DNA of 64,000 nt from Leptolyngbya sp. CCY15150 (GTDB lineage Bacteria > Cyanobacteriota > Cyanobacteriia > RECH01). Positions 1-64,000 of the stretch are shown here, piece by piece (position 1 is the stretch's first letter; each line of letters opens with the position of its first letter). Made by a program: the position numbers and the translations under genes. The stretch spans positions 124,001 through 188,000 of the forward strand of contig NZ_JACSWB010000174.1 of NCBI RefSeq assembly GCF_016888135.1, written 5' to 3'. The notes under the pieces are model-generated. The model worked only from the letters and a program-made list of their open reading frames with translations, did no database searches and was not told the DNA's origin.

Positions 1-554
1 GCTCCCTGAGACGTCTGTAGGGTGGTGATCTGTCCCTGACGCTGGGGCAGGCTAGCGATCGCCACGCCAGTATGCATGACCACGCCCAGAGCTTCTGCTG
101 CCGCGACTAAACCGCACATCAAAGCCCGATTATCCACCTGGCCATCTTCAGGAAACCACCAGCCACCAGCCACCGCCTCTCCTAAGCCAGGCTGGGCTTG
201 ATGAATAGCGGTGCGATCGAGCCAGAGGTCGGAGGATGGCGTCAGCGCAGGCGCAGTATAGACAGGACGCAGAATGCCGCAGGGCCAATAGCCGACGGAT
301 TGACCGCTCAAATTTTCCAGCTTGCTCACCCACTCCGCATACTGATCTCGACTCCAAAGACAGAGATCCAGAAGGGGGCCAGGGGGTAAGGCTTCTGCTT
401 GGGGGGCCAGCATCCCCGCTGCAGCATAGCCCGCCGCCTGTTGGCGATCGCGCTCTAACACCGTCACCGATGCCCCCTGTCGTTTTAGCTCAATGGCGAT
501 CGCTAGGCCAATCAGCCCGCCGCCAATGATCACAATGTCGCTGGTTGAAGTCAT
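1..554 (-). CDS. thiO: Glycine oxidase ThiO, FAD-dependent (partial, C-terminus outside window)
   Basis: FAD-dependent amine oxidase of the DAO fold that oxidises glycine to iminoacetate for the thiazole part of thiamine. About 184 N-terminal residues are inside the window. The ATG at 554 is followed by a Rossmann dinucleotide motif (IVIIGGGLIGLAIAIELKRQG) and the acidic end of strand 2 (VTVLERD); the AAGMLAPQAEAL stretch matches ThiO. The reading frame is open to position 1. In many cyanobacteria ThiO is fused to thiazole synthase ThiG; whether that holds here cannot be seen. No TPP riboswitch was recognised in the short upstream region. Family is fairly sure; glycine oxidase versus another DAO-family oxidase is an inference. 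Confidence 0.8.
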   Translation of the reverse strand, partial: MTSTSDIVIIGGGLIGLAIAIELKRQGASVTVLERDRQQAAGYAAAGMLAPQAEALPPGPLLDLCLWSRDQYAEWVSKLENLSGQSVGYWPCGILRPVYTAPALTPSSDLWLDRTAIHQAQPGLGEAVAGGWWFPEDGQVDNRALMCGLVAAAEALGVVMHTGVAIASLPQRQGQITTLQTSQG

Positions 555-601
555 GCTTGCTCGTCAATCCTCAAATCTCTCAGGCTCGTTCCTACTGGGG
601 G

Positions 602-964
602 CTACCACATCAAGTTGGCATCATCATTTGCGGCGCGGTTAGGACGCTGTCTCGGGGGACGTTCGTCTTCAGGGGTTGCTCCAGTTCCAGCCGTGTCGCT
701 TTCTTCAGCGTTCCCTGAATCATCAGCATTTGCGGGATCGGTGGCTCCTCCAGCCGGGGCAACACCCACGTCCTCGCGAGCAATTCCGCTGTCATCCACA
801 TCGCTGCGATCGCTTTCCTCTTCATCGCCAGAAAACAGACGTTGGAGCTGAGCGATGGGCCCCGATCGCTCACCCTCCTCCTGAGCAGTGTCCTGCTGGA
901 GAGCCCGCACGGTTACACTTATGAAAAAACCAATTAAGAGCAGAAGTCCTAGGCGTTTTAACAT
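602..964 (-). CDS. Small secreted or membrane-anchored acidic protein, unknown function
   Basis: A 120-residue protein with one N-terminal hydrophobic segment (residues 5-20) that can act as a signal peptide or anchor. It is followed by a low-complexity tail rich in Asp, Glu, Ser, Gly, Pro and Ala with no recognisable domain. The start at 964 is preferred over an upstream in-frame start at 997 because GAGGA lies about eight bases before it and the hydrophobic segment then sits at the N-terminus. It lies 75 bases downstream of the ferredoxin gene on the same strand and could be co-transcribed with it. I do not recognise a family. Confidence 0.6.
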   Translation of the reverse strand: MLKRLGLLLLIGFFISVTVRALQQDTAQEEGERSGPIAQLQRLFSGDEEESDRSDVDDSGIAREDVGVAPAGGATDPANADDSGNAEESDTAGTGATPEDERPPRQRPNRAANDDANLMW

Positions 965-1039
965 CACGCTTGTCCTCAAGAGATGGATCAATGTCACACA
1001 ATGTCACAGGAGCGATCGCCCCAATAGCAGCCCTAGGGA

Positions 1040-1378
1040 TTAGGACTCAGGCTTCCATAGAATGGTGTCGCCCTGGCCCCAAAAACCATCAAACTTTGTG
1101 ACAGACACGTCTCCCAAGACCTGGGTTTGACAAGCAAGACGGCGGTGGCGATCGGGGGTATGGGGCGGCAAGGAACGACGGGTGCGATCGCGCCAATTCG
1201 CCTCAGATACCTCCCCTTCCACCTGCACAGCACAGGTGCCGCAGGTGCCAATGCCATGGCAGTTGATCCACTGGGCATTGCCGTTGTAGAGTACAACCCC
1301 GTGCTGCATGAGCACCTGCCGCAGATTTGCGCCGCGATCGCATTCAAGCTCATGTCCCTGGACAAAAATCTTTGGCAT
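1040..1378 (-). CDS. 2Fe-2S plant-type ferredoxin
   Basis: A 112-residue ferredoxin with a beta-grasp fold. The cluster ligands are visible as Cys40, Cys46 and Cys49 (CHGIGTCGTCAV) and Cys83 (LACQTQV). The spacing is that of plant/adrenodoxin-like 2Fe-2S proteins, but the sequence is not a PetF photosynthetic ferredoxin, so its electron partner is unknown. A GAGGA ribosome-binding site precedes the ATG. Cyanobacteria carry several such low-abundance ferredoxins with proposed stress or biosynthetic roles. It forms a short minus-strand cluster with the small secreted protein gene downstream. Confidence 0.9.
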   Translation of the reverse strand: MPKIFVQGHELECDRGANLRQVLMQHGVVLYNGNAQWINCHGIGTCGTCAVQVEGEVSEANWRDRTRRSLPPHTPDRHRRLACQTQVLGDVSVTKFDGFWGQGDTILWKPES

Positions 1379-1769
1379 GATGGTAGTCCTCGTATCGTGA
1401 AACCGGTCGATGATGGATAGCCAACCTCTTTGATTCTAGGTTGATTTTTGGTGCAAAATCCTTAATATGCTCTGTCATGATGGTAGAAGGGTGAGCCTGC
1501 CCATTCCAACCGCCTTTAGGATGAACAATCCTAGGACACCCGTGAGCGATCGCCCTTTTGCCTATGATGGACAGCCGGTCTCCCTCTCCTTTGAGCACAA
1601 GACATGAATCTAGGGACGGGACATCCGAGCCATTCCCTGTAGACGATCAGCCACCTTGGACAATCAACCGTCCGCTCTGCAGCCCACTTGGGTAGGATAG
1701 ATCCATAGCCTGGGTTGTCTGGGCCATCCGTCGTACCACCCTTAACCCATCCGTCGAGCGCATCCTTCC
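1379..1769. other. Intergenic region between divergent ferredoxin and cimA genes
   Basis: About 390 bases that must hold the promoters of both divergent genes. A short direct repeat (CCATCCGTCG) occurs twice just before cimA (about 1727-1757). I see no convincing -10/-35 pair, RNA gene or coding sequence. Confidence 0.5.
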
Positions 1770-3422
1770 ATGACTTTAGACCGTTTGGCATCCCCAACAA
1801 AACTCTGGATCTACGACACCACCCTGCGAGATGGAGCCCAACGCGAAGGGCTCTCGCTGTCCATTGAAGACAAAATTCGCATTGCTCGCCAGTTGGATCG
1901 CCTCGGGGTGCCGTTTATTGAAGGAGGATGGCCCGGTGCCAATCCCAAGGATGTGCAGTTCTTCTGGCAGCTTCAGGAAGAACCCCTCGCCCAGGCAGAA
2001 ATTGTGGCGTTTTGTGCCACCCGTCGCCCCGGCCGCAGCGCCGCAGATGACACCATGCTGCAACCAATCCTCACGGCAGGAACCCGCTGGGTGACGCTGT
2101 TTGGCAAATCGTGGGATCTCCATGTCACCGAAGGCTTGAAGACGAGCCTCGATGAAAACCTCGCGATGATCCAAGACTCCATCGCGTTCTTCCGCAGCCA
2201 CGATCGCCGCCTGATCTACGATGCAGAACACTGGTTTGACGGCTACAAGCAAAATCCAGCCTATGCCTTGGAAACCATTAAGGCAGCGATCGCGGCTGGA
2301 GCAGAATGGGTAGTTCTCTGCGACACCAACGGCGGCACTCTACCCCATGAGGTCAGCAGCATCAGCCAAGTGGTGGTCGAACAGGTCACTGCCTACGCTC
2401 AGCAGCTTGGCTTGGAAACCGTGCCGCAGGTGGGCATTCACACCCACAACGATTCAGGCACCGCCGTGGCCAATGCGATCGCGGCCGTCATGGAAGGGGC
2501 ACGCATGGTGCAAGGCACCATCAACGGCTATGGCGAGCGCTGCGGTAATGCCAATCTCTGTACGCTAATGCCCAATCTGCAGCTCAAGTTAGGCTATGAC
2601 TGCGTGTCCGACGACCAGCTCGCCCAACTCTCCGACTCCAGCCGCTTGATTAGCGAAATCGTCAACCTCGCTCCCGATGACCATGCTCCCTTTGTCGGCC
2701 TCTCCGCCTTTGCCCACAAGGGTGGCATCCATGTGAGTGCGGTGGAACGCAATCCCCTCACCTACGAACATATCCAGCCGGAGCTGATCGGCAACCATCG
2801 CCGCATTGTCATCTCCGATCAAGCTGGCTTGAGTAATGTCTTAGCGAAGGCCCGCAGCTTTGGCATTAACCTCAACAAACAGGATCCCACCTGCCGCCAC
2901 ATCCTAGAGCGGTTGAAGGTGCTGGAGCATGAAGGCTACCAGTTTGAAGCGGCTGAGGCTAGCTTTGAACTGTTGATGCGGGAAGCCCTAGGACAGCGCC
3001 AGACTTTCTTTGGCGTGGAAGGATTTCAAGTCCACTGCGGCATGGTGCCAGATTCCCAAGCCTGGGAGACCAATTCCCTAGCGACGGTGAAGCTGTTGGT
3101 GAATGGGCAACATATCCTAGAAGCAGCGGAGGGCAATGGCCCTGTCTCTGCCCTCGATTTGGCCTTGCGTAAGGCGTTGACCAATGTCTATCCGGTGATT
3201 GCAGATTTCCACCTGACGGACTACAAGGTACGGATTCTAGACGGAACCGCCGGAACCTCGGCCAAAACGCGGGTGCTGGTGGCCTCCAGCAATGGCTACC
3301 AGCGCTGGACAACGGTGGGGGTGTCGGGCAATATTATCGAGGCATCTTACCAAGCAACCGTGGAAGGCTTGGAATATGGGCTGATGCTCCAGAGCCAGGC
3401 CAAGGCAGCGCTGACGTCCTAA
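1770..3422 (+). CDS. cimA: (R)-citramalate synthase (CimA)
   Basis: A 550-residue protein of the HMGL/LeuA family that condenses pyruvate with acetyl-CoA to (R)-citramalate, the first step of the threonine-independent isoleucine route. The TIM-barrel motif DTTLRDGAQREG sits at residues 16-27, and the metal-binding histidines are in GIHTHNDSGTAVAN. The substrate-region signature WDLHVTEGLKTS is typical of CimA rather than LeuA. The C-terminal 150 residues form the LeuA-type regulatory domain, the site of end-product feedback in the family. The length is normal. Other reactions of this family (isopropylmalate or homocitrate synthase) fit the motifs less well. leuB, needed later in the same route, lies about 8 kb downstream. 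Confidence 0.92.
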   Translation: MTLDRLASPTKLWIYDTTLRDGAQREGLSLSIEDKIRIARQLDRLGVPFIEGGWPGANPKDVQFFWQLQEEPLAQAEIVAFCATRRPGRSAADDTMLQPILTAGTRWVTLFGKSWDLHVTEGLKTSLDENLAMIQDSIAFFRSHDRRLIYDAEHWFDGYKQNPAYALETIKAAIAAGAEWVVLCDTNGGTLPHEVSSISQVVVEQVTAYAQQLGLETVPQVGIHTHNDSGTAVANAIAAVMEGARMVQGTINGYGERCGNANLCTLMPNLQLKLGYDCVSDDQLAQLSDSSRLISEIVNLAPDDHAPFVGLSAFAHKGGIHVSAVERNPLTYEHIQPELIGNHRRIVISDQAGLSNVLAKARSFGINLNKQDPTCRHILERLKVLEHEGYQFEAAEASFELLMREALGQRQTFFGVEGFQVHCGMVPDSQAWETNSLATVKLLVNGQHILEAAEGNGPVSALDLALRKALTNVYPVIADFHLTDYKVRILDGTAGTSAKTRVLVASSNGYQRWTTVGVSGNIIEASYQATVEGLEYGLMLQSQAKAALTS

Positions 3423-3494
3423 TCCGGTTTCTGGACGAACGATGATGGTGGCGACAGCAGGCCGATCTTGGTTACTCGGCAGAACGGCTGCACG

Positions 3495-4046
3495 CTAATG
3501 ATGATGGTGACGACGGCGATGGCGCACCTGCCGCAAGCGACGTAGATGGCGCACCAGCCATAGACCGATGCCGTAGCTACAGAGGGAGGCGATCGCTCCT
3601 ACCACTAGGGAGCCCACAAAAAGACTAGCGATGAAGTCACCACTGGTATCCATGAAAGCATCCCAGGAATTCAGCGACAGTCCCTCGGTAATTTCTAGCT
3701 CTAAGCCCAGAATCTGGCGTCCGATGTGAAAGTTGAACGCATAGAGGGGAACATAGGTCAGAGGATTGCTAATCCAGGTGCCGGCAGCAGCAACCAGTTT
3801 ATTGCCGCGAAAAATGGCCGCTAGGGCAATGCCCATCAGGGTCTGGAGCCCAAACAGGGGAAAGCAACCCGCGAAAACCCCTGCCGCTAGACCACGGGCG
3901 ATCGCCTCGGAGCTACCCCGCAGACGGATGAAACGATAGAACAGATAGCGCAGTTGACGACGCCATCCTCGGTACGGACGGCGCGATCGCCTCGGCAAGG
4001 TTGGGGGTTCATCAACGGGGTTAGAGGAAAGACGGGGCGATCGCAT
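3495..4046 (-). CDS. DUF2062 membrane protein with a His/Arg-rich C-terminal tail
   Basis: A 183-residue protein with a basic N-terminus (residues 1-45, many Arg) followed by a DUF2062 core (RGLAAGVFAGCFPLFGLQ, then GTWISNPLTYVPLY) and two or three membrane segments. The family is widespread and uncharacterised; some members sit beside glycosyltransferases. The last 20 residues are almost entirely Arg and His and end in four consecutive histidines. It is convergent with cimA, 72 bases apart. The family assignment comes from the conserved SNP motif and overall pattern; the function is unknown. Confidence 0.8.
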   Translation of the reverse strand: MRSPRLSSNPVDEPPTLPRRSRRPYRGWRRQLRYLFYRFIRLRGSSEAIARGLAAGVFAGCFPLFGLQTLMGIALAAIFRGNKLVAAAGTWISNPLTYVPLYAFNFHIGRQILGLELEITEGLSLNSWDAFMDTSGDFIASLFVGSLVVGAIASLCSYGIGLWLVRHLRRLRQVRHRRRHHHH

Positions 4047-4197
4047 AATACTAAGTCAGTCACGGCAGGGCATCTGGGCAGTGAGGATGGTGGCGGGCAC
4101 TTCAGTTACCAGGGATACTTTACGATTGTAGACGGTTGCCCCTAGAGTTTGAATCCGGGTATCTCAACACTCCGTAGATAACCTGACGCCCCAGCGG

Positions 4198-4203
4198 TAT
4201 AAA
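4198..4203 (+). promoter_or_regulatory. Possible -10 element upstream of mnmE
   Basis: A TATAAA hexamer sits 43 bases before the mnmE start in the 200-base gap from the divergent DUF2062 gene. No good -35 hexamer is found 17 bases upstream, so this is a weak prediction. Confidence 0.3.
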
Positions 4204-4246
4204 AAGATTCCACATCAAGAGTCCACTTAGTGAGAGTGAATGGGCC

Positions 4247-5629
4247 ATGGCTGCATCCTTAAGTCACCACGAAACCATTGCGGCGATCGCCACTGCCATT
4301 GCACCGGAGCAAGGTAGCGTCGGCATCGTGCGGCTATCGGGGGATCAATCCCAAGCGATCGCCCATCGCCTTGTCCAAACGCCTGGCCATCAAGCTTGGG
4401 AAAGCCACCGCATTCTCTATGGCTACATTCGCGATCCGCACACTCAGGCGATTGTAGATGAAGCCTTGGTCTTACTCATGTTGGCTCCCCGCTCCTACAC
4501 GCGGGAAGACGTGGTGGAGCTGCACTGCCACGGCGGCATTATGGTGGTACAGCGGGTGCTGCAATTGTGCATCGAAGCGGGGGCTCGGCTAGCAGAACCA
4601 GGAGAATTTACCCTGCGGGCTTTTTTGAACGGTCGCATTGACCTGACCCAGGCGGAAAGCATCACTGATCTAGTGGGAGCGCGATCGCCCCAAGCAGCCC
4701 AAACGGCCCTAGCGGGACTGCGAGGTAAGCTAGCTCAGCCAATTCGTCGCTTGCGGCAACAGTGCCTGAGTATCTTAGCTGAGGTGGAAGCCCGCATTGA
4801 CTTTGCAGATGACCTCCCTCCCCTGGATGACGCTGAGATTCAACGACAACTGGACGATCTGGTGCAGCAAGTCCAGAAGGTCTTAGATACAGCAGAGCGG
4901 GGTATCTTAATGCGCACGGGGCTGAAAGTGGCGATCGTCGGACGGCCCAATGTGGGTAAGTCTAGCTTACTGAATGCCTGGAGCCAGAGCGATCGCGCCA
5001 TCGTCACCGATCTGCCAGGCACAACGCGAGATGTGGTGGAATCCCAACTGACCGTCCGAGGTATTCCAGTGCAGGTGCTGGATACGGCCGGTATTCGTGA
5101 AGCCAGTGACCAAGTCGAACAACTGGGAATTGAGCGATCGCGCCGGGCTGCCGAAGCGGCTGACTTGATCTTATTTACGATCGACGCTCAGTCAGGCTGG
5201 ACTAGCGACGATCAAATCATTTACGACCAGGTAAGCGATCGCCCCTTAATCTTGATCATGAATAAAGTAGACCTAGCCGATGCGGTTGACCCCACCAGCC
5301 TGCCATCGGTATCCCATATTGTGCGCACAGCCGCCGCCTATCACCAAGGCATCGAAGCCCTAGAAGACGCCATTCTAGACTGCATCCACGCCAAAACCCT
5401 CACCGCCGCCAATCAAGACTTCGCCATCAACCAACGGCAAGCGATCGCCCTGACCCGCGCTAAGTCTGCCCTGCTTCAGGTGCAGCAAACAACCCAGGAG
5501 CAGCTTCCGTTGGACTTCTGGACCATTGACCTGCGGCAAGCCATCCAGTCCCTAGGCGAAATTACCGGCGAGGAGATGGTGGAATCGGTGCTGGATGAAA
5601 TCTTTAGCCGTTTTTGTATTGGGAAGTAA
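4247..5629 (+). CDS. mnmE: tRNA-modifying GTPase MnmE (TrmE)
   Basis: A 460-residue GTPase that works with MnmG to install the 5-carboxymethylaminomethyl group on wobble uridine 34 of certain tRNAs. The N-terminal tetrahydrofolate-binding domain ([20 protein letters not shown]) comes first, then a helical domain. The inserted G domain carries P-loop GRPNVGKSS, switch [12 protein letters not shown] and NKVD. The C-terminal CIGK box (residues 457-460) contains the family's essential cysteine. Length and all motifs are normal. Monocistronic by context: the upstream neighbour is divergent and pntB downstream is convergent. Confidence 0.97.
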
Positions 5630-5797
5630 AATGATCGCTCTTTATTGACTCTAGCCAAAGAAGCGGTGAAACAATGAAAATACGTTAATTACGATCTTTA
5701 GGGCTCACCCCATTCCCGAGGGTTCAGCGCCTGAAAGCTGAGAATCAATAAAGATCAACAATATTATTTTTCCATCTTAAATGCATAGAAGATGGTG

Positions 5798-5823
5798 CTA
5801 GGGCGGACTATTGCCCGCCCTAG
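5798..5823 (-). terminator. Hairpin between convergent mnmE and pntB
   Basis: CTAGGGCGG (5798-5806) and CCGCCCTAG (5815-5823) form a perfect 9-bp stem with an 8-base loop. It begins 27 bases beyond the pntB stop, in the gap between convergent genes. No clear U-run follows on either strand, so it is a terminator-like hairpin by position rather than a canonical intrinsic terminator. Confidence 0.6.
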
Positions 5824-5849
5824 AGGTTAGGATGCCGAATGAGCGATAC

Positions 5850-7262
5850 CTAACTAAGTTGCTTAACTTCTGCAACAAGCTTAGCAACCACATCTTTAGC
5901 GCTGCCAAACATCATCATGGTGTGCTCTTTGAAGAACAAATCATTTTCAATGCCGGCAAAGCCTGCGCTCATGCCGCGCTTGATGACGATGGTGTTGTGG
6001 GCACGATCCACATCCAAAATCGGCATTCCGTAAATGGGACTGCTAGCATTTTCGCGGGCAGCGGGATTGACCACGTCATTTGCGCCAATCACCAACGCCA
6101 CGTCCGTGCGTTCAAATTCTGGATTGATGTCGTCCATGTCGCAGAGTTGATCGTAGGGAACGTTGGCTTCAGCCAGCAACACGTTCATGTGACCGGGCAT
6201 CCGGCCTGCTACCGGGTGAATGGCATATTTCACAGTCACGCCGAGGCGGTCAAGCTGGTCAGCAAGTTCTCGCACGGAGTGCTGGGCTTGGGCCACAGCC
6301 ATGCCATAGCCGGGAACAATGACGACCGATCGCGCATAGCCCAGCATCATCGCGCCTTCTTCCGGTTCTACCGATCGCACCACCCGATCGCCCTGGTCTC
6401 CACCGGCAGCGATCGCTGTTCCGCCATCGGAGCCAAAAGCGCTGAACAGCACATTGGCCAAAGAACGGTTCATGGCTTTACACATAATCTGGGTCAAGAT
6501 CAACCCCGATGCACCCACCAAAGCCCCGGCAATGATCAACATATTGTTCATCAAGATGAAGCCCGCCGCGCTGGCTGCTAATCCGGAGTAGGAGTTGAGC
6601 AGGGAAATCACCACGGGGGTATCAGCGCCACCAATGGGCAGGACGAACAGAACGCCGAGGAGCAGCGAGATGGCAAGCAGGCCCAAAAAGACGAAGGTTT
6701 GTTCAGGATGAACCAGCAGGTAGCCGCTGCCAGCCAGGAAGCTGACCAGAATGAAAATGTTGAAGGGTTGCTGCAGGGGAAAGGTAATTGGCGCACCGGG
6801 CATGATGCCTTGGAGTTTGGCAAAGGCCATCAAGCTACCGGTGAAAGTGACCCCACCGATGAGCACGCCTAGGATCGTCACCAAGGTAGCGTCTACTGGC
6901 GCGGTGCCGGTGGTGGTGAGAACTCGCCAAAATTCGCCCACGGCAATCAGGGCTGAGGCCGCGCCACCTAGTCCGTTGAAGATACCGACCATTTGGGGCA
7001 TGGCGGTCATGGCAACTTTCTGGGCAGCGATCGCTCCCACCAAGGAACCAATCACAATCCCGACCAAGATCATGGTGTAGTTCAGAACAGACTGATTGAG
7101 TAGCGTAGCCACAATGGCTACGAGCATCCCTACCGCTGCAATCTGGTTACCCTGCCGCGCAGTTGCCGGAGAGCTTAGTTTCTTCAAACCCACAATAAAC
7201 AGGGAAGCGGCCACCAGGTAGGTGATCTCAATGCCTGAGGAAAGAAAGCCGGTTGTCAACAT
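5850..7262 (-). CDS. pntB: NAD(P) transhydrogenase subunit beta (PntB)
   Basis: Membrane subunit of the proton-translocating transhydrogenase, which couples hydride transfer between NADH and NADP+ to proton flow. The N-terminal two-thirds are strongly hydrophobic (domain II). The C-terminal part is the NADP(H)-binding domain III, with the GYGMAVAQAQ fingerprint and conserved RGMSAGFAGIENDLF near the end. The ATG at 7262 gives 470 residues. A TTG at 7268 is also possible, and a GGGAG sits at better spacing for it. The gene follows pntA2 by only 7 bases, so the two are translationally close and certainly one operon. Confidence 0.95.
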   Translation of the reverse strand: MLTTGFLSSGIEITYLVAASLFIVGLKKLSSPATARQGNQIAAVGMLVAIVATLLNQSVLNYTMILVGIVIGSLVGAIAAQKVAMTAMPQMVGIFNGLGGAASALIAVGEFWRVLTTTGTAPVDATLVTILGVLIGGVTFTGSLMAFAKLQGIMPGAPITFPLQQPFNIFILVSFLAGSGYLLVHPEQTFVFLGLLAISLLLGVLFVLPIGGADTPVVISLLNSYSGLAASAAGFILMNNMLIIAGALVGASGLILTQIMCKAMNRSLANVLFSAFGSDGGTAIAAGGDQGDRVVRSVEPEEGAMMLGYARSVVIVPGYGMAVAQAQHSVRELADQLDRLGVTVKYAIHPVAGRMPGHMNVLLAEANVPYDQLCDMDDINPEFERTDVALVIGANDVVNPAARENASSPIYGMPILDVDRAHNTIVIKRGMSAGFAGIENDLFFKEHTMMMFGSAKDVVAKLVAEVKQLS

Positions 7263-7269
7263 GCTCAAT

Positions 7270-7557
7270 CTAAGCTCCCTTCTTCTTGAACATTTGCAGC
7301 ATCCGATCGGTGACCAGGAAGCCGCCGACTACGTTGATGGTGGCTAAAACCACCGCAATCAGTCCCAGGATGACCGTGAGGTTCAAGTCTTGGGCACCAC
7401 CAATCAGCAAAGCCCCAACGACAGCAATACCGGAAATGGCATTGGCTCCAGACATGAGGGGGGTATGTAGGGTGGGAGGCACTTTGTTGATCACCTCAAA
7501 CCCCACAAAGGAGGCGAGGACGAAGACAACTAAGCCCGTCAGCAGTCCTGCTGCCAT
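7270..7557 (-). CDS. pntA: NAD(P) transhydrogenase subunit alpha 2 (PntA2/PntAB)
   Basis: Small membrane subunit of the three-polypeptide form of transhydrogenase: 95 residues with three hydrophobic segments and the family motif FEVINKVPPTLHTPLMSG. An in-frame ATG 42 bases upstream (7599) exists, but a perfect AGGAGT (7565-7570) lies seven bases before the ATG at 7557, and the resulting protein begins directly with the first membrane helix as in homologues. It lies between pntA1 and pntB on the same strand. Confidence 0.92.
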   Translation of the reverse strand: MAAGLLTGLVVFVLASFVGFEVINKVPPTLHTPLMSGANAISGIAVVGALLIGGAQDLNLTVILGLIAVVLATINVVGGFLVTDRMLQMFKKKGA

Positions 7558-7719
7558 AGAAATAACTCCTGAGTAATATAACGGTGCATTAGACTTCATC
7601 GGAATTAGGAAAAGCCATCAGTTTTTAGCCCAAAACCGATCGCTCTCATGGTTACTACGTCCATTTGGATGTTGAACAACTCATGACCGATACGGTTTAT
7701 TGGATGAAATGACTGACTG

Positions 7720-8883
7720 CTATCCCGCGCTCACCGCAGATTCCACCATCAGGGCATCTTTGATGCGGGTATTGCGAATGTCGCCTTCATAGGTGACACA
7801 GGCCGCCGCGATGATGTCATCCTCAAAGTTCAACTGCAGGTCCCCGTCTTTGATGAGATGGTTCAGCAGGGTGAGGATATTCTTGGCGTAGAGCTGGCTA
7901 GAGTGAACAGGTACAGAGGCCGGTAGGTTGGTGGGCCCAATAATCGTCACCCCATGACGCACAACATCACGACCCGCCTGGGTGTAGGCACAGTTACCGC
8001 CTTGGTCGGCAGCGAGATCCACAATCACAGAACCGGGTTTCATGCCGGCAATCATCTCTTCGGTCACCAACAGCGGCGCTTTTTTGCCCGGCACTTGGGC
8101 GGTCGTAATCACAGCATCGGCCTGGGCAATGTGGGCAGCTACGACTTGACGCGATCGCTCCTTAGCAGCTTCCGATACCTCTCGGGCATAGCCACCCTCG
8201 GCAACGGTTTCTTCATCCAAGGGCACTTCCACAAACTTCGCCCCCAAACTTTGCACCTCTTCTTTCACCGCAGGGCGAATGTCAAAGGCTTCCACCACAG
8301 CCCCCAAACGACGAGCCGTGGCGATCGCTTGCAAACCAGCCACCCCAGCTCCCATGACAAACACCTTCGCCGGGCGGATCGTGCCAGCAGCGGTGGTGAG
8401 CATGGGGAAATATTTGGGCAGAGCCGTGGCCGCAATCAGAGCCGCTTTATAGCCCGCCACGCTGGCCTGGGAGGACAGAGCATCCATGCTTTGCGCCCGA
8501 CTGGTGCGCGGGATCAGTTCCATACTGAAGGCGGTAATGCGCCGTCGAGCTAGAGACTGAATGCCCTCGGGATGTCCCAGGGGGTTCAAAAAGCCAATCA
8601 GGGTAGCCCCTTCTCGAAGCTGGCTGGTTTCTGCGTAGCCGTCATGATCCTGAGGCGGGCTAACTTTAAGCAGCACATCTGCCTCAGCCCAGAGTTGGGC
8701 GGTGTCACTGATGATCGTGGCTCCCGCCGCCTCGTAATCGGCATCGGAGAAGTAGGCCGCCTCTCCAGCGCCTGCTTCTAGGAGCACCTCCAGCCCCTGT
8801 TTGACTAGGCGACTGACTGTATCCGGAATCAGCGCAACCCGGCGCTCTCCCATGACTGTTTCTCGTGCAACCGCTATTTTCAT
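7720..8883 (-). CDS. pntA: NAD(P) transhydrogenase subunit alpha 1 (PntA1/PntAA)
   Basis: Soluble NAD(H)-binding domain I: 387 residues with the alanine dehydrogenase/PNT fold. The N-terminus (MKIAVARETVMGERRVALIP) is typical, and the NAD-binding Rossmann motif is VFVMGAGVAGLQAIATARRLG. The protein ends after domain I, so domain II is split between PntA2 and PntB, as in Rhodospirillum rubrum and most cyanobacteria. AAGGAG five to six bases before the ATG at 8883 fixes the start. It is first in the pntA1-pntA2-pntB operon; the 160-base gap before pntA2 shows no other gene. Confidence 0.95.
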   Translation of the reverse strand: MKIAVARETVMGERRVALIPDTVSRLVKQGLEVLLEAGAGEAAYFSDADYEAAGATIISDTAQLWAEADVLLKVSPPQDHDGYAETSQLREGATLIGFLNPLGHPEGIQSLARRRITAFSMELIPRTSRAQSMDALSSQASVAGYKAALIAATALPKYFPMLTTAAGTIRPAKVFVMGAGVAGLQAIATARRLGAVVEAFDIRPAVKEEVQSLGAKFVEVPLDEETVAEGGYAREVSEAAKERSRQVVAAHIAQADAVITTAQVPGKKAPLLVTEEMIAGMKPGSVIVDLAADQGGNCAYTQAGRDVVRHGVTIIGPTNLPASVPVHSSQLYAKNILTLLNHLIKDGDLQLNFEDDIIAAACVTYEGDIRNTRIKDALMVESAVSAG

Positions 8884-9421
8884 TAACTCTCCTTCATGTT
8901 CTGTCGCTGCGAATCATCGTGATCCCCCGCCCCACTGGGTAACCCAAATGGCTAAACCATCGGTGGGGATCATCGGTGACAGGGTGGATGTCTATCCGTG
9001 GATGTCTACCCATAGAGGACACCCCTAGCTCAGGACGTCTAGGGGAAGGGTCGGGGGTATGTCATCCGCTGACGGGCCCGCCGCCTCAGGCGATCGCGGT
9101 GCTCATTGAGCTGGGAGTGCGGCAACGGATTGGCAAAAAACCGGTGGGAATGGTGTAGGGCTAGCGCAGATCTATGCATGGTCATCATGCATCGGGCTAT
9201 GTGTAGAGCTGCCCTGAATCTCTCATCCTGAGAGGGCCAGTTCATGGGCATTCCTGGTGGGCTCAGGCCGTGAACCACCGGTCTGCCTTGCTAAGGGCTC
9301 CACAGACACCGGGGCGATCGCCCTCACGCTGCGTTGATCCTGTCCATTCTTGAACCGACTCTACCTAAACCTACCTGACAAGTGGGGAGAAACCCTCTAG
9401 TTTTCAGGCTTTCCTAAGAAT
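8884..9421. other. Intergenic region upstream of the pnt operon
   Basis: About 540 bases between pntA1 and the DUF2301 gene, both on the minus strand. It must hold the pnt promoter and the end of the DUF2301 transcript. A small perfect palindrome, ATGCATG-5-CATGCAT, lies at 9174-9192 and could be an operator. Open frames here have no recognisable protein character. No RNA gene was seen. Confidence 0.4.
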
Positions 9422-10108
9422 TCAGGGAGACGAAACGTTACCAAGTTTTTGTTGTTCGAGGTAGGCGAAGACGCTTTTGTCGCCAATATCCGGCGGGATC
9501 GCTTGCATGGCCTTGCGCAGGGCAAAGATGGCAAACAGGACGGCCCAGGTTGCCAGCAAGCCTCGTTCGGCAGATAGGGGCAGCCATCCTGCCAGGTGTC
9601 CCAACAGCAGTAAGGGCACGATTACAGTGAGCGCTTTGGTCTCCAAACGGTTGAAACAAAAGGCTTCTTTGAAGAAAATTCCCGTCAAAGCAACGGCACC
9701 CAAGCCAATGCCGAAGATGCTCAGGGGCTGCTGATAAACCGTCACCCAGAGGGGATCGGGGCTAGAGAAGGCGATCGCTCCTGAGGCGATCGCTCCCATG
9801 GCCCAAAAAACCTGTAGGGCGCGATGCAAAACGGCCATATAGATATGGATCATCCATAGGCTGATCCCCAGACCCACCATCATGCCGGCATAGAGCCAGG
9901 TCAAGATCTCCGCTTGATCGACGGTCACCAGGCCGCTCAGGGTCAAGGCAACACCCACAGCAAAGCAAAGAGCCGCCATGCCCAACCCTAGGCGATAGAT
10001 CATCACCTCGCGGCGATCGCGTTCATCAATCACAAAGGAGCCGAACTGCCCTTGATAGACCGCGTTGGACTCTATATCTAGGAAACCTGAGGATGGTGGA
10101 CGGATCAT
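9422..10108 (-). CDS. DUF2301 integral membrane protein
   Basis: A 228-residue protein with a short soluble N-terminus (YQGQFGSFVIDERDRREVMIYR) and six or seven hydrophobic segments from about residue 40 to 205. The conserved N-terminal stretch and the membrane pattern match the DUF2301 family, found mainly in cyanobacteria and plastid-bearing organisms and without a known function. No catalytic motifs are visible. It is divergent from the sigma factor gene across a 300-base gap. Confidence 0.8.
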   Translation of the reverse strand: MIRPPSSGFLDIESNAVYQGQFGSFVIDERDRREVMIYRLGLGMAALCFAVGVALTLSGLVTVDQAEILTWLYAGMMVGLGISLWMIHIYMAVLHRALQVFWAMGAIASGAIAFSSPDPLWVTVYQQPLSIFGIGLGAVALTGIFFKEAFCFNRLETKALTVIVPLLLLGHLAGWLPLSAERGLLATWAVLFAIFALRKAMQAIPPDIGDKSVFAYLEQQKLGNVSSP

Positions 10109-10409
10109 CGTGACCTCCCAAAGCTGGTGTGCAGATCGTCTACCCCTACCGCTAGGTAAACGACATTGTCTCCTTCCAGCTTAAGCCAGAATTGAAATCG
10201 GGTTTGCCTTGAGCAACCTCCCCCTGAACAGTGACAAAACAGTCCATGCTCATACCCCAAGGGAAACAGGCTCTAGCAAGGCTGTGGGGGTTTAGAACCG
10301 CCACGTTATAAAAATTAACCCCAAAACAGTCCCACTTTGGGACTTTTAGTATTGCGATCGCGTGATGAGGTGCTATGTTATGGGGAAACTCTAGATGTAG
10401 TGTCTCGTT
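10109..10409. other. Divergent promoter region of the DUF2301 and sigma factor genes
   Basis: A 301-base gap that must serve both divergent genes. Apart from the hairpin at 10329-10347, annotated separately, I see nothing coding and no clear promoter hexamers. Confidence 0.4.
10329..10347 (+). promoter_or_regulatory. Terminator-like hairpin in the sigma factor leader
   Basis: GTCCCA and TGGGAC form a perfect 6-bp stem with a 3-base loop, followed at once by TTTT, 63 bases before the sigma factor start and reading in the same direction. It could attenuate transcription if the promoter lies upstream of it, or it may simply end an upstream transcript. Confidence 0.4.
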
Positions 10410-11315
10410 ATGACTGTGGACACAATCCGTGACTATCTTCACGAAGTAGCAAGAACACCGTTGCTCAGTGCAGCGGAAGAAATCGAGCTGTCGCGTCAAG
10501 TGCAAGCCATGCTTTCCGTACAGGAGATGGCAGATGTTACACCTGAGCAACAGGACATTTTCCAGCGAGGACGCCGTGCCAAGCACCGCATGATTCAAGC
10601 TAATTTGCGATTGGTGGTATCCATCGCAAAGCGCTATCAGGGGCGGGGTGTGGAGTTCCAGGATCTAATTCAGGAAGGATCAATCGGACTAAACCGGGCG
10701 GTTGAGAAGTTTGATCCAGCCCAAGGGTATAAGTTTAGCACGTATGCGTATTGGTGGATTCGTCAAGGTATCACCCGAGCCATTTCGGAATCCTCGCGCA
10801 CCATTCGCCTGCCGGTACATATTACAGAGAAGCTCAACAAGTTCAAATCCGCCACCCGTACCCTCACCGTTGCCCTAGGGCGATCGCCGTCTCTCGATGA
10901 GATTGCGGAGGAATTGGGTATGCCGTCGTCAGATTTGAAAAAGCTGCTCATCCAAAGCCGTGCTGTGATCTCCTTAGATCATAAAGTGGGGCGCGATGAG
11001 GAGACTGCCCTGGGCGAGCTGTTGGCCGATACCGACAATGCCAATCCCCTAGAAATGGCTGAACTCTTGGAAACCGGGGAGTTTATTCAAACCCTGTTGG
11101 ATGGACTGCCGCCTCGGGAGCAATATGTACTCAGCGCCCGCTATGGCTTGGTGGACGGGAAACGGGCCAGCCTGGTGAGCGTGGGTCGAGATCTCAACCT
11201 GTCGCGGGAGCGGGTACGCCAGCTCGAACGCAAGGCTATGAATCAGTTGAAACGTAAAGTGCGGCAACAAAAGAGTGGATCGCCGAGTTCGCGGAGTTTG
11301 TCCACGGCTCCATAG
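10410..11315 (+). CDS. Group 2 RNA polymerase sigma-70 factor
   Basis: A 301-residue non-essential-type sigma factor. It has a short region 1.2 (DTIRDYLHEVARTPLLSAAE), region 2 with the RpoD box (LRLVVSIAKRYQGRGVEFQDL) and the -10 recognition helix (STYAYWWIRQGITRAI), region 3, and region 4.2 with the helix-turn-helix (SVGRDLNLSRERVRQLERKA). It lacks the long region 1.1 and the non-conserved insertion of principal sigma factors, which places it in group 2 (the cyanobacterial SigB/C/D/E set). The exact paralogue cannot be assigned from sequence alone. Likely role: stress- or nutrient-dependent promoter selection. Confidence 0.93.
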   Translation: MTVDTIRDYLHEVARTPLLSAAEEIELSRQVQAMLSVQEMADVTPEQQDIFQRGRRAKHRMIQANLRLVVSIAKRYQGRGVEFQDLIQEGSIGLNRAVEKFDPAQGYKFSTYAYWWIRQGITRAISESSRTIRLPVHITEKLNKFKSATRTLTVALGRSPSLDEIAEELGMPSSDLKKLLIQSRAVISLDHKVGRDEETALGELLADTDNANPLEMAELLETGEFIQTLLDGLPPREQYVLSARYGLVDGKRASLVSVGRDLNLSRERVRQLERKAMNQLKRKVRQQKSGSPSSRSLSTAP

Positions 11316-11653
11316 TCCTCATTGTGGGGCATCTTGATCAATGCCTGTCATGGCAGCGGCTTCTGATGAAAAACGTCTGACAAGAGAATCAGGGGCTGAT
11401 TTCCTTGGTTCGAGAGGAATCCTTGATTCAAGAGGACTTCCCTACCCTTGAATAGCGCAACCAGAGTTAGACAACTAGGCGGCCCGGGCAGAGTGTGGTT
11501 TGGGGAGCGGGAAACGGCTGAGGGAAGGATTCTCTCTAGCTAGCGGCTGGAGATCTGTACAAAGTGGGATAGAATGCTAAGTTGCTGCGAGGTTGCCATC
11601 CTACATGAGGGGGCGATCGCAGCCCAATCACCTTCGTTCGGGATGTCCCACCC
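11316..11653. other. Intergenic region upstream of leuB
   Basis: About 340 bases between co-directional genes. A small imperfect inverted repeat around 11412-11424 (GAATC-CTT-GATTC) is the only structure noticed. No RNA gene or ORF with protein character was recognised. Confidence 0.35.
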
Positions 11654-12736
11654 ATGACACAGCAGTACCGCATCACACTTCTCTCCGGCGACGGCATCGG
11701 CCCTGAAATTATGGCTGTTGCGGTCAAAATGCTGGAGCGCGTCGGGCAACAGTGTGATCTGACGTTTGATTTCCAAGATGCTTTGATGGGCGGCGTGGCC
11801 ATTGATGCCACGGGCAGTCCGTTGCCGGATGAAACCCTAAGCATTTGCCGTCAGAGTGATGCCGTATTGCTAGCCGCCATCGGTGGTGCTAAATGGGATT
11901 CTCTGCCCAATCATCAGCGTCCGGAGCGCGGTCTTTTAGGATTGCGGGCGGGTCTGGGCCTGTTTGCCAACCTGCGTCCGGCCACCATTTTGCCCCAGTT
12001 AATCGATGCCTCTAGCCTCAAGCGCGAGGTGGTGGAAGGTGTCGATATTATGGTGGTGCGGGAACTCACCGGCGGTATCTACTTTGGCCAACCCCGAGGG
12101 ATTTTTGAGACAGAGTCGGGGCAAAAGCGCGGCGTCAACACCATGGTCTATGAAGACGCAGAGGTAGACCGCATCGGGCGGGTGGCATTTGAAACGGCCC
12201 AAAAACGCGGCGGCAAGCTGTGCTCGGTGGATAAATCCAATGTGCTGGAAGTGTCGCAGCTATGGCGCGATCGCATGACCCTGCTGGCCAAGGACTATCC
12301 CGATGTGGAACTGTCCCATCTCTATGTAGACAACGCGGCCATGCAGTTACTCCGCTGGCCCAAACAGTTCGATACCATTGTGACGGGGAACCTCTTTGGG
12401 GATATTCTCTCCGATGCAGCAGCGATGCTCACGGGTAGTATTGGCATGTTGCCGTCGGCTAGTCTAGGCAGTGCTGGCCCCGGTGTGTTTGAGCCCGTGC
12501 ATGGATCGGCCCCAGATATTGCCGGGCAGGACAAGGCCAACCCCATTGCCCAGGTGTTGAGCGCTGCGATGATGCTACGCTATGGCCTCAATCAACCCTT
12601 GGCCGCCGATCGCTTAGAGCAGGCGGTAATGACCGTGCTCGACCAAGGCTATCGCACCGGCGACATTATGTCGGACGGTATGACCCTAGTAGGCTGCGAA
12701 GCCATGGGCGAGGCCTTGCTGAAGGCCTTGGGGTAA
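11654..12736 (+). CDS. leuB: 3-isopropylmalate dehydrogenase (LeuB)
   Basis: NAD-dependent oxidative decarboxylase of the leucine pathway, 360 residues. Visible family features are the N-terminal [12 protein letters not shown], the substrate and metal region ([16 protein letters not shown]), the conserved [14 protein letters not shown] and the C-terminal [18 protein letters not shown]. The length is normal. The enzyme can also oxidise 3-methylmalate, the equivalent step of the citramalate route begun by CimA at 1.8 kb. It stands alone rather than beside leuCD. Confidence 0.97.
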
Positions 12737-12874
12737 GCGATCGCTTCTCCTCTTCCAAAATCCCGGCTGGTCTCAGGGCCAGTCGGCGATGAATTGACCG
12801 AAGAGTCCCACCTCGCGATTCTTTTGGATTAGAATTCAACAGGCGAGACCCACTACGTTGGATCACAGATAGCC

Positions 12875-14266
12875 ATGGAGCGCGATAGTTCAACCTTCTC
12901 TCCCACCATTTCGCGCCAAGAACTGCGCGAGCTGATTCGTTCGCAGCTCCATTCATTGCTAGATCAAGGTAATCTCCAGGGCGCTAAGGCGTTGCTGGTG
13001 CCGGTGCCCTCTGCGGATATTGCCGATGCCATTGAAGAGTTGCCCGATGCCATGCAGGCGATCGCCTTTCGGCTGCTGTCGAAAAGTGAGGCTATTGATG
13101 TCTATGAGCACCTCGATTCATCGGTGCAGCAGACGCTGATCGAAGACTTCAAGCGCCAAGATGTGCTCGACATTGTAGACAAAATGTCGCCGGATGATCG
13201 GGCGCGGCTGTTCGATGAGTTGCCCGCGAAGGTGGTCAGTCGCCTGTTAGCAGAACTGAGCCCCCAAGAACGGCAGGCAACGGCGCTGTTGCTGGGCTAC
13301 GAGGCGGATACGGCTGGGCGAATTATGACCCCGGAGTATGTGGCCTTGAAGGAAGTCTGGACGGTGACCAAGGCGCTGGAGCATATTCGCAACCTCGCCC
13401 ATCTCAGCGAAACGGTGTACTACCTCTATATCACCGATGCCGCCCGCCATCTGACAGGCATTCTTTCCCTGCGAGACCTGGTCACGGCTCAGCCTGAGCA
13501 GCAGGTGGGGGATCTGATGGTGCGGGAGTTTGTCTCGGTGAAAACCGATACGGATCAAGAAGAAGTGGCTCGGGTGATTCAGCGCTATGACTTCCTGGCA
13601 GTGCCGGTGGTGGATGCGGAGCAGCGCCTGGTCGGTATTGTCACAGTGGACGATGTCATTGATGTATTGGAAGCGGAGATCACCGAAGACATCTATACCC
13701 TAGGTGGCGTGCAGACGGGAGCCAATGATTACTTTCAAACGAATCTATGGACGGTGGCGCGGCGACGGGTGGCTTGGCTGTTGATTCTGCTGGTCACGAA
13801 TACGGCCACCAGTGCGGTGATCCAATCCCAGCAAGATATTCTAGAGCAGGTGGTGGTGCTGGCCGTTTTCATCCCGCTGCTGGTGGGCACGGGCGGTAAT
13901 GTCGGCGCACAGTCGTCTACGGTGGTCATTCGTGGTTTAAATACCGATGAAATTATCGGATCGGGTGCCTGGCGGGTCATTTGGCGAGAGGCGATCGCCG
14001 GTGCATTTTTAGGGCTGATGCTGGGCAGTATGGTGACCGTTTGGGCCTTCTGGCTGCAAGGCAATCTCCCGGTAGCGATCGCCGTGGGTGGTAGCTTGGT
14101 GGTCATTGCCATCCTCGCTTCTGTGTCGGGGTCAGCTTTACCATTTTTGTTCCAAGCCCTCAAGCTCGACCCGGCTCTGATGTCGGCTCCGTTTATTACA
14201 ACGGTGGTAGATGTGCTGGGAGTGCTGATTTACCTAAACTTGGCACGGGTCACCCTAGGGTTTTAG
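12875..14266 (+). CDS. mgtE: Magnesium transporter MgtE
   Basis: A 463-residue Mg2+ channel-type transporter of the cytoplasmic membrane. An N-terminal superhelical MgtE_N domain (to about residue 140) is followed by two CBS domains (MTPEYVALKEVWTV and LMVREFVSVKTDTDQEE; then VDDVIDVLEAEITEDIY). The C-terminal part, from about residue 290, has five membrane segments, including the conserved VGTGGNVGAQSSTVVIRGL in the ion-pore region. Full length. CBS and N domains in this family close the pore when cytoplasmic Mg2+ is high. The panC-cmk gene starts about 50 bases downstream, so the two may share a transcript. Confidence 0.95.
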   Translation: MERDSSTFSPTISRQELRELIRSQLHSLLDQGNLQGAKALLVPVPSADIADAIEELPDAMQAIAFRLLSKSEAIDVYEHLDSSVQQTLIEDFKRQDVLDIVDKMSPDDRARLFDELPAKVVSRLLAELSPQERQATALLLGYEADTAGRIMTPEYVALKEVWTVTKALEHIRNLAHLSETVYYLYITDAARHLTGILSLRDLVTAQPEQQVGDLMVREFVSVKTDTDQEEVARVIQRYDFLAVPVVDAEQRLVGIVTVDDVIDVLEAEITEDIYTLGGVQTGANDYFQTNLWTVARRRVAWLLILLVTNTATSAVIQSQQDILEQVVVLAVFIPLLVGTGGNVGAQSSTVVIRGLNTDEIIGSGAWRVIWREAIAGAFLGLMLGSMVTVWAFWLQGNLPVAIAVGGSLVVIAILASVSGSALPFLFQALKLDPALMSAPFITTVVDVLGVLIYLNLARVTLGF

Positions 14267-14319
14267 ATCAACCGTGCGGCATCTTGAAAGGATACACATT
14301 GAGTAACAATCGGGGGGTT

Positions 14320-15909
14320 ATGGTGCGCCTGTTTTCTACCGTGGTGGGTTTACGCTGTGCCTTGGATGCCTATCGCCAAGCGGCACCAGACTTAGAGGCT
14401 CAGCCCTTACCCCTGAGCATTGGCCTGGTGCCCACCATGGGCGCGCTGCACGAGGGGCACATGAGCTTGATCCACCGGGCGCGCCGCGACAATGACGTGG
14501 TGGTGGTCAGCATTTTCGTCAATCCCCTCCAGTTTGGCCCCCAGGAAGATCTGCAGCAGTATCCCAAAACCTTAGATCGCGATCGCCAGCAATGTGAAGA
14601 GGCGGGGGTAGATTTGATCTTTGCCCCAACGGTGGCCGATCTCTATGGTGAAGAACCGGCAGGCGATCGCCTCACCCAGGTAATCCCGCCGCGATCGCTG
14701 GTGGATCGACTGTGCGGCTTGGCCCGCCCCGGTCACTTTGAGGGCGTGGCCACGGTGGTCACCAAGTTGCTGAATATTGTGCAGCCCCACCGCGCCTATT
14801 TTGGCCAGAAAGATGCCCAGCAGCTTGCCATCATTCGCCAACTGGTCGCCGATCTAAATCTACCGGTGGACATCTGCGGCTGTGGTATCGTGCGCGAGGC
14901 GTCGGGCTTGGCCCATAGCTCCCGCAATCAGTACCTATCCGAGGAAGAGCGATCGCAGGCCGCTGTGCTCTACCGCAGTTTGCAACGGGCTGAGGCACAG
15001 TTCCGTCAAGGGGTGCGGCAACGGGACGATCTGTTGGCAGCGATACAGCAGGAACTGGAGACCGAAGCCGGGGTGCAGCCAGAATATGTAGACTTGGTGC
15101 ATCCTGGGACGATGGCTCCCCTGGATCAGATTGATGACGTCGGTCTGGTGGCGATCGCTGCCCGGCTTGGCTCGACGCGCTTGATTGATAATCTACTGCT
15201 GCGGAACCGCGCTCCCATTGTGGCCATTGATGGGCCGGCCGGAGCTGGCAAGTCCACGGTGGTGCGTCGGGTGGCCCAGGAATTGGGTCTGCTGTATTTA
15301 GACACAGGGGCCATGTATCGAGCGGTGACCTGGCTGGCGCTCCATGAGGGTTTGGATCCTCAAGACGAGGCAGCGATCGCTGAATTAGTCAGTCAATGCC
15401 AGATTCAACTGCTGCCGTCCCCCGATGTGGCCCAGGCCTGCCAGGTGCAGATCAACGGTCACGATGTTACCCAAGCCATTCGCACAGCAGAGGTGACCGA
15501 TCAGGTGTCGGCGATCGCAGCTCAGCCCTATGTTCGCAAGGCCTTGGTGCAGCAGCAGCAGCGCTATGGTCGCCAGGGTGGCGTGATTATGGAAGGACGA
15601 GATATTGGTACCCACGTCTTTCCCCATGCCGAGCTGAAGCTGTTTCTCACCGCCTCGGTGCAGGAGCGGGCCCGCCGCCGCCAGCAGGATCTGAAAAACC
15701 AAGGTCAAGGTACGCCAGCGCTGGATGATCTGGAGCAGTCTATCTATGAACGCGATCGCAAAGATAGCACTCGGGTGATTGCCCCCCTGCGCAAAGCCGA
15801 TGATGCCATTGAGCTGCAAACCGATCACCTGACGATTGAGGACGTGACGGCCCAGATTGTGCGCCTCTACCACGAACGCATTAGCCCAACTCCCGAACAA
15901 ACTCTTTAA
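14320..15909 (+). CDS. panC/cmk: Bifunctional pantoate-beta-alanine ligase / cytidylate kinase (PanC-Cmk)
   Basis: A cyanobacterial fusion joining pantothenate synthesis to CMP phosphorylation. The N-terminal half is PanC (VPTMGALHEGHMSLI, then IFVNPLQFGPQEDL and HFEGVATVV). The C-terminal half, from about residue 295, is cytidylate kinase (IAIDGPAGAGKSTV P-loop; YLDTGAMYRAVTW; MEGRDIGTHVFPHAELKLFL). Start choice is open: the ATG at 14320 matches the usual N-terminus (RLFSTVVGLR), but a TTG at 14299 has AAAGGA six bases upstream. The 3' end overlaps the convergent kinase gene by 29 bases. Confidence 0.95.
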   Translation: MVRLFSTVVGLRCALDAYRQAAPDLEAQPLPLSIGLVPTMGALHEGHMSLIHRARRDNDVVVVSIFVNPLQFGPQEDLQQYPKTLDRDRQQCEEAGVDLIFAPTVADLYGEEPAGDRLTQVIPPRSLVDRLCGLARPGHFEGVATVVTKLLNIVQPHRAYFGQKDAQQLAIIRQLVADLNLPVDICGCGIVREASGLAHSSRNQYLSEEERSQAAVLYRSLQRAEAQFRQGVRQRDDLLAAIQQELETEAGVQPEYVDLVHPGTMAPLDQIDDVGLVAIAARLGSTRLIDNLLLRNRAPIVAIDGPAGAGKSTVVRRVAQELGLLYLDTGAMYRAVTWLALHEGLDPQDEAAIAELVSQCQIQLLPSPDVAQACQVQINGHDVTQAIRTAEVTDQVSAIAAQPYVRKALVQQQQRYGRQGGVIMEGRDIGTHVFPHAELKLFLTASVQERARRRQQDLKNQGQGTPALDDLEQSIYERDRKDSTRVIAPLRKADDAIELQTDHLTIEDVTAQIVRLYHERISPTPEQTL

Positions 15910-17191
15910 CTTCCGCCGCTAGCCACTGCCGCTCGGCGGCGGTGAGCCCCCATAGCCATAGCCGCTGCTGGAAGGGGGTACCCAGCAGGGCGGCTGGCAG
16001 CGGTGAGGTAAGCGGTGAGAGATGGGAGCTGGCAGAATCATCGATTAAGCGATCGCAACTGCCAATATAGTGTCCATTGAACCCAAAGCCTTGCCACTCA
16101 CAGGTAAAGGTCTCGCGGGTGAGGATCAGCGTGCGGCGACTGTTGGGCCCTGCGGCAAGAATCCATAAGGGCAGCAGCAGCAGTAAGATAGCGCCGAGGT
16201 AGAAGCCCAGACTGAAGGCGATCGCTATCAATAACCCCGTGATCACCAAGACAGGAGCGATCGCTGGTTTCAATCGGGGTGGCGGAATCTGAATATCGAG
16301 GCGATCGGGCTGACGGGCGATCGTCATGCGGCTGCCCACCGGGCGCGGCGTTCGGGACACCGCTTCGATGGCCTTGGGCGCAGGCAGGTGCAGGGCCGTT
16401 AGGGCTTCCTGAGCTGAGTGAAACCGGTCTTCCACGGCTGGCTCTAGAATTTTCTCCAGCCAATGGGTGAAATCAGGGGAGACCTGGATGCAGTCGCGCA
16501 CATCAATTTTCATGCGGCGCTGGGGCAAATCGGCGGGCGATCGCCCCGTGAGCACAAACATCAGGGTTGCTCCTAGGGCGTAGAGATCGGAGGCGAAGTA
16601 GGCCTTGCCGCGAAATTGCTCTGGGGGCATATAGCCAAAGGTGCCCACAAAGGTGCCGCCGTGGGTGAGCTTGTTGCCATAGACGGCTTGCACTGCGCCA
16701 AAATCCACCAGATACAGGCGACCATCGTCACAGCGCAGCACATTGCGGGGTTTGAGATCCCGATGCACCACCGGCGGCGTTAGCCAGTGCAGATAGTTCA
16801 AAATATCGAGAAGCTGCTTAGCCATGTCTTTCACCCCAGCTTCATCGGTACGCCAGCCCCGGGCCACCCAATCCGCTAGGGAAACTCCCGGCGCTAGCTC
16901 TTGAACGAGGTAAAAGCGGCGATCGCTCTCGGTGTCGAGATGAAAATAGTCGAGATAGTCGGGAATTTGGGGATGGTCAATACTTTGCAGCACCTTGGCT
17001 TCCCGTTCAAACAGTTCCAGGGTTTTCCAGTCGGCAGATTGCTGCAGCGATACAACTTTAATGGCCACGGCCTGCTGGGTTGCTAAATCATCCGCCGCAT
17101 AGGTGCTGCCCATGCCGCCCTGGCCTAGAAGACGGGTGAGTTGGTAGCGATCGGCGATGCGATCGCCCAGGCTATGAAGAGAGTCACGCAT
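15881..17191 (-). CDS. Membrane-anchored Ser/Thr protein kinase (first of a tandem pair)
   Basis: A 436-residue Hanks-type kinase with all catalytic elements: glycine loop GQGGMGSTY, Lys45 in VAIKVV, HRDLKPRN (Asp145, Asn150), DFG (Asp163) and MPPEQF in place of APE. After the kinase domain (to about residue 270) comes a linker, then two closely spaced membrane segments (about 305-350) and a C-terminal region of about 85 residues that probably faces the cytoplasm. It is paralogous along its length to the next gene upstream and follows it by about 30 bases, so they form an operon. The 3' end overlaps panC-cmk. Substrates are unknown. Confidence 0.92.
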   Translation of the reverse strand: MRDSLHSLGDRIADRYQLTRLLGQGGMGSTYAADDLATQQAVAIKVVSLQQSADWKTLELFEREAKVLQSIDHPQIPDYLDYFHLDTESDRRFYLVQELAPGVSLADWVARGWRTDEAGVKDMAKQLLDILNYLHWLTPPVVHRDLKPRNVLRCDDGRLYLVDFGAVQAVYGNKLTHGGTFVGTFGYMPPEQFRGKAYFASDLYALGATLMFVLTGRSPADLPQRRMKIDVRDCIQVSPDFTHWLEKILEPAVEDRFHSAQEALTALHLPAPKAIEAVSRTPRPVGSRMTIARQPDRLDIQIPPPRLKPAIAPVLVITGLLIAIAFSLGFYLGAILLLLLPLWILAAGPNSRRTLILTRETFTCEWQGFGFNGHYIGSCDRLIDDSASSHLSPLTSPLPAALLGTPFQQRLWLWGLTAAERQWLAAEVKEFVRELG

Positions 17192-17222
17192 AGGGTATCA
17201 GCAAGGGTAAGGGCAGGGGTTA

Positions 17223-18632
17223 TCAAGACATCGCGTCGGGGTGGTTGGCCTGCTGCACAAAATCAGCGAGCTGGTAGATGATCCAGTCTTGCTCCCTAGG
17301 ATTGAGCCACCCGCCAAACGAGTAAGGAATCACCCCATAGAGCAGGGTGCAGTAAGCATTGCGACGAACAACGCCCCGGAGACGACGGGTTTCTCCCATC
17401 AAGTGGCGGTAGGTGTACCCAGCACAGGAAAACTGGAGATGGAAGGTCTGCTGATCGATCTCCAGTTGGGTTTCATGGGTGCATAGGATCAGCAGCATAG
17501 CGGCACTGACCAGGGTAAACGGATTGAGGAGGAAGAGCCAGCTGAAAAAGAACGGTAAAATGCCAGCGGGGCCACTGAAGATCATGGCAAGAAAAGCACC
17601 GACGATCGAGGTCAGGGCTCCTAAAAACGGCAGACCGCCCAAGACTGACCAAAACAGAATGCTAAACCAAGCACCGGATCGATGGCGCGAGGGGAGGATG
17701 CGTAAATATAGTCGATGGGGCGATCGCTCATACTGAACGCTGTTGGCAGAGGGCGGGCGCTGCTCTAGGGCATCCAGGGATGGACGATCGTCGGGGATGA
17801 CCGGCACCCGAGGCGTTGGAGCATCAACCTGCTGGAGCTGTTCCAACGCTTCGGCGGCAGTGGGGATGCGATCCTCTAGGGCAGGTTCCAGCAAGTGTTC
17901 TAGCCAGCGCAGGAAAGGCGGCGAGACCGTCACATAGGGCTGAACGTTTAGCCTCATGCGGGCTTGGGGGATGCGATCGGGCGATCGCCCCGAGAGGATA
18001 AACACCAGTGTGGCTCCTAAACTGTAGAGATCAGAAGCAGGGCGCACCCGTCCCTGAAATTGCTCCGGGGGCATATAGCCGGCTGTGCCCACAAAAGTCA
18101 TGCCCATGGTTAGGGTATTGCGATAGATATGGCGGACGGCTCCGAAGTCAACCACCATGATGCTGCCATCCCTGCGGCTAATGAGGTTGGCGGGTTTAAT
18201 ATCGCGGTGGATGACCGACGGCACCCGCTGATGTAAATAGCACAGCACCTCTAAAACCTGAGCGGCGATCTGCTTGGCTTCCTCCTCCGTAGCCATCCAT
18301 CCCTGCTCCACCCTGGCCTGTAGAGATAGCCCCACCGCTAGTTCTTGGGCAAGATAAAACAGGCGATCGCTCGCCGAATCGACATTAAAGTAGTCAATAT
18401 AGTTAGGAATCTGCGGATGGTCGAGATTGGCCAACACCTGAGCTTCTCGCTCAAAGAGTTCCAGCACTTTCCAGTCTGTCGCTGCCAGCAGGGATACGAC
18501 CTTCAGCGCCACTGGTTGATGGGTCGTGAGATCCTGCGCTTCGTAGGTCGTGCCGCTACTACCATGCCCCAGTTCTTTAACAATTTGGTAGCGATCGCTG
18601 ACCACATCACCCGGTTGATGAAGCGCTTTCAT
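17223..18632 (-). CDS. Membrane-anchored Ser/Thr protein kinase (second of a tandem pair)
   Basis: A 469-residue Hanks-type kinase: glycine loop GHGSSGTTY, VALKVVSL, HRDIKPAN, VDFGAV and GYMPPEQF are all intact, so it should be active. The C-terminal part repeats the plan of its neighbour: two or three hydrophobic segments and a tail ending in a conserved WIIYQLADFVQQ. The start at 18632 (MKALHQPGDVVSDRYQ) is chosen because homologous kinase domains begin about ten residues later; in-frame starts at 18641 and 18689 are possible. Upstream gene of a two-kinase operon that probably arose by duplication. Confidence 0.92.
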   Translation of the reverse strand: MKALHQPGDVVSDRYQIVKELGHGSSGTTYEAQDLTTHQPVALKVVSLLAATDWKVLELFEREAQVLANLDHPQIPNYIDYFNVDSASDRLFYLAQELAVGLSLQARVEQGWMATEEEAKQIAAQVLEVLCYLHQRVPSVIHRDIKPANLISRRDGSIMVVDFGAVRHIYRNTLTMGMTFVGTAGYMPPEQFQGRVRPASDLYSLGATLVFILSGRSPDRIPQARMRLNVQPYVTVSPPFLRWLEHLLEPALEDRIPTAAEALEQLQQVDAPTPRVPVIPDDRPSLDALEQRPPSANSVQYERSPHRLYLRILPSRHRSGAWFSILFWSVLGGLPFLGALTSIVGAFLAMIFSGPAGILPFFFSWLFLLNPFTLVSAAMLLILCTHETQLEIDQQTFHLQFSCAGYTYRHLMGETRRLRGVVRRNAYCTLLYGVIPYSFGGWLNPREQDWIIYQLADFVQQANHPDAMS

Positions 18633-18641
18633 GGGGTACAT

Positions 18642-19199
18642 CCGTGATGCAAGGACAATGGACGTTGAAGATCTCCACGATGATGTCACAAATTGTCTAT
18701 ATTATGGCGGTCAGGGGATAGGAGATTCTATGGTTAAAGCATGAGTGTCGTTCACGCCTGTCATCGATGGCTGATCTGCTTGATCAACAAAGGTTGATAC
18801 AGATAGCGCCCTATCGAAGGCAGATGCTTCTGACTACATCTTTCTAGGTCACTATCAGGGTTCAGATCGTTTAGAAACCATCGCACCAAGTTTTTGGATA
18901 CGTACACCGCCATTCTCCTCACACTCATCTCCTCACACTCATAGTATGCGCCAGAGATGCTGCACGCCTAAGCGTTTACGGAAGCCATCAAGACAGCGCC
19001 TAGAAGCAGATTGACCGAGCACAGATTGACCAAGCACAGGTCGCCAATCATGATCCTTGTGTAGATGAGAAGTGGTCTAGTCTTAAGGGAATCTCGATCG
19101 AATGTGTAATGGTTATGTTAGCTGTATCTGACCTGTACCTAAACAGATGAGGACAACTCTGAGCAATGTCCCTAAAGACCACGCTTAGGAACGCTCGTC
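18642..19199. other. Divergent intergenic region with short tandem repeats
   Basis: About 560 bases between the kinase operon and the GGDEF gene. Two short tandem duplications are visible: a 14-bp CTCCTCACACTCAT unit twice at 18915-18942, and a 15-bp CAGATTGACC(G/A)AGCA unit twice at 19007-19036. No protein-like ORF or tRNA was seen. Confidence 0.5.
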
Positions 19200-20825
19200 T
19201 TGGCTACATTGAGCAAGGCTCTTTTCCTCTCCATGACGCAACATCCCAAGGTAAGTGCAGACTTAGTCGCGCAAGACAGTCTGCAGGACAAAGAGTTGGA
19301 TAGCTGTTCTGTTGTGCAGACCGAGCTAGATCGGCTGGTGGGCTTGGCAGCAGACCTCTGTCAACGCCCCATTGCCCTGATCACCTTTTGCCAAGGCGAT
19401 CGCCTTTGCCTGGTTGCGCAACAGGGTTGGCCTATCACGTCTTATAACCAGACACCCCACTCTCTGGTCTTTGATGGTCATGTGCAGAGGAAGGCCGAGC
19501 CGTTGCACATTGAAGATGCTTCAAACGAACCTCAATTTTATCGGCTGCCCCACATTGCTAGCAGGCCCTACCTACGTGCCTACACCGGCATTCCACTCAT
19601 AGGCGATCGCTTAGGGCTCATGGGCGTCCTGTCGGTGCTCGATACCCAGCCCCAGCCCGCCTCACCTCGGGTGATGGAACTGTTGCGCATCCTCAGCCAT
19701 GAAATTGTGGGACTGGTGGGCGATCGCCCCGCAGAACCCACCTGGCGAATTCCCCCGGCCGCTCAGCAGTCGCGGCCGATGCAAGCCTTAGTGCCCTCGC
19801 CGGTGTTAACCGACGTCAAGCAACAAAATCTATACCTACGGCTTCTACAGCACCTAAACTATGAGCTGCAGCTAGGCGCATCCATCCGCAAAGCTGGCCC
19901 TTTGATTGCGCAAGTGTTGCCCCAACTGTTTCCCGACAGTAGCGGCTGGGTGTTGTTGTGTGATGGCGATTGCCAAGTGTTTAAGTCCCTAGCCCTTTGG
20001 GGAAATACGGCTTACCGCAGCGATTGTCTACTAGCCAAGCACTGCTGGGCTGTTCAATCTCCCCCCAAAAATCTAGAAGAAAGCACCCAAGCCTGTACAA
20101 CCTGCCGTGATGCCTCCCAGCGATGGGTTCATTGTTGCTTGCCGCTGCGGGTGGCAGATCAGACCATCGGCGTTTTATCCTTACGCTTTCCCCACATAGG
20201 GGCCCTGCAGCCGGATGTACGCCAGCGGGCCGAGATGGTGGCCAGCCACCTAGCGCTGTCGCTGTCAACCCTGCAACGATTGGAGGCCCTAGAACAGGAA
20301 AACCTGCTGGATCCGCTGACAGGGCTCTACAACCGCCGCTATATGACCAAAATGTTGGCTGATATGCTGCACCGAGCCAGCCATGGCAACGTTTCTGTCG
20401 CCATCATTATGGTGGATATTGATTATTTCAAACGCTTTAACGATACCTACGGGCACCTGGCAGGCGACCAAGTTCTACGAGACTTTAGCGTGTTTCTCAA
20501 GGGATTTATCCGCAGTACAGACATTGCCTGTCGCTATGGCGGGGAAGAGTTTTTGCTGTTGTTATCGAACGCTAATCAAGCAACGGCCTACCGACGAGCA
20601 GAGCGCTTACGCCACGATACTCGCTATCTCACCATGAAGTATCAAGGTAAATCCCTAGGGAATATTACCGTGTCGGCTGGAGTGGCCACCTTTCCTGACC
20701 ATGCCAAAACCGGTAATGCGTTGATCTGGGCGGCCGACATGGCCCTATACCGGGCCAAATCGTCTGGGCGCGATCGCGTAGTTTTAGCCGATGCCTCAGA
20801 TTGTCCTCCCCCCAAGGAGCCGTAG
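19200..20825 (+). CDS. Diguanylate cyclase with two N-terminal GAF-like domains
   Basis: A 541-residue c-di-GMP synthase. A first GAF domain (about residues 40-180) and a second GAF-like region (about 215-355) are followed by a complete GGDEF domain. This has DPLTGLYNRRYM, the metal site MVDIDYFKRFND, the active-site loop YGGEEF, and an upstream RSTD that sits exactly five residues before GGEEF, i.e. an intact inhibitory I-site. No membrane segment is predicted, so it is a soluble sensor; no chromophore cysteine motif is obvious. The TTG at 19200 has AGGA nearby; an ATG at 19233 (MTQHPK) is an alternative start. Confidence 0.9.
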   Translation: MATLSKALFLSMTQHPKVSADLVAQDSLQDKELDSCSVVQTELDRLVGLAADLCQRPIALITFCQGDRLCLVAQQGWPITSYNQTPHSLVFDGHVQRKAEPLHIEDASNEPQFYRLPHIASRPYLRAYTGIPLIGDRLGLMGVLSVLDTQPQPASPRVMELLRILSHEIVGLVGDRPAEPTWRIPPAAQQSRPMQALVPSPVLTDVKQQNLYLRLLQHLNYELQLGASIRKAGPLIAQVLPQLFPDSSGWVLLCDGDCQVFKSLALWGNTAYRSDCLLAKHCWAVQSPPKNLEESTQACTTCRDASQRWVHCCLPLRVADQTIGVLSLRFPHIGALQPDVRQRAEMVASHLALSLSTLQRLEALEQENLLDPLTGLYNRRYMTKMLADMLHRASHGNVSVAIIMVDIDYFKRFNDTYGHLAGDQVLRDFSVFLKGFIRSTDIACRYGGEEFLLLLSNANQATAYRRAERLRHDTRYLTMKYQGKSLGNITVSAGVATFPDHAKTGNALIWAADMALYRAKSSGRDRVVLADASDCPPPKEP

Positions 20826-20931
20826 CTTCAGGGCGATCAGGCTCAACCATGGCCGGCAGTTACGCAAAAATGGCACCATAGAAAGGGCAGCCCGTAGGCT
20901 GTATCTCCTATGCCATGGTGTTTCATTCCCT

Positions 20932-21861
20932 ATGTTTCCCCGATTTCTCTCATCCCGCGTTCAGCAGCTCACGGAAGCAACCTCCATTGCCCTAGCCCAG
21001 AACATTCAACAGCAGGCGATCGCCACCCCGCTTTTAGACACTCCCATCATCACCGGCTATGTCCACCAGGGCGATCGCCAAGACATTCCCATCCTGTTGC
21101 TCCACGGGTTTGATAGTTCGGTGATGGAATTTCGCCGTCTGCTGCCGCTGTTGGCGGAGCACCATGAAACCTGGGCGATCGATCTGCTTGGCTTTGGCTT
21201 TACCGAACGTCCCCCAGGGCTGGCAATCACCCCAGAGCATATCAAGCTCCATCTCTATACCGCCTGGCAGGCTCTGATCCAGCGCCCCATGATCGTCGTG
21301 GGTGCATCCATGGGAGGTGCGGCGGCCATTGACTTTGCCCTGACCTATCCCGACTGCGTGCAGCAACTGGTGTTGATCGACAGTGCCGGTTTTGCCAAGG
21401 GGCCGAGCGGCCCGCTGCTGGCTCCCCTGGCCTATCTGGGAACGGAGGTGCTGAAAAATCCTTGGGTGCGCGATCGCATTAGCAAAACAGCCTACTTTGA
21501 CCCGACGTTTGCGTCCGCCGATGCAGCAGCCTGTGCAGCCCTCCATCTCGATTGTCCCAACTGGCGGCAGGCCATGGTGTCCTTCACCCAAAGTGGCGGA
21601 TATACCGGCCTGGCCAACAGCATTGCCCAGCTCGTGCCGCCGACGTTAATTCTGTGGGGCAAGGAGGATCGCATTTTGGGAACGGCGGATGCCCACCGCT
21701 TTGACCAAGCCCTGCAAGGACGAACTGTTGCCCATCAACTGGTGTGGGTGGAGCGCTGTGGACATGTGCCCCATTTAGAACAGCCCGCCGCAACGGCCAA
21801 CGCCATTCACCACTTTGGGGCGATCGCCTCCGTTCCTTCCGGAAAACCAGCCGGTACCTAG
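20932..21861 (+). CDS. Alpha/beta hydrolase
   Basis: A 309-residue soluble alpha/beta hydrolase. The oxyanion region is LLLHGFDSS, the nucleophile elbow GASMGG, the acid probably the Asp in WGKEDRILG, and the catalytic histidine in CGHVPHLEQP, giving a complete triad. The frame extends upstream to 20791 but overlaps the diguanylate cyclase gene there; the ATG at 20932 (MFPRFLSSRVQQLTE) matches the start of related cyanobacterial hydrolases. It follows the cyclase gene by about 105 bases on the same strand. The substrate is unknown. Confidence 0.87.
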   Translation: MFPRFLSSRVQQLTEATSIALAQNIQQQAIATPLLDTPIITGYVHQGDRQDIPILLLHGFDSSVMEFRRLLPLLAEHHETWAIDLLGFGFTERPPGLAITPEHIKLHLYTAWQALIQRPMIVVGASMGGAAAIDFALTYPDCVQQLVLIDSAGFAKGPSGPLLAPLAYLGTEVLKNPWVRDRISKTAYFDPTFASADAAACAALHLDCPNWRQAMVSFTQSGGYTGLANSIAQLVPPTLILWGKEDRILGTADAHRFDQALQGRTVAHQLVWVERCGHVPHLEQPAATANAIHHFGAIASVPSGKPAGT

Positions 21862-21974
21862 TCCTTCATGGCGTAAATTTGTCCCCTGTCGCGCCAGCCT
21901 CTGGCTTGCTGCAGACGAGACGCCTGCGCGAGGGTCGTCAAGAGATGTCTGCCGCCCGATACTAGTACTCCGCA

Positions 21975-22072
21975 GCGGAAGCAACCCGCCTAGTTGCTAA
22001 GGCGGGAACCCTTGTGTGTCCTGGACTCCTTTCCGTTTTTCTGTCTTCGTTCTTCTATCTGGCGGCACTAGT
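21975..22072. repeat. Dispersed repeat, copy 1 (related to 43137-43225)
   Basis: Read on the minus strand, about 90 bases here match the plus strand at 43137-43225. Both contain a purine-rich AGAAGAACGAAGA-type block, then GGACACACAAGGGTTCC and CCTTAGCAACTAGGCGGGTT. In this copy CCGCCT and AGGCGG make a perfect 6-bp hairpin around TAGCAACT. No ORF is preserved between the copies, so this is a non-coding repeat family. Confidence 0.7.
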
Positions 22073-22274
22073 CAACCATGGTGAGTTTTCCCATGCGTAC
22101 ATGGTCAAACACACGATTGATGAGGCGACGTTCCTCATCGGTGAGTTGATAGTTGGCGAGGAGGGCAGAGGTGAGCTGCAAATGCTCTTGACGGCTAATT
22201 TCCCGCGCCGCCATCACCCGCTCCACAATGTTGCTGATTGATCGGTCTAATTTTGTTGGCATGGCCCAAACCAT
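22068..22274 (-). CDS. Small conserved cyanobacterial protein, unknown function
   Basis: A 68-residue charged, probably all-helical protein (TKLDRSISNIVERVMAAR, then LLANYQLTDEERRLINRVFD). Related short proteins are common in cyanobacteria and are annotated as hypothetical. The start at 22274 is preferred because a strong GAGGTGA (22282-22288) lies seven bases upstream; ATG codons at 22262 and 22310 are in frame. No membrane segment or metal site is visible. It lies alone, next to a dispersed repeat. Confidence 0.72.
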   Translation of the reverse strand: MVWAMPTKLDRSISNIVERVMAAREISRQEHLQLTSALLANYQLTDEERRLINRVFDHVRMGKLTMVD

Positions 22275-22506
22275 ACTCGGGTCACCTCGCAGATGATCAT
22301 CTTGAAACAACGGCTAAATCGCTGATGGAAGATGGGTCATGTTGCTAGGCAAATGTTCACAGATGTCATGGACGTTTTTTTGTCTACCTTCCATTCTCAT
22401 CTTAAACCGGATGAATTGGATCAAGTCCCCATAAGCCCTGCTTAAAGACTCGGTAAACCTAGACAGGGCAAATGATCTAGAATTGTAACAATAGGTCACG
22501 ACTCTT

Positions 22507-23280
22507 ATGGAAATTCACCGAATTCCCGTTTTATCCAACAATTACATCTTTCTTTGTCATCATCCCGAAACCGGCGAGGCTGCCGTGGTTGATCCCGCTA
22601 GGGCCGAGCCTGTTCTAGCCTGGCTCGATCGCCATGGTGCCACCCTGACGGCAATTTTCAACACCCACCACCACCACGACCATGTGGGGGGTAACCATCA
22701 ACTCCTGCAGCGCTATCCCAAGGCGGTTGTCTATGCAGGAGCAGCCGATCGCGATCGCATTCCGGGACAACAGGTCTTCCTAGAGGATGGCGATCGCGTC
22801 TCCTTTGGCGATCGCGTCGGTGAGGTCTGGTTTGTGCCAGGTCACACCCTTGCCCACATCGCCTACTATTTTCCGCCGCTCCAGCCCGCCCAACCGGGGG
22901 ATCTATTCTGTGGCGATACGCTCTTTGCCGGCGGCTGCGGCCGGTTGCTTGAAGGGACACCGGCCCAAATGCTGCAGTCGCTGAGTCGCCTGCGGACGTT
23001 GCCCGATCAGACCCGGATCTGGTGTGCCCATGAATATACCCTGCAGAATTTGACCTTTGCTCTGACGGTTGATCAAGATAATCCTCAACTCCAGAGCCGG
23101 CTAGAGCAAGTGCGGGTTGCCCGACAACAGCAGCAGGCCACCATACCCAGCCTTCTGGGACTTGAAAAACAAACCAATCCCTTCCTGCGATGGGACGTCC
23201 CAGCTCTGCAGGCGATCGCTGGCTCCACGGAACCGGTGCGTACCTTTGCCCGCCTGCGCGGCATGAAAGATTTGTTTTAG
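22507..23280 (+). CDS. gloB: Hydroxyacylglutathione hydrolase (glyoxalase II)
   Basis: A 257-residue metallo-beta-lactamase-fold enzyme that hydrolyses S-lactoylglutathione to lactate and glutathione in methylglyoxal detoxification. The dinuclear metal site is clear: [11 protein letters not shown] at residues 53-63, [25 protein letters not shown], and the substrate-binding [13 protein letters not shown]. The C-terminal helical domain characteristic of glyoxalase II ends in [11 protein letters not shown]. Full length. Single-gene unit by context. Confidence 0.95.
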
Positions 23281-23569
23281 AGACAGATGGTGTTTAAGAT
23301 GTGGTGGGCTAGCGCCGGTTCTTGGATCCATCCATCCAGTTTTTTTTAATCAAAGGGTTGCGATCGCCCCTCGTTTATCGGTAAGATTGAAGTTCTGGCC
23401 AAAGATTTTCCCAGCATTGCGATGGAAAAGTTTACTCTTGGCTAGGCGGTTGACCCTGTTTTAGATCTAAGGGCAACAGGGCATGCGCCCATCCTTTCTC
23501 ACCCGTGAGGCTTGGTAGGTTGCTGCCATCCTCGTTCTACAAGCGATAGCAGGAAAAGCGATCGGCATC

Positions 23570-24037
23570 ATGGCAAAACGGATTCAGTTGGTGCTCACCA
23601 AAGATGTGAGCAAGCTTGGTAGAAATGGCGACTTGGTTGAAGTTGCTCCCGGATACGCGAAGAATTATTTAGTACCCCAAGGGTTGGCCTCCTTCACCAC
23701 CCCCGGCATTCTGCGGCAGGCTGCCCAGCGCCGAGAAAAAGAACGTGAACGGCTGCTGGCGGTGAAAGCACAGGCAGAAGCTCAAAAGACTGCCCTAGAA
23801 ACCATTGGTCGCTTTGCGGTAACCAAGCCAGTGGGTGAAGGCAATGCCATTTTTGGAACGCTGACCAGCCAAGACTTGGCAGATGTGATCCTCGAAAAAA
23901 CCGGACAAGAAATCGACCGGCGCGGCATTGAGATCCCTGATGTGCATAGCCTCGGCACCTACAAGGCGTCGGTGAAGCTTCACGCAGACGTGACCGCCAA
24001 CATCGAAGTCCAAATTGTCGCCGCCAAGGTTGCCTAG
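23570..24037 (+). CDS. rplI: 50S ribosomal protein L9
   Basis: A 155-residue L9 with the usual two globular domains and a connecting helix. The N-terminal signature is LGRNGDLVEVAPGYAKNYLVPQGLA, the linker helix is rich in Arg/Glu/Lys, and the C-terminal domain ends in HADVTANIEVQIVAA. Length is normal. It precedes dnaB, as in several cyanobacteria, with an intrinsic terminator between them. Confidence 0.97.
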   Translation: MAKRIQLVLTKDVSKLGRNGDLVEVAPGYAKNYLVPQGLASFTTPGILRQAAQRREKERERLLAVKAQAEAQKTALETIGRFAVTKPVGEGNAIFGTLTSQDLADVILEKTGQEIDRRGIEIPDVHSLGTYKASVKLHADVTANIEVQIVAAKVA

Positions 24038-24085
24038 TTAACCTGCGGTTGCCTAGCATCAACAGGGTTGGTAACATCTTGGCGA

Positions 24086-24119
24086 TCGCCCCCTAGCCTA
24101 AGGTTGGGGGGCGATTTTT
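24086..24119 (+). terminator. Rho-independent terminator after rplI
   Basis: TCGCCCCC (24086-24093) pairs with GGGGGCGA (24107-24114) as an 8-bp GC-rich stem followed by TTTTT. It starts 49 bases after the rplI stop. This is the clearest intrinsic terminator in the window and separates rplI from dnaB transcription. Confidence 0.8.
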
Positions 24120-24146
24120 GTGGGTAACGCTGCTTGGGAGTGCTAT

Positions 24147-24160
24147 AGTATACATGTACT
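24147..24160 (+). promoter_or_regulatory. LexA-box-like sequence in the dnaB upstream region
   Basis: AGTATACATGTACT differs at one position from the cyanobacterial LexA consensus as I recall it (RGTACNNNDGTWCB). It overlaps a possible -10 (TATAGT, 24144-24149), about 145 bases before the dnaB start. Binding is inferred from similarity only. Confidence 0.4.
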
Positions 24161-24305
24161 CATAGGCAGCGTGTGTTAGAACCATGACGCTACATACAGA
24201 GTCTTTTCGTGACAGAACATGAGAAAACCTCTAGCGACGGTGCTAGCATAAGCTTCTAGTACGCTGATGCATCTGGGTCGATGAGATAGTCTGACCCTGT
24301 TTCCT

Positions 24306-26927
24306 ATGGTTCACGAGCTCAATTTTCAGGAATATAGCGATCGGGTTCCGCCTCAAAATATCGATGCGGAGGAAGCGATCTTAGGCGGAATTCTGCTGGA
24401 TCCAGATGCGATCGGACGGGTCGCAGAATTTCTCAGCCCAGATGCGTTCTATATCAGCGCCCACCAAGACATCTATCGGGCCATGCTGCTGCTGCAGGGA
24501 CAGGGGCGACCGACAGATCTGATGAGTCTCACCAGTTGGCTGCGCGATCAGGGCAAGCTCGACAAGGTGGGTGGGCAAAGCCGCTTGGCGGAATTGGTCG
24601 ATCGCACGGTTAGCGCCGTCAACATCGACCAATATGCGCAGTTAGTCGTGGATAAATCCCTGCGGCGCAACCTGATTCGGGTGGGCACGGAGATTTCGCA
24701 ACTGGGCTACACCACCACGGAGCCGTTGCCCAAAATCCTTGATCTAGCTGAACAAAAGGTGTTTGGCATCACCCAAATTCGCCCCAACCAAAGCTTGGTG
24801 GCCACGGCCGATATTTTGACCGATACTTTTTCCGATATCGAAAGTCGTTCCCTGGGTATGGTGCTGCCAGGGGTGTCTTGCGGGTTTTATGACCTGGATG
24901 CCATGACCCAAGGCTTCCAGCGTTCAGATTTGATTATTACGGCAGCACGACCGGCTATGGGTAAGTGTTGCGCGGCGGATACAGAGTTAGTTCTGCAAGA
25001 CGGTACGGTAGCTACCATCGCTGAGATTGTGCAGCGCCAAGAGGCCACCGTGCTTACCCTGGGCGATCGCTGGCAGTTTTCCTGGGCCCAGCCCTCGGCC
25101 TTTGTAGACGACGGCCAAAAGCCGGTGTTTCGGGTGACAACGCGATTGGGACGATCGGTAACCACAACCCTCAGCCATCCCTATCTGACGGTGCAGGGGT
25201 GGCGATCGCTGGCGGAGCTGAAGCCGGGCGATCGGATTGCGGTGCCGCGCCGACTAGCGGTCTTTGGCCGGGAGGTATGGCAGTCGGCAGCGGTGATTGT
25301 GCTGGCCTACTTGGTAACCGACGGCGACCTAACGGCGGATTCGCCCACCTTTGTCAACAGCAATCCCCATTTGCATGAAGATTTTGCGGCGGCGATTGCC
25401 CAGTTTGATGCGCCCCACGGTGGTTTAGAAGCTGACCGCAGTCCATCTCGCCTGCGGGTGGTTTCCTCTGCCCAGCCCATGACTGCCTCCGCTGGAGCTG
25501 CGATCGCCTCCCGCAATCCCCTGCGCGACTGGCTGGATCAGCTCGGCATCTGGGGCACCGACGGCAGCGATCGGGTCATTCCCGCGCCGGTATTCCGTTT
25601 AGGACGATCCCAGGTAGCGCTGTTTTTGAATCGCCTCTTCGCCGCCGATGGCTGGGCAACGGTGTTGACCAGCGGTCAATGCCAAATGGGCTATGCTACC
25701 CCCAGTGAACGCCTAGCCCGGCAGATCCAGCATCTGCTGCTGCGCTTTGGCATCATTGCCGCGCTCAAACGACGATCCCTAGGACGACGCACGACCTGGC
25801 AGATCGATATCACCGATGCCCTATCCATGCGCACCTTCCTCAGCGACATTGGCATGTTTGGCAAAGAGGGCATTCTGGCTAAGGTGCAAACCAAGCTTGA
25901 CCAACGCAGCTATCAAACCAACCGCGATCTGATTCCCGTAGGTATCTGGCAAGCGATCGCCCAGGCTAAAGGGCAAGAATCCTGGGCATCCTTGGCAAAG
26001 CGGGCCGGCATTCGCGGCTATTCCAATCTACATGTAGGGAAGCGAGGGCTATCCCGCGATCGCCTCCTGGCCCTAGCGATCGCCCTGGATAACCGACAGC
26101 TGCAGCAGTTGGCCACCAGCGAGATCTATTGGGATGAGATCACGGCGATCGAACCCTTGGGGCAGCAGCAGGTGTATGACCTGACCATTCCCCAGACCCA
26201 TAATTTCGTCGCCAATGACATCTGTTTGCACAACACCAGCTTTGTCTTAAATGCCGCCCGCAACATTGCCGCCTTCCATAAGCTGCCGGTGGCGGTCTTC
26301 AGCCTAGAAATGTCGAAGGAGCAACTGGTGTATCGTTTGCTTTCCAGCGAAGTGCAGATCGAAAGCGGGCGGCTGCGGGCTGGGCGCATCAGTCAACATG
26401 AATGGGAACCCCTGGGCCATGCCATCAGCGTGCTGTCGCAACTGCCGATTTTTATTGACGATACCCCCAACGTCTCGGTGAACGAGATGCGTTCCAAAGC
26501 CCGCCGTCTGCAGGCAGAAAAGGGCGGCTCCTTAGGGCTAATTTTGGTGGACTACCTGCAGTTGATGGAGGGCAGTGGCGACAACCGGGTGCAGGAACTT
26601 TCAAAAATTACGCGGGCCCTGAAGGGGTTGGCACGGGAGCTGAATGTGCCGGTGATGGCCCTATCGCAGCTCAGCCGGGGCGTAGAGTCGCGTACCAATA
26701 AGCGACCGATGATGAGTGATTTGCGGGAAAGTGGCTCGATCGAGCAGGATGCGGACTTGGTGATGATGTTATACCGCGATGACTACTACAATCCCGACAC
26801 CCCCGATCGCGGCATTGCGGAGATTATTATCACCAAGCATCGGAATGGCCCCGTCGGCACCATTCGCCTACTGTTTGAGCCCCAGTTCACGCGTTTTCGG
26901 AATCTAGCATCTCCCGAGCGGCGCTAA
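24306..26927 (+). CDS. dnaB: Replicative DNA helicase DnaB with an in-frame intein
   Basis: Hexameric 5'-3' replication fork helicase: an 873-residue precursor giving a 450-residue mature protein after splicing. The N-extein (1-220) contains the DnaB N domain ([16 protein letters not shown]) and ends at the Walker A lysine (ARPAMGK). The intein covers residues 221-643. The C-extein resumes at [12 protein letters not shown] and carries the Walker [10 protein letters not shown] and the [16 protein letters not shown] region. The second known intein site in cyanobacterial DnaB, between RESG and SIEQD, is empty. Without splicing the P-loop is disrupted, so splicing is required for activity. The 3' end overlaps the convergent kinase gene by 41 bases. 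Confidence 0.96.
24966..26234 (+). mobile_element. Intein with LAGLIDADG endonuclease in the DnaB P-loop
   Basis: A 423-residue in-frame insertion at GK^T of the helicase Walker A motif. Splicing residues are all present: Cys1, block B TLSH with its Thr and His, and a C-terminal His-Asn before Thr+1. The central part has two DOD-type motifs (LAYLVTDGD near precursor residue 333 and LNRLFAADG near 441), so a LAGLIDADG homing endonuclease domain is there, perhaps with reduced activity since the first motif is not canonical. Boundaries are set by alignment to the uninterrupted P-loop. Confidence 0.93.
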
Positions 26928-28041
26928 CGTCCGGCGGCTCGGCAATGGGAAGCTTTAGGCAAACCCGGGTGTAGCCTTGGGGCACGCTGTCGATGGTGAG
27001 GCTGCCGCCCTGCAGTTCAGCCATGCGTTTGGCGATCGCCAACCCCAAACCCGATCCCTGTTGTTCATGAAAGCAGCGTTCAAACTGGGTATAGGCACCA
27101 ATATGGGCAAGCTGGTCGGCGGTCATGCCTCGACCGTAGTTGGTAATGGCGATCGCTAGTTGATCATCATGGGTCGTACTGTCGATCTCAATTGCCGTGC
27201 CGCGCTCAGAAAACTTGAAGGCATTGTCGAAGAGTTCATCTAGTATCTTTTGCAGCATCGACACCGATACCCAACCAAAAGACTCTTCCAGAGTTAAGGT
27301 AAGATCTTGAGTACGGTTAAGCTTTTCGGCTAGCGGTATCGTTAAGTCACGAATCAAAGAGCTAATGGGCGCATGAGTTCGATCATGCTGAAGTCCCCGT
27401 AGGCGCTCTGGATCATGGGCCGTAACTTCAAGCTGAGCATAAAGTAAGAAATTTTGCACCAGTCGCTGCAGCCGTTTACCAGAGGTTTGGATAGATTCTA
27501 GAATTTCGCGCCCCTCATCACGATCAATGGAATCATAATGGGTAAGGAAGAACTCACAGAATGCTAGAATACCGTTGAGAGGTGTATAAACCTCGTGAGG
27601 TAAAGATAGGGTAATATTACTGCGCAGATGATCGAGATGGTGCTGAACCTGCTTTTCCATGGCGTCGCGTTTATTGAGCCGGGCAATAATCGCCTTCAGC
27701 AGTTCCTTGGCCGTAAACGGCTTGGTGAGGTAGTCATCGGCCCCCAACTCCATGCCCAAGCGCTGGTCATCGCGCTCCACCCTAGCCGTGAGGAACACTA
27801 GGGGAATATTGCTCGTGGATTCCTGCTGCCGCAGCGCTTGCAGAACCTCATAGCCATTGAGGCCAGGCATCATCACATCGCAAATAATCAGGTCAGGACA
27901 GCTTTCAGTAGCCCGCTGTAGACCTTCTTGTCCATTCTCCGCCGTTTCGACGCTAAAGGCATAATCGTCGGTCAATTCGAGGATATCGGCAATATTGTCC
28001 CGAACGGACGGATCATCTTCGATGACTAAGATTTTTTTCAT
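26887..28041 (-). CDS. Hybrid receiver-histidine kinase
   Basis: A 384-residue soluble signalling protein with the receiver first and the kinase second. The receiver (residues 1-125) has Asp10, phospho-acceptor Asp55 ([10 protein letters not shown]) and Lys107. The HisKA region carries His149 in [11 protein letters not shown]. The HATPase domain has an N-box ([13 protein letters not shown]), G1 (NYGRGM) and G2 ([12 protein letters not shown]). No sensor or membrane domain is present, so it probably takes phosphate signals from a partner; none is encoded next to it. The domain order is common in cyanobacteria. Confidence 0.92.
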
Positions 28042-28475
28042 AGTTAAGTCCTGGATGCCCGTGATGCGTTAATTGAAAAGCGGTAGATGTGGATTAAGGC
28101 TGAGCAGCGATGCTGAATAAAACTATGAAATCAGAATGGGAGCAAGATACTTACACAACCTTGATGGTGAATGAAGTACGAGCGTCTTGCTCACGGCTGG
28201 TTAGCGCAAATCATATCGCGTTCAGCAACACCGGCTGAGCAGCCTCCCACCCATGGGGGAGCCCCTCACGGATGGCTTGACCATACCTGACGGTGCCTCC
28301 TTCTGACTACACAGGGACTATGCATCATCCCTTAGATTCGCCTTTATATCGCCAGCAAACCCACCCTAATCATGACGATAAAAAAGACCTTAGAGTTCTC
28401 CTATCTCAGTAATTTGTCGGAAAAGACGATGTTTGATTTTGTAGTTTGATGTCCTTGGGAGGTACGGAGCCATGG
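28042..28475. other. Intergenic region between the receiver-kinase and ABC-F genes
   Basis: About 430 bases between two minus-strand genes. A weak imperfect hairpin (CTCCCACC/GGGGGAG, about 28243-28261) is visible. I see no ORF, RNA gene or clear promoter. Confidence 0.35.
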
Positions 28476-30395
28476 CTAGGATGCTAGATCGGAAAGCTCC
28501 ATCCAGCGTTCGATAGACTGTTCAATCTCGTGCAGGATGGCAGCTAGGCGATCGGAAAGGGATTGCACCTGATCATAGCCGCTGGGAGGATTGTGGTAGA
28601 GCTGCTGTTCGATCGCTGTTTTTTCGGCTTCGAGGCTAGGAATATGCTGCTCAAGATGCTCAAATTCTCGCTTCTCGTTGTAGGACATTTTGCGAGGACG
28701 GGGTGCTTTGCGGGCGGTTGGCTCCTCCGTGGCGCTAACAGCCTTAGGTGCCGATGAGCTGGGTGAGGTCTCGGCGTCCTCCTGCTTGCGATAGTCCAGA
28801 TAGATGGAATAGTTACCAGGATAGCGGCGCACTTCGCCTCCGGGATGGAAGGCAAAAATCTGATCCACCGTGCGGTCTAGGAAGTAGCGATCGTGGGACA
28901 CAATGATCACACAGCCGTTGAACTGGTCTAGATAGTCTTCCAGCACCCCTAGGGTTTGTACATCAAGGTCATTGGTCGGCTCATCCAGGATGAGCAGGTT
29001 AGGAGCCTTCATCAGCACCCGCAGCAAAAACAGCCGCCGCTTTTCGCCCCCGGACAGTTTATGAAGAGGCAGATATTGCTGGTTGGAGGGAAACAGAAAG
29101 CGCTCTAGCATTTGCGACGCGGTAATCTGATCGCCGTCTTTGGTTTGCACGAGACTCGCTTCGTCTTTGAGGTATTCAATCACCCGCTGCTCTTGGTTAG
29201 CTGCGGCCATCAAGGTTTCCGACTGTTGATCAAAATAGCCGATGTGGATAGTTTGCCCCATATCAACGGTGCCGCTGTCGGGAGGGAGCTTGCCGATAAT
29301 GATATTCAGCAGGGTGGATTTACCCACGCCGTTGCCGCCAATGACGCCAATCCGATCCTCAGGACTGAAGGCGTAGGTGAAAGACTGGATCAGGGTGCGA
29401 TCGCCATAGCTTTTACTCACATCCTGGAGTTCTACCACCTTCTTGCCAATGCGCCGCCCTGGCGTGGAGATTTCCACCCGCTCTTGCCCGCCCTTGAACT
29501 CCTGATCTTGCATATCAGAGATGCGATCGATACGAGCCTTCTGCTTGGTGCTGCGAGCCTTGGGGCCGCGCTTCAGCCATTCCAGCTCTCGCCGCAGCAG
29601 GCCTCGATGTTTCCGCTGACGGCTCACGTCTACATCTTCAGCAAGCGCCTTCTTTTCCAGGTAGTAAGCATAGTTACCGGCATAGGCCGTTAGGTCACCC
29701 CGATCCAGCTCTAGAATGCGGGTGGTGACCTGGTCTAGGAAGTAGCGATCGTGGGTGATCAGTAAAATGGCTCCAGGATATTGATTCAGGTAGCCCTGCA
29801 GCCAGTCCACCGAGTCGGTATCCAGATGGTTGGTGGGCTCATCCATCAGCAGCACATCTGGCTCAGACAGCAGGGCCGTAGCCAGGGCAATCCGCCGCTG
29901 GTAGCCGCCGGACAGCGTGCCGACCTTGGCTTCAAAGTCTTCAATGCCCAGCTTGCTGAGAATAATCTTGGCCTTGGTTTCTAGCTCCCAAGCTCCAGCC
30001 GTTGCCATTTGCTCAGAAATGGTGGAAAGTTGCCCCATGATCCGATCCATGTCTTGACCGCTGACCCGCCCCAGTTGGTGGGATAGGGCTTCATACTGGC
30101 GCACGAGGGCCATCTGTTCGCCGCTGTCGGCAAAGACCTGTTCTAACACGGTGCGATCGCTCTCCAACTGCGGCTGTTGGGGTAAATACACCGCGCGGAT
30201 ATTGGGATTCACCCAGCATTCACCACTGTCAATGGGCTCTAGGCCAGCCAAGATTTTCAGCAGCGTAGACTTGCCGGAGCCGTTGGTGCCAATCAGTCCA
30301 ACCTTGTCGTTTGCTCCTAGGCTGAAGCTTGCCTCCCGCAGAATTTCTTTAATACCAAAGTCTTTATTAACGGATTGAAGGGTCAAGATACTCAT
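28476..30395 (-). CDS. ABC-F family ATPase, Uup-like
   Basis: A 639-residue soluble tandem ABC ATPase without membrane domains. The first nucleotide-binding domain has Walker A IGTNGSGKST, signature TLSGGYQRR and Walker B VLLMDEPTNHLD. The second has GGNGVGKST, KLSGGEKRR and LLILDEPTNDLD. The interdomain linker (about residues 250-310, rich in Arg/Lys) is the part that reaches the ribosome in this family. A C-terminal coiled-coil domain after a Pro/Ser/Ala-rich linker resembles Uup. Likely acts on translating ribosomes; the exact subtype is uncertain. Confidence 0.92.
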   Translation of the reverse strand: MSILTLQSVNKDFGIKEILREASFSLGANDKVGLIGTNGSGKSTLLKILAGLEPIDSGECWVNPNIRAVYLPQQPQLESDRTVLEQVFADSGEQMALVRQYEALSHQLGRVSGQDMDRIMGQLSTISEQMATAGAWELETKAKIILSKLGIEDFEAKVGTLSGGYQRRIALATALLSEPDVLLMDEPTNHLDTDSVDWLQGYLNQYPGAILLITHDRYFLDQVTTRILELDRGDLTAYAGNYAYYLEKKALAEDVDVSRQRKHRGLLRRELEWLKRGPKARSTKQKARIDRISDMQDQEFKGGQERVEISTPGRRIGKKVVELQDVSKSYGDRTLIQSFTYAFSPEDRIGVIGGNGVGKSTLLNIIIGKLPPDSGTVDMGQTIHIGYFDQQSETLMAAANQEQRVIEYLKDEASLVQTKDGDQITASQMLERFLFPSNQQYLPLHKLSGGEKRRLFLLRVLMKAPNLLILDEPTNDLDVQTLGVLEDYLDQFNGCVIIVSHDRYFLDRTVDQIFAFHPGGEVRRYPGNYSIYLDYRKQEDAETSPSSSAPKAVSATEEPTARKAPRPRKMSYNEKREFEHLEQHIPSLEAEKTAIEQQLYHNPPSGYDQVQSLSDRLAAILHEIEQSIERWMELSDLAS

Positions 30396-30665
30396 GGTGA
30401 ATCACTGAAACGGAGGTCAAAGGTAAAAGACTGAACAAACGGGAAATTGACCATGGTGATAGGGCAGGCCATGGGGCATAATTCTTCTAGTTTAGGCATG
30501 ATAGTAGGGAGTTCGTGTTCTTGAGAACCAAGCAGGCTTGCCCCATCGCTCCTAACGAATCTACAGTGACGGATCTGCAGCGATCGCTCCCTGCCTGACT
30601 TCCCCAGCTATTCCATCCAACATCCCACTACACCATCCCACTACATCACAGGACTGAGTTGCCCC

Positions 30666-31583
30666 ATGTTGACGCAAAAACCCACTGCCCATAGTCCCTT
30701 TTTGGGAGACGAGGTCGCGGCAGACTACGAAACGGCGCGGGTGGTGATTCTGCCCATTCCCTACGAAGCCACAACAACCTACCGCAAGGGGTGTCAAGAT
30801 GGCCCCGCTTCAATCTTAGATGCGTCGCAGCAAGTTGAATACTACGACGAAGAACTGGAGCAAGAATATTGGCCCGTCGGCATCTACACCCATACGCCCA
30901 TTGCCGACACCCGCAGCCAGCCCATGCTCACGGCAGCGGTGATGCTGCAAGACACCTGTAAGACGGTGCGATCGCTTTGGGATGATGGCAAGTTTGTGAT
31001 TGGCCTAGGGGGAGAGCATAGCATTACCGAAGGGCTAGTGCGGGCCTACCAAGAGTCGTCATCCACCCCGTTCACGGTCGTGCAAATTGATGCCCATGCC
31101 GACCTACGCCAGGAATACGAGGGTTCCATCCACAATCATGCCTGCGTGATGCGGCGGGTGTTAGACATGGGGCTGCCCACGGTACAAATTGGCATCCGCA
31201 GCATTTGCCGAGAAGAAGCTGACCTAATTCGCGACAAAAATCTATGCGTCTTTCGGGCGCGGGAGATTGCTCGCCAGCCCGATTGGATCGATCGGGCGAT
31301 CGCTAGCATTCCCACCCAATCCGTCTTCCTGACCATTGACCTGGATGGCATCGACCCGACCCAAATGCCCGGCGTCGGCACCCCAGAGCCCGGTGGGTTA
31401 GATTGGTATGGGCTCACAGAATTTCTGCGGCGGTTGTTTGAAGAATACGACGTGCTGGGTTGTGATGTGATGGAACTGGCCCCCGTGGTTGACTCCGTTG
31501 TTTCGGAATTCACGGCGGCTAAGCTGGTGTATAAACTCATCGGCTATCAAGCGATCGCCCAACAGTGGGAAGTTCCCAACTAG
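30666..31583 (+). CDS. speB: Ureohydrolase, agmatinase-like (SpeB)
   Basis: A 305-residue binuclear manganese (or other metal) ureohydrolase. The metal ligands lie in GGEHSITEG, DAHADLR and DLDGIDP. Agmatinase would hydrolyse agmatine to putrescine and urea, the route from arginine to polyamines. Cyanobacteria also carry close relatives acting on guanidine or other guanidino compounds, and sequence inspection alone cannot separate these. Stands alone, divergent from the ABC-F gene. Confidence 0.85.
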   Translation: MLTQKPTAHSPFLGDEVAADYETARVVILPIPYEATTTYRKGCQDGPASILDASQQVEYYDEELEQEYWPVGIYTHTPIADTRSQPMLTAAVMLQDTCKTVRSLWDDGKFVIGLGGEHSITEGLVRAYQESSSTPFTVVQIDAHADLRQEYEGSIHNHACVMRRVLDMGLPTVQIGIRSICREEADLIRDKNLCVFRAREIARQPDWIDRAIASIPTQSVFLTIDLDGIDPTQMPGVGTPEPGGLDWYGLTEFLRRLFEEYDVLGCDVMELAPVVDSVVSEFTAAKLVYKLIGYQAIAQQWEVPN

Positions 31584-31720
31584 GCCTCGCTCACCTAGGC
31601 TACACCGAACTGTTGTCTTGCTGGCTGTTGAAATCGTCCGAGTTGACCTTGTCCGATAGGTCGCCGATCTATGATCAGCGATCGCTCGTTTGACCCACCT
31701 CGCTGAATCTTGTGGCATCC

Positions 31721-32275
31721 ATGACTTTTATAGAACAGACCGGTACCCGCATTGGTGACTACGCCCCTGATTTTGAACTACGCGGGGTGGATCGCCAAGT
31801 GCATCATCTAGCCAACTATCTACAGCAGTTTCGGGCCGTGGGTGTGGTGACGCTATCCAATCACTGCCTCTATGTGCGCACCTACCTCAACTGCCTCAAA
31901 CAGCTTCAGACCCAGTTTCAATCCGCAGGCTTTACGCTAATTGGCATCAACGGCAATGACGATCGCCGCTATCCCGAAGATGACTTTGGCAACATGATTA
32001 GCTTTGCCAACGACCACCAGCTCAACTTCCCCTACCTGCGAGATGCCACCCAAGATGTGTTGCGTAGTTTTGGGGCCGACTACACGCCGGAAGCCTTCCT
32101 AATCGACGCCCAGGGAAAGCTATGCTATCGCGGGGCCATTGATGACGCCAACCATCAGCTCAACCAAGCCGTCCACCACTACTTTCAAGATGCGATCGCC
32201 CAACTGCTAGCCGATCAGCCGATTGCCGTAGTTTCCAATCCCGCCACGGGCAGCACCATCAAATGGCGCAGCTAG
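31721..32275 (+). CDS. Thioredoxin-like/AhpC-TSA family protein with an altered redox motif
   Basis: A 184-residue thioredoxin-fold protein (IGDYAPDFELRGVDR at the N-terminus, then the GFTLIGINGNDD and cis-Pro-containing DYTPEAFLID strands). Relatives in cyanobacteria usually have CNHCPYV at the active site. Here it reads SNHCLYV (Ser46-Asn-His-Cys49-Leu50), so the first cysteine and the proline are replaced, and a second cysteine occurs at 58. It may therefore work by a one-cysteine or rearranged mechanism, or have lost redox activity. The ATG at 31721 is preferred over a GTG three codons earlier. Confidence 0.85.
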   Translation: MTFIEQTGTRIGDYAPDFELRGVDRQVHHLANYLQQFRAVGVVTLSNHCLYVRTYLNCLKQLQTQFQSAGFTLIGINGNDDRRYPEDDFGNMISFANDHQLNFPYLRDATQDVLRSFGADYTPEAFLIDAQGKLCYRGAIDDANHQLNQAVHHYFQDAIAQLLADQPIAVVSNPATGSTIKWRS

Positions 32276-32457
32276 CCGCCCGACGGATCCTGGTTTCTCC
32301 ATCCTGCGTTCCCTAGCCTGACCTAGCGCCACAGGGACGTTGCTTAGGCAGCAAGGTGTCTAATGTAACCTTTTGCAACTTTGCAATACAGGGCCCTACA
32401 ACGGCAGTTGTGCTGCTATCTTAAGTGGGAGATCACTTAAAAAAGCGTTACACCGGG

Positions 32458-33180
32458 ATGACTTACCAGCGCATTCTGCTGAAATTGAGCGGTGAAGCCC
32501 TGATGGGGGAGCTAGCCTACGGCATTGATCCCATGATCGTGCAAGGGATTGCAGAAGAAGTATTAGAAGTTGTGAGTATGGGTGTCCAGGTTGCCATTGT
32601 GGTAGGCGGGGGCAACATTTTTCGGGGCGTCAAGGGGGCATCAGCCGGCATGGATCGGGCCACGGCAGACTACATCGGTATGATTGCTACCGTGATGAAT
32701 GCCATGACCCTGCAAGATTCCCTAGAGCGCGCTGGCGTGCCCACCAGGGTGCAGACCGCGATTGAAATGAAGGAAGTAGCTGAACCCTACATCCGCCGCC
32801 GGGCCATTCGCCATCTTGAGAAACAGCGCGTGGTGATTTTTGGGGCTGGGTCGGGCAATCCATTTTTTACCACCGATACAACAGCAGCGCTGCGGGCGGC
32901 TGAAATCAATGCTGATGTAGTGTTTAAGGCAACCAAGGTGGATGGCGTCTACGACTCCGACCCCAACAAAAACCCCAATGCTCAGCGGTTTAATACCCTC
33001 ACCTATGCCCATGTCTTGACCCAAGACCTCAAAGTCATGGACAGTACCGCGATCGCATTGTGTAAAGATAACAATATCCCGATCGTAGTGTTTGACCTAT
33101 CGGTGCGAGGCAATATCCGCCGCGCCGTCATGGAAGAACCGATTGGAACAGTTGTGGGAGGTTCTTGTGAAATTAGCTGA
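32458..33180 (+). CDS. pyrH: UMP kinase (PyrH)
   Basis: A 240-residue bacterial-type UMP kinase of the amino acid kinase fold, which phosphorylates UMP to UDP. Motifs: [11 protein letters not shown] at the N-terminus, VGGGNIFRG, the [12 protein letters not shown] helix and [33 protein letters not shown] near the C-terminal part. The ATG at 32458 gives the usual N-terminus ([10 protein letters not shown]), while an upstream GTG at 32425 is less likely. The last 14 bases overlap the frr start, so both are in one operon. Confidence 0.96.
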
Positions 33181-33715
33181 ACTTGAAGAGCATATGCAGC
33201 AGACCATTGAGGCAACTCAACGGTCGTTTAACACCATTCGAACTGGGCGAGCTAATGCGTCCATTTTGGATCGGGTCATGGTGGACTACTACGGTAGCCC
33301 CACACCCCTGAAATCGTTGGCCAACATTAGCGTGCCCGATTCCAGCAGCATCACCATTCAGCCCTTTGATCCGGGCAGCATGACAACCATTGAAAAGGCC
33401 ATCATGATGTCAGATTTGGGCCTCACGCCCAATAACGACGGCAGCACCATTCGCCTAAATATTCCCCAACTGACGAGCGATCGCCGGAAGGAATTGGTGA
33501 AGGTGGCGTCTAAGATTGCGGAAGAGGGAAAAGTTGCTCTGCGCAATATTCGTCGAGAGGCGGTGGATGAGGTGCGAAAACAAGAAAAAAATAGCGACAT
33601 CTCCGAAGATGAATCTCGCGATCAGCAAGACACGATCCAGCAAATCACAGACAAGTTTGTCAAAAAGATCGATGAGTTGCTCAGCACTAAAGAAAAGGAC
33701 ATCACCACCGTCTAA
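33167..33715 (+). CDS. frr: Ribosome recycling factor
   Basis: A 182-residue RRF that, with EF-G, splits post-termination ribosomes. The helical domain contains the conserved [19 protein letters not shown], domain II follows, and the helical part returns with [15 protein letters not shown]. The start is taken as the GTG at 33167 because GGGAGG (33156-33161) lies five bases before it and the N-terminus ([15 protein letters not shown]) then matches the family. It overlaps the pyrH 3' end by 14 bases, implying translational coupling. Confidence 0.96.
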
Positions 33716-34376
33716 GTGATGACTCCCTGGCAAAATCGGCGCTCTCCAGTACAGGCCATGCTGGAGAGCCCTGAGGCTCAATCGACGAGCGGTACACCGC
33801 AGACAGCACCTAGGTTTCACGCTATGCCTGTTGCAAACAGCCAGGGCGATCGCCCCGCGACATCCTCCGAGGAGCCTGGCATGACAGCAGAGTTACCTGC
33901 GACAGTTTTTGATTTCAGCCCAACTATCGTTAGAATGGGGGGTAAGAGATGTGGACTTCCCGTTTCTGAACGCCTCCAAATTTGTTCTGCTCAGAACAAG
34001 GGGGCATGAGGTGGTTCTGTACCCGCAGCGATCGCGCTCTGGGTTTAGGCAAATGCACTCTTTCAACATACTATCAACGATGATTTTAATTGCGTATCAT
34101 CCTGACTGTGATCGCGTTGCTCCAAGGGGTTGCGGCATCCAATCCGCTCCACCAACCATCTGGGTTGCAGCCTCCAGTGCCAACCCTGCCCTAACCCAAA
34201 GGAGCGATCGCCGGGAACTATACGCCTAAGGGCTGTGTGGATATCTAGCCGGATGATCTGGTTTTTTTCGATCGGATCCTAGACGTTTCCCGCTAGATCC
34301 CTGTTTCAGTACTGTTAGGCAGCTTGGCTCCGTCCTAACCCGCATTGAGGATTGACCTCTCAGGAGAAGCGACATT
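33716..34376. other. Intergenic region downstream of frr
   Basis: About 660 bases. Apart from the hairpin at 33741-33769 (listed separately) there is no recognised gene; an ORF at 33716-34009 has no protein-like features. A long T-run lies near 34261. The promoter of the next gene should be in the last part. Confidence 0.4.
33741..33769 (+). terminator. Hairpin downstream of frr
   Basis: GCTCTCCAG and CTGGAGAGC form a perfect 9-bp stem with an 11-base loop, 25 bases after the frr stop. There is no U-run, so it is a probable transcript-end or stabilising hairpin, not a canonical intrinsic terminator. Confidence 0.5.
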
Positions 34377-34688
34377 ATGCTACATCGCAAAATTTATCAA
34401 CTATGTTGTGATGGTCGTGACGTATGGGTCTTTTTACGCGATCAGCAGCGCTGGATTGAGCGCGCGCGTATCTTAGATATTGAAGGAGATTTAGTCACCC
34501 TGCGCTATGAAACCGAAGAGGAAGACGAAACCTGCTCTTGGGAAGAAATGGTGCGGTTAGAGAGCATTGGTTCGGTGATGCAAAAACTAGCGGCTGTACC
34601 CCGAGGCGATGTGGAACCGCTGGTGTCGGATGATTGTCCAGAAGCCGAACAACTGCGCCGCCCCTATCCCGAATCAAACCCCGACTAG
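34377..34688 (+). CDS. Small conserved cyanobacterial protein (DUF6679-like)
   Basis: A 103-residue soluble acidic protein. The start (MLHRKIYQLCCDGRDVWVFL) and the core RARILDIEGDLVTLRYETEE strongly resemble a family I recall as DUF6679, conserved in cyanobacteria and without known function; the family number is from memory. The pattern of short strands suggests a small beta-barrel-like domain, followed by a charged C-terminal tail. Stands alone, convergent with the MBL gene. Confidence 0.75.
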   Translation: MLHRKIYQLCCDGRDVWVFLRDQQRWIERARILDIEGDLVTLRYETEEEDETCSWEEMVRLESIGSVMQKLAAVPRGDVEPLVSDDCPEAEQLRRPYPESNPD

Positions 34689-34753
34689 AATAATCGTTCT
34701 GAGGGGACTGGAGACGTCCGGTCGCTCGTCCCTTCAGTCGACGCACCCTCAGG

Positions 34754-36397
34754 CTAGCTACGCGGCTCGAAGGCAGGGCAGTAGCCCTCCGGCGTGACCT
34801 TGAAGCCAAATAGGGGAGAATTCTGCCCAGAACATCGCTGCTTACGAAAGAAGCGACAGTTTTCGCAGCATTCTAAGCCGCTGAGGGCGGCAGCTTCCGT
34901 GCCCTGGCTCAGCAGTTCTCGCTGCGATACGCCCCGCAACACCAACTCATCTCCCTGCCAGCGCGCCTCGACCAAGCCCGTATCGGCTAGGTGCTGCCAG
35001 CGAGGATCGTGGGTCATATTTTCTGGCAACGTCACCATGATGATGGTTTCCAGCTCGGTCAGTTCCCCTTCGTAGCGTATGTCTGGGGGAGCTGGCTGAT
35101 GGAACATCTCGCCAATGGGCAGCTCCACTAGAGAATTAGCCGTGGGGCAGTGGAGATGATAGCGGCTTTGCAGTTCGTCGAGCCCGGTCAAGTCTGTGAG
35201 GTACTGGGGGGCTCCGTGGACGAAGATGACATGCTGGGGGCGGAGGTTGTGGATGAGCTGGGCGGTACCCGGCCCGTCGCAATGTTCGCTGAGCAGATAG
35301 GTGTCGACCAGCCACTGTCCCGATTGGATGAAGGACTGGAACTGGGAAGGCATATGCTCAATTAGCGATGGATAGAGATCCTGGGGCGATCGCCCTGGTT
35401 GTTCCGTCAATAGCAATAGCCAGCGCTGGGTGGCCGCTTGGGGGCTGCTCAGCACCCGCTCAACGTCATCTGTAATCACAATGCAGGGCGTTTGATACCA
35501 GGCATCATCGCCCGTATGCTCATCCCGCTGGCTCCAGCGCCGCACCCTAGGACGCACGCGGGTATCCCAAAAGAGGGGCTGGTGGCGGGCGAAGTTTTGC
35601 ACCGTACTGGGCAGGTAGGGCATCAGCGTTAGATAGGCATCACACCCGGCGGCGACCATGCCGTCTACCCAAATATCGATATCCCGCCCGGTGAAATGGT
35701 GATGGCTGCGCAGCAGCATGAGGAGTTCTTGCCCTAGCCCTAGGGGTTCGGTGGGCAGGAGAACCGATTGACCGTTGGCGATCGCTCGATGGATGCGTTC
35801 GGCCAGTTGATTTTCCTGCTGGCGGCGGTGGGGATGGCGAGAGGTGCCATAGCTACCTTCGGTAATCAAAATATCGGGGCGCAGTCCCCGCAGTTCATCC
35901 AAGGGCAACCCATCTACGAGACGGGAACTGGAGAGTAGATAATCCCCGGTGTAGATGAGGGTGTAATCGCGCTCGGGGGTTTTGTGGGTAATCAGAGCAG
36001 CAGCAGCACCGGGGAGATGGCCGGCGGGCCAGAGTTCAACCGTGAGATCGGGGTAGAGATTAAAGGGCGATCGCCACGCTAGGGGTTGGCAAAAATCAGG
36101 AACCTCCGGCTCCTCGGGCCAATTGAGAGGCAGCAGCTTGGCGGTGACGCCGCTGGCATAGATGGGAAGCTGGGGATAGGCCTGGTGCAGCGCCAAGAGT
36201 CCCCGAGCATGGTCTTGATGGGCATGGCTACAGAGCACCACGTCGGCTGGAGGCAGGGAACCATCGTGGCTTTTGAGCAGGGAAACGTCCTGCAGACCAC
36301 AGTCTAGCAAGATGCGATAGGTGCCAATACGGACGAGCAGACAAACCCCTTCTGTGGCGTGTCCCACAGCATAGGGCAGGCACTCTAGCTCAAGCAC
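34754..36397 (-). CDS. MBL-fold hydrolase (beta-CASP-like) with a C-terminal cysteine cluster
   Basis: A 547-residue protein. The N-terminal metallo-beta-lactamase domain has the metal motif SHAHQDH (residues 57-63), AGHLPGAAAALI and a conserved YTGDYLLSS. The layout resembles RNA-processing beta-CASP nucleases, with a downstream region around residue 385 reading HVIFVHGAPQYL like their C-terminal histidine motif. After about residue 495 a separate tail carries Cys511-x2-Cys514-x7-Cys522-x17-Cys540, a possible Fe-S or zinc site. Substrate unknown; nuclease activity is an inference. Confidence 0.82.
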   Translation of the reverse strand: MLELECLPYAVGHATEGVCLLVRIGTYRILLDCGLQDVSLLKSHDGSLPPADVVLCSHAHQDHARGLLALHQAYPQLPIYASGVTAKLLPLNWPEEPEVPDFCQPLAWRSPFNLYPDLTVELWPAGHLPGAAAALITHKTPERDYTLIYTGDYLLSSSRLVDGLPLDELRGLRPDILITEGSYGTSRHPHRRQQENQLAERIHRAIANGQSVLLPTEPLGLGQELLMLLRSHHHFTGRDIDIWVDGMVAAGCDAYLTLMPYLPSTVQNFARHQPLFWDTRVRPRVRRWSQRDEHTGDDAWYQTPCIVITDDVERVLSSPQAATQRWLLLLTEQPGRSPQDLYPSLIEHMPSQFQSFIQSGQWLVDTYLLSEHCDGPGTAQLIHNLRPQHVIFVHGAPQYLTDLTGLDELQSRYHLHCPTANSLVELPIGEMFHQPAPPDIRYEGELTELETIIMVTLPENMTHDPRWQHLADTGLVEARWQGDELVLRGVSQRELLSQGTEAAALSGLECCENCRFFRKQRCSGQNSPLFGFKVTPEGYCPAFEPRS

Positions 36398-36694
36398 GAT
36401 ACTTGGCTCCTTGGGTGGCGAATGCAGGTGAACACAACACTAGAACAGGAATGCAAGGGTTTGGGGCTATCATCAGTTTCGTACAGTTGAGCGACAGATC
36501 ACTCACAGTTAACGGGACGCTTGAGTTGAGTCTAACGACTAAATCTAGCGTGATGCAAGCCAAACCCAAGAGATGCTACTTGTCATCGTCTGGAACAGGT
36601 TTATCTCTATCAAGCCATAGAAAACCTTGAGCAGCCTACCTAGCGGGAAGCTGTCCTTAGCAGAAATCTATGAGTCTAGAAGAGCGATCGCTCC

Positions 36695-36817
36695 CTAGTG
36701 GGCAGAACCATTGCCATGGTAATCATCGGAGTCGTAGAAGCCGTTTCGGGTGCCGAAGAACAGGCAGGCCACGATAAACACGGGAGTTAGAAACAAAAGG
36801 GCGAGTTTAATATCCAT
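36695..36817 (-). CDS. 40-residue single-span membrane protein
   Basis: ATG at 36817 to TAG at 36695 encodes 40 residues: a short N-terminus (MDIK), one hydrophobic helix (about residues 5-21), then a polar tail (TRNGFYDSDDYHGNGSAH). The tail is not low complexity and looks like a conserved feature of small cyanobacterial membrane proteins; subunits of photosynthetic or NDH-1 complexes have this size and topology. I cannot assign it to a named subunit. No strong ribosome-binding site is seen. Support comes from the helix-plus-tail pattern and the position between two unrelated genes. Confidence 0.65.
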   Translation of the reverse strand: MDIKLALLFLTPVFIVACLFFGTRNGFYDSDDYHGNGSAH

Positions 36818-37026
36818 ACCGAGATCTTAACAGTGGTTTGAACGAAATCGTCAGCGAGCCCCAAAGGGGATGGTGCATCGAAATCTTGCTCCATTTTGGG
36901 ATAAAAGCTGGAAAAACCTGATAAATCCGCAGAAAATCTTCACGGTTTGTCAACCGATGCGTCAACCTAGTCGTCAACTTCGTCAACAATGAAAGACATG
37001 AACGAGTTGATGAGACCTCGACGCCT

Positions 37027-37647
37027 GTGCTCCTACCCTTTAGCCCATCGCCCTTACCGCCTATTGCTGCTGACTGGTTAGCGCGACCCTCTCCAGCGAT
37101 CGCCGTAGACCTGCTCGGCTGCGCCCTCGTGCGCCAGTTTGAGAACGGCTCCACCCTGCGCAGCCTGATTGTGGAAACCGAAGCCTATGCCCCCGATGAT
37201 CCAGCCTGCCACGCCTACCGCCGCCGTACGCCGCGCAATGCCGTTATGTTTGGCCCGGCGGGCTACAGCTACGTGTACCTGATCTATGGCATGTACCATT
37301 GCCTGAATGTGGTCACCGATGCGGAAGATGTGCCCAGCGCGGTGCTCATTCGGGCCGTGCAGTTGCAGCAAGAACCCCCCGGCGATCGCTCCCCCCAACC
37401 CCTCGCCCGCCTTGGCGCGGGCCCAGGAAAACTCTGTCGCGCCCTGCAGATTGATCGTTCCCACTCAGGTCAACCCTTCGCGCCAGGGCAACCGCTTTGG
37501 CTAGAGCAGCGATCGCCTAGCTTAGACCAGCAGATTTCTGAAGGAGCGATCGCCCTGCATCAAACCACGCGCATTGGCCTAACCCAAGGAGCCGATATTC
37601 CCTGGCGGTGGTATATTCGCGACTCGGTAGCCGTGTCGAAGCGCTAG
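37027..37647 (+). CDS. mpg: DNA-3-methyladenine glycosylase (AAG/MPG family)
   Basis: A 206-residue alkyladenine DNA glycosylase that excises alkylated and deaminated purines in base excision repair. Family motifs: DLLGCALVR, the catalytic region [17 protein letters not shown] with its Glu, and [18 protein letters not shown] with the intercalating tyrosine. The C-terminus contains [13 protein letters not shown]. It starts at a GTG (37027); no in-frame ATG lies upstream within the short gap. Monocistronic by context. Confidence 0.92.
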
Positions 37648-37724
37648 GGCCGAGCCGTATCTTGAACCCTCGCTCTGTTTCTCGTTTAGGAAAAGCTGGC
37701 TGGGGCCAAGATTGCCACCATGTT

Positions 37725-38963
37725 CTAGTTATCCTCCTCTGGACGCGACTCAACGGCAGGAAGCGATTGGGCTGCCGTGGCAGGAACTGTCGGCGTAGAA
37801 GGAGCTACTGGCTGTGGAGTGGCAGCCTCTAGAGACTCCTTCGTGGATTGCAGCGTTTGCGCAAATTGGGCCTGATCGCGCAACTCCTGAGTTGAGGACA
37901 CCAGCCCGCTCAACCCCTCCACCAAGTCTCGCAAATTATTGCGAAATTCTGGATCGCCCATCAGTTCATCGAGGTCAGAGGTAATTTTCTGAGCATTTTG
38001 GAACGTAGCCCGGGCAGAATCCAGGGTCTGCTGGATCATCAGTAAGTTTTCTGGGCTACCCACCGTATCGGAAAAGTTGCGCAGGTTATTGGAGGCGATC
38101 ACCGCATTTTCGGACAGAATCTGCAGATTTTCCACCAGTTCTCCGTTCTCAATCGCAGGACTGAGATTGTCAACCACCCGGCGAAGCTGGAGGCTGGTCT
38201 CATTGATGTTCTCTAACGTGAGCACTAGGGTGCTGCGGTTGGTGTCAATCAGCTCATTCACCTGACGAGAGGTGATGCTGAGTTCTGTCGCAGCCTGTCC
38301 CACAGCGTCCGTGGTGCTGATGGCGGAGGCCGTGAGAGCACCTAACTCACCCTCCAGAGTGCGGCTGAGGCTGGCAAATTCACGGGTGAGTTCCGAGACG
38401 CCTTCCGCAGCATCGGCAGAATTGCGGGTCAATTCCCGCAGTTCGTCAAAGAAGCCAGTCTCGGTCAACAAATCAGCAATTTCCGTGGTTGAGCGAATCA
38501 AGGTATCGTAGCTGACACCCACTGCACCATTAAGGCGATCGCCATTGCACAAGATGAGCTGGGTGTCACAATCTGCCGCTAGCGGATCGGCTTCTTCCGT
38601 CACGGCCTCGGGCAGCAGCACCTGAGGAAAAATATCAATCGAGGTTTCTCCAATGAGCCCCACCTGATTGGCTTCAACAATCACATCCTTGGGAATAATT
38701 AAGCGGTTAGAGTCGATTTGAATGATCGCTTCCGCTGCATTGGAGGCTGTTTGGACATCTTGGATTTTGCCCACCACCACGCCGCGATAGCGCACGGGAG
38801 CCCCCGGACGCATTCCCGCCACATTATCAAAAGTGATATTGGCTTGATAGCTGCGGCGACCAAGGTTTAGCCCTTGAATCCAAAATGCTAGACCGCCAAA
38901 GAGTGCCAGTCCCACTAAGATGAGCAACCCCACCGAGCCTTCTCGCAGCGTTCTCGATCGCAT
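37725..38963 (-). CDS. MCE/MlaD-family lipid transport protein
   Basis: A 412-residue protein with one N-terminal membrane helix (about residues 10-30) and an MCE domain (residues 38-125, with GMRPGAPVRYRGVVVGKIQDV). A long alpha-helical region follows (about 140-380), ending in a Pro-rich tail. It is the substrate-binding ring subunit of an Mla/TGD-type ABC importer that moves lipids between envelope membranes. GAGGA lies about eight bases before the ATG. The cognate ATPase is the next gene upstream on the same strand, but a 430-base gap containing a MITE-like repeat separates them. The permease (MlaE) is not in the window. Confidence 0.9.
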   Translation of the reverse strand: MRSRTLREGSVGLLILVGLALFGGLAFWIQGLNLGRRSYQANITFDNVAGMRPGAPVRYRGVVVGKIQDVQTASNAAEAIIQIDSNRLIIPKDVIVEANQVGLIGETSIDIFPQVLLPEAVTEEADPLAADCDTQLILCNGDRLNGAVGVSYDTLIRSTTEIADLLTETGFFDELRELTRNSADAAEGVSELTREFASLSRTLEGELGALTASAISTTDAVGQAATELSITSRQVNELIDTNRSTLVLTLENINETSLQLRRVVDNLSPAIENGELVENLQILSENAVIASNNLRNFSDTVGSPENLLMIQQTLDSARATFQNAQKITSDLDELMGDPEFRNNLRDLVEGLSGLVSSTQELRDQAQFAQTLQSTKESLEAATPQPVAPSTPTVPATAAQSLPAVESRPEEDN

Positions 38964-39062
38964 GATACGTCCTCACAGATGGTTTTCGGATGCCGTTGCA
39001 TCGTTTGTCCTGCTGGGCATCCATTCATTGACAAACATAGAACGGGTGCATCCCACTTTTGT

Positions 39063-39160
39063 AGCCCTCACCCTAAATCCCTCTCCCAGAGCGGGAGAGG
39101 GACTTTGAATCCGGCTCCCCTACTCCCTTTTTGGGGAACAAGGGTTGGGAGATGAGGGCT
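39063..39160. repeat. MITE-like repeat A between the MCE and ATPase genes
   Basis: A 98-base element with terminal inverted repeats AGCCCTCA (39063-39070) and TGAGGGCT (39153-39160), and an internal perfect hairpin CCCTCTCCC/GGGAGAGGG (39079-39101). A second element with related termini lies at 57446-57543. No coding capacity. Confidence 0.75.
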
Positions 39161-39389
39161 AACTTGCGAAACTAGGATACTCCCCATAGAACCGACCGAC
39201 AGCCTCTAGCTTTTCTTACTAAGATCGATCCATTCCAAGCCTCTAGGACTCTCCGACCGCTGAGTTGTTTCCCCAAAGCCCGTCCATGAGCCATCGATAG
39301 GCCATCGAGACGGTCAGGAGGTTCACTCCAGCGATTTTAACGGGTACAGGCGTAATCTGGATAATACTTGATGGATTCGATAGGTGATT

Positions 39390-40178
39390 CTACCCCACTT
39401 GGATGGGCCCCTCAACACTACCGCTGAAGAACTGGCGCACGAGAGGCTGATCCGTGGTGTCAATATCTTGCACGAGCCCCTGCCATTGCACCTTGCCTTG
39501 ATAGAGAAACACAATGCGATCGGTGGTGCGGCGAATGGTGCTGTCTTGGTGGGTGACCATGACGTAGGTGCTGCTGCCCGATCGCCCTTGGAGTTGACGA
39601 ATCAGATCTTCAATCACCGTGGAGGCGATTGGATCCAGACCAGCGGTGGGTTCATCATACAGCAAGATTTCTGGGGATTCTGCCGGGCGTTCTGGGTTGG
39701 TAATAATGGCGCGGGCAAAGCTCACCCGTTTGCGCATCCCGCCGGACAGTTCTGCCGGTAAGCGATCGCCGGTGCCGGGCAACCCTACCATCTCTAAGCA
39801 TTCATCAACCAGATGGCGAATGCGATCGCGGGGCAATTTGGAATGTTGGTAGAGCAAGAAGCCAACGTTTTCATCCACGGTGAGGGAGTCAAACAGGGCG
39901 GCTTGCTGAAAGACCATACCGATACCGATGGGATCGTGGTAATCACCCACCAGGCCTTCCCGCCGCTGCCCTTGGATATAGATCTCGCCAGAGTCGGGCG
40001 CTAGCAGACCCGCAATAATCCGCAGGATGGTCGATTTTCCGGTTCCGGAGGGGCCAATAATTCCCAGGGCCTGCCCCCGGTAAATCGTTAGGTCTACATG
40101 GTCTAAAACGACGTGATCCTTGCCAAAGGACTTGCTGACGCCTTTTAGCTCAATAACAGGTTCACCCACTGACTGCAC
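39390..40178 (-). CDS. ABC transporter ATPase of the Mla/TGD lipid importer
   Basis: A 262-residue ATPase: Walker A GPSGTGKST, Q-loop VFQQAALFDSLTV, signature LSGGMRKRVSFARA and Walker B ILLYDEPTAGLD, with the MlaF-like TVIEDLIRQL region. A GTG at 40178 is the better start: CTCC (GGAG on the coding strand) lies seven bases upstream and the next residues read GEPVIELKGVSKSFG. The ATG at 40220 adds 14 residues without a ribosome-binding site. It probably works with the MCE protein encoded downstream. Confidence 0.9.
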   Translation of the reverse strand: MQSVGEPVIELKGVSKSFGKDHVVLDHVDLTIYRGQALGIIGPSGTGKSTILRIIAGLLAPDSGEIYIQGQRREGLVGDYHDPIGIGMVFQQAALFDSLTVDENVGFLLYQHSKLPRDRIRHLVDECLEMVGLPGTGDRLPAELSGGMRKRVSFARAIITNPERPAESPEILLYDEPTAGLDPIASTVIEDLIRQLQGRSGSSTYVMVTHQDSTIRRTTDRIVFLYQGKVQWQGLVQDIDTTDQPLVRQFFSGSVEGPIQVG

Positions 40179-40601
40179 TGGTATTCTCCAACCAACTACA
40201 CCGTATGATAGACGATGCAAGGCATAGCGACATCAGGGCGATCGCCCTTAGGGTGTGACTTTTTTCGCGATCGCTGATCACGGTGGCAAAAAAGAGACTG
40301 GTAGGGTTGAGTATCTAGTTTGAGTATTTAGGGGAGCGATCGCCGTCCACCTGTCGAGCCGCCTCAGTAGCGTATCTCGTCCATGTCTCGTCTTCACGTT
40401 TCTATTCGCTCAGATCTCAAGGGAGGGAACGAGCATTAGATGAGATAGATGAGAGCGATCGCTCCTTAGAGAACATTAGAAAATATTCAAGGAGCGATCG
40501 CTCTACAGATTGGGGCATAGCAAGATTGGCTATTAACATCACCATGCCCCAATAGGCTAGAAAACCTGTTTTAACAGATTCTAGTGATATCGGCGCTGGT
40601 A
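40179..40601. other. Intergenic region with several HIP1 palindromes
   Basis: About 420 bases between two minus-strand genes. It holds at least five GCGATCGC octamers, two of them within the 16-bp inverted repeat listed separately. No ORF or RNA gene was recognised. Confidence 0.5.
40452..40504 (-). terminator. Perfect 16-bp inverted repeat built on two HIP1 octamers
   Basis: Arms 40452-40467 and 40489-40504 are exact reverse complements, each containing GAGCGATCGCTC, with a 21-base AT-rich spacer. The element lies 98 bases beyond the stop of the RTX gene on the minus strand and could end its transcript; no U-run is visible. Confidence 0.5.
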
Positions 40602-42713
40602 CTAAGCCGCCACAAAATCACGACGACCGAGATCATCAGCACTGGTGCCAAGAACAAAGAGTAGGTTTTCTTGTCCTGCACGAATCAGCGTATTGCGACC
40701 CCGCTGAACCAAGGAAAGATCACCAAAGCTCAGACCATTGGATAGACCAATGCGATCGGTGCCTTGCTCAAAGTCAAACGCAATATCGCGTCCAGCCCGG
40801 CGACCAATCACAAAGATATCGACACTGGCTCCACCGATGAGGCGATCGTTGCCAAGACCACCGATCAAGGTATCGCGACCAGCACCGCCAATGAGGACAT
40901 CATTCCCTGCTCCTCCCTCTAGTGTGTCATTGCCGGCATCGCCTAGGAGGCGATCGTTGCCAATGGCACCAATGAGGCGATCGTTGCCGTCACCACCCCG
41001 CAGGATGTCATTACCAGCACCGCCATTGAGAAGGTCGTTACCGATATCTCCAAAAAGGCGATCGCTCCCTGCCGCACCCAGCAAAGTATCATCCCCTGCT
41101 AGGCCCAAGATGACGTCATTACCGGCCAGTCCGTTGATCGTATCTGCATCAGGAGTGCCGGTGAGTACATCATTGCCTCGGGTAGCAAAGTCTGTGGCAT
41201 TGTAGTTGATGCTGAAAATGGTGGTGCTACCGCTGACTTCGTTGGATACCACGAGTAAGGGAAAACCGGTGGGGCTATCCTGAGCAGAGATAAACACCAA
41301 CCCTTCTGGCCCAAGCGGCCCAGCCATGCCTGCAGCGGCATCTCCTGCAAAGTCACGGGGGTTAATATACTCCACAAATTCTGCTGCAGATGGGTCAGTG
41401 ATGTCATACACCATGACACCGCCAATGCGCTCTAGGCCGATAAAGGCGTAGGTGCGTCCGTTAATTTGCCCTAGGGTTACGCCTTCGGGCTCCGGCCCTT
41501 TGTTGTCGCTACGGCTCTCGAAGCTACCATTTTCGTCATTGTTGGCATTAAAGTCATTGGGGAGTTGTGCCGCCGTAATCTGTTCGAAGTCATCACCGCT
41601 ATCGAACACAAGATTGCCTTGAGCATCCCAAATGGAGAAGGAACGGGAACCGTAGGCGTAGAGAGCCTCATACTCTCCATTTTCATTTTGCCCCAGAGTC
41701 GTGGTGACGGTTAGGCGGCCCAATTGCTCATCGCTTTGCAGATCCACAGCATTGGGGAAAGCCGTCGCATCTAAGGTAAGATCTGCGATTCGAGATTCTT
41801 CGGCAAAGCCAGCATAGTCACGAGCATCACCTTCGTTGGCACTAACGATGAAGGTTTGGCCACCCACGGAATAGGCAGCGATCGCATCAGGCTGATACAT
41901 ACCAAAGACTGGCCAGGGTTGAATATTGATGCTGTCATCGCGATCGCTGGCATCGATACCATTACCGGGTAAGCTATGGTCTTTAAAGCCCAAGGGCAGA
42001 ATATCGGTAATCTGTCCTGTGGTTAGATCGAGAACTGCAAAGGCATTGTTTTCCTGCAGAGCAATCCAGGCTGTGGTGGAATCGGCGGAGACGGCGATAT
42101 ATTCTGGCTCAAAATCTTGAGAGGTACTGGCATTGGGGCCAAAGATCCGTACACCAGCCGCAATTAAGTCTTCTCTCTGAGCATCAAAGGCATTAAACGT
42201 TGCCGTAGTGACATTGGTTTGGGTGACGTTGGCAACACCGCCGGAGAGATCAATGATGCTAACAGAGCCTTCCGGATCGACAGTGTAGTCATCACTGGGT
42301 TCACCTTCGTTGGCCACCAAGAGCTTAGTGCCATCCGGCGTAAAGATGAGCATATCGGGCAGTGCGCCCACATCTACACTGCTGAGGGCCGTGGTGCCGT
42401 CGCCATCAGCGGCATAGAAGACAACCTGACCATTGGCTTGCTTGTCGGAGTTTTCGACAGCGATCGCCACGATGCCATTTTGTACCGCTACACTGTTGGC
42501 AGCACCACCGTTGCCAAATGCAGACACATCAATGTCGAATAACTTAACTGGCTGACTAGGATCACTCAGATCAAGCACTTCGATGGTAGCACTTTGAGCA
42601 TTAACAACAAACAGCCGTTGAGTTGTGGGATCGTAGGCTGGAATTTCTGCGGCAGATTGACCAAATACACCGGTTTCGTAATTGCCAATCACGCTGAGTT
42701 GAATATCAACCAT
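40602..42713 (-). CDS. Choice-of-anchor I family beta-propeller protein with RTX repeats
   Basis: A 703-residue protein. Residues 1-515 form a propeller-like 'choice-of-anchor I' domain ([48 protein letters not shown]). Residues 520-630 carry about eleven calcium-binding RTX nonapeptides of the type GGxGNDxLx. A final 70-residue segment ([19 protein letters not shown]) is typical of type I secretion substrates. There is no N-terminal signal peptide, which fits type I export. Likely an extracellular or surface protein; relatives have been reported with phosphatase activity, but no function is assigned here. No transporter gene is adjacent. Confidence 0.87.
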
Positions 42714-43136
42714 AATAATCTCTACTTACATTACCCACTGGGAACTGGACGAACATGTATCAAGCCCTCGTATTTTCACGGAAGCTTGACAGAAAAGATT
42801 GGGCCGTTGCCACTCTCCCACACAGAGATGAAGGTGCGGTAAATTTTACGTTAAGAAGAGGTTGAAATCGCCTGATTGAGCAGACTAAGGGGGTATGGCT
42901 ACATTGAGGCATAAGGGACAACACCAACTCTCTGATGACCATGGCTATATCAACGTAGCTGCTTACAGAGATTGATACGTGCTCTCTAAAGCTTCGTTGA
43001 TGGCCTTGCCATGACGGCAGTGCCAATTCTAAATAAGATAATGTATAACCACCATGACATGTGTGAATAAAGCCTAATGCCAATCCGCCCAATCCTGAAC
43101 GCAGGCATGAGATTGTCCAACCCATTTAGTACCGCA

Positions 43137-43225
43137 AGGCAGAAGAACGAAGATAGAAAAACGAAGATAGAAAAACGAAAAGGACTTTCAGGACACACAA
43201 GGGTTCCTACCTTAGCAACTAGGCG
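43137..43225 (+). repeat. Dispersed repeat, copy 2 (related to 21975-22072)
   Basis: Contains two copies of GAAGATAGAAAAACGAA followed by GGACACACAAGGGTTCC and CCTTAGCAACTAGGCGGGTT, matching copy 1 in the opposite orientation. Copy 2 has an extra duplication of the purine-rich unit. Confidence 0.7.
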
Positions 43226-43398
43226 GGTTACGTCCGCCTCAGAATACTCGTTCTACTCTGTTCAACCAGCTGGGGCCAGACACTATCGTTCCTGCGCGGG
43301 GCCATACTCTAAGCGGCGCTCCTGCACCCAGCTTAGTCGCAAGAGAAGAGTCGCAGGAGCGACTGAGCTGGTTGACTGACCAATTTTGTTGCCTAGGC

Positions 43399-43468
43399 TA
43401 GGTTGAGCAACGTAAAACCCAGTACCAGCTTAGATTCCGTTGGGTTACGCTGACGCTAGCTCAACCTA
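43399..43468. repeat. 70-bp inverted-repeat element
   Basis: Perfect 10-bp terminal inverted repeats TAGGTTGAGC and GCTCAACCTA, plus an inner ACCCA/TGGGT pair. Elements with GGTTGAG...AACCCA ends are common dispersed repeats in cyanobacterial genomes. Non-coding. Confidence 0.65.
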
Positions 43469-44001
43469 CGAGAGAATCAGGATCGCAGGAGTTTTATCCG
43501 TCAATCAGGCGGCCGAGACAGGTGTCAAGGCGGGAGCGCTAGCACCTTAAGCGCTGGCAGATTCAGACATCAGGAACCAAACATTGATCTCCGGCATGGA
43601 GAGGTGCTGGCTGGGAGCGTCGCTGGTTCATCCGTCATGCTAATGGGCATCTTAGAGCGTTGATTTCTGAAGATTGAACAGAACCATGGGCGGCGATCGC
43701 CTCTTGAGATTCCACGAAGCCATAGATCTAGAGATCAAATCTAATGAAGAGGTCATGCTCTTAAGGGCAGAAACGGTCATTGGTGTAGTAGCCTAGGGAG
43801 AATGGTAATCCACTCTGGATTGCACCGGATGTCTACCGTATATCTACCGCTATAATTGGGCGATCGCTCTCGTTCCCACAGTCTACTCATCCTAAAAATC
43901 GTCCCAGATTTGGGTCAGATTGATTTGTATGATCGAAGAGTAGTCGCGCTGTGGGCGTGGGCAATGTCAAGAAACACGTTGAGTGTGTCTCCTAGGGCTA
44001 T

Positions 44002-44080
44002 CCGTTTCTTAAGTTTGATGCTTAAGGTTAGGAAACGGGTCATGGAACGATGAAGGTATTCATACCCATCTCGTTCCATG
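44002..44080 (+). promoter_or_regulatory. Two consecutive hairpins in the PP2C gene leader
   Basis: Hairpin 1: CCGTTTC (44002-44008) with GAAACGG (44032-44038), plus inner CTTAAG pairs. Hairpin 2: CATGGAACGA (44041-44050) with TCGTTCCATG (44071-44080), enclosing GGTAT-TC-ATACC. They adjoin each other and end 70 bases before the start codon. Function unknown: leader RNA structure, operator or end of an upstream transcript. Confidence 0.55.
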
Positions 44081-44150
44081 GCAAACTACTAGGGTGTTTC
44101 TCCCGTTCAAAGCGCTATCGTACGTTGACCCTGCACACATCACGACCGTA

Positions 44151-46532
44151 ATGCTTCATTGCCCCAACCATACCTGTCAGACTCGTAACCCAGAAACAAA
44201 TCGGTTTTGCCAAGCCTGTGGCGCGTTTCTACCGAAACACTATCTGTGGGCGATCGGTCATGATGTGGATCAGTACCATCCCGGTGATATTCTTGCAAAT
44301 CGCTATTACTGCAAGGCTCCCCGCATTTTCCTGGATACCCAACCTGGCATCAACCCAGATCCGTTTCAAGAACTGCCGGTGAACGTCAATGCCTACCTGA
44401 AGCTAGCGCCCTACCGGCTGCATGTACCCCAACTCTACGATGTAGTGGCAACCGGTACGGAAGGGAGCGCGATTGTGCTGGTTGATGATAGTCCCATAGA
44501 CATCATGTCGTCGCTCAGCATTGCCGATACATCCCCCGATCTGCGCAATCCATCGCCCCCCGCCGAGGTGATGGTGCAATTACTGCCCACGCTCACCCAA
44601 GCCTGGCCCAAGGCGATCGCCCTCCGGCAACTCAACTGGCTTTGGCAGATCGCTCAGCTTTGGCAACCGCTGCAGCTTCAGGGCATGACCCGCACATTGC
44701 TGACGCCGGACAGTTTGCGCGTGGAGGGAGGAATTCTCCGCCTACTAGAACTCCAGGCCGATGACCCGAATACGCCAGAACTAAGTGAACTCGGTCACCA
44801 TTGGTTGGATTGGCTGCCCCAAACGCAACCAGCGATCGCGCCTTTTTTTGAACACCTTTGCCGCCAGCTCACCCAGGGGCATATCCAAACCGTAGAGCAG
44901 CTCATCGGCCGACTGGATGCGGCCCTGGCCTTGGCAGGGCGATCGCTCACCCGTCATGTCACCCTATCTACCCAAACGGATCAAGGGCCCCACCGCAAGC
45001 GCAACGAAGATGCCTGCTTCCCAGCCAGCGGTAGTCTAGAACGCTATACCCTCAACTCCGCAACCGACCCTAGTCCCTTACCCATAGCGATCGTCTGTGA
45101 TGGCATTGGCGGACATCAAGGCGGTGACGTGGCCTCAGGGTTGGCGATCGCCACTATTCAAGAGCAGATCCAGGCCCTCCAGCCCCATAACCTCACCCCC
45201 CTCAACCTCACCCTAGCGCTAGAGCAAGCTGCCTGTGCGGCCAATGATGTGATTAGCCAGCGCAATGACCAAGAGCAGCGCCACGATCGCGAACGCATGG
45301 GAACCACCTTGGTGATGGGCTTGATCCACCAGCACGAACTGTATATCACCCATGTGGGCGATAGCCGCGCCTATCGCATTTCCCATCAAGGCTACCACCA
45401 GGTCACCCTCGATGACGACATCGCCTCCCGTGAGGTGCGTATGGGCTACAGTTCTTTCCGGCAGGCCCTGCAGCAGCCCATTGGCGGCTCCCTCGTGCAG
45501 GCCTTAGGCATGGGGCCCTCAAGCATTCTGCGTCCTACGGTGCAGCGCTTTATCTTAGACGAAGACTGTATCGTTTTACTCTGCTCAGATGGTCTGAGCG
45601 ATTTTGATCGCGTGGATGAATATTGGGATTCGACGCTGCTGGGTGTGTTGCAGCATAAGCTATCGGTGGAACAGGTAACTCGGGAGCTGGTCACCATTGC
45701 CAATACGCGCAACGGGCACGATAACGTCACTATTGGGCTGCTGTATTGTGCGGTCGAAGCGGCTCAGATGCCCACGATTCCCGCCAGCTTAGCGATCGCT
45801 CCTGATCCAGCCCCAACGACCCACCGCCCTGAACCTGCTACACCCACCCCCACGATCGCCGTTGAAACCCCTGCTAAGTCTGAATCACCCAACGTGGCTG
45901 CCCTCATCCTCAGCAGTTTGTTGCTGGTGGGGATTGGTGCCGTCATTGGTTATCTCCTGTTTCCCTCCGCCATTGAGCAGTGGCTGGTTCAATCCCCCGA
46001 GCCTGCTGCAGAATCCGCGTCATCGGAGCCAGAAGAACCCACGGCTACGTCTTCCTTAGAACCCTTGACAGAATTATCGACCCAAAACGTGATTCAACTG
46101 CGGCGTGCTCCCACCGATGGCGAGTTGCTGCTCTATGCCAATCCCCCATCTCCGACCACTGCAGCCGATGAGCCCGCTGCTAACCTAGAGCCCATCGGTC
46201 AGCCTGCCGTCGGCAGTGTCTTTTTAGTTCAGAGTCGCTCGGCTACAACACCTGGTATTCCTTGGGTGCAGCTACAGATTTGTTCGACCCCCACCGATGC
46301 TAGCCTTGGGCGCGTGAGTCCCGCTCCCCTCGATCCAGAGGCTGAGCCCGACCCGTCTAGTCCCGAGGTAGGCGGAGAGTCGCTCCCCACCTCTCGGGAC
46401 GAGTTGTCTAGCGATCTCCTACAACCCGGTGATCAAGGCTGGGCTCTGGAGAGCGATCTCCTGCCGCTGGTTGACCGCTTGGCGGATCCAACACCAGAAC
46501 TCTTGGGGACCTGCACGCCGCCCAATTCTTAG
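44151..46532 (+). CDS. Zinc-ribbon/kinase-like/PP2C Ser/Thr phosphatase
   Basis: A 793-residue protein. An N-terminal zinc ribbon (CPNHTCQTRNPETNRFCQAC) leads into about 240 residues that resemble a degenerate protein kinase lacking the catalytic HRD and DFG motifs. The PP2C domain (about 265-525) has all metal-site motifs: RKRNEDACF, CDGIGGHQGGD, GDSRAYR, CSDGLSDF and HDNVTIG. A single membrane helix near residue 605 is followed by a C-terminal, probably periplasmic, SH3-like and Pro/Glu-rich tail. The ATG at 44151 puts the zinc ribbon at the N-terminus; a GTG at 44094 is in frame. Likely counteracts Ser/Thr kinases, perhaps those at 16-18.6 kb (inference). Confidence 0.9.
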   Translation: MLHCPNHTCQTRNPETNRFCQACGAFLPKHYLWAIGHDVDQYHPGDILANRYYCKAPRIFLDTQPGINPDPFQELPVNVNAYLKLAPYRLHVPQLYDVVATGTEGSAIVLVDDSPIDIMSSLSIADTSPDLRNPSPPAEVMVQLLPTLTQAWPKAIALRQLNWLWQIAQLWQPLQLQGMTRTLLTPDSLRVEGGILRLLELQADDPNTPELSELGHHWLDWLPQTQPAIAPFFEHLCRQLTQGHIQTVEQLIGRLDAALALAGRSLTRHVTLSTQTDQGPHRKRNEDACFPASGSLERYTLNSATDPSPLPIAIVCDGIGGHQGGDVASGLAIATIQEQIQALQPHNLTPLNLTLALEQAACAANDVISQRNDQEQRHDRERMGTTLVMGLIHQHELYITHVGDSRAYRISHQGYHQVTLDDDIASREVRMGYSSFRQALQQPIGGSLVQALGMGPSSILRPTVQRFILDEDCIVLLCSDGLSDFDRVDEYWDSTLLGVLQHKLSVEQVTRELVTIANTRNGHDNVTIGLLYCAVEAAQMPTIPASLAIAPDPAPTTHRPEPATPTPTIAVETPAKSESPNVAALILSSLLLVGIGAVIGYLLFPSAIEQWLVQSPEPAAESASSEPEEPTATSSLEPLTELSTQNVIQLRRAPTDGELLLYANPPSPTTAADEPAANLEPIGQPAVGSVFLVQSRSATTPGIPWVQLQICSTPTDASLGRVSPAPLDPEAEPDPSSPEVGGESLPTSRDELSSDLLQPGDQGWALESDLLPLVDRLADPTPELLGTCTPPNS

Positions 46533-46536
46533 ATCG

Positions 46537-46902
46537 CTAGACGGCCGCAGCTACCGGGGCGGGTTCATACAAATACTCAAACCAGTTGCCATCGGGGTCA
46601 CGACCGTAGAACGATGCCGTGCCGTCTCGATGCTCATGGACTGGGGTGACATGCACGCCCTCTGCCTGCAATCGTTGATAGGCCGCATCAACCTCAGCGC
46701 GATCGCTAAACACAAAGCCAAAGTGGGGCCCAGCTTGGTCATACTGGGGACTGAGGAGGGCCAAGCCATCATCACCGGCTTTCAGGTAGGCCCAATCCGC
46801 ATCTTTCCAGGCTAGCTCCATGCCGAGGCTTTGATAGAACTCCGCCGCGCGTTCAATATCGTCTACACAGATTGCCACGTGGCCAATTCGCTTCAAATTC
46901 AT
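46537..46902 (-). CDS. VOC superfamily (glyoxalase/bleomycin resistance-like) protein
   Basis: A 121-residue vicinal-oxygen-chelate protein with the two beta-alpha-beta-beta-beta modules (IGHVAICVDDIERAAEFYQSLG; then ASFYGRDPDGNWFEYLYEP). A metal-binding His in GHVA and Glu in FEYLYEP are present, as in glyoxalase I-like members. AAGGGG lies five to six bases before the ATG at 46902; an earlier in-frame start at 46923 is less likely. Convergent with the PP2C gene. Substrate unknown. Confidence 0.9.
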   Translation of the reverse strand: MNLKRIGHVAICVDDIERAAEFYQSLGMELAWKDADWAYLKAGDDGLALLSPQYDQAGPHFGFVFSDRAEVDAAYQRLQAEGVHVTPVHEHRDGTASFYGRDPDGNWFEYLYEPAPVAAAV

Positions 46903-47103
46903 AGCATCCCCTTGACGTTTCAATCACACAACCATCCCTCACGACATCCCTTAAGGGCGATCGCTGCCTGTCTTCAGACACCCTTGGCAAGGCGTAGAGG
47001 GCTCTAGTTCTATTGTATGGCCGACGAGGGGAGGTGGTCATAGAGGGGGGCGATCGCCCCCGAGATGGCCGACCTCTATCGCGATACGATTATCTCAACC
47101 GCA

Positions 47104-48582
47104 TCAATCCTGCGCTACCCATACGGACACAGAACCCGCCGGACAGCGAAAGTCAGCCCAGCCCTCCTCATTGGTGGTCACCGGCTCATCAATATGTTCA
47201 GTAATATCCACATAAACCTGATTAGCCCGGCCAACTTCCATCCACTTGCTGCCGTCTCCCCCATTGCTGAGCACCACTGCCACGCCTCCGGGATGTTCTT
47301 CATCTCCCAAACGTGTCCAGCCTAGGGTATTGGCATGATCGAAGTAGTCATACTGATCGCCATAGGCATAGTCTCGACGAACCTGTAAAAACTTATCGAT
47401 CAGCCACTGATGGCTATCGAGCCAGATTTCATACTCCTGACCATCCCGCCCTACATCTTTGTAATGTGCGCCATAATAATCGGCTACAAAAATACAGGGG
47501 TAGCCATCAGTTCTGAGCAGAATCAGCGCATAGGCAATGGGTTTAAACCACCCTTCCACAACAGACTCAAGAGACTGGAGTGGCTGGGAATCGTGATTAT
47601 CAACCAAGGTCACAGCTAAGGCAGGCTGATCCTTAACTAGCGTGTCATCAAAGATTTGACGCATATCATAGCTGTCACCTTGCTTACTTGCTGTACTAAA
47701 GTTGTAGTGCAAGGGTGCATCGAACAGCATTACATCCCCACCCGTCACCTCAATAAAGTGGTGCAGTGCTTCCACACCACCCGACCAATATTCCCCTACG
47801 GCAAACAATGGGCGCTCTGTATGTTGGCGCACATAGCTCAGCCATTCAGGAAAGAAGCTGGCCTTTACATGCTTCACCGCATCAAACCGAAATCCGTCTA
47901 CCTGAGTCGTCTTCACATACCATTCTCCCCAGTAATCTAGCTCGCCCCGCACCTCAGGATGCCCCATATCTAGGTCGCAGCCCATCAGATAATCAAAGCT
48001 ACCCTTTTCTAGATCCACCCCTTCATCAAAGGATTTTCCCTCAAAGAGATAAATAGCATCTTCCGAATCGTTGAGAGCATTGTAATCAACAGCATCAAAA
48101 TGCCACCAATGCCACTCCATGGTGGAGTACTTACCTTGACGTCCAGGAAAGGTGAAGTGCGTCCAGGCTTTGATGGTTTGAGTTTCGCCCATGGGCTGGT
48201 GGCGATCGCCAGGATTGTAGGGACGTGCCTGAAACTCTTCTTCGTGATCAGCACCTAGCCTATGGTTAAGGACGATATCAGCATAGACTTCGATACCCGC
48301 TTCTTGAGCCGTCTTGATGGCGCTAATGTACTCATGCTTAGTACCGTACTTAGTCGGAATGGATCCTTTTTGATCAAATTCCCCTAAATCAAATAAATCA
48401 TAGACTCCATAACCCACATCATATCCACCACCTGTTCCCTTATAAGCTGGGGGAAGCCACACTGCGGTAATCCCTGCGTCTGCCAATGTCTGAGCGTTTT
48501 CCGCCAGCTCATTCCAAAGGTTTCCTCCGGGAGGAGTATACCAATGGAAGTACTGCATCATGACACCATTTACATTTGCCAT
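47104..48582 (-). CDS. Alpha-amylase, GH13 family (cytoplasmic type)
   Basis: A 492-residue starch/glycogen-hydrolysing enzyme without a signal peptide, so probably intracellular and acting on glycogen-derived glucans. The barrel starts with GVMMQYFHWYTP. The conserved regions are DIVLNHRLG, GFRFDAVKH (nucleophile Asp), GEYW (acid/base Glu) and VDNHDSQP (third Asp). The C-terminal beta domain ends in CPAGSVSVWVAQD. AAAGGG precedes the ATG. It resembles the AmyA/AmyS cytoplasmic amylases of bacteria. Confidence 0.95.
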   Translation of the reverse strand: MANVNGVMMQYFHWYTPPGGNLWNELAENAQTLADAGITAVWLPPAYKGTGGGYDVGYGVYDLFDLGEFDQKGSIPTKYGTKHEYISAIKTAQEAGIEVYADIVLNHRLGADHEEEFQARPYNPGDRHQPMGETQTIKAWTHFTFPGRQGKYSTMEWHWWHFDAVDYNALNDSEDAIYLFEGKSFDEGVDLEKGSFDYLMGCDLDMGHPEVRGELDYWGEWYVKTTQVDGFRFDAVKHVKASFFPEWLSYVRQHTERPLFAVGEYWSGGVEALHHFIEVTGGDVMLFDAPLHYNFSTASKQGDSYDMRQIFDDTLVKDQPALAVTLVDNHDSQPLQSLESVVEGWFKPIAYALILLRTDGYPCIFVADYYGAHYKDVGRDGQEYEIWLDSHQWLIDKFLQVRRDYAYGDQYDYFDHANTLGWTRLGDEEHPGGVAVVLSNGGDGSKWMEVGRANQVYVDITEHIDEPVTTNEEGWADFRCPAGSVSVWVAQD

Positions 48583-48720
48583 AAAAGCCCTTTGAAGTAC
48601 CTTGAGGAATAGTGAACCCGAGATTGAGGAACAGCATGATCAGCCTCTAAAGCATAGCTTGATTCCTCTCCGTTGTGGCTATCGGCGATCGATGTGAATA
48701 GCACAAAAGTTTAAGCCAGG

Positions 48721-48937
48721 ATTTACTCGCCCGGTCTAGTATGCTTCTCAGAAAGTAGTCAAGCTCGTTGATCATTCGCCTACCTGATATAAAATCTGGT
48801 TGACGCGCTATTCATTCAAGGCTTCGGCATTACCAATGGCTCATTCATGCTTTGAGCGATAGCCAGAACCCGTTGATGATTACGATCGCTCTGATCAGTT
48901 AAGGCAAACAAAAACCAGTGTCAAGTATTGCCGTCAT
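48721..48937 (-). pseudogene. Remnant of a VapC-like PIN-domain toxin gene
   Basis: The ATG at 48937 overlaps the antitoxin remnant's TGA as ATGA, the usual toxin-antitoxin arrangement. Reading through one frameshift gives MTAILDTGFLFALTDQSD then RVLAIAQSMNEPLVMP. A further shift gives NQILYQVGE and NELDYFLRSILDRAS, matching the first half of PIN-domain toxins including the first catalytic Asp. Stops, frameshifts and a missing C-terminal half show the gene is dead. Confidence 0.6.
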
Positions 48938-49208
48938 GACTGATCGATTAGTTTGCTGTTCCAGCCATAAATAGGATCTATTTCATTTCGTAGAACTTCT
49001 TTATCCGAATCTGAAATATCCTGTTGCCCAGACTTATCCACGGCTGCAACAGATAGCAAAAAAATGCTTAGGACTATCGGGCTCCCTACCGCTGAGACGT
49101 TTTATAGCGTAGGTAGTCAAGAAAATTTGCCAACTCTACCAAAACCTCATCAGGCAGAGTATTCACTACCTCAACGAGATCTTACCGTTCTACAGTTGTT
49201 TCAGACAT
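48934..49208 (-). pseudogene. Remnant of an antitoxin gene (DUF2281-like)
   Basis: The ATG at 49208 starts MSETTVER, then a TAA at codon 9, then DLVEVVNTLPDEVLVELANF and LDYLRYKTSQR, then a TAG. A frameshift later the sequence resumes as FLLSVAAVDKSGQQDISD and VLRNEIDPIYGWNSKL before the TGA. This matches small cyanobacterial antitoxin-type proteins encoded next to PIN toxins. At least three lesions. Confidence 0.7.
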
Positions 49209-49313
49209 GGCTATCTTACTAATGACATAGCGTGTCCACTCTATTCTACCCTACCAAAAAGCAACATGGGAATATCATAACGGCACAGTTGAGCGGCAGT
49301 AAATATCTCTGAA

Positions 49314-49928
49314 CTAAGCACTAAGATCCCCCGGCTGTCCGCTCCAATGAGGTGTTGGGCTACTGACTGTACCGCTAGGGCTATTAAGGCTCAACAACCA
49401 CTCACTTGTAGTTTGTGGGGATAGCAAATGGACGATAGATAGATGTGCATATTCCTGTTGCCGAAATAGTGCAGGATACTTTTTACGATTTCGTTGATAG
49501 GTTTGCAACATCCATAGCAAGATAGACTCCTGACTAAAGAACGATTTCCAAATATCTTCACGATTGCCATTCCAAAGTTCCTCTTGTTTAAGCGATCGCT
49601 GCAATGTTCGCCGCAGCAGTCGTCCCATCACTAGCCAGAAAGAATAATCCAGAAACACTACTGTATCAGCTTGACCCCAAACTATGTCTCGCACTCCACT
49701 ATAGTTGCCGTCTACAATCCAATGATCGCTGCTCACAGCCTTGGTCACTCGCTCTCGAAAAACTTGTTCTGAAGCTGCTGTCCAATTTGACTCCCAGTGG
49801 AGTGCATCTAACTCTATATGAGGAATCTGCAAGTGCTGAGCAACTTGTCGTGCTAGGGTTGTCTTTCCTGACCCCGTAGTCCCAATAACAGAAACTCGCT
49901 GACCGCAACTCTGAAAATTGTCTTGCAT
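49314..49928 (-). CDS. P-loop NTPase, adenylate-kinase/FlaR-like
   Basis: A 204-residue small P-loop protein: Walker A IGTTGSGKTTLA near the N-terminus, then HIELDALHWESNW and HWIVDGNYSGVRD, the usual second and third motifs of the DNA topology modulation/FlaR-like kinase family. The start at 49928 puts the P-loop about 15 residues in and has CAGG close by; an in-frame start at 49991 adds 21 residues. The C-terminal 20 residues are polar and low-complexity. The region is AT-richer than the rest of the window. The substrate is unknown. Confidence 0.82.
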   Translation of the reverse strand: MQDNFQSCGQRVSVIGTTGSGKTTLARQVAQHLQIPHIELDALHWESNWTAASEQVFRERVTKAVSSDHWIVDGNYSGVRDIVWGQADTVVFLDYSFWLVMGRLLRRTLQRSLKQEELWNGNREDIWKSFFSQESILLWMLQTYQRNRKKYPALFRQQEYAHLSIVHLLSPQTTSEWLLSLNSPSGTVSSPTPHWSGQPGDLSA

Positions 49929-50092
49929 AAGCCTGATTTCTACACTGCAACTCTGCCAAAGCAGCTCAACGATGCCCATCATCCGCCGCAAATAATCTCT
50001 GTATCATAGTCAACTACCTCTCGGCGATCGGTGTTCATAGGCTTTGTTAGGCTGTGACTACTTACTACTTGCTTCAAGGAATTTATGAATAT

Positions 50093-50149
50093 GGTGCGTT
50101 CCCAAAAATCTATCTGTGAGGTGATGGGAGTTGCAGTAGGGAACGCACC
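50093..50149. repeat. 57-bp inverted-repeat element
   Basis: Perfect 11-bp ends GGTGCGTTCCC and GGGAACGCACC with a 35-base interior. The ends resemble dispersed GTGCGTT...CGCACC repeats of cyanobacteria; a related shorter motif lies at 51107-51132. Confidence 0.65.
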
Positions 50150-50216
50150 CTACAAGATCAGCGATCGCACTTAAAATAGGTGTACATCACCTGACATCGC
50201 CAACTCTTAGCTAAAT

Positions 50217-50750
50217 TTACTTCCTCTTCAATCGAATTTGTCCAGAATTACAGCCAGGATCTGACCAAGGTCCACGGAGGAAAACCCTACCGTTAGAAAC
50301 CGAAATCTGTAAGCGACCGCCTTTAATACACCAGCGAGATCCAGGCGGCGGATTTTGATCCGTAATTCGAATCTCCTTGAAGAGGAGAGCACCATTAACT
50401 ACTCTGCCTCTTAGCGACATAACTCCAAAAACGCTTGGATTATTTAGATCAGTGATTACTGATGTTCCTGTAAAACGTGATGTTCCTATGCGCCTGAGAC
50501 TCATTTCATAATCCCAGGTTCTGCCTGGTTGAGTTAAAAATCCTGCCCAATTTCCCCGAAAACGAGCAGGATTCAAAGATCTTGGTTGCTGACGAGTGTT
50601 GGAGACAGCAGATGAAGAACTACGTCCTAAACTTACTGAAGTTTTCAATTCCAATTCAGGAGCAGATAGAGGAGTTGAAGCTTGTCGTGTATTTGAAAAA
50701 CATGAACATGACGAGACTTTGTTTTCAAACCTAACCTTGGCTGTCATCAT
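50217..50750 (-). CDS. Unrecognised protein with a C-terminal beta-rich module
   Basis: A 177-residue protein. The first 60 residues are polar and low-complexity. Residues about 63-177 look like a compact beta-rich domain (FRGNWAGFLTQPGRTWDYEM; FTGTSVITDLN; FGVMSLRGRVVNGALLF; GSRWCIKGGRLQISVS; WSDPGCNSGQIRLKRK) with a conserved Trp-Cys and late Cys. Similar modules occur, in my recollection, at the C-termini of some cyanobacterial multidomain proteins; no function can be given. GAGG lies ten bases before the ATG at 50750. No signal peptide. AT-rich surroundings suggest transfer. Confidence 0.6.
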   Translation of the reverse strand: MMTAKVRFENKVSSCSCFSNTRQASTPLSAPELELKTSVSLGRSSSSAVSNTRQQPRSLNPARFRGNWAGFLTQPGRTWDYEMSLRRIGTSRFTGTSVITDLNNPSVFGVMSLRGRVVNGALLFKEIRITDQNPPPGSRWCIKGGRLQISVSNGRVFLRGPWSDPGCNSGQIRLKRK

Positions 50751-50899
50751 AACGGTAAAACCTCATTGGACTGATTCTCAATTAGCCGCTAAATTTCTGA
50801 CTGAGTTTTGACCAAAGACTGAGTAGCTTAACAATTTATTGGATGGATCCAATCTGCCTACATACCTCCTACCAGGTGAATATGCAGATTACTTGCAGC

Positions 50900-50965
50900 C
50901 TATCTACCCCCAGAGGGTAATTAGACAGCAAATAATTTGCATAATAGCCCTCTCTGGGGTAGATA
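50900..50965. repeat. 66-bp extended palindrome
   Basis: Arms 50900-50917 and 50947-50965 (CTATCTACCCC... and ...GGGGTAGATAG) are nearly perfect reverse complements, and GCAAAT-A-ATTTGC lies in the centre. It would form a long cruciform or RNA hairpin. Confidence 0.65.
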
Positions 50966-51106
50966 GACAGCAAAGATCCGTATATCTTCCATTTTGCCAT
51001 CAGCGGACTTCGCTATCCGGTTGATCAACCACCACGATTCCCACAGTTGCCATGCTATCGCCGCCTATAGTTTAGACGGCATAACGCATAACTGCTGGGG
51101 GTTTGC

Positions 51107-51132
51107 GGTGCGTTACGCTGCGCGATCGCACC
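51107..51132. repeat. Short GTGCG palindromic repeat
   Basis: GGTGCG (51107-51112) and CGCACC (51127-51132) flank a stretch with TGCGCGATCGCA. It resembles the ends of the 50093-50149 element. Confidence 0.45.
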
Positions 51133-51237
51133 CTACGTCCAGTGTTGCTTCCCATTCAATTGGTATGAGGGCCAGACCAATCCGAATTGGAGTTCGCCTC
51201 GTAACAAGAGTGAGACCCTTACAAGAGAACACTGATT

Positions 51238-51879
51238 ATGATTCCTACATCCAAGCAGGCGCTATCTCGCCGTCAAATCCTGGCTGGGGGTGCGATCGCT
51301 GGTCTATCTGGCGCAATTGGCCTATCGTTGCTCAAGCCGCGTTCTGCTATGGCTTCCGAGGACGATGTAGCCAATGATCTAGGCATTTTGAACACCGCTC
51401 TGTACTACGAACACCAAGCCATCTGGGCCTATGGCTTTGCTGCTCCTCAACTGAGCGAAACCGAGGTTGGGCAGGCTGTCTTGGCGCTTGCACTCAGAAA
51501 TCAAGCCGACCACATGGAACACCGGGATTTACTAGCCTCCGTGATCACCAGCTTGGGCGGAATGCCCGTTATGGCAGAAGAGAGTTACGACGTTTCTGCC
51601 TACATTGAAGCTGGCGAAGGTAACCTAGACTCGGATGTGAATATTGCCAAGCTAGCTCTGGCGCTAGAGGTCGATGCAGCGATCGCCTATGGCAATGAAG
51701 CCGCTCAGTTCAAAACCCCTGCCTTGGTTACCGCTGGGGTCTCCATTGCAGCCACCGAGTCTGCCCATGCTACGGCCATTCGCGCCGCCTTTATTTCCCT
51801 CGGCGTAGATATTTATCACGTGCCTGTAGCGTTTATCAATGGCGACACTCGCAGTGAGTGGGTGTTGATGGTTGAATAA
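51238..51879 (+). CDS. Tat-exported ferritin-like protein
   Basis: A 213-residue protein with a twin-arginine signal (SRRQILAGGAIAGLSG, residues 10-25) and an Ala-x-Ala cleavage site near residue 38 (AMASED). The mature part is a ferritin-like four-helix bundle: helix 1 LNTALYYEHQAIWAYG, helix 2 ALRNQADHMEHRDLLASVI, helix 3 LALALEVDAAIAYGNEA and helix 4 SIAATESAHATAIRAA. These contain Glu/His residues at positions usual for diiron sites (EHQ, DHMEH, E...). DUF4439-like. Probably a periplasmic or thylakoid-lumen metal-binding protein; activity not known. Stands alone. Confidence 0.82.
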   Translation: MIPTSKQALSRRQILAGGAIAGLSGAIGLSLLKPRSAMASEDDVANDLGILNTALYYEHQAIWAYGFAAPQLSETEVGQAVLALALRNQADHMEHRDLLASVITSLGGMPVMAEESYDVSAYIEAGEGNLDSDVNIAKLALALEVDAAIAYGNEAAQFKTPALVTAGVSIAATESAHATAIRAAFISLGVDIYHVPVAFINGDTRSEWVLMVE

Positions 51880-51951
51880 GATTTTGAGTTAACCGAGGAG
51901 CGATCGCTTTCATAGGGGGCGATCGCTTGTCGTATACCAGAGCTCAATGCC

Positions 51952-52617
51952 CTACCAGGGCAGCACCTCGCCATTGGCGTGCCAAAAGGTGCCGGTTGTT
52001 TCTAGATTGAGCGCATCAATCCGTTCTAACAACCCATTCACAGAGGTTTCAGGCGTAATGCCGCCGGAGGTAAAGCCAGTCATGCGGGTGCTCACAAGCC
52101 CTGGATGAAGGATGCCGACCGGAATACCACGGGGTTTTAGATCGTGGGATAAGGATTTACCTGCCATAGATAAGGCAACTTTCGACATGCGGTAGCCATA
52201 GGAACCACCGGAGGTATTATCGGCGATCGACCCCATGCGACTGGTCATGATGATCACCTTGGAGCCGCTGTGGAGATTGGGCAACAGAGCTTGGGTAACC
52301 CGCAGGGTGCCCAAGGCATTCACCTCAAACTGCTGACGAATACTCTCGAAGTCTAGATTTTCCAGAGTATTGCGCTGCAAGATGCCGGCGTTGTTGATCA
52401 ATACATCAATCTCAAGCCCATCGAAGCGATCGGTTAGGTCGGCCACCGATCGGTCAGATGCAATATCAATGCCGGTTTCGACCTGCACTCCTAGCTGCTT
52501 CAGCTCATTCGAGGGTGTACGACAAACGGCGATCGCTGTATCGCCCCGTTCTTTGAGTTGGCGGCAATATTCGTAGCCGATGCCGCGATTTGCTCCCGTG
52601 ATGACGTAGATTGCCAT
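51952..52617 (-). CDS. Short-chain dehydrogenase/reductase
   Basis: A 221-residue classical SDR. Cofactor motif TGANRGIG at residues 7-14, NNAG in LINNAGIL, catalytic Ser in MTSRMGSIAD and Tyr-x3-Lys in YGYRMSKVAL. The segment after the active site (PVGILHPGLVSTRMTGF) matches the carbonyl-reductase-like subgroup. Cytoplasmic; substrate unknown. It follows the convergent ferritin-like gene by 72 bases. Confidence 0.92.
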   Translation of the reverse strand: MAIYVITGANRGIGYEYCRQLKERGDTAIAVCRTPSNELKQLGVQVETGIDIASDRSVADLTDRFDGLEIDVLINNAGILQRNTLENLDFESIRQQFEVNALGTLRVTQALLPNLHSGSKVIIMTSRMGSIADNTSGGSYGYRMSKVALSMAGKSLSHDLKPRGIPVGILHPGLVSTRMTGFTSGGITPETSVNGLLERIDALNLETTGTFWHANGEVLPW

Positions 52618-52752
52618 GGCTGATCCTGGAATTCACCAATGGCCAGTGTACCGAAAGGCGATCGCCCTTGGAGGACTTCTCACACCCCTCAGGGCTACAA
52701 GAATTGACATTTCCTAGGCCACAGACCACTCTCAGGACGTTTAGGATTGAGA

Positions 52753-53652
52753 TTAGGATTGAAATTCTGAAGCTACAATCATGGATCCAATCCCAGCATC
52801 GGTGAAAATTTCCAAGAGCAGCGCGTGGGGAATGCGGCCGTCGATGATGTGAGCTGCCTTGACGCCCTGGGCCAGCGATCGCACACAGCAGTTGACCTTA
52901 GGAATCATGCCGCCGCCGACAACGCCAGAATCAATCAATTGCCGCGCCTGTTGAATGTCCAGTTTGGCAATTAGGGTAGCTGGATCGGTGTAGTCTTGCA
53001 AAATGCCTGGGGTATCGGTGAGCAGGATCATCTTCTCGGCACCTAGGGCTGCGGCCATTTCGCCCGCCACCGTGTCGGCATTGATGTTGTAGGCTTGCCC
53101 AGTTTCATCGGCGGCCACGCTGGAAACAACCGGAATGTAGCCGCTGTTGACGATCGCTTCAATCACCTGGGTATTCATGGCGCTCACTTCGCCCACAAAA
53201 CCGATACCCGCTTCGCCTTGGGGACGGGCGAGGATCATGTTGCCATCTTTGCCACAGAGCCCGATCGCGGCCCCGCCTGCCTGGTTAATCAACGACACAA
53301 TTTCCTTGTTCACCCGACCCACCAAGACCATTTCCACCACATCCATGGTGGCGGCATCGGTGACCCGCAGGCCATTTTTAAACTGGGGCTCGATATTCAG
53401 CTTGGTCAACCATGAGTTAATTTCCGGGCCGCCGCCATGCACCACCACCGGCCGCAATCCCACGCAGGCCATGAACACAATGTCCCGCATCACCTTGGCC
53501 TTGAGGCTGCTATCTTTCATCGCCGCCCCGCCGTATTTCACCACAATGGTGCGTCCAGCAAATTTTTGAATGTAGGGCAGGGCCTCGCTCAACACGCGAA
53601 CTCGGGTAGCTTCGTCTCGTTCGATATAGTTGCTATCGTTATCGTTGATCAT
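52753..53652 (-). CDS. argB: Acetylglutamate kinase (ArgB)
   Basis: A 299-residue amino acid kinase family enzyme, the second step of arginine synthesis and target of PII regulation in cyanobacteria. Motifs: [45 protein letters not shown] and [11 protein letters not shown]. The N-terminal extension (about 20 residues before [14 protein letters not shown]) is the feature of the arginine-inhibited hexameric type. Full length. Upstream is aroK, same strand, 120 bases away. Confidence 0.96.
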
Positions 53653-53773
53653 GGGCGGCTTGGTGGCAAAGGGGCGAAGATGGGCACAACCGATGGAGCA
53701 TAACGCTCAACTGTCAGAGATTTTGGCAGAAAGCAGGAGCCAATGGCGATAATGTCATGAAATCCTTATCGTT

Positions 53774-54325
53774 TTACTCTGCGGTGGAGTGGGGTGGCCG
53801 CAGGATGGCGCGAATGCGATCGATCACTTGGGCAGCGATCGCTTCTGGCGCTTGGGGTTCGGTCACTGAAATCGTTACATCTGCCTGAGCATAGAGCGAT
53901 CGCCGTTGGTTGAGCAAGGTTTGCAACACCTGTTTAGGATCTGGTGCCTGCAGCAGCGGGCGGGCCTGATCGCCCTTGAGGCGGTCGTAGAGCAAATCGA
54001 CGGAAACATCGAGCCAGACGACGACTCCATGCTGTAGATAGCTCCAGTTCTTGCGCTCGATCACAATGCCGCCCCCCGTGGCGATCGCCATGCGGGTGTA
54101 GCTGGCGAGCTGGCCCAACACTTGGGTTTCTAGGGCACGGAAAGCCGATTCCCCATCTTGGGCAAAGATAGCGGAGATGGGCTGTCCCGCCGCCTGCTCG
54201 ATCACCGCGTCCGTGTCGGCAAAGCGGTAGCCGAGGTCATGGGCCAAAATCTTGCCCAGGGTACTTTTGCCAGCACCCATCATGCCGACCAGGTAGAGGT
54301 TGGTTCCCTTTAAAAAATCATCCAC
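53774..54325 (-). CDS. aroK: Shikimate kinase (AroK)
   Basis: Phosphorylates shikimate to shikimate-3-phosphate in aromatic amino acid synthesis, about 183 residues. Motifs: P-loop GMMGAGKST, the shikimate-binding FADTD and AIATGGGIVIE, and the lid DQARPLL. Start is uncertain: a GTG at 54325 gives the usual short N-terminus (DDFLKGTNLYLVG), and a TTG at 54358 adds 11 residues; neither has a clear ribosome-binding site. Confidence 0.93.
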   Translation of the reverse strand: MDDFLKGTNLYLVGMMGAGKSTLGKILAHDLGYRFADTDAVIEQAAGQPISAIFAQDGESAFRALETQVLGQLASYTRMAIATGGGIVIERKNWSYLQHGVVVWLDVSVDLLYDRLKGDQARPLLQAPDPKQVLQTLLNQRRSLYAQADVTISVTEPQAPEAIAAQVIDRIRAILRPPHSTAE

Positions 54326-54524
54326 GGTGCGCCGCTTGCATATCGAGTAATTGGACAAAGGCCAGCCCCAGAGGGGTGACCGCGCCCCTGATTCTAGCGT
54401 CAGACGGGGACAGGGGGCTATGGTGATCGGCCGTTCGTGAAACGAGGCATTTAACCGCGATCGCCTTCCCCGCTATGATAAAGAGCGTTGGGGAATTCTG
54501 CCCCCTTTTGTTTTGGTGAGTGCT

Positions 54525-55580
54525 ATGAGCAGCTATTTTCGGCCAGCGGTTACGGCCATGACTGGATACATTCCTGGGGAACAGCCCCGGCCGGGCACCC
54601 CGGTGATTAAGTTAAATACCAACGAAAACCCCTACCCGCCTTCTCCAGAGGCGATCGCGGTTTTGCAAACCTTGGACAGCGAGTGGCTGCGGCGCTATCC
54701 CACACCCTACGCCGACGATTTTCGTCAAGCGGTGAGCCAGGTGTTTGCCGTGCCCATGGATTGGATCATGGTCACCAACGGCAGTGATGAACTGCTGAAC
54801 CTGCTCGTGCGGGCCTGCGCCGACAGCGATCGCCCCGTGGTCTATCCCACACCAACCTATGTGCTGTACAAAACCCTAGCTGAAATGCAGCCAGCGAAGG
54901 TGCTAGAAATTCCCTACGAGGATCACCATCGTTTGCCTGTGGAGGCATTGATCGCCGCCCAGGGTGCGGTCACGTTCATCGCCTCACCTAACAGTCCCTC
55001 GGGCTATTCGGCACCCATCGCCGATCTGCGCCAGCTTGCGGCCGGGCTATCGGGAATCCTGGTGGTAGACGAAGCCTATGTAGACTTTGCCGAAGAGACG
55101 GCGCTGTCTCTGGTGCATGAGTTTGAGAATGTGATCATCAGCCGCACGTTGTCCAAGGGCTATTCCCTGGCAGGTCTACGGCTCGGGTTTGGCCTGGCCC
55201 AACCAGCTCTCTTAAGCGGATTATTCAAAATCAAAGACAGCTACAACGTGGATGCGATCGCTTGTCTCGTGGGCGCAGCCGCCATGCGGGATCAGGCCTA
55301 CAAAGATGCCTGTGCAGCCAAAGTGAAAGCCTCTCGACAAACCTTAGCGATCGCCCTGAAGCAGCTCGGTTTTCAAGTGCCTGAGCATGTGCAGACCAAT
55401 TTTCTGCTGGTCACCGTCCCGTCCCATGGCAACGCCGGCGCGCTCTACCAAGGGTTGAAGGATCGCGGCATTTTAGTGCGCTATTTCAGCCATTCGGGAT
55501 TAGAAAACAAACTGCGGATCACCGTCGGCACCGATGAGCAAAACCAACTGCTGATCGAAGCCCTGAGTTCGCTGCTGTAA
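54525..55580 (+). CDS. hisC: Histidinol-phosphate aminotransferase (HisC)
   Basis: A 351-residue PLP-dependent enzyme of fold type I that converts imidazole acetol phosphate and glutamate to histidinol phosphate. Visible motifs: KLNTNENPYPPSPEA, NGSDELL, the PLP-phosphate-binding SPNSPSG and the lysine-containing SRTLSKGYSLAGLRLGFG. The ATG at 54525 gives MSSYFRPAVTAM; the frame extends upstream to a TTG at 54513. HisC paralogues in cyanobacteria can also act on aromatic or tyrosine-like substrates, so substrate range is inferred. Confidence 0.94.
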   Translation: MSSYFRPAVTAMTGYIPGEQPRPGTPVIKLNTNENPYPPSPEAIAVLQTLDSEWLRRYPTPYADDFRQAVSQVFAVPMDWIMVTNGSDELLNLLVRACADSDRPVVYPTPTYVLYKTLAEMQPAKVLEIPYEDHHRLPVEALIAAQGAVTFIASPNSPSGYSAPIADLRQLAAGLSGILVVDEAYVDFAEETALSLVHEFENVIISRTLSKGYSLAGLRLGFGLAQPALLSGLFKIKDSYNVDAIACLVGAAAMRDQAYKDACAAKVKASRQTLAIALKQLGFQVPEHVQTNFLLVTVPSHGNAGALYQGLKDRGILVRYFSHSGLENKLRITVGTDEQNQLLIEALSSLL

Positions 55581-55621
55581 TCAGGCATGTGAGGCAAGAG
55601 GTTTGGCAGGTATAGCTGTGA

Positions 55622-57202
55622 CTAGGCGCGGAGGCTAGAACGCGATCGCTTGCGGGTGCGGCGGCCTTGCAGAGCCACTTGGCGCACGAAGTCGGTCAGC
55701 CAATCCTTGACGCGGTAGGTGGCGATGCAGTCGTCTTCGTTGTAGCGCAGGATGGTGTCGAGATAGGAGCGATCGCCGGTGGTCATCCACTGGTCATACC
55801 AATAAATCGCCTGAGCCCCGTTCGCATCGGCATCCCGCCAGCTAAAGCCAATCCAGCGGGCAATAGACTTGAGGGCATAGCTTTCCACGGGCATAGTAGC
55901 CACGCGGGTAATCCGTTCGTGCAGGTCTACAAACCGGGACAGCAGCGGCAGCAGCCAGTCTCCCTCAACGGGATAGCGATGGGCTAACCGTTTCACCGTT
56001 TGCACCTCATAGGGACAGAAGTGGAAAATGGGCGCATCGGGATAGCGCCACACTAAGTCGAGAAACTGGTACCAGATCGCCGCTTCTTGGTCGGGATGCT
56101 CAGCTAGGAGCGGATGGAACACCTCGGTGCCCGCCTGCCGATCCACCACCAGCACCCCATGCAGGTAGATCAGATCATGTTCGGGGGCAGCTTCAATGTC
56201 AAAATACAGCTCCACCGGTGCAGTGGGTAGCTCCTCTGGCGTGAGCAATAGCCCATCTAGGGTATCGAGGGATTGATGGGGATCCGCCGAGTAGGGCAGG
56301 GCAATGTCGTAGAGCAAGGACTGGGCTTGGCGCACCATTTTACGAGCCACCACCACCCCAAACCCCGGCAAGCCTTCAAGCTGGCTAGCATCCATGGCCG
56401 CGAGGGCCTCGACATGGGTTAACTGTAATTCTTCAAGCTGCTGATAGCGGCTGGGCGTCACCCCTGGCAACAGGGAAAGATGCTGCTTCGTTTGGGCAAT
56501 GCCATAGCAATGGCTAAACCAATGGCACAGATCACAACGGTTGCGGGCAATGAACACCTCTGGCTCAGCCTGCTCTAGCAGCATCGCCACACAGCCTTCT
56601 AAGACATCATCTAGGCGCAGCAGCCATTCCTCTAAATTTACGGCGTGGGGCGATCGCTCCCGCAACACTAGCCAGCTCGTATCTGGAGCCACCCCCTGCA
56701 CCTGCGTCAACACAAAGGCATGGAACGCTGCCACCACTTGGTAGTCTGTTTTGGGACGCTTACCCAGCTTGATATCCGTGGGTACATACATCCAGTCGCC
56801 AAAGATCGAAGCGCCGGGCTGGCGCACGAGCATCTTAGGACAACTGACCAACTGCACGCGATCGCCGTAGGGCATGGTCAGCACACCGTAGGCAATCCGG
56901 TCTACGCCTTGGCGCATCAGATCCAGGGTGGCTTCTGCCCCAGCAGCCCAGTCTCTCCGAGGATAGCGGGGACGCTGAATCGGAGCATCTTCCATCACCG
57001 CAAGCTGATATTCAACGCTATCTTGGCGCAGCTTGGCTAAATAATCGTTGGGTGTATCCCGGCGGCTGGCATCTCCGTAGGTATCCAGAAAGGCCCGACG
57101 GTTGCAGCGCTGGTAGTGAAACAGCAGATCATCCGTTACCCACAGAGGAGCGATCGCTGCTGATGTATCGATATGGGGCGATCGCTCACTAGGGATAGGC
57201 AT
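55622..57202 (-). CDS. TM0106-family RecB-like putative nuclease
   Basis: About 526 residues. An N-terminal RecB/PD-(D/E)xK-like half contains the conserved DIKLGKRPKTDYQ with its Asp and Lys, and a CDLCHWFSHC cysteine patch like the Fe-S box of related nucleases. Middle helix-hairpin-helix-like segments (LPGVTPSRYQQLEEL; LEGLPGFGVVVARKMV) suggest DNA binding. The C-terminal third is an RNase H-like/exonuclease domain (ELYFDIEAAPEHDLIYLHG; YNEDDCIATYRVKDWL) with Asp and Glu as expected. The frame is open to 57271. Likely DNA or RNA repair; no assay implied. Confidence 0.85.
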   Translation of the reverse strand: MPIPSERSPHIDTSAAIAPLWVTDDLLFHYQRCNRRAFLDTYGDASRRDTPNDYLAKLRQDSVEYQLAVMEDAPIQRPRYPRRDWAAGAEATLDLMRQGVDRIAYGVLTMPYGDRVQLVSCPKMLVRQPGASIFGDWMYVPTDIKLGKRPKTDYQVVAAFHAFVLTQVQGVAPDTSWLVLRERSPHAVNLEEWLLRLDDVLEGCVAMLLEQAEPEVFIARNRCDLCHWFSHCYGIAQTKQHLSLLPGVTPSRYQQLEELQLTHVEALAAMDASQLEGLPGFGVVVARKMVRQAQSLLYDIALPYSADPHQSLDTLDGLLLTPEELPTAPVELYFDIEAAPEHDLIYLHGVLVVDRQAGTEVFHPLLAEHPDQEAAIWYQFLDLVWRYPDAPIFHFCPYEVQTVKRLAHRYPVEGDWLLPLLSRFVDLHERITRVATMPVESYALKSIARWIGFSWRDADANGAQAIYWYDQWMTTGDRSYLDTILRYNEDDCIATYRVKDWLTDFVRQVALQGRRTRKRSRSSLRA

Positions 57203-57299
57203 GGAGACATTCGAGGCTGACCGTTGTGACTCAGCCCCGTCAATCCTGAGTCGGTGGGGCTTAGCCGTCAAAGGTCGTCGTCATCGGACAAGAACAAGG

Positions 57300-57338
57300 G
57301 CTCAGCACAGCACGACCGTTCATCGGAACGGGCTGAGC
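57300..57338. repeat. Two-level hairpin upstream of the TM0106-type gene
   Basis: GCTCAGC (57300-57306) pairs with GCTGAGC (57332-57338), and inside it CCGTTC (57316-57321) pairs with GAACGG (57326-57331) around a 4-base loop. It lies about 30-100 bases before the possible starts of the minus-strand gene. Role unknown. Confidence 0.5.
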
Positions 57339-57445
57339 GGGTCTAACCGGAGGAGAAATCCAATCCAGAAGCTGAACTATCACGTCTTCAACCAACATCA
57401 CAGAGGTTCTTCATGCATCAAACCTGATGGACTGACCCATCGTTT

Positions 57446-57543
57446 CCCTCATCCCTAGCCCCTTCTCCCACAGGGATCACGGGAGCAAGAAGGGTGTTTC
57501 TAAAGCCCCTCTACCGTCCTGGGAGAGGGGTTTGGGGTGAGGG
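57446..57543. repeat. MITE-like repeat B
   Basis: A 98-base element with ends CCCTCATCCC (57446-57455) and GGGGTGAGGG (57534-57543) forming an imperfect inverted repeat of about 25 bases. It shares ends and length with element A at 39063-39160. Located in the 470-base gap between the TM0106-type gene and ctaE; the rest of that gap shows nothing coding. Confidence 0.72.
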
Positions 57544-57745
57544 TCTTCGAAGTTTCGTCAGCCAAACAGACATCAAACCCATCCAGATCAATCCAGGTAT
57601 GAGTTCGACCTAGAGCTGATCAAGCTTGCTCTTATGCTAACAGCCCGCTAGCAGATCTTCCAGTGTCTGACCGAAGTTGCGAGGAGCGATCGCCCGATCG
57701 CCCCCCATACCCCTTAGGCAGCCCGTTGGGAAACGCGGCCGTCAG

Positions 57746-58363
57746 CTACAACAGGTAGAGCAGCAAGAACAGAATGATCCAAATGACATCGACAAAGTGC
57801 CAGTAGATCTCCGCTGCTTCGATGCCAAAATGGCTGCTGCTGGAATAATGCCCTTCCTGACGCGATCGCCAGAGCACCGCCAAAATTAGCACCAGACCAA
57901 ACAGGACGTGTAACCCGTGGAAGCCGGTGAGCACATAGAAAGTGCTGGCGTAGAGATTCGTCTTCAGACCAAACTCTAAGTTGCTGTATTCATAGAGCTG
58001 TCCTGCCAGGAAGATGGCTCCCATCACCGCCGTGATGCCAAACCAGAGGCGCATCCCCTTGGTGTCGTTGTTTTTAATCGCCGTATCCCCCCGGTGGAGC
58101 ACAAAGCTACTGGCGATCAGAATCAGGGTATTAATGCCCGGCAGCAGCAGCTCCCGCTCCGGGGTACCCGCTGGCGGCCAAACGGGGGTCACGGCCCGAA
58201 AGGTGAGATAGGCCAAAAACAGTCCGGCAAAAATCATGCCTTCTGCAAACAGAAACACGAGGATGCCGAAAATGCGGTGGTCGGGATGGTCTTCATGGTG
58301 ACCGCCCGCTTCCGAGGGATAGTTGAGCGGCGACTGGGCCGTATCAATCGTAGAACCTTGCAT
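57746..58363 (-). CDS. ctaE: Cytochrome c oxidase subunit III
   Basis: A 205-residue membrane protein with five helices, matching the shorter bacterial/cyanobacterial CoxC type (FLFAEGMIFAGLFLAYL; GFHGLHVLFGLVLI; IYWHFVDVIWIILFLLLYLL). The Glu and the WHFVD motif near the C-terminus are conserved. It follows ctaD by 101 bases on the same strand and completes ctaC-ctaD-ctaE. Subunit III supports long-term stability of the oxidase. Confidence 0.95.
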   Translation of the reverse strand: MQGSTIDTAQSPLNYPSEAGGHHEDHPDHRIFGILVFLFAEGMIFAGLFLAYLTFRAVTPVWPPAGTPERELLLPGINTLILIASSFVLHRGDTAIKNNDTKGMRLWFGITAVMGAIFLAGQLYEYSNLEFGLKTNLYASTFYVLTGFHGLHVLFGLVLILAVLWRSRQEGHYSSSSHFGIEAAEIYWHFVDVIWIILFLLLYLL

Positions 58364-58464
58364 AGTGGTATGGGGATGATTCCAATGGGGTCAATACAAG
58401 TGGGATGCGATCGCCTGTCTCCGTAGGTCGAACCAGGGATCTGGAACAAGCGATCGCGATCGCC

Positions 58465-60129
58465 CTAGCTAGAAAGCACTGGGGTGTCTGTGGATGAAGC
58501 CTCAAGGTCTTCGTTGTTTTTGCCGTAATCATAAGGGCCGGTTGTGAGTACAGGAATGCCCTCAAAGTTCTCAATCGCAGGTGGCGACGTAGTTTGCCAC
58601 TCTAGGGTGAGCGCATTCCAAGGGTTATCCCCAGCCGGCTTGCCCTTAAACCAAGACCACAGCGCATTCACAATGAACGGCACCGTAGACACCGCCAAAA
58701 TGTAGCTGCCGATGGTGCAAAGCACATTCAAATCCGCAAAGCGGGGATCATACATCGCCACCCGGCGGTTCATCCCCAGCAGCCCGAGTTCATGCATGGG
58801 CATAAAGGTGAGGTTCATGCCCACGAAGGTCAGACCAAAGTGGATGCGTCCCCAGGTTTCATTCATCATGCGCCCCGTCATTTTGGGGAACCAGTGGTAG
58901 AGGGCGGCGTAGATGCCAAATACCGATCCGCCAAACAGAACGTAGTGAATGTGGGCCACGATGAAGTAGGTATCGTGGACGTGAATGTCAAAGGGTACGG
59001 AAGCAATCATCACCCCGGTAATCCCACCAATCACAAAGGTGGCGATAAATCCTAGGGCAAACAGCATGGCGCTGTTCAACTGAATCTTGCCGCCCCAGAT
59101 GGTGGCTAGCCAACCAAAAACCTTGATCCCCGTTGGTACGGCAATGATCATGGTGGCAATCATAAAGAACATGCGCAGCCAGGCCGGCGTGCCGCTGGTG
59201 AACATATGGTGGGCCCAAACAATCAGCCCTAGGAAGCTGATGATCATGCTGGAGTAAGCGATCGCTCGATAGCCAAAGATCGGCTTACGGGAATGCACCG
59301 GCAAGATTTCGGAAATCGCCCCAAACAGCGGCAGAATCATGATGTAGACCGCTGGGTGGGAGTAGAACCAGAACATATGCTGATAGACCACCGGATCGCC
59401 ACCGCCGGTGGGGTTGAAGAAGGCGGTGCCGGCCAATAGGTCAAACGCCAATAAAATCAGCGCTCCCGCTAGAACCGGGGTGCCGGTGAGAATCAGCAAA
59501 CCAGCGGCCAGCATCGACCAGCAAAACAGCGGCATTTGGTAAATGCCCATGGAGGGCACCCGCATTTTGATGATCGTCACCACAAAGTTGAGCGCCCCGA
59601 GAATCGACGAGGTACCCAAAATCAGCAGGCTAAAAATCCAGATGCCTTCGCCCACCTTGCCCGAGACCAAACTCAGGGGTGGGTAGGACGTCCAGCCAGA
59701 CTGGGGCGTTTCTAGCCAAAAACTAGAGAGCAGCAGCGCACCACCCGCCACAATCATCCAAAAAGCCAGGGCGTTGATTTTAGGAAACGCCATGTCCTTG
59801 GCCCCAATCATCAACGGGATCAAGTAGTTGGCAAGACCGGCTCCGGCAGGCACCACCCACAAAAAGATCATGATGGTGCCGTGCAGCGTCAACATGCCGT
59901 TGTAAAAATCGGGGCTGACAAAGTCCGACGGCGGGGTAGCCAACTCAGTACGAATGGCGGTGGCCAACGCTCCACCGATCAGATAAAACACAAACGAGGT
60001 AACGAGGTATTGAATACCAATGACCTTGTGGTCACTATTGAATGTAAAGAAGTCTGTCCACTTGCGTTCTGCTTCCGCATGGTGTGCAGGTTGGGCGGGG
60101 ACGGACGCTGGAATATCAACTTGTGTCAT
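58465..60129 (-). CDS. ctaD: Cytochrome c oxidase subunit I
   Basis: The 554-residue catalytic subunit with twelve helices. The heme a and heme a3-CuB ligands are in TLHGTIMIFLW, MFWFYSHPAVYIM (His and the cross-linked Tyr), VWAHHMFTSG and VAHIHYVLFGG. The heme-copper A1-type proton channel features (the Glu in SHPAVY and the GNANYF-like region, here NYLIPLMIGAKD) are present. Part of ctaCDE; the 72-base gap from ctaC is compatible with one transcript. It terminates respiration in the thylakoid or cytoplasmic membrane. Confidence 0.97.
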   Translation of the reverse strand: MTQVDIPASVPAQPAHHAEAERKWTDFFTFNSDHKVIGIQYLVTSFVFYLIGGALATAIRTELATPPSDFVSPDFYNGMLTLHGTIMIFLWVVPAGAGLANYLIPLMIGAKDMAFPKINALAFWMIVAGGALLLSSFWLETPQSGWTSYPPLSLVSGKVGEGIWIFSLLILGTSSILGALNFVVTIIKMRVPSMGIYQMPLFCWSMLAAGLLILTGTPVLAGALILLAFDLLAGTAFFNPTGGGDPVVYQHMFWFYSHPAVYIMILPLFGAISEILPVHSRKPIFGYRAIAYSSMIISFLGLIVWAHHMFTSGTPAWLRMFFMIATMIIAVPTGIKVFGWLATIWGGKIQLNSAMLFALGFIATFVIGGITGVMIASVPFDIHVHDTYFIVAHIHYVLFGGSVFGIYAALYHWFPKMTGRMMNETWGRIHFGLTFVGMNLTFMPMHELGLLGMNRRVAMYDPRFADLNVLCTIGSYILAVSTVPFIVNALWSWFKGKPAGDNPWNALTLEWQTTSPPAIENFEGIPVLTTGPYDYGKNNEDLEASSTDTPVLSS

Positions 60130-60201
60130 GCGTCAGTTATCAAGTCACGTCAAGGTCTGCAATGGATCGTAGGCAGGCTAGCTTTAAGAGCCTCTTGAGG
60201 C

Positions 60202-61215
60202 TTAGAGCGATTGGGTCAACACCTCAGCCCCTGCGTGGGACTCATGGAGCGATCGCAACATTTCAGGCTCCAAACCCATATCGTCGGCGTAGGGCGTGAG
60301 GTAATCCACATCCGTACGAGGGCGATCGAGGGAGGCAATTACCTCATTGATATCTGGGCGGCTAGCAATTTGTTGCTGCTTCCAGGCTTCAAACTCCTCC
60401 GGCGTGTCCACATACATGCGCGTCACCATCGAGCCATGGTAAGCGCCACATAGCTCAGCGCAGATGACCGGATAGTCGCCGGCACGGGTTGGGGTAAACC
60501 GCAGTTCAGAATCTCGTCCAGGAATAGCATCCTGCTTGAGGCGAAACTCAGGTAGCCAAAAGGCATGAATGACGTCCTGGGCCTTGAGCTTCAGCCGAAC
60601 ATCCTTGCCTTGGGGCACATGTAGTTCACCCGAGATGATCCCTGTTTCGGGGTAGGTGAAGATCCAGGCATATTGCAGCCCCATCACATCAACGGTGAGA
60701 TCGGCCATCTGCCCAGCCTTTTCCGGTGATGCGCCAATCCCCAGCGCCATATGGTGATGACCACCATGGGAATTGCTGCCATCCATCAAAGGAGCTGCAT
60801 AGTCACCCTCTCCCGTCATGGCCACCTGAGTGACCGCAGGATCCCCCGCAGCGTTGGGATCAAAGCCGCCCATCTGGGAATATACGTCAAAACTATAGAC
60901 CCCAATGACTAGCACAATCACCGCCGGAATGCCTGTCCAGACAATTTCTAGGGGAATGTTGCCATCAATATCCGGGCCGTCGGTGGTGTCGTCCTTGGCA
61001 CGGCGGAATCGCAGAATCGCGATGATCAGAACACCTTCCACGAGCAAAAACAGCCCGATGGAGATGGTCATCATGGTGTTGAATAAGCCGTCAACCAGTA
61101 AGGCTTCGTTGGAAGCGGCGACAGGCAGTAGCCCATGGTTTTGTCCATACCACAGGCTCACTAGGGTTAGGGCTATGCCCGCCAGCATGGTGGCAATACT
61201 ACTCGGAATTTTCAC
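60202..61215 (-). CDS. ctaC: Cytochrome c oxidase subunit II
   Basis: A 337-residue subunit with two N-terminal helices and a periplasmic/lumenal CuA cupredoxin domain. The CuA site CAELCGAYHGSM supplies both cysteines, His and Met, so this is a cytochrome c-type oxidase rather than a quinol oxidase. The first TM region also has a possible signal anchor. A His-rich insertion (SNSHGGHHHM, about residue 147) lies between the second helix and the CuA domain. It starts at a GTG (61215) and leads the ctaCDE cluster, divergent from ctaA. Confidence 0.96.
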   Translation of the reverse strand: MKIPSSIATMLAGIALTLVSLWYGQNHGLLPVAASNEALLVDGLFNTMMTISIGLFLLVEGVLIIAILRFRRAKDDTTDGPDIDGNIPLEIVWTGIPAVIVLVIGVYSFDVYSQMGGFDPNAAGDPAVTQVAMTGEGDYAAPLMDGSNSHGGHHHMALGIGASPEKAGQMADLTVDVMGLQYAWIFTYPETGIISGELHVPQGKDVRLKLKAQDVIHAFWLPEFRLKQDAIPGRDSELRFTPTRAGDYPVICAELCGAYHGSMVTRMYVDTPEEFEAWKQQQIASRPDINEVIASLDRPRTDVDYLTPYADDMGLEPEMLRSLHESHAGAEVLTQSL

Positions 61216-62058
61216 AGTTATTGGTGTTGAGAATTCGGCAAACGGTGGAACGGTGGTGAGAGGCTGACGTTGAGAAACTAACGTCGAGGCACGGTGCAGA
61301 TGCTTAGGGGTGAGGGTCTAGGTGCAGCGATCGCTCAAGGAAACAGCAAGACTGTACGGGTGTGATGAAGGCGATCGCCATGCCCCTGTCTGCCACATCT
61401 TGATGCCCCATGCACCCGCGTCACCTGAAACCCTTCAGAGGTGCTACGAACCATGACCATGCAGCATCAAGTTCAGCATCAAGAATACACAGGACGTAGA
61501 GTCGTGGTCGTTCTACCGCGAGAAGCCACTACGCTTACCACGTTAAAGCAGTCCTTTGATTTTCGGGAGCGTTGTAAGGCATCTTTAATCTTTTCCCCAG
61601 ATCCAGCGCAGCAGACAGCGGCTAAAGTGTGGCGATCGCTACAACTGACTTGAACGCATTCCAGGGATATTGCAACACGTAACAAAATCCTGCGCTTTAC
61701 GAACAATCATTTCTAAAGATTTTCTGTAAAAACATTGGGATTTTTACCCCACAATCCGAAGAAATTCCAAAAGCTTTCCCCAGAGCCGAATAGAGTCATT
61801 AAAGTGTAGGGGTTAGACGCTAGGGCAGGACGTGGCATCTCTTAAACTTTCTTCACACATTTCAGCAACCTGCTGCCAACCTTGATGCCAATCCGTCCAG
61901 TTCAGCCTCGAACGAGGTCTGACTAGATCTGACTACCTAGATAGATATGAGATCTGCCTAGATCTAACCGTCTGACATCTTGTTCCCCGCAAGGAACCCT
62001 TCAACTCGAATCTATCCCGAATCTGTTCCGAATTTATGGTGACTTTGGAGACGCTTGC
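61216..62058. other. Divergent ctaC/ctaA regulatory region
   Basis: An 840-base gap between ctaC (minus) and ctaA (plus). It holds one small possible ORF (61453-61653). Before ctaA, the stretch 61923-61965 contains three AGATCT hexamers (two as CTAGATCT) spaced 25 and 10 bases apart, possible binding sites. No RNA gene was seen. Confidence 0.45.
61453..61653 (+). CDS. Possible small basic protein between ctaC and ctaA
   Basis: A 66-residue ORF from the ATG at 61453 (MTMQHQVQHQEYTGRR, then VVVVLPREATTLTTLKQS and FDFRERCKASLIFSPD). It has a mixed strand/helix pattern and an AGAGGTG about ten bases upstream of the ATG, which favours expression. I do not recognise it; it could be non-coding, since the flanking region shows no conserved features. 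A GTG at 61441 is an alternative start. Confidence 0.35.
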   Translation: MTMQHQVQHQEYTGRRVVVVLPREATTLTTLKQSFDFRERCKASLIFSPDPAQQTAAKVWRSLQLT

Positions 62059-63018
62059 ATGACAGACTCCATCCTGCAGCCCACTATCTCAACTGCCTTG
62101 GCAACCCCCTCTGTAGCGAAACCGCTGCCGATAGACCGGGTGCGACGCTTGCTATGGAAAATGGCGATCGCCACTTGGATCTTGATGGCCATTGGCAGCG
62201 CCACCCGCGTCATGAATGCCGGCTTAGCCTGTCCCGATTGGCCCTTATGCTACGGCACTCTCTTTCCTGGCCAGCAGATGAACCTCCAGGTCTTTTTGGA
62301 GTGGTTCCATCGCCTAGATGCTGCCTTGATCGGGGTGATGGCGATCGCGTTGGTGGTCTACAGCCTATGGCAGCGAGCCGCCTTGCCCAAGTGGGTACCC
62401 TGGGGGGCATTGCTAGCCTTAGGGCTGATTATGGCTCAGGGACTGTTAGGCGCTCTGACTGTCACCCAACTCCTGCGGTTTGACATTGTCACCGCCCACC
62501 TCGGGACGGCCCTGCTATTTTTTATCACCCTGCTGGTGATGGCGAGCTTGCTCTTGCCCTATCAACGCACCGGCACCGTGGGGAATTGGCCCCAAGTCAG
62601 CCTAGTTGCGGCTCTGCTGATCTACACCCAGAGCATCACGGGGGCGCTAGTCGGATCCCGCTGGGCTCTGCACCAATGTTTAGCCGGTGGCAATACCTTT
62701 TGCACAGTGCTGCAAAGCCATGTCTTGGGCGTGATCCCCGCCAGCCTAGGCACCTTGATTTTGGTGATTGGCGTTTGGCGCACCCCGGCCCTGCAGGCGA
62801 GCCTGCGGCAGTTAGGTTTCATGGCTCTGGCGCTGCTTTGCATCCAGGTGGGTCTGGGTCTATCCACGTTTTATGCTCACCTGCAAATTGAGCTGCTCAC
62901 CGTTGCCCACCAAGCCGTTGGCGCGGCCCTCCTAGGTACCCTCGTCTGCTTCACGGTGCTAGGCAGCCGCGATCGCTGTCTTCCCTCCATTTCGCTGGGC
63001 GATCGCGTGGGTGCTTGA
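62059..63018 (+). CDS. ctaA: Heme A synthase (CtaA/COX15)
   Basis: A 319-residue membrane enzyme with eight helices that hydroxylates and oxidises heme O to heme A. The first half has VMNAGLACPDWPLCYG, EWFHRLDAALIG and the second His region TAHLGTALLFF. The second half repeats the pattern (ALHQCLAGGNTF; AHQAVGAALLGTLV), giving the duplicated structure of the family. Heme-ligand histidines are present in both halves. It supplies the cofactor for the adjacent oxidase and starts an operon with ctaB about 100 bases downstream. Confidence 0.95.
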   Translation: MTDSILQPTISTALATPSVAKPLPIDRVRRLLWKMAIATWILMAIGSATRVMNAGLACPDWPLCYGTLFPGQQMNLQVFLEWFHRLDAALIGVMAIALVVYSLWQRAALPKWVPWGALLALGLIMAQGLLGALTVTQLLRFDIVTAHLGTALLFFITLLVMASLLLPYQRTGTVGNWPQVSLVAALLIYTQSITGALVGSRWALHQCLAGGNTFCTVLQSHVLGVIPASLGTLILVIGVWRTPALQASLRQLGFMALALLCIQVGLGLSTFYAHLQIELLTVAHQAVGAALLGTLVCFTVLGSRDRCLPSISLGDRVGA

Positions 63019-63115
63019 GCGATCCCCACCCCTTGGCAGCCTCACCAACGTTGCTATCCTCACCAAACTTTCCGCCCCGATTTCTACCGTTGCGAACCCT
63101 TGGGACTTGAACTGA

Positions 63116-64000
63116 ATGCATGAATCCGTCTTACATCCATCCCCTCGGCACCATACCAACATCTGGCAGGTGCTCCGTAGCTATTGGCAACTCACCAAGC
63201 CACGCATCATTATCCTGCTGCTGATTACCACCGCTGGCAGTATGTGGATGGCCGCCGAAGGCCAGGTTGACCCCGTCCTCTTGCTCGTAACCCTGCTGAG
63301 CGGAGCCTTGGCCGCCGCCGCCGCCAATACCATCAACTGTCTCTACGATCGCGACATTGACTATGACATGGAGCGCACCCGCCATCGCCCCCTACCGTCG
63401 GGACGGGTGCAGCCCCGCGATGCTCTGGTGTTTGCCATTGCCCTAGCCGTCATCTCCTTTACCCTGCTGACGGTCTTTGCCAATTTGCTGAGCGCCTGCC
63501 TGGCCATGTCTGGGATCGTCACCTACGTGCTGGTCTACACCCATTGGTTGAAGCGCCACAGCACCCAAAATATTGTGATCGGCGGTGCCGCTGGTGCTAT
63601 TCCTCCCCTAGTAGGCTGGGCTGCGGTAACCGGCGATCTGGGCTGGCCCGCCTGGATCTACTTCATCATCATTTTCCTGTGGACGCCCCCCCACTTTTGG
63701 GCTCTGGCGATGATGATCCGCGAAGACTATGCCAAGGTCGGTGTCCCCATGCTGCCGGTGATCCACGGCGAGGTATCCACCGCTCAGCAAATTTGGGTCT
63801 ATACCCTGCTGCTCGTCCCCGTGACCCTGCTGCTGGTCTATCCCTTTGGCGTTCTGGGTGCGTTCTACGCTCTGTCGGCGCTGATCCTAGGCGGAATCTT
63901 TGTGGGCAAGGCCTGGGCGTTGCTGCAGGAGCCAGCGGATCTGCAATTGGCGCGATCGCTCTTCAAATATTCCATCTTTTATATGATGTTGCTGTCGGCG
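63116..64000 (+). CDS. ctaB: Heme O synthase, protoheme IX farnesyltransferase (partial)
   Basis: The first 295 residues of a UbiA-family prenyltransferase that adds farnesyl to heme B, forming heme O for CtaA. The first Asp-rich motif [15 protein letters not shown], the loop [19 protein letters not shown] and the second motif region [20 protein letters not shown] are present, with seven hydrophobic segments so far. It starts at the ATG at 63116 (MHESVLHP) and runs off the right edge in frame; the C-terminus is missing. Confidence 0.95.

Follow-up and report, generated by a model that had tools for sequence, protein, structure and literature searches.

Four conserved cysteines at the end of a CPSF73-like cyanobacterial protein and their resemblance to HiPIPs

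What kind of centre might four cysteines form at the far end of a nuclease-like protein, and what would such a centre contribute there? The question is raised by a gene in a 64,000-nucleotide stretch of the genome of Leptolyngbya sp. CCY15150 (hereafter, the window). A reading based on the sequence only had described its product as an MBL/beta-CASP-like protein with a C-terminal cysteine cluster. The coordinates given there (34754-36397) are correct, and the strand, which was absent, is minus: this strand holds an open reading frame of 547 amino acids, and frame 1 of the plus strand contains many stops. The reported spacing, Cys511-x2-Cys514-x7-Cys522-x17-Cys540, proved exact when checked codon by codon. 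In its own genome, the window protein yields a single match at E ≤ 0.001. The features of the locus are as follows.

34754-36397, minus strand: coding sequence of the short-form cyanobacterial MBL/beta-CASP-like protein with a four-cysteine (Cys4) tail (GTG start, 547 amino acids)
36209-36226, minus strand: HxHxDH motif, residues 58-63
36017-36019, minus strand: motif 3, His127
35942-35944, minus strand: motif 4, Asp152
35858-35860, minus strand: motif A, Glu180
35318-35800, minus strand (approximate boundaries): divergent beta-CASP region, around residues 200-360, without SGM loop and without PF10996 match
35282-35284, minus strand: motif B, His372
35216-35218, minus strand: motif C, His394, RNA-type by the rule quoted in PMC3095777
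34898-35080, minus strand: family-specific C-terminal domain, around residues 440-500, with strands and helices in low-confidence models
34763-34876, minus strand: Cys4 tail module, HiPIP-like, residues 508-545
34865-34867, minus strand: codon of Cys511
34856-34858, minus strand: codon of Cys514
34832-34834, minus strand: codon of Cys522
34778-34780, minus strand: codon of Cys540
37027-37647, plus strand: methylpurine-DNA glycosylase (MPG), divergent upstream neighbour
34377-34688, plus strand: DUF6679 protein, convergent downstream neighbour

The neighbouring genes lie outside any shared operon with the MBL gene and carry no functional inference. Among 72 of 80 fetched homologue stretches, which extend at most 2.5 kb to either side, 15 have MPG nearby (divergent in 14), 26 have DUF6679 and 36 have either of them. 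A search for tRNA and tmRNA genes across the 64 kb found none, and the sole Rfam match nearby is a sub-threshold one to whalefall-1 (39064-39103; E = 0.38).

Body of the protein and its catalytic positions

Pfam annotates the window protein with MBL domains and an RMMBL ‘RNA specificity’ domain. The Beta-Casp domain (PF10996) is absent at E ≤ 1 in the window protein and at E ≤ 0.01 in 12 members of the family. Among the NCBIfam models, aCPSF1/FttA (TIGR03675) comes first with 84 bits against a cut-off of 580, RNase J (TIGR00649) reaches 11.9 bits against a cut-off of 400, and the C-terminal domain remains without a match. A sequence search against the PDB puts Integrator subunit 11 (INTS11), CPSF73 and TTHA0252 first. 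The same three lead the comparison of the predicted fold (Foldseek, VIA; Z of about 20-24 over residues 1-431, in a full-length model with a mean pLDDT of 66), and RNase J structures follow lower in VIA (Z 18-19). By its sequence and predicted fold, the body is thus of the CPSF73/TTHA0252 type rather than an RNase J, with which it has the superfamily and fold class in common. For Synechocystis, a published BLAST search identified slr0551, with 44% identity to RNase J1, as the one RNase J gene (available text of PMC7283877).

With CPSF73, INTS11 and TTHA0252, the window family has in common the MBL fold, motifs 1-4 and A-C, the RMMBL region and the overall fold. Unlike them, it has neither the S-x-G-M loop nor a PF10996 match, and it adds a C-terminal domain and the Cys4 tail. 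The loop of the canonical relatives is lost throughout the short family: of 143 rows, only L004 (at residue 430) and L174 (at residue 3) show an SGM pattern, and neither occurrence lies in the loop. FttA/aCPSF1, the archaeal termination factor, provides the best NCBIfam model, yet the family differs from it by the large distance to the cut-off, by having no Pfam KH domain and by the added tail. A separate observation concerns Cys252 in the beta-CASP region (35642-35644, minus strand), which is invariant in all 142 homologues, own gene and tail-less members included. The three longest homologues (L057, L061 and L064) measure 674-718 amino acids from stop to stop against a median of 562, and their genome-search matches are interrupted mid-gene.

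Catalytic positions were scored in 142 unique homologues, among them the window gene itself, read again from the genome; the corresponding table has 143 rows, with the window counted once more. Left out were six loci that are paralogues or outgroups (L206, L207 and L212-L215), repeats of the same gene and ten loci with more than one matching open reading frame (split or shifted frames; all ten show the tail). Nine positions were considered, i.e., the HxHxDH motif as four, H127, D152, E180 (or Asp), H372 and H394. The window protein has all nine, as do 131 of the 142 homologues (own gene included); the protein is thus supported as an MBL/beta-CASP relative, with motifs of the RNA type. Of the intact homologues, 130 carry the tail and one does not. 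Damaged positions occur in seven tailed members, which retain all four cysteines (L011, L049, L052, L053, L055, L056 and L192), and in three tail-less ones; the remaining homologue is truncated by a contig end, with its tail present. Four of the seven (L049, L052, L053 and L055) have at least two catalytic residues replaced next to an intact Cys4 tail and are, judged by these replacements, likely pseudo-enzymes.

Motif C is a histidine in 141 of the 142 homologues. DNA-acting beta-CASP enzymes carry a valine at this position (Callebaut et al. 2002, as quoted in the available part of PMC3095777). An ‘RNA- or DNA-processing’ enzyme had been suggested for this locus, and the histidine favours RNA; the rule is a correlate only, as a Val-to-His exchange in SNM1A left the substrate choice unchanged (PMC7458816, in the part available).

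The absence of both the SGM loop and the PF10996 match implies that cleavage by the short form may be altered or lost. One could go further and consider the family as mostly non-catalytic, an RNA-binding or scaffold counterpart of CPSF100 and INTS9 in which a repurposed nuclease body carries the Cys4 tail as its main functional element. The missing loop and domain match, the ten homologues with damaged catalytic residues and the constancy of the four cysteines among tailed members, whose active-site positions vary, all fit such a protein. Nonetheless, nine intact positions in 131 of 142 homologues would be unexpected for a dead enzyme, and we regard this explanation as rather unlikely.

Conservation and loss of the four cysteines

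In the class-wide sample, the gene is present in 204 of 291 genomes (own included), and 197 of these 204 bear the tail. A homologue is also present in the culturable Xenococcus sp. PCC 7305. Among the 142 homologues, a set biased towards tailed genes because some of its loci (L074-L113) entered it via the tail profile, all four cysteines are present in 138 and all are absent in four, with no case of partial loss, a pattern beyond chance; excluding the own gene, 137 of 141 have all four and four have none. The genome tally of 197/204 is free of this entry bias, while the cysteine invariance seen in one homologue alignment is there by construction, its rows having been chosen by their cysteine pattern. 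The spacing is nearly fixed as well, with x2-x7-x17 in 135 of the 137 other tailed homologues and x2-x15-x17 in two. The adjacent C510 is kept in just 103 of 142.

Tail-profile matches at E ≤ 0.01 are found in 204 genomes of the same sample, six of which (E = 0.001-0.006) do not have the gene. Conversely, the tail profile finds nothing in six gene-bearing genomes and only a chance match elsewhere in a further one (G110). The tail-less gene ends were read directly in all seven (G061, G074, G100, G176, G085, G110 and G229), so the tail appears to be dispensable in some lineages. These losses are spread over four genera in three families, and the three tail-less sequences included in a tree do not form one clade (internal support is mostly weak). 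In 19 searched genomes, the tail profile returned elsewhere just chance-level fragments (E = 2.5e-4 or worse). Homologues lacking the cysteines had been named as a possible objection to a metal centre; they do exist, though few, and each has lost the four residues together.

Outside the class, eight genomes of a phylum sample give weak matches to the gene profile (E = 2.9e-21 to 1.9e-9). Four of these matches were read (L212-L215; two are closely alike and one ends at a contig end), and three have a C-terminus without the tail. The four-cysteine cluster is absent from the C-termini of the canonical relatives L212-L214, L229, L230 and L232, in line with the earlier view of a conserved cluster separate from the usual beta-CASP architecture. 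The gene, which in these samples is confined to the cyanobacterial class, is best explained, as far as its sequence tells, as a branch of the CPSF73/INTS11/TTHA0252/FttA-type ribonucleases. One genus has short gene remnants with several stops (L208 and L209) in two small genomes of 2.8-3.0 Mb (G389 and G416), which suggests that the gene is decaying there.

A cluster conserved apart from the active site could act as a redox switch, in which a tail Fe-S cluster or disulfides would gate the nuclease by light, oxygen or thioredoxin state. In its favour, three of four tail-less homologues also have damaged catalytic motifs. Yet, seven damaged-motif homologues retain all four cysteines, which implies that regulating catalysis is not the sole role of the tail. 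Moreover, the tail-less L062 retains all nine catalytic positions, and the tail-less L234 retains HAHADH and YTGD (in a match that contains one stop). Gating of this kind therefore seems improbable to us. Whether loss of the tail goes with loss of the active site was also considered, but two of these tail-less homologues share one genus, three more tail-less genes were read after the 3/4 count, and no such link is claimed.

Resemblance of the tail to HiPIPs

When the 46-residue tail of the window protein is compared with Pfam, HIPIP (PF01355) is the first match (E = 0.022). Its scores of 15.5 and 15.3 bits stay below the gathering cut-off of 22 bits, and the match spans positions 29-65 of the 66-position profile, i.e., the second half only, with the N-terminal HiPIP half missing. 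The HiPIP-type CX2C-Xn-C-Xn-C pattern is present. Among 55 tails, 10 match HIPIP (best E = 0.0014) and 45 do not; four match the Cys-rich Prolamin_like family (best E = 0.011). A profile built from the 55 tails and compared with PDB sequences places HiPIPs in the top three positions (1hlq, E = 0.013; 2hip, 0.41; 1pih, 0.44), followed by HDAC6 chains that align outside the cysteines; no zinc fold occurs among the tail matches at E ≤ 10. An hhalign comparison of the tail with HiPIP gives a probability of 80.9. The third cysteine lines up in the alignments with 2hip and 1pih, but not in the one with 1hlq or the one by hhalign.

The extent to which this similarity reaches beyond the cysteines was gauged by a shuffle test against five HiPIP segments, in which the Cys columns were fixed and the other columns shuffled (300 nulls). 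The best score is 18.1 bits compared to 2.8 ± 2.2 for the nulls, and the summed score is 59.0 compared to 4.3 ± 7.2; in both cases, none of the 300 nulls reaches the real value. Per HiPIP, the real score is reached by 0/300 nulls for 1hlq, 0/300 for 2hip, 1/300 for 1hpi, 5/300 for 1eyt and 3/300 for 1b0y. Since 1hlq and 2hip had entered the test through their matches to the tail profile, the other three provide the fairer test, with 1eyt and 1b0y being nearly alike. Predicted structures say little about whether the four cysteines come together in space: the tail blocks have a pLDDT of 35-56 in the full-length model, the C-terminal-domain model has a mean pLDDT of 54, and block means for the tail are below 60 in both models. 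The structure matches contain no HiPIP fold, but they cover residues 1-431 only and not the tail. Because of the sub-cut-off scores, the restriction to the second half and the register of the third cysteine, we read the tail from its sequence as HiPIP-like, not as a HiPIP.

Four-cysteine sites often bind zinc, and the tail could instead hold a single structural zinc in a small zinc fold that stabilises the C-terminus or contacts RNA without redox chemistry. Zinc ribbons have paired knuckles; the tail, in contrast, has a single CxxC pair. The absence of zinc folds from the PDB matches and the similarity to HiPIPs beyond the cysteine positions also argue against zinc, whereas the sub-threshold HiPIP match leaves room for it. 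Two precedents are in its favour. Artemis (SNM1C), also a beta-CASP enzyme, has an extra metal site that is conserved across species; this is a zinc site, though it lies inside the beta-CASP domain of a DNA enzyme (PMC7458816, available part). The MASS delta subunit, with a CX2C-Xn-C-Xn-C motif and a predicted [4Fe-4S] cluster, was found to contain just one iron, in a rubredoxin-like fold (available text of PMC12358834), so the motif alone is no proof of a cluster. Zinc is the main rival, a possible but less probable occupant: of the ‘Fe-S or zinc centre’ put forward by the sequence-only reading, the Fe-S option becomes the likelier one through the HiPIP resemblance in the profile search, the shuffle test and hhalign.

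Tiny modules with the CX2C-Xn-C-Xn-C pattern are also found on larger enzymes in the beta and gamma subunits of BSS and MASS and the gamma subunit of HPAD. Such HiPIP-like [4Fe-4S] subunits of glycyl-radical enzymes have been linked to solubility and conformational control, and some have no known function (PMC12358834 and PMC12590467, as far as their available sections go). The window module differs from these HiPIPs and HiPIP-like subunits in that it is fused to a nuclease-type C-terminus and corresponds to the second HiPIP half only. The roles described for the subunits, along with the seven damaged-motif homologues that keep their cysteines, leave the proposed redox switch on the enzyme unsupported.

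The explanation we favour, with a probability of roughly 0.5, is a HiPIP-like [4Fe-4S] module on a CPSF73/INTS11/TTHA0252/FttA-type body, with a stabilising or docking role. The Cys4 module of approximately 40 residues would bind a [4Fe-4S] cluster, and the body would bind RNA and, in most lineages, presumably still cleave it at the two-metal site. The cluster would then cap the C-terminus as a folded element that stabilises the protein or docks RNA or a partner, and would not chiefly serve to switch the active site on and off by its redox state. The component of this explanation that the sequences themselves establish comprises the motifs, the cysteine conservation, the all-or-none loss, the HiPIP resemblance and a tail common to two subfamilies.

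If the tail does hold a [4Fe-4S] cluster, the family would join a HiPIP-like module to a CPSF73-type protein. In the open-access literature, we found no report of such a fusion and no paper recognisably describing the present cyanobacterial family. The closest study is a search for FttA homologues in Synechococcus elongatus PCC 7942, which in the available text named only RNase J (PMC13289151). According to the same source, cyanobacteria do not have Rho, and how their transcripts end or get trimmed is an open question, for which the family offers a concrete candidate other than RNase J. A more specific role as a cyanobacterial FttA/CPSF73-like RNA 3'-end or termination factor with a built-in HiPIP-like [4Fe-4S] module would be a long shot. 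Should the cluster be present, the family, a candidate for RNA processing that is widespread in cyanobacteria yet uncharacterised, would be tied to iron-sulfur supply. Natural controls exist in the seven genomes without the tail and in the homologues whose active sites are damaged.

A long-form subfamily with the same tail

Two genomes of the phylum search carry a divergent, longer copy. With a sister long form as the query, an order-wide sample contains this form in 23 of 120 genomes at E ≤ 1e-100, and in 65 of 120 at E ≤ 1e-40, short form included. The class sample gives 0/291 at E ≤ 1e-100, an empty answer that is no proof of absence. Thirteen distinct long forms measure 882-970 amino acids from stop to stop, and all have the SGM loop and HxHxDH. 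The four cysteines are present in 13/13, with a spacing of x2-x7-x17 in 12 and x2-x9-x17 in one. Both long forms that were scanned have a clear Beta-Casp domain (PF10996). One long form, compared with NCBIfam, reaches 248 bits for aCPSF1, also far below the 580-bit cut-off. A stretch similar to the short-form C-terminal domain (around residues 440-500) is found in the long-form paralogues, too. On the sequence level, the long forms thus constitute another cyanobacterial subfamily, whose beta-CASP body is canonical and whose Cys4 tail is shared with the short form. In relatives from Deinococcus, Herpetosiphon and Klebsiella, the last 130 residues show no tail of this kind.

Crinalium epipsammum PCC 9333 and Nostoc sp. 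UHCC 0302 also have tailed long forms on plasmids, where they are annotated just as ‘MBL fold metallo-hydrolase’. The short protein has three plasmid matches, which fall at the same places where the long form matched in those records and hence do not support a mobile short form. Phage records yielded no match to the short form and viral contigs no relative, and the idea that it came from a phage or mobile element was rejected. The PADLOC defence-system scan gave no match for either form. On the mobilizable Crinalium plasmid (L228:3902-8440), a DEAD/DEAH helicase gene follows the long-form gene, and its product matches restriction-enzyme and other defence models; the two genes possibly constitute a two-gene unit. 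Finally, one genome (G485) holds four long-form copies, which suggests mobility or amplification of the long form.
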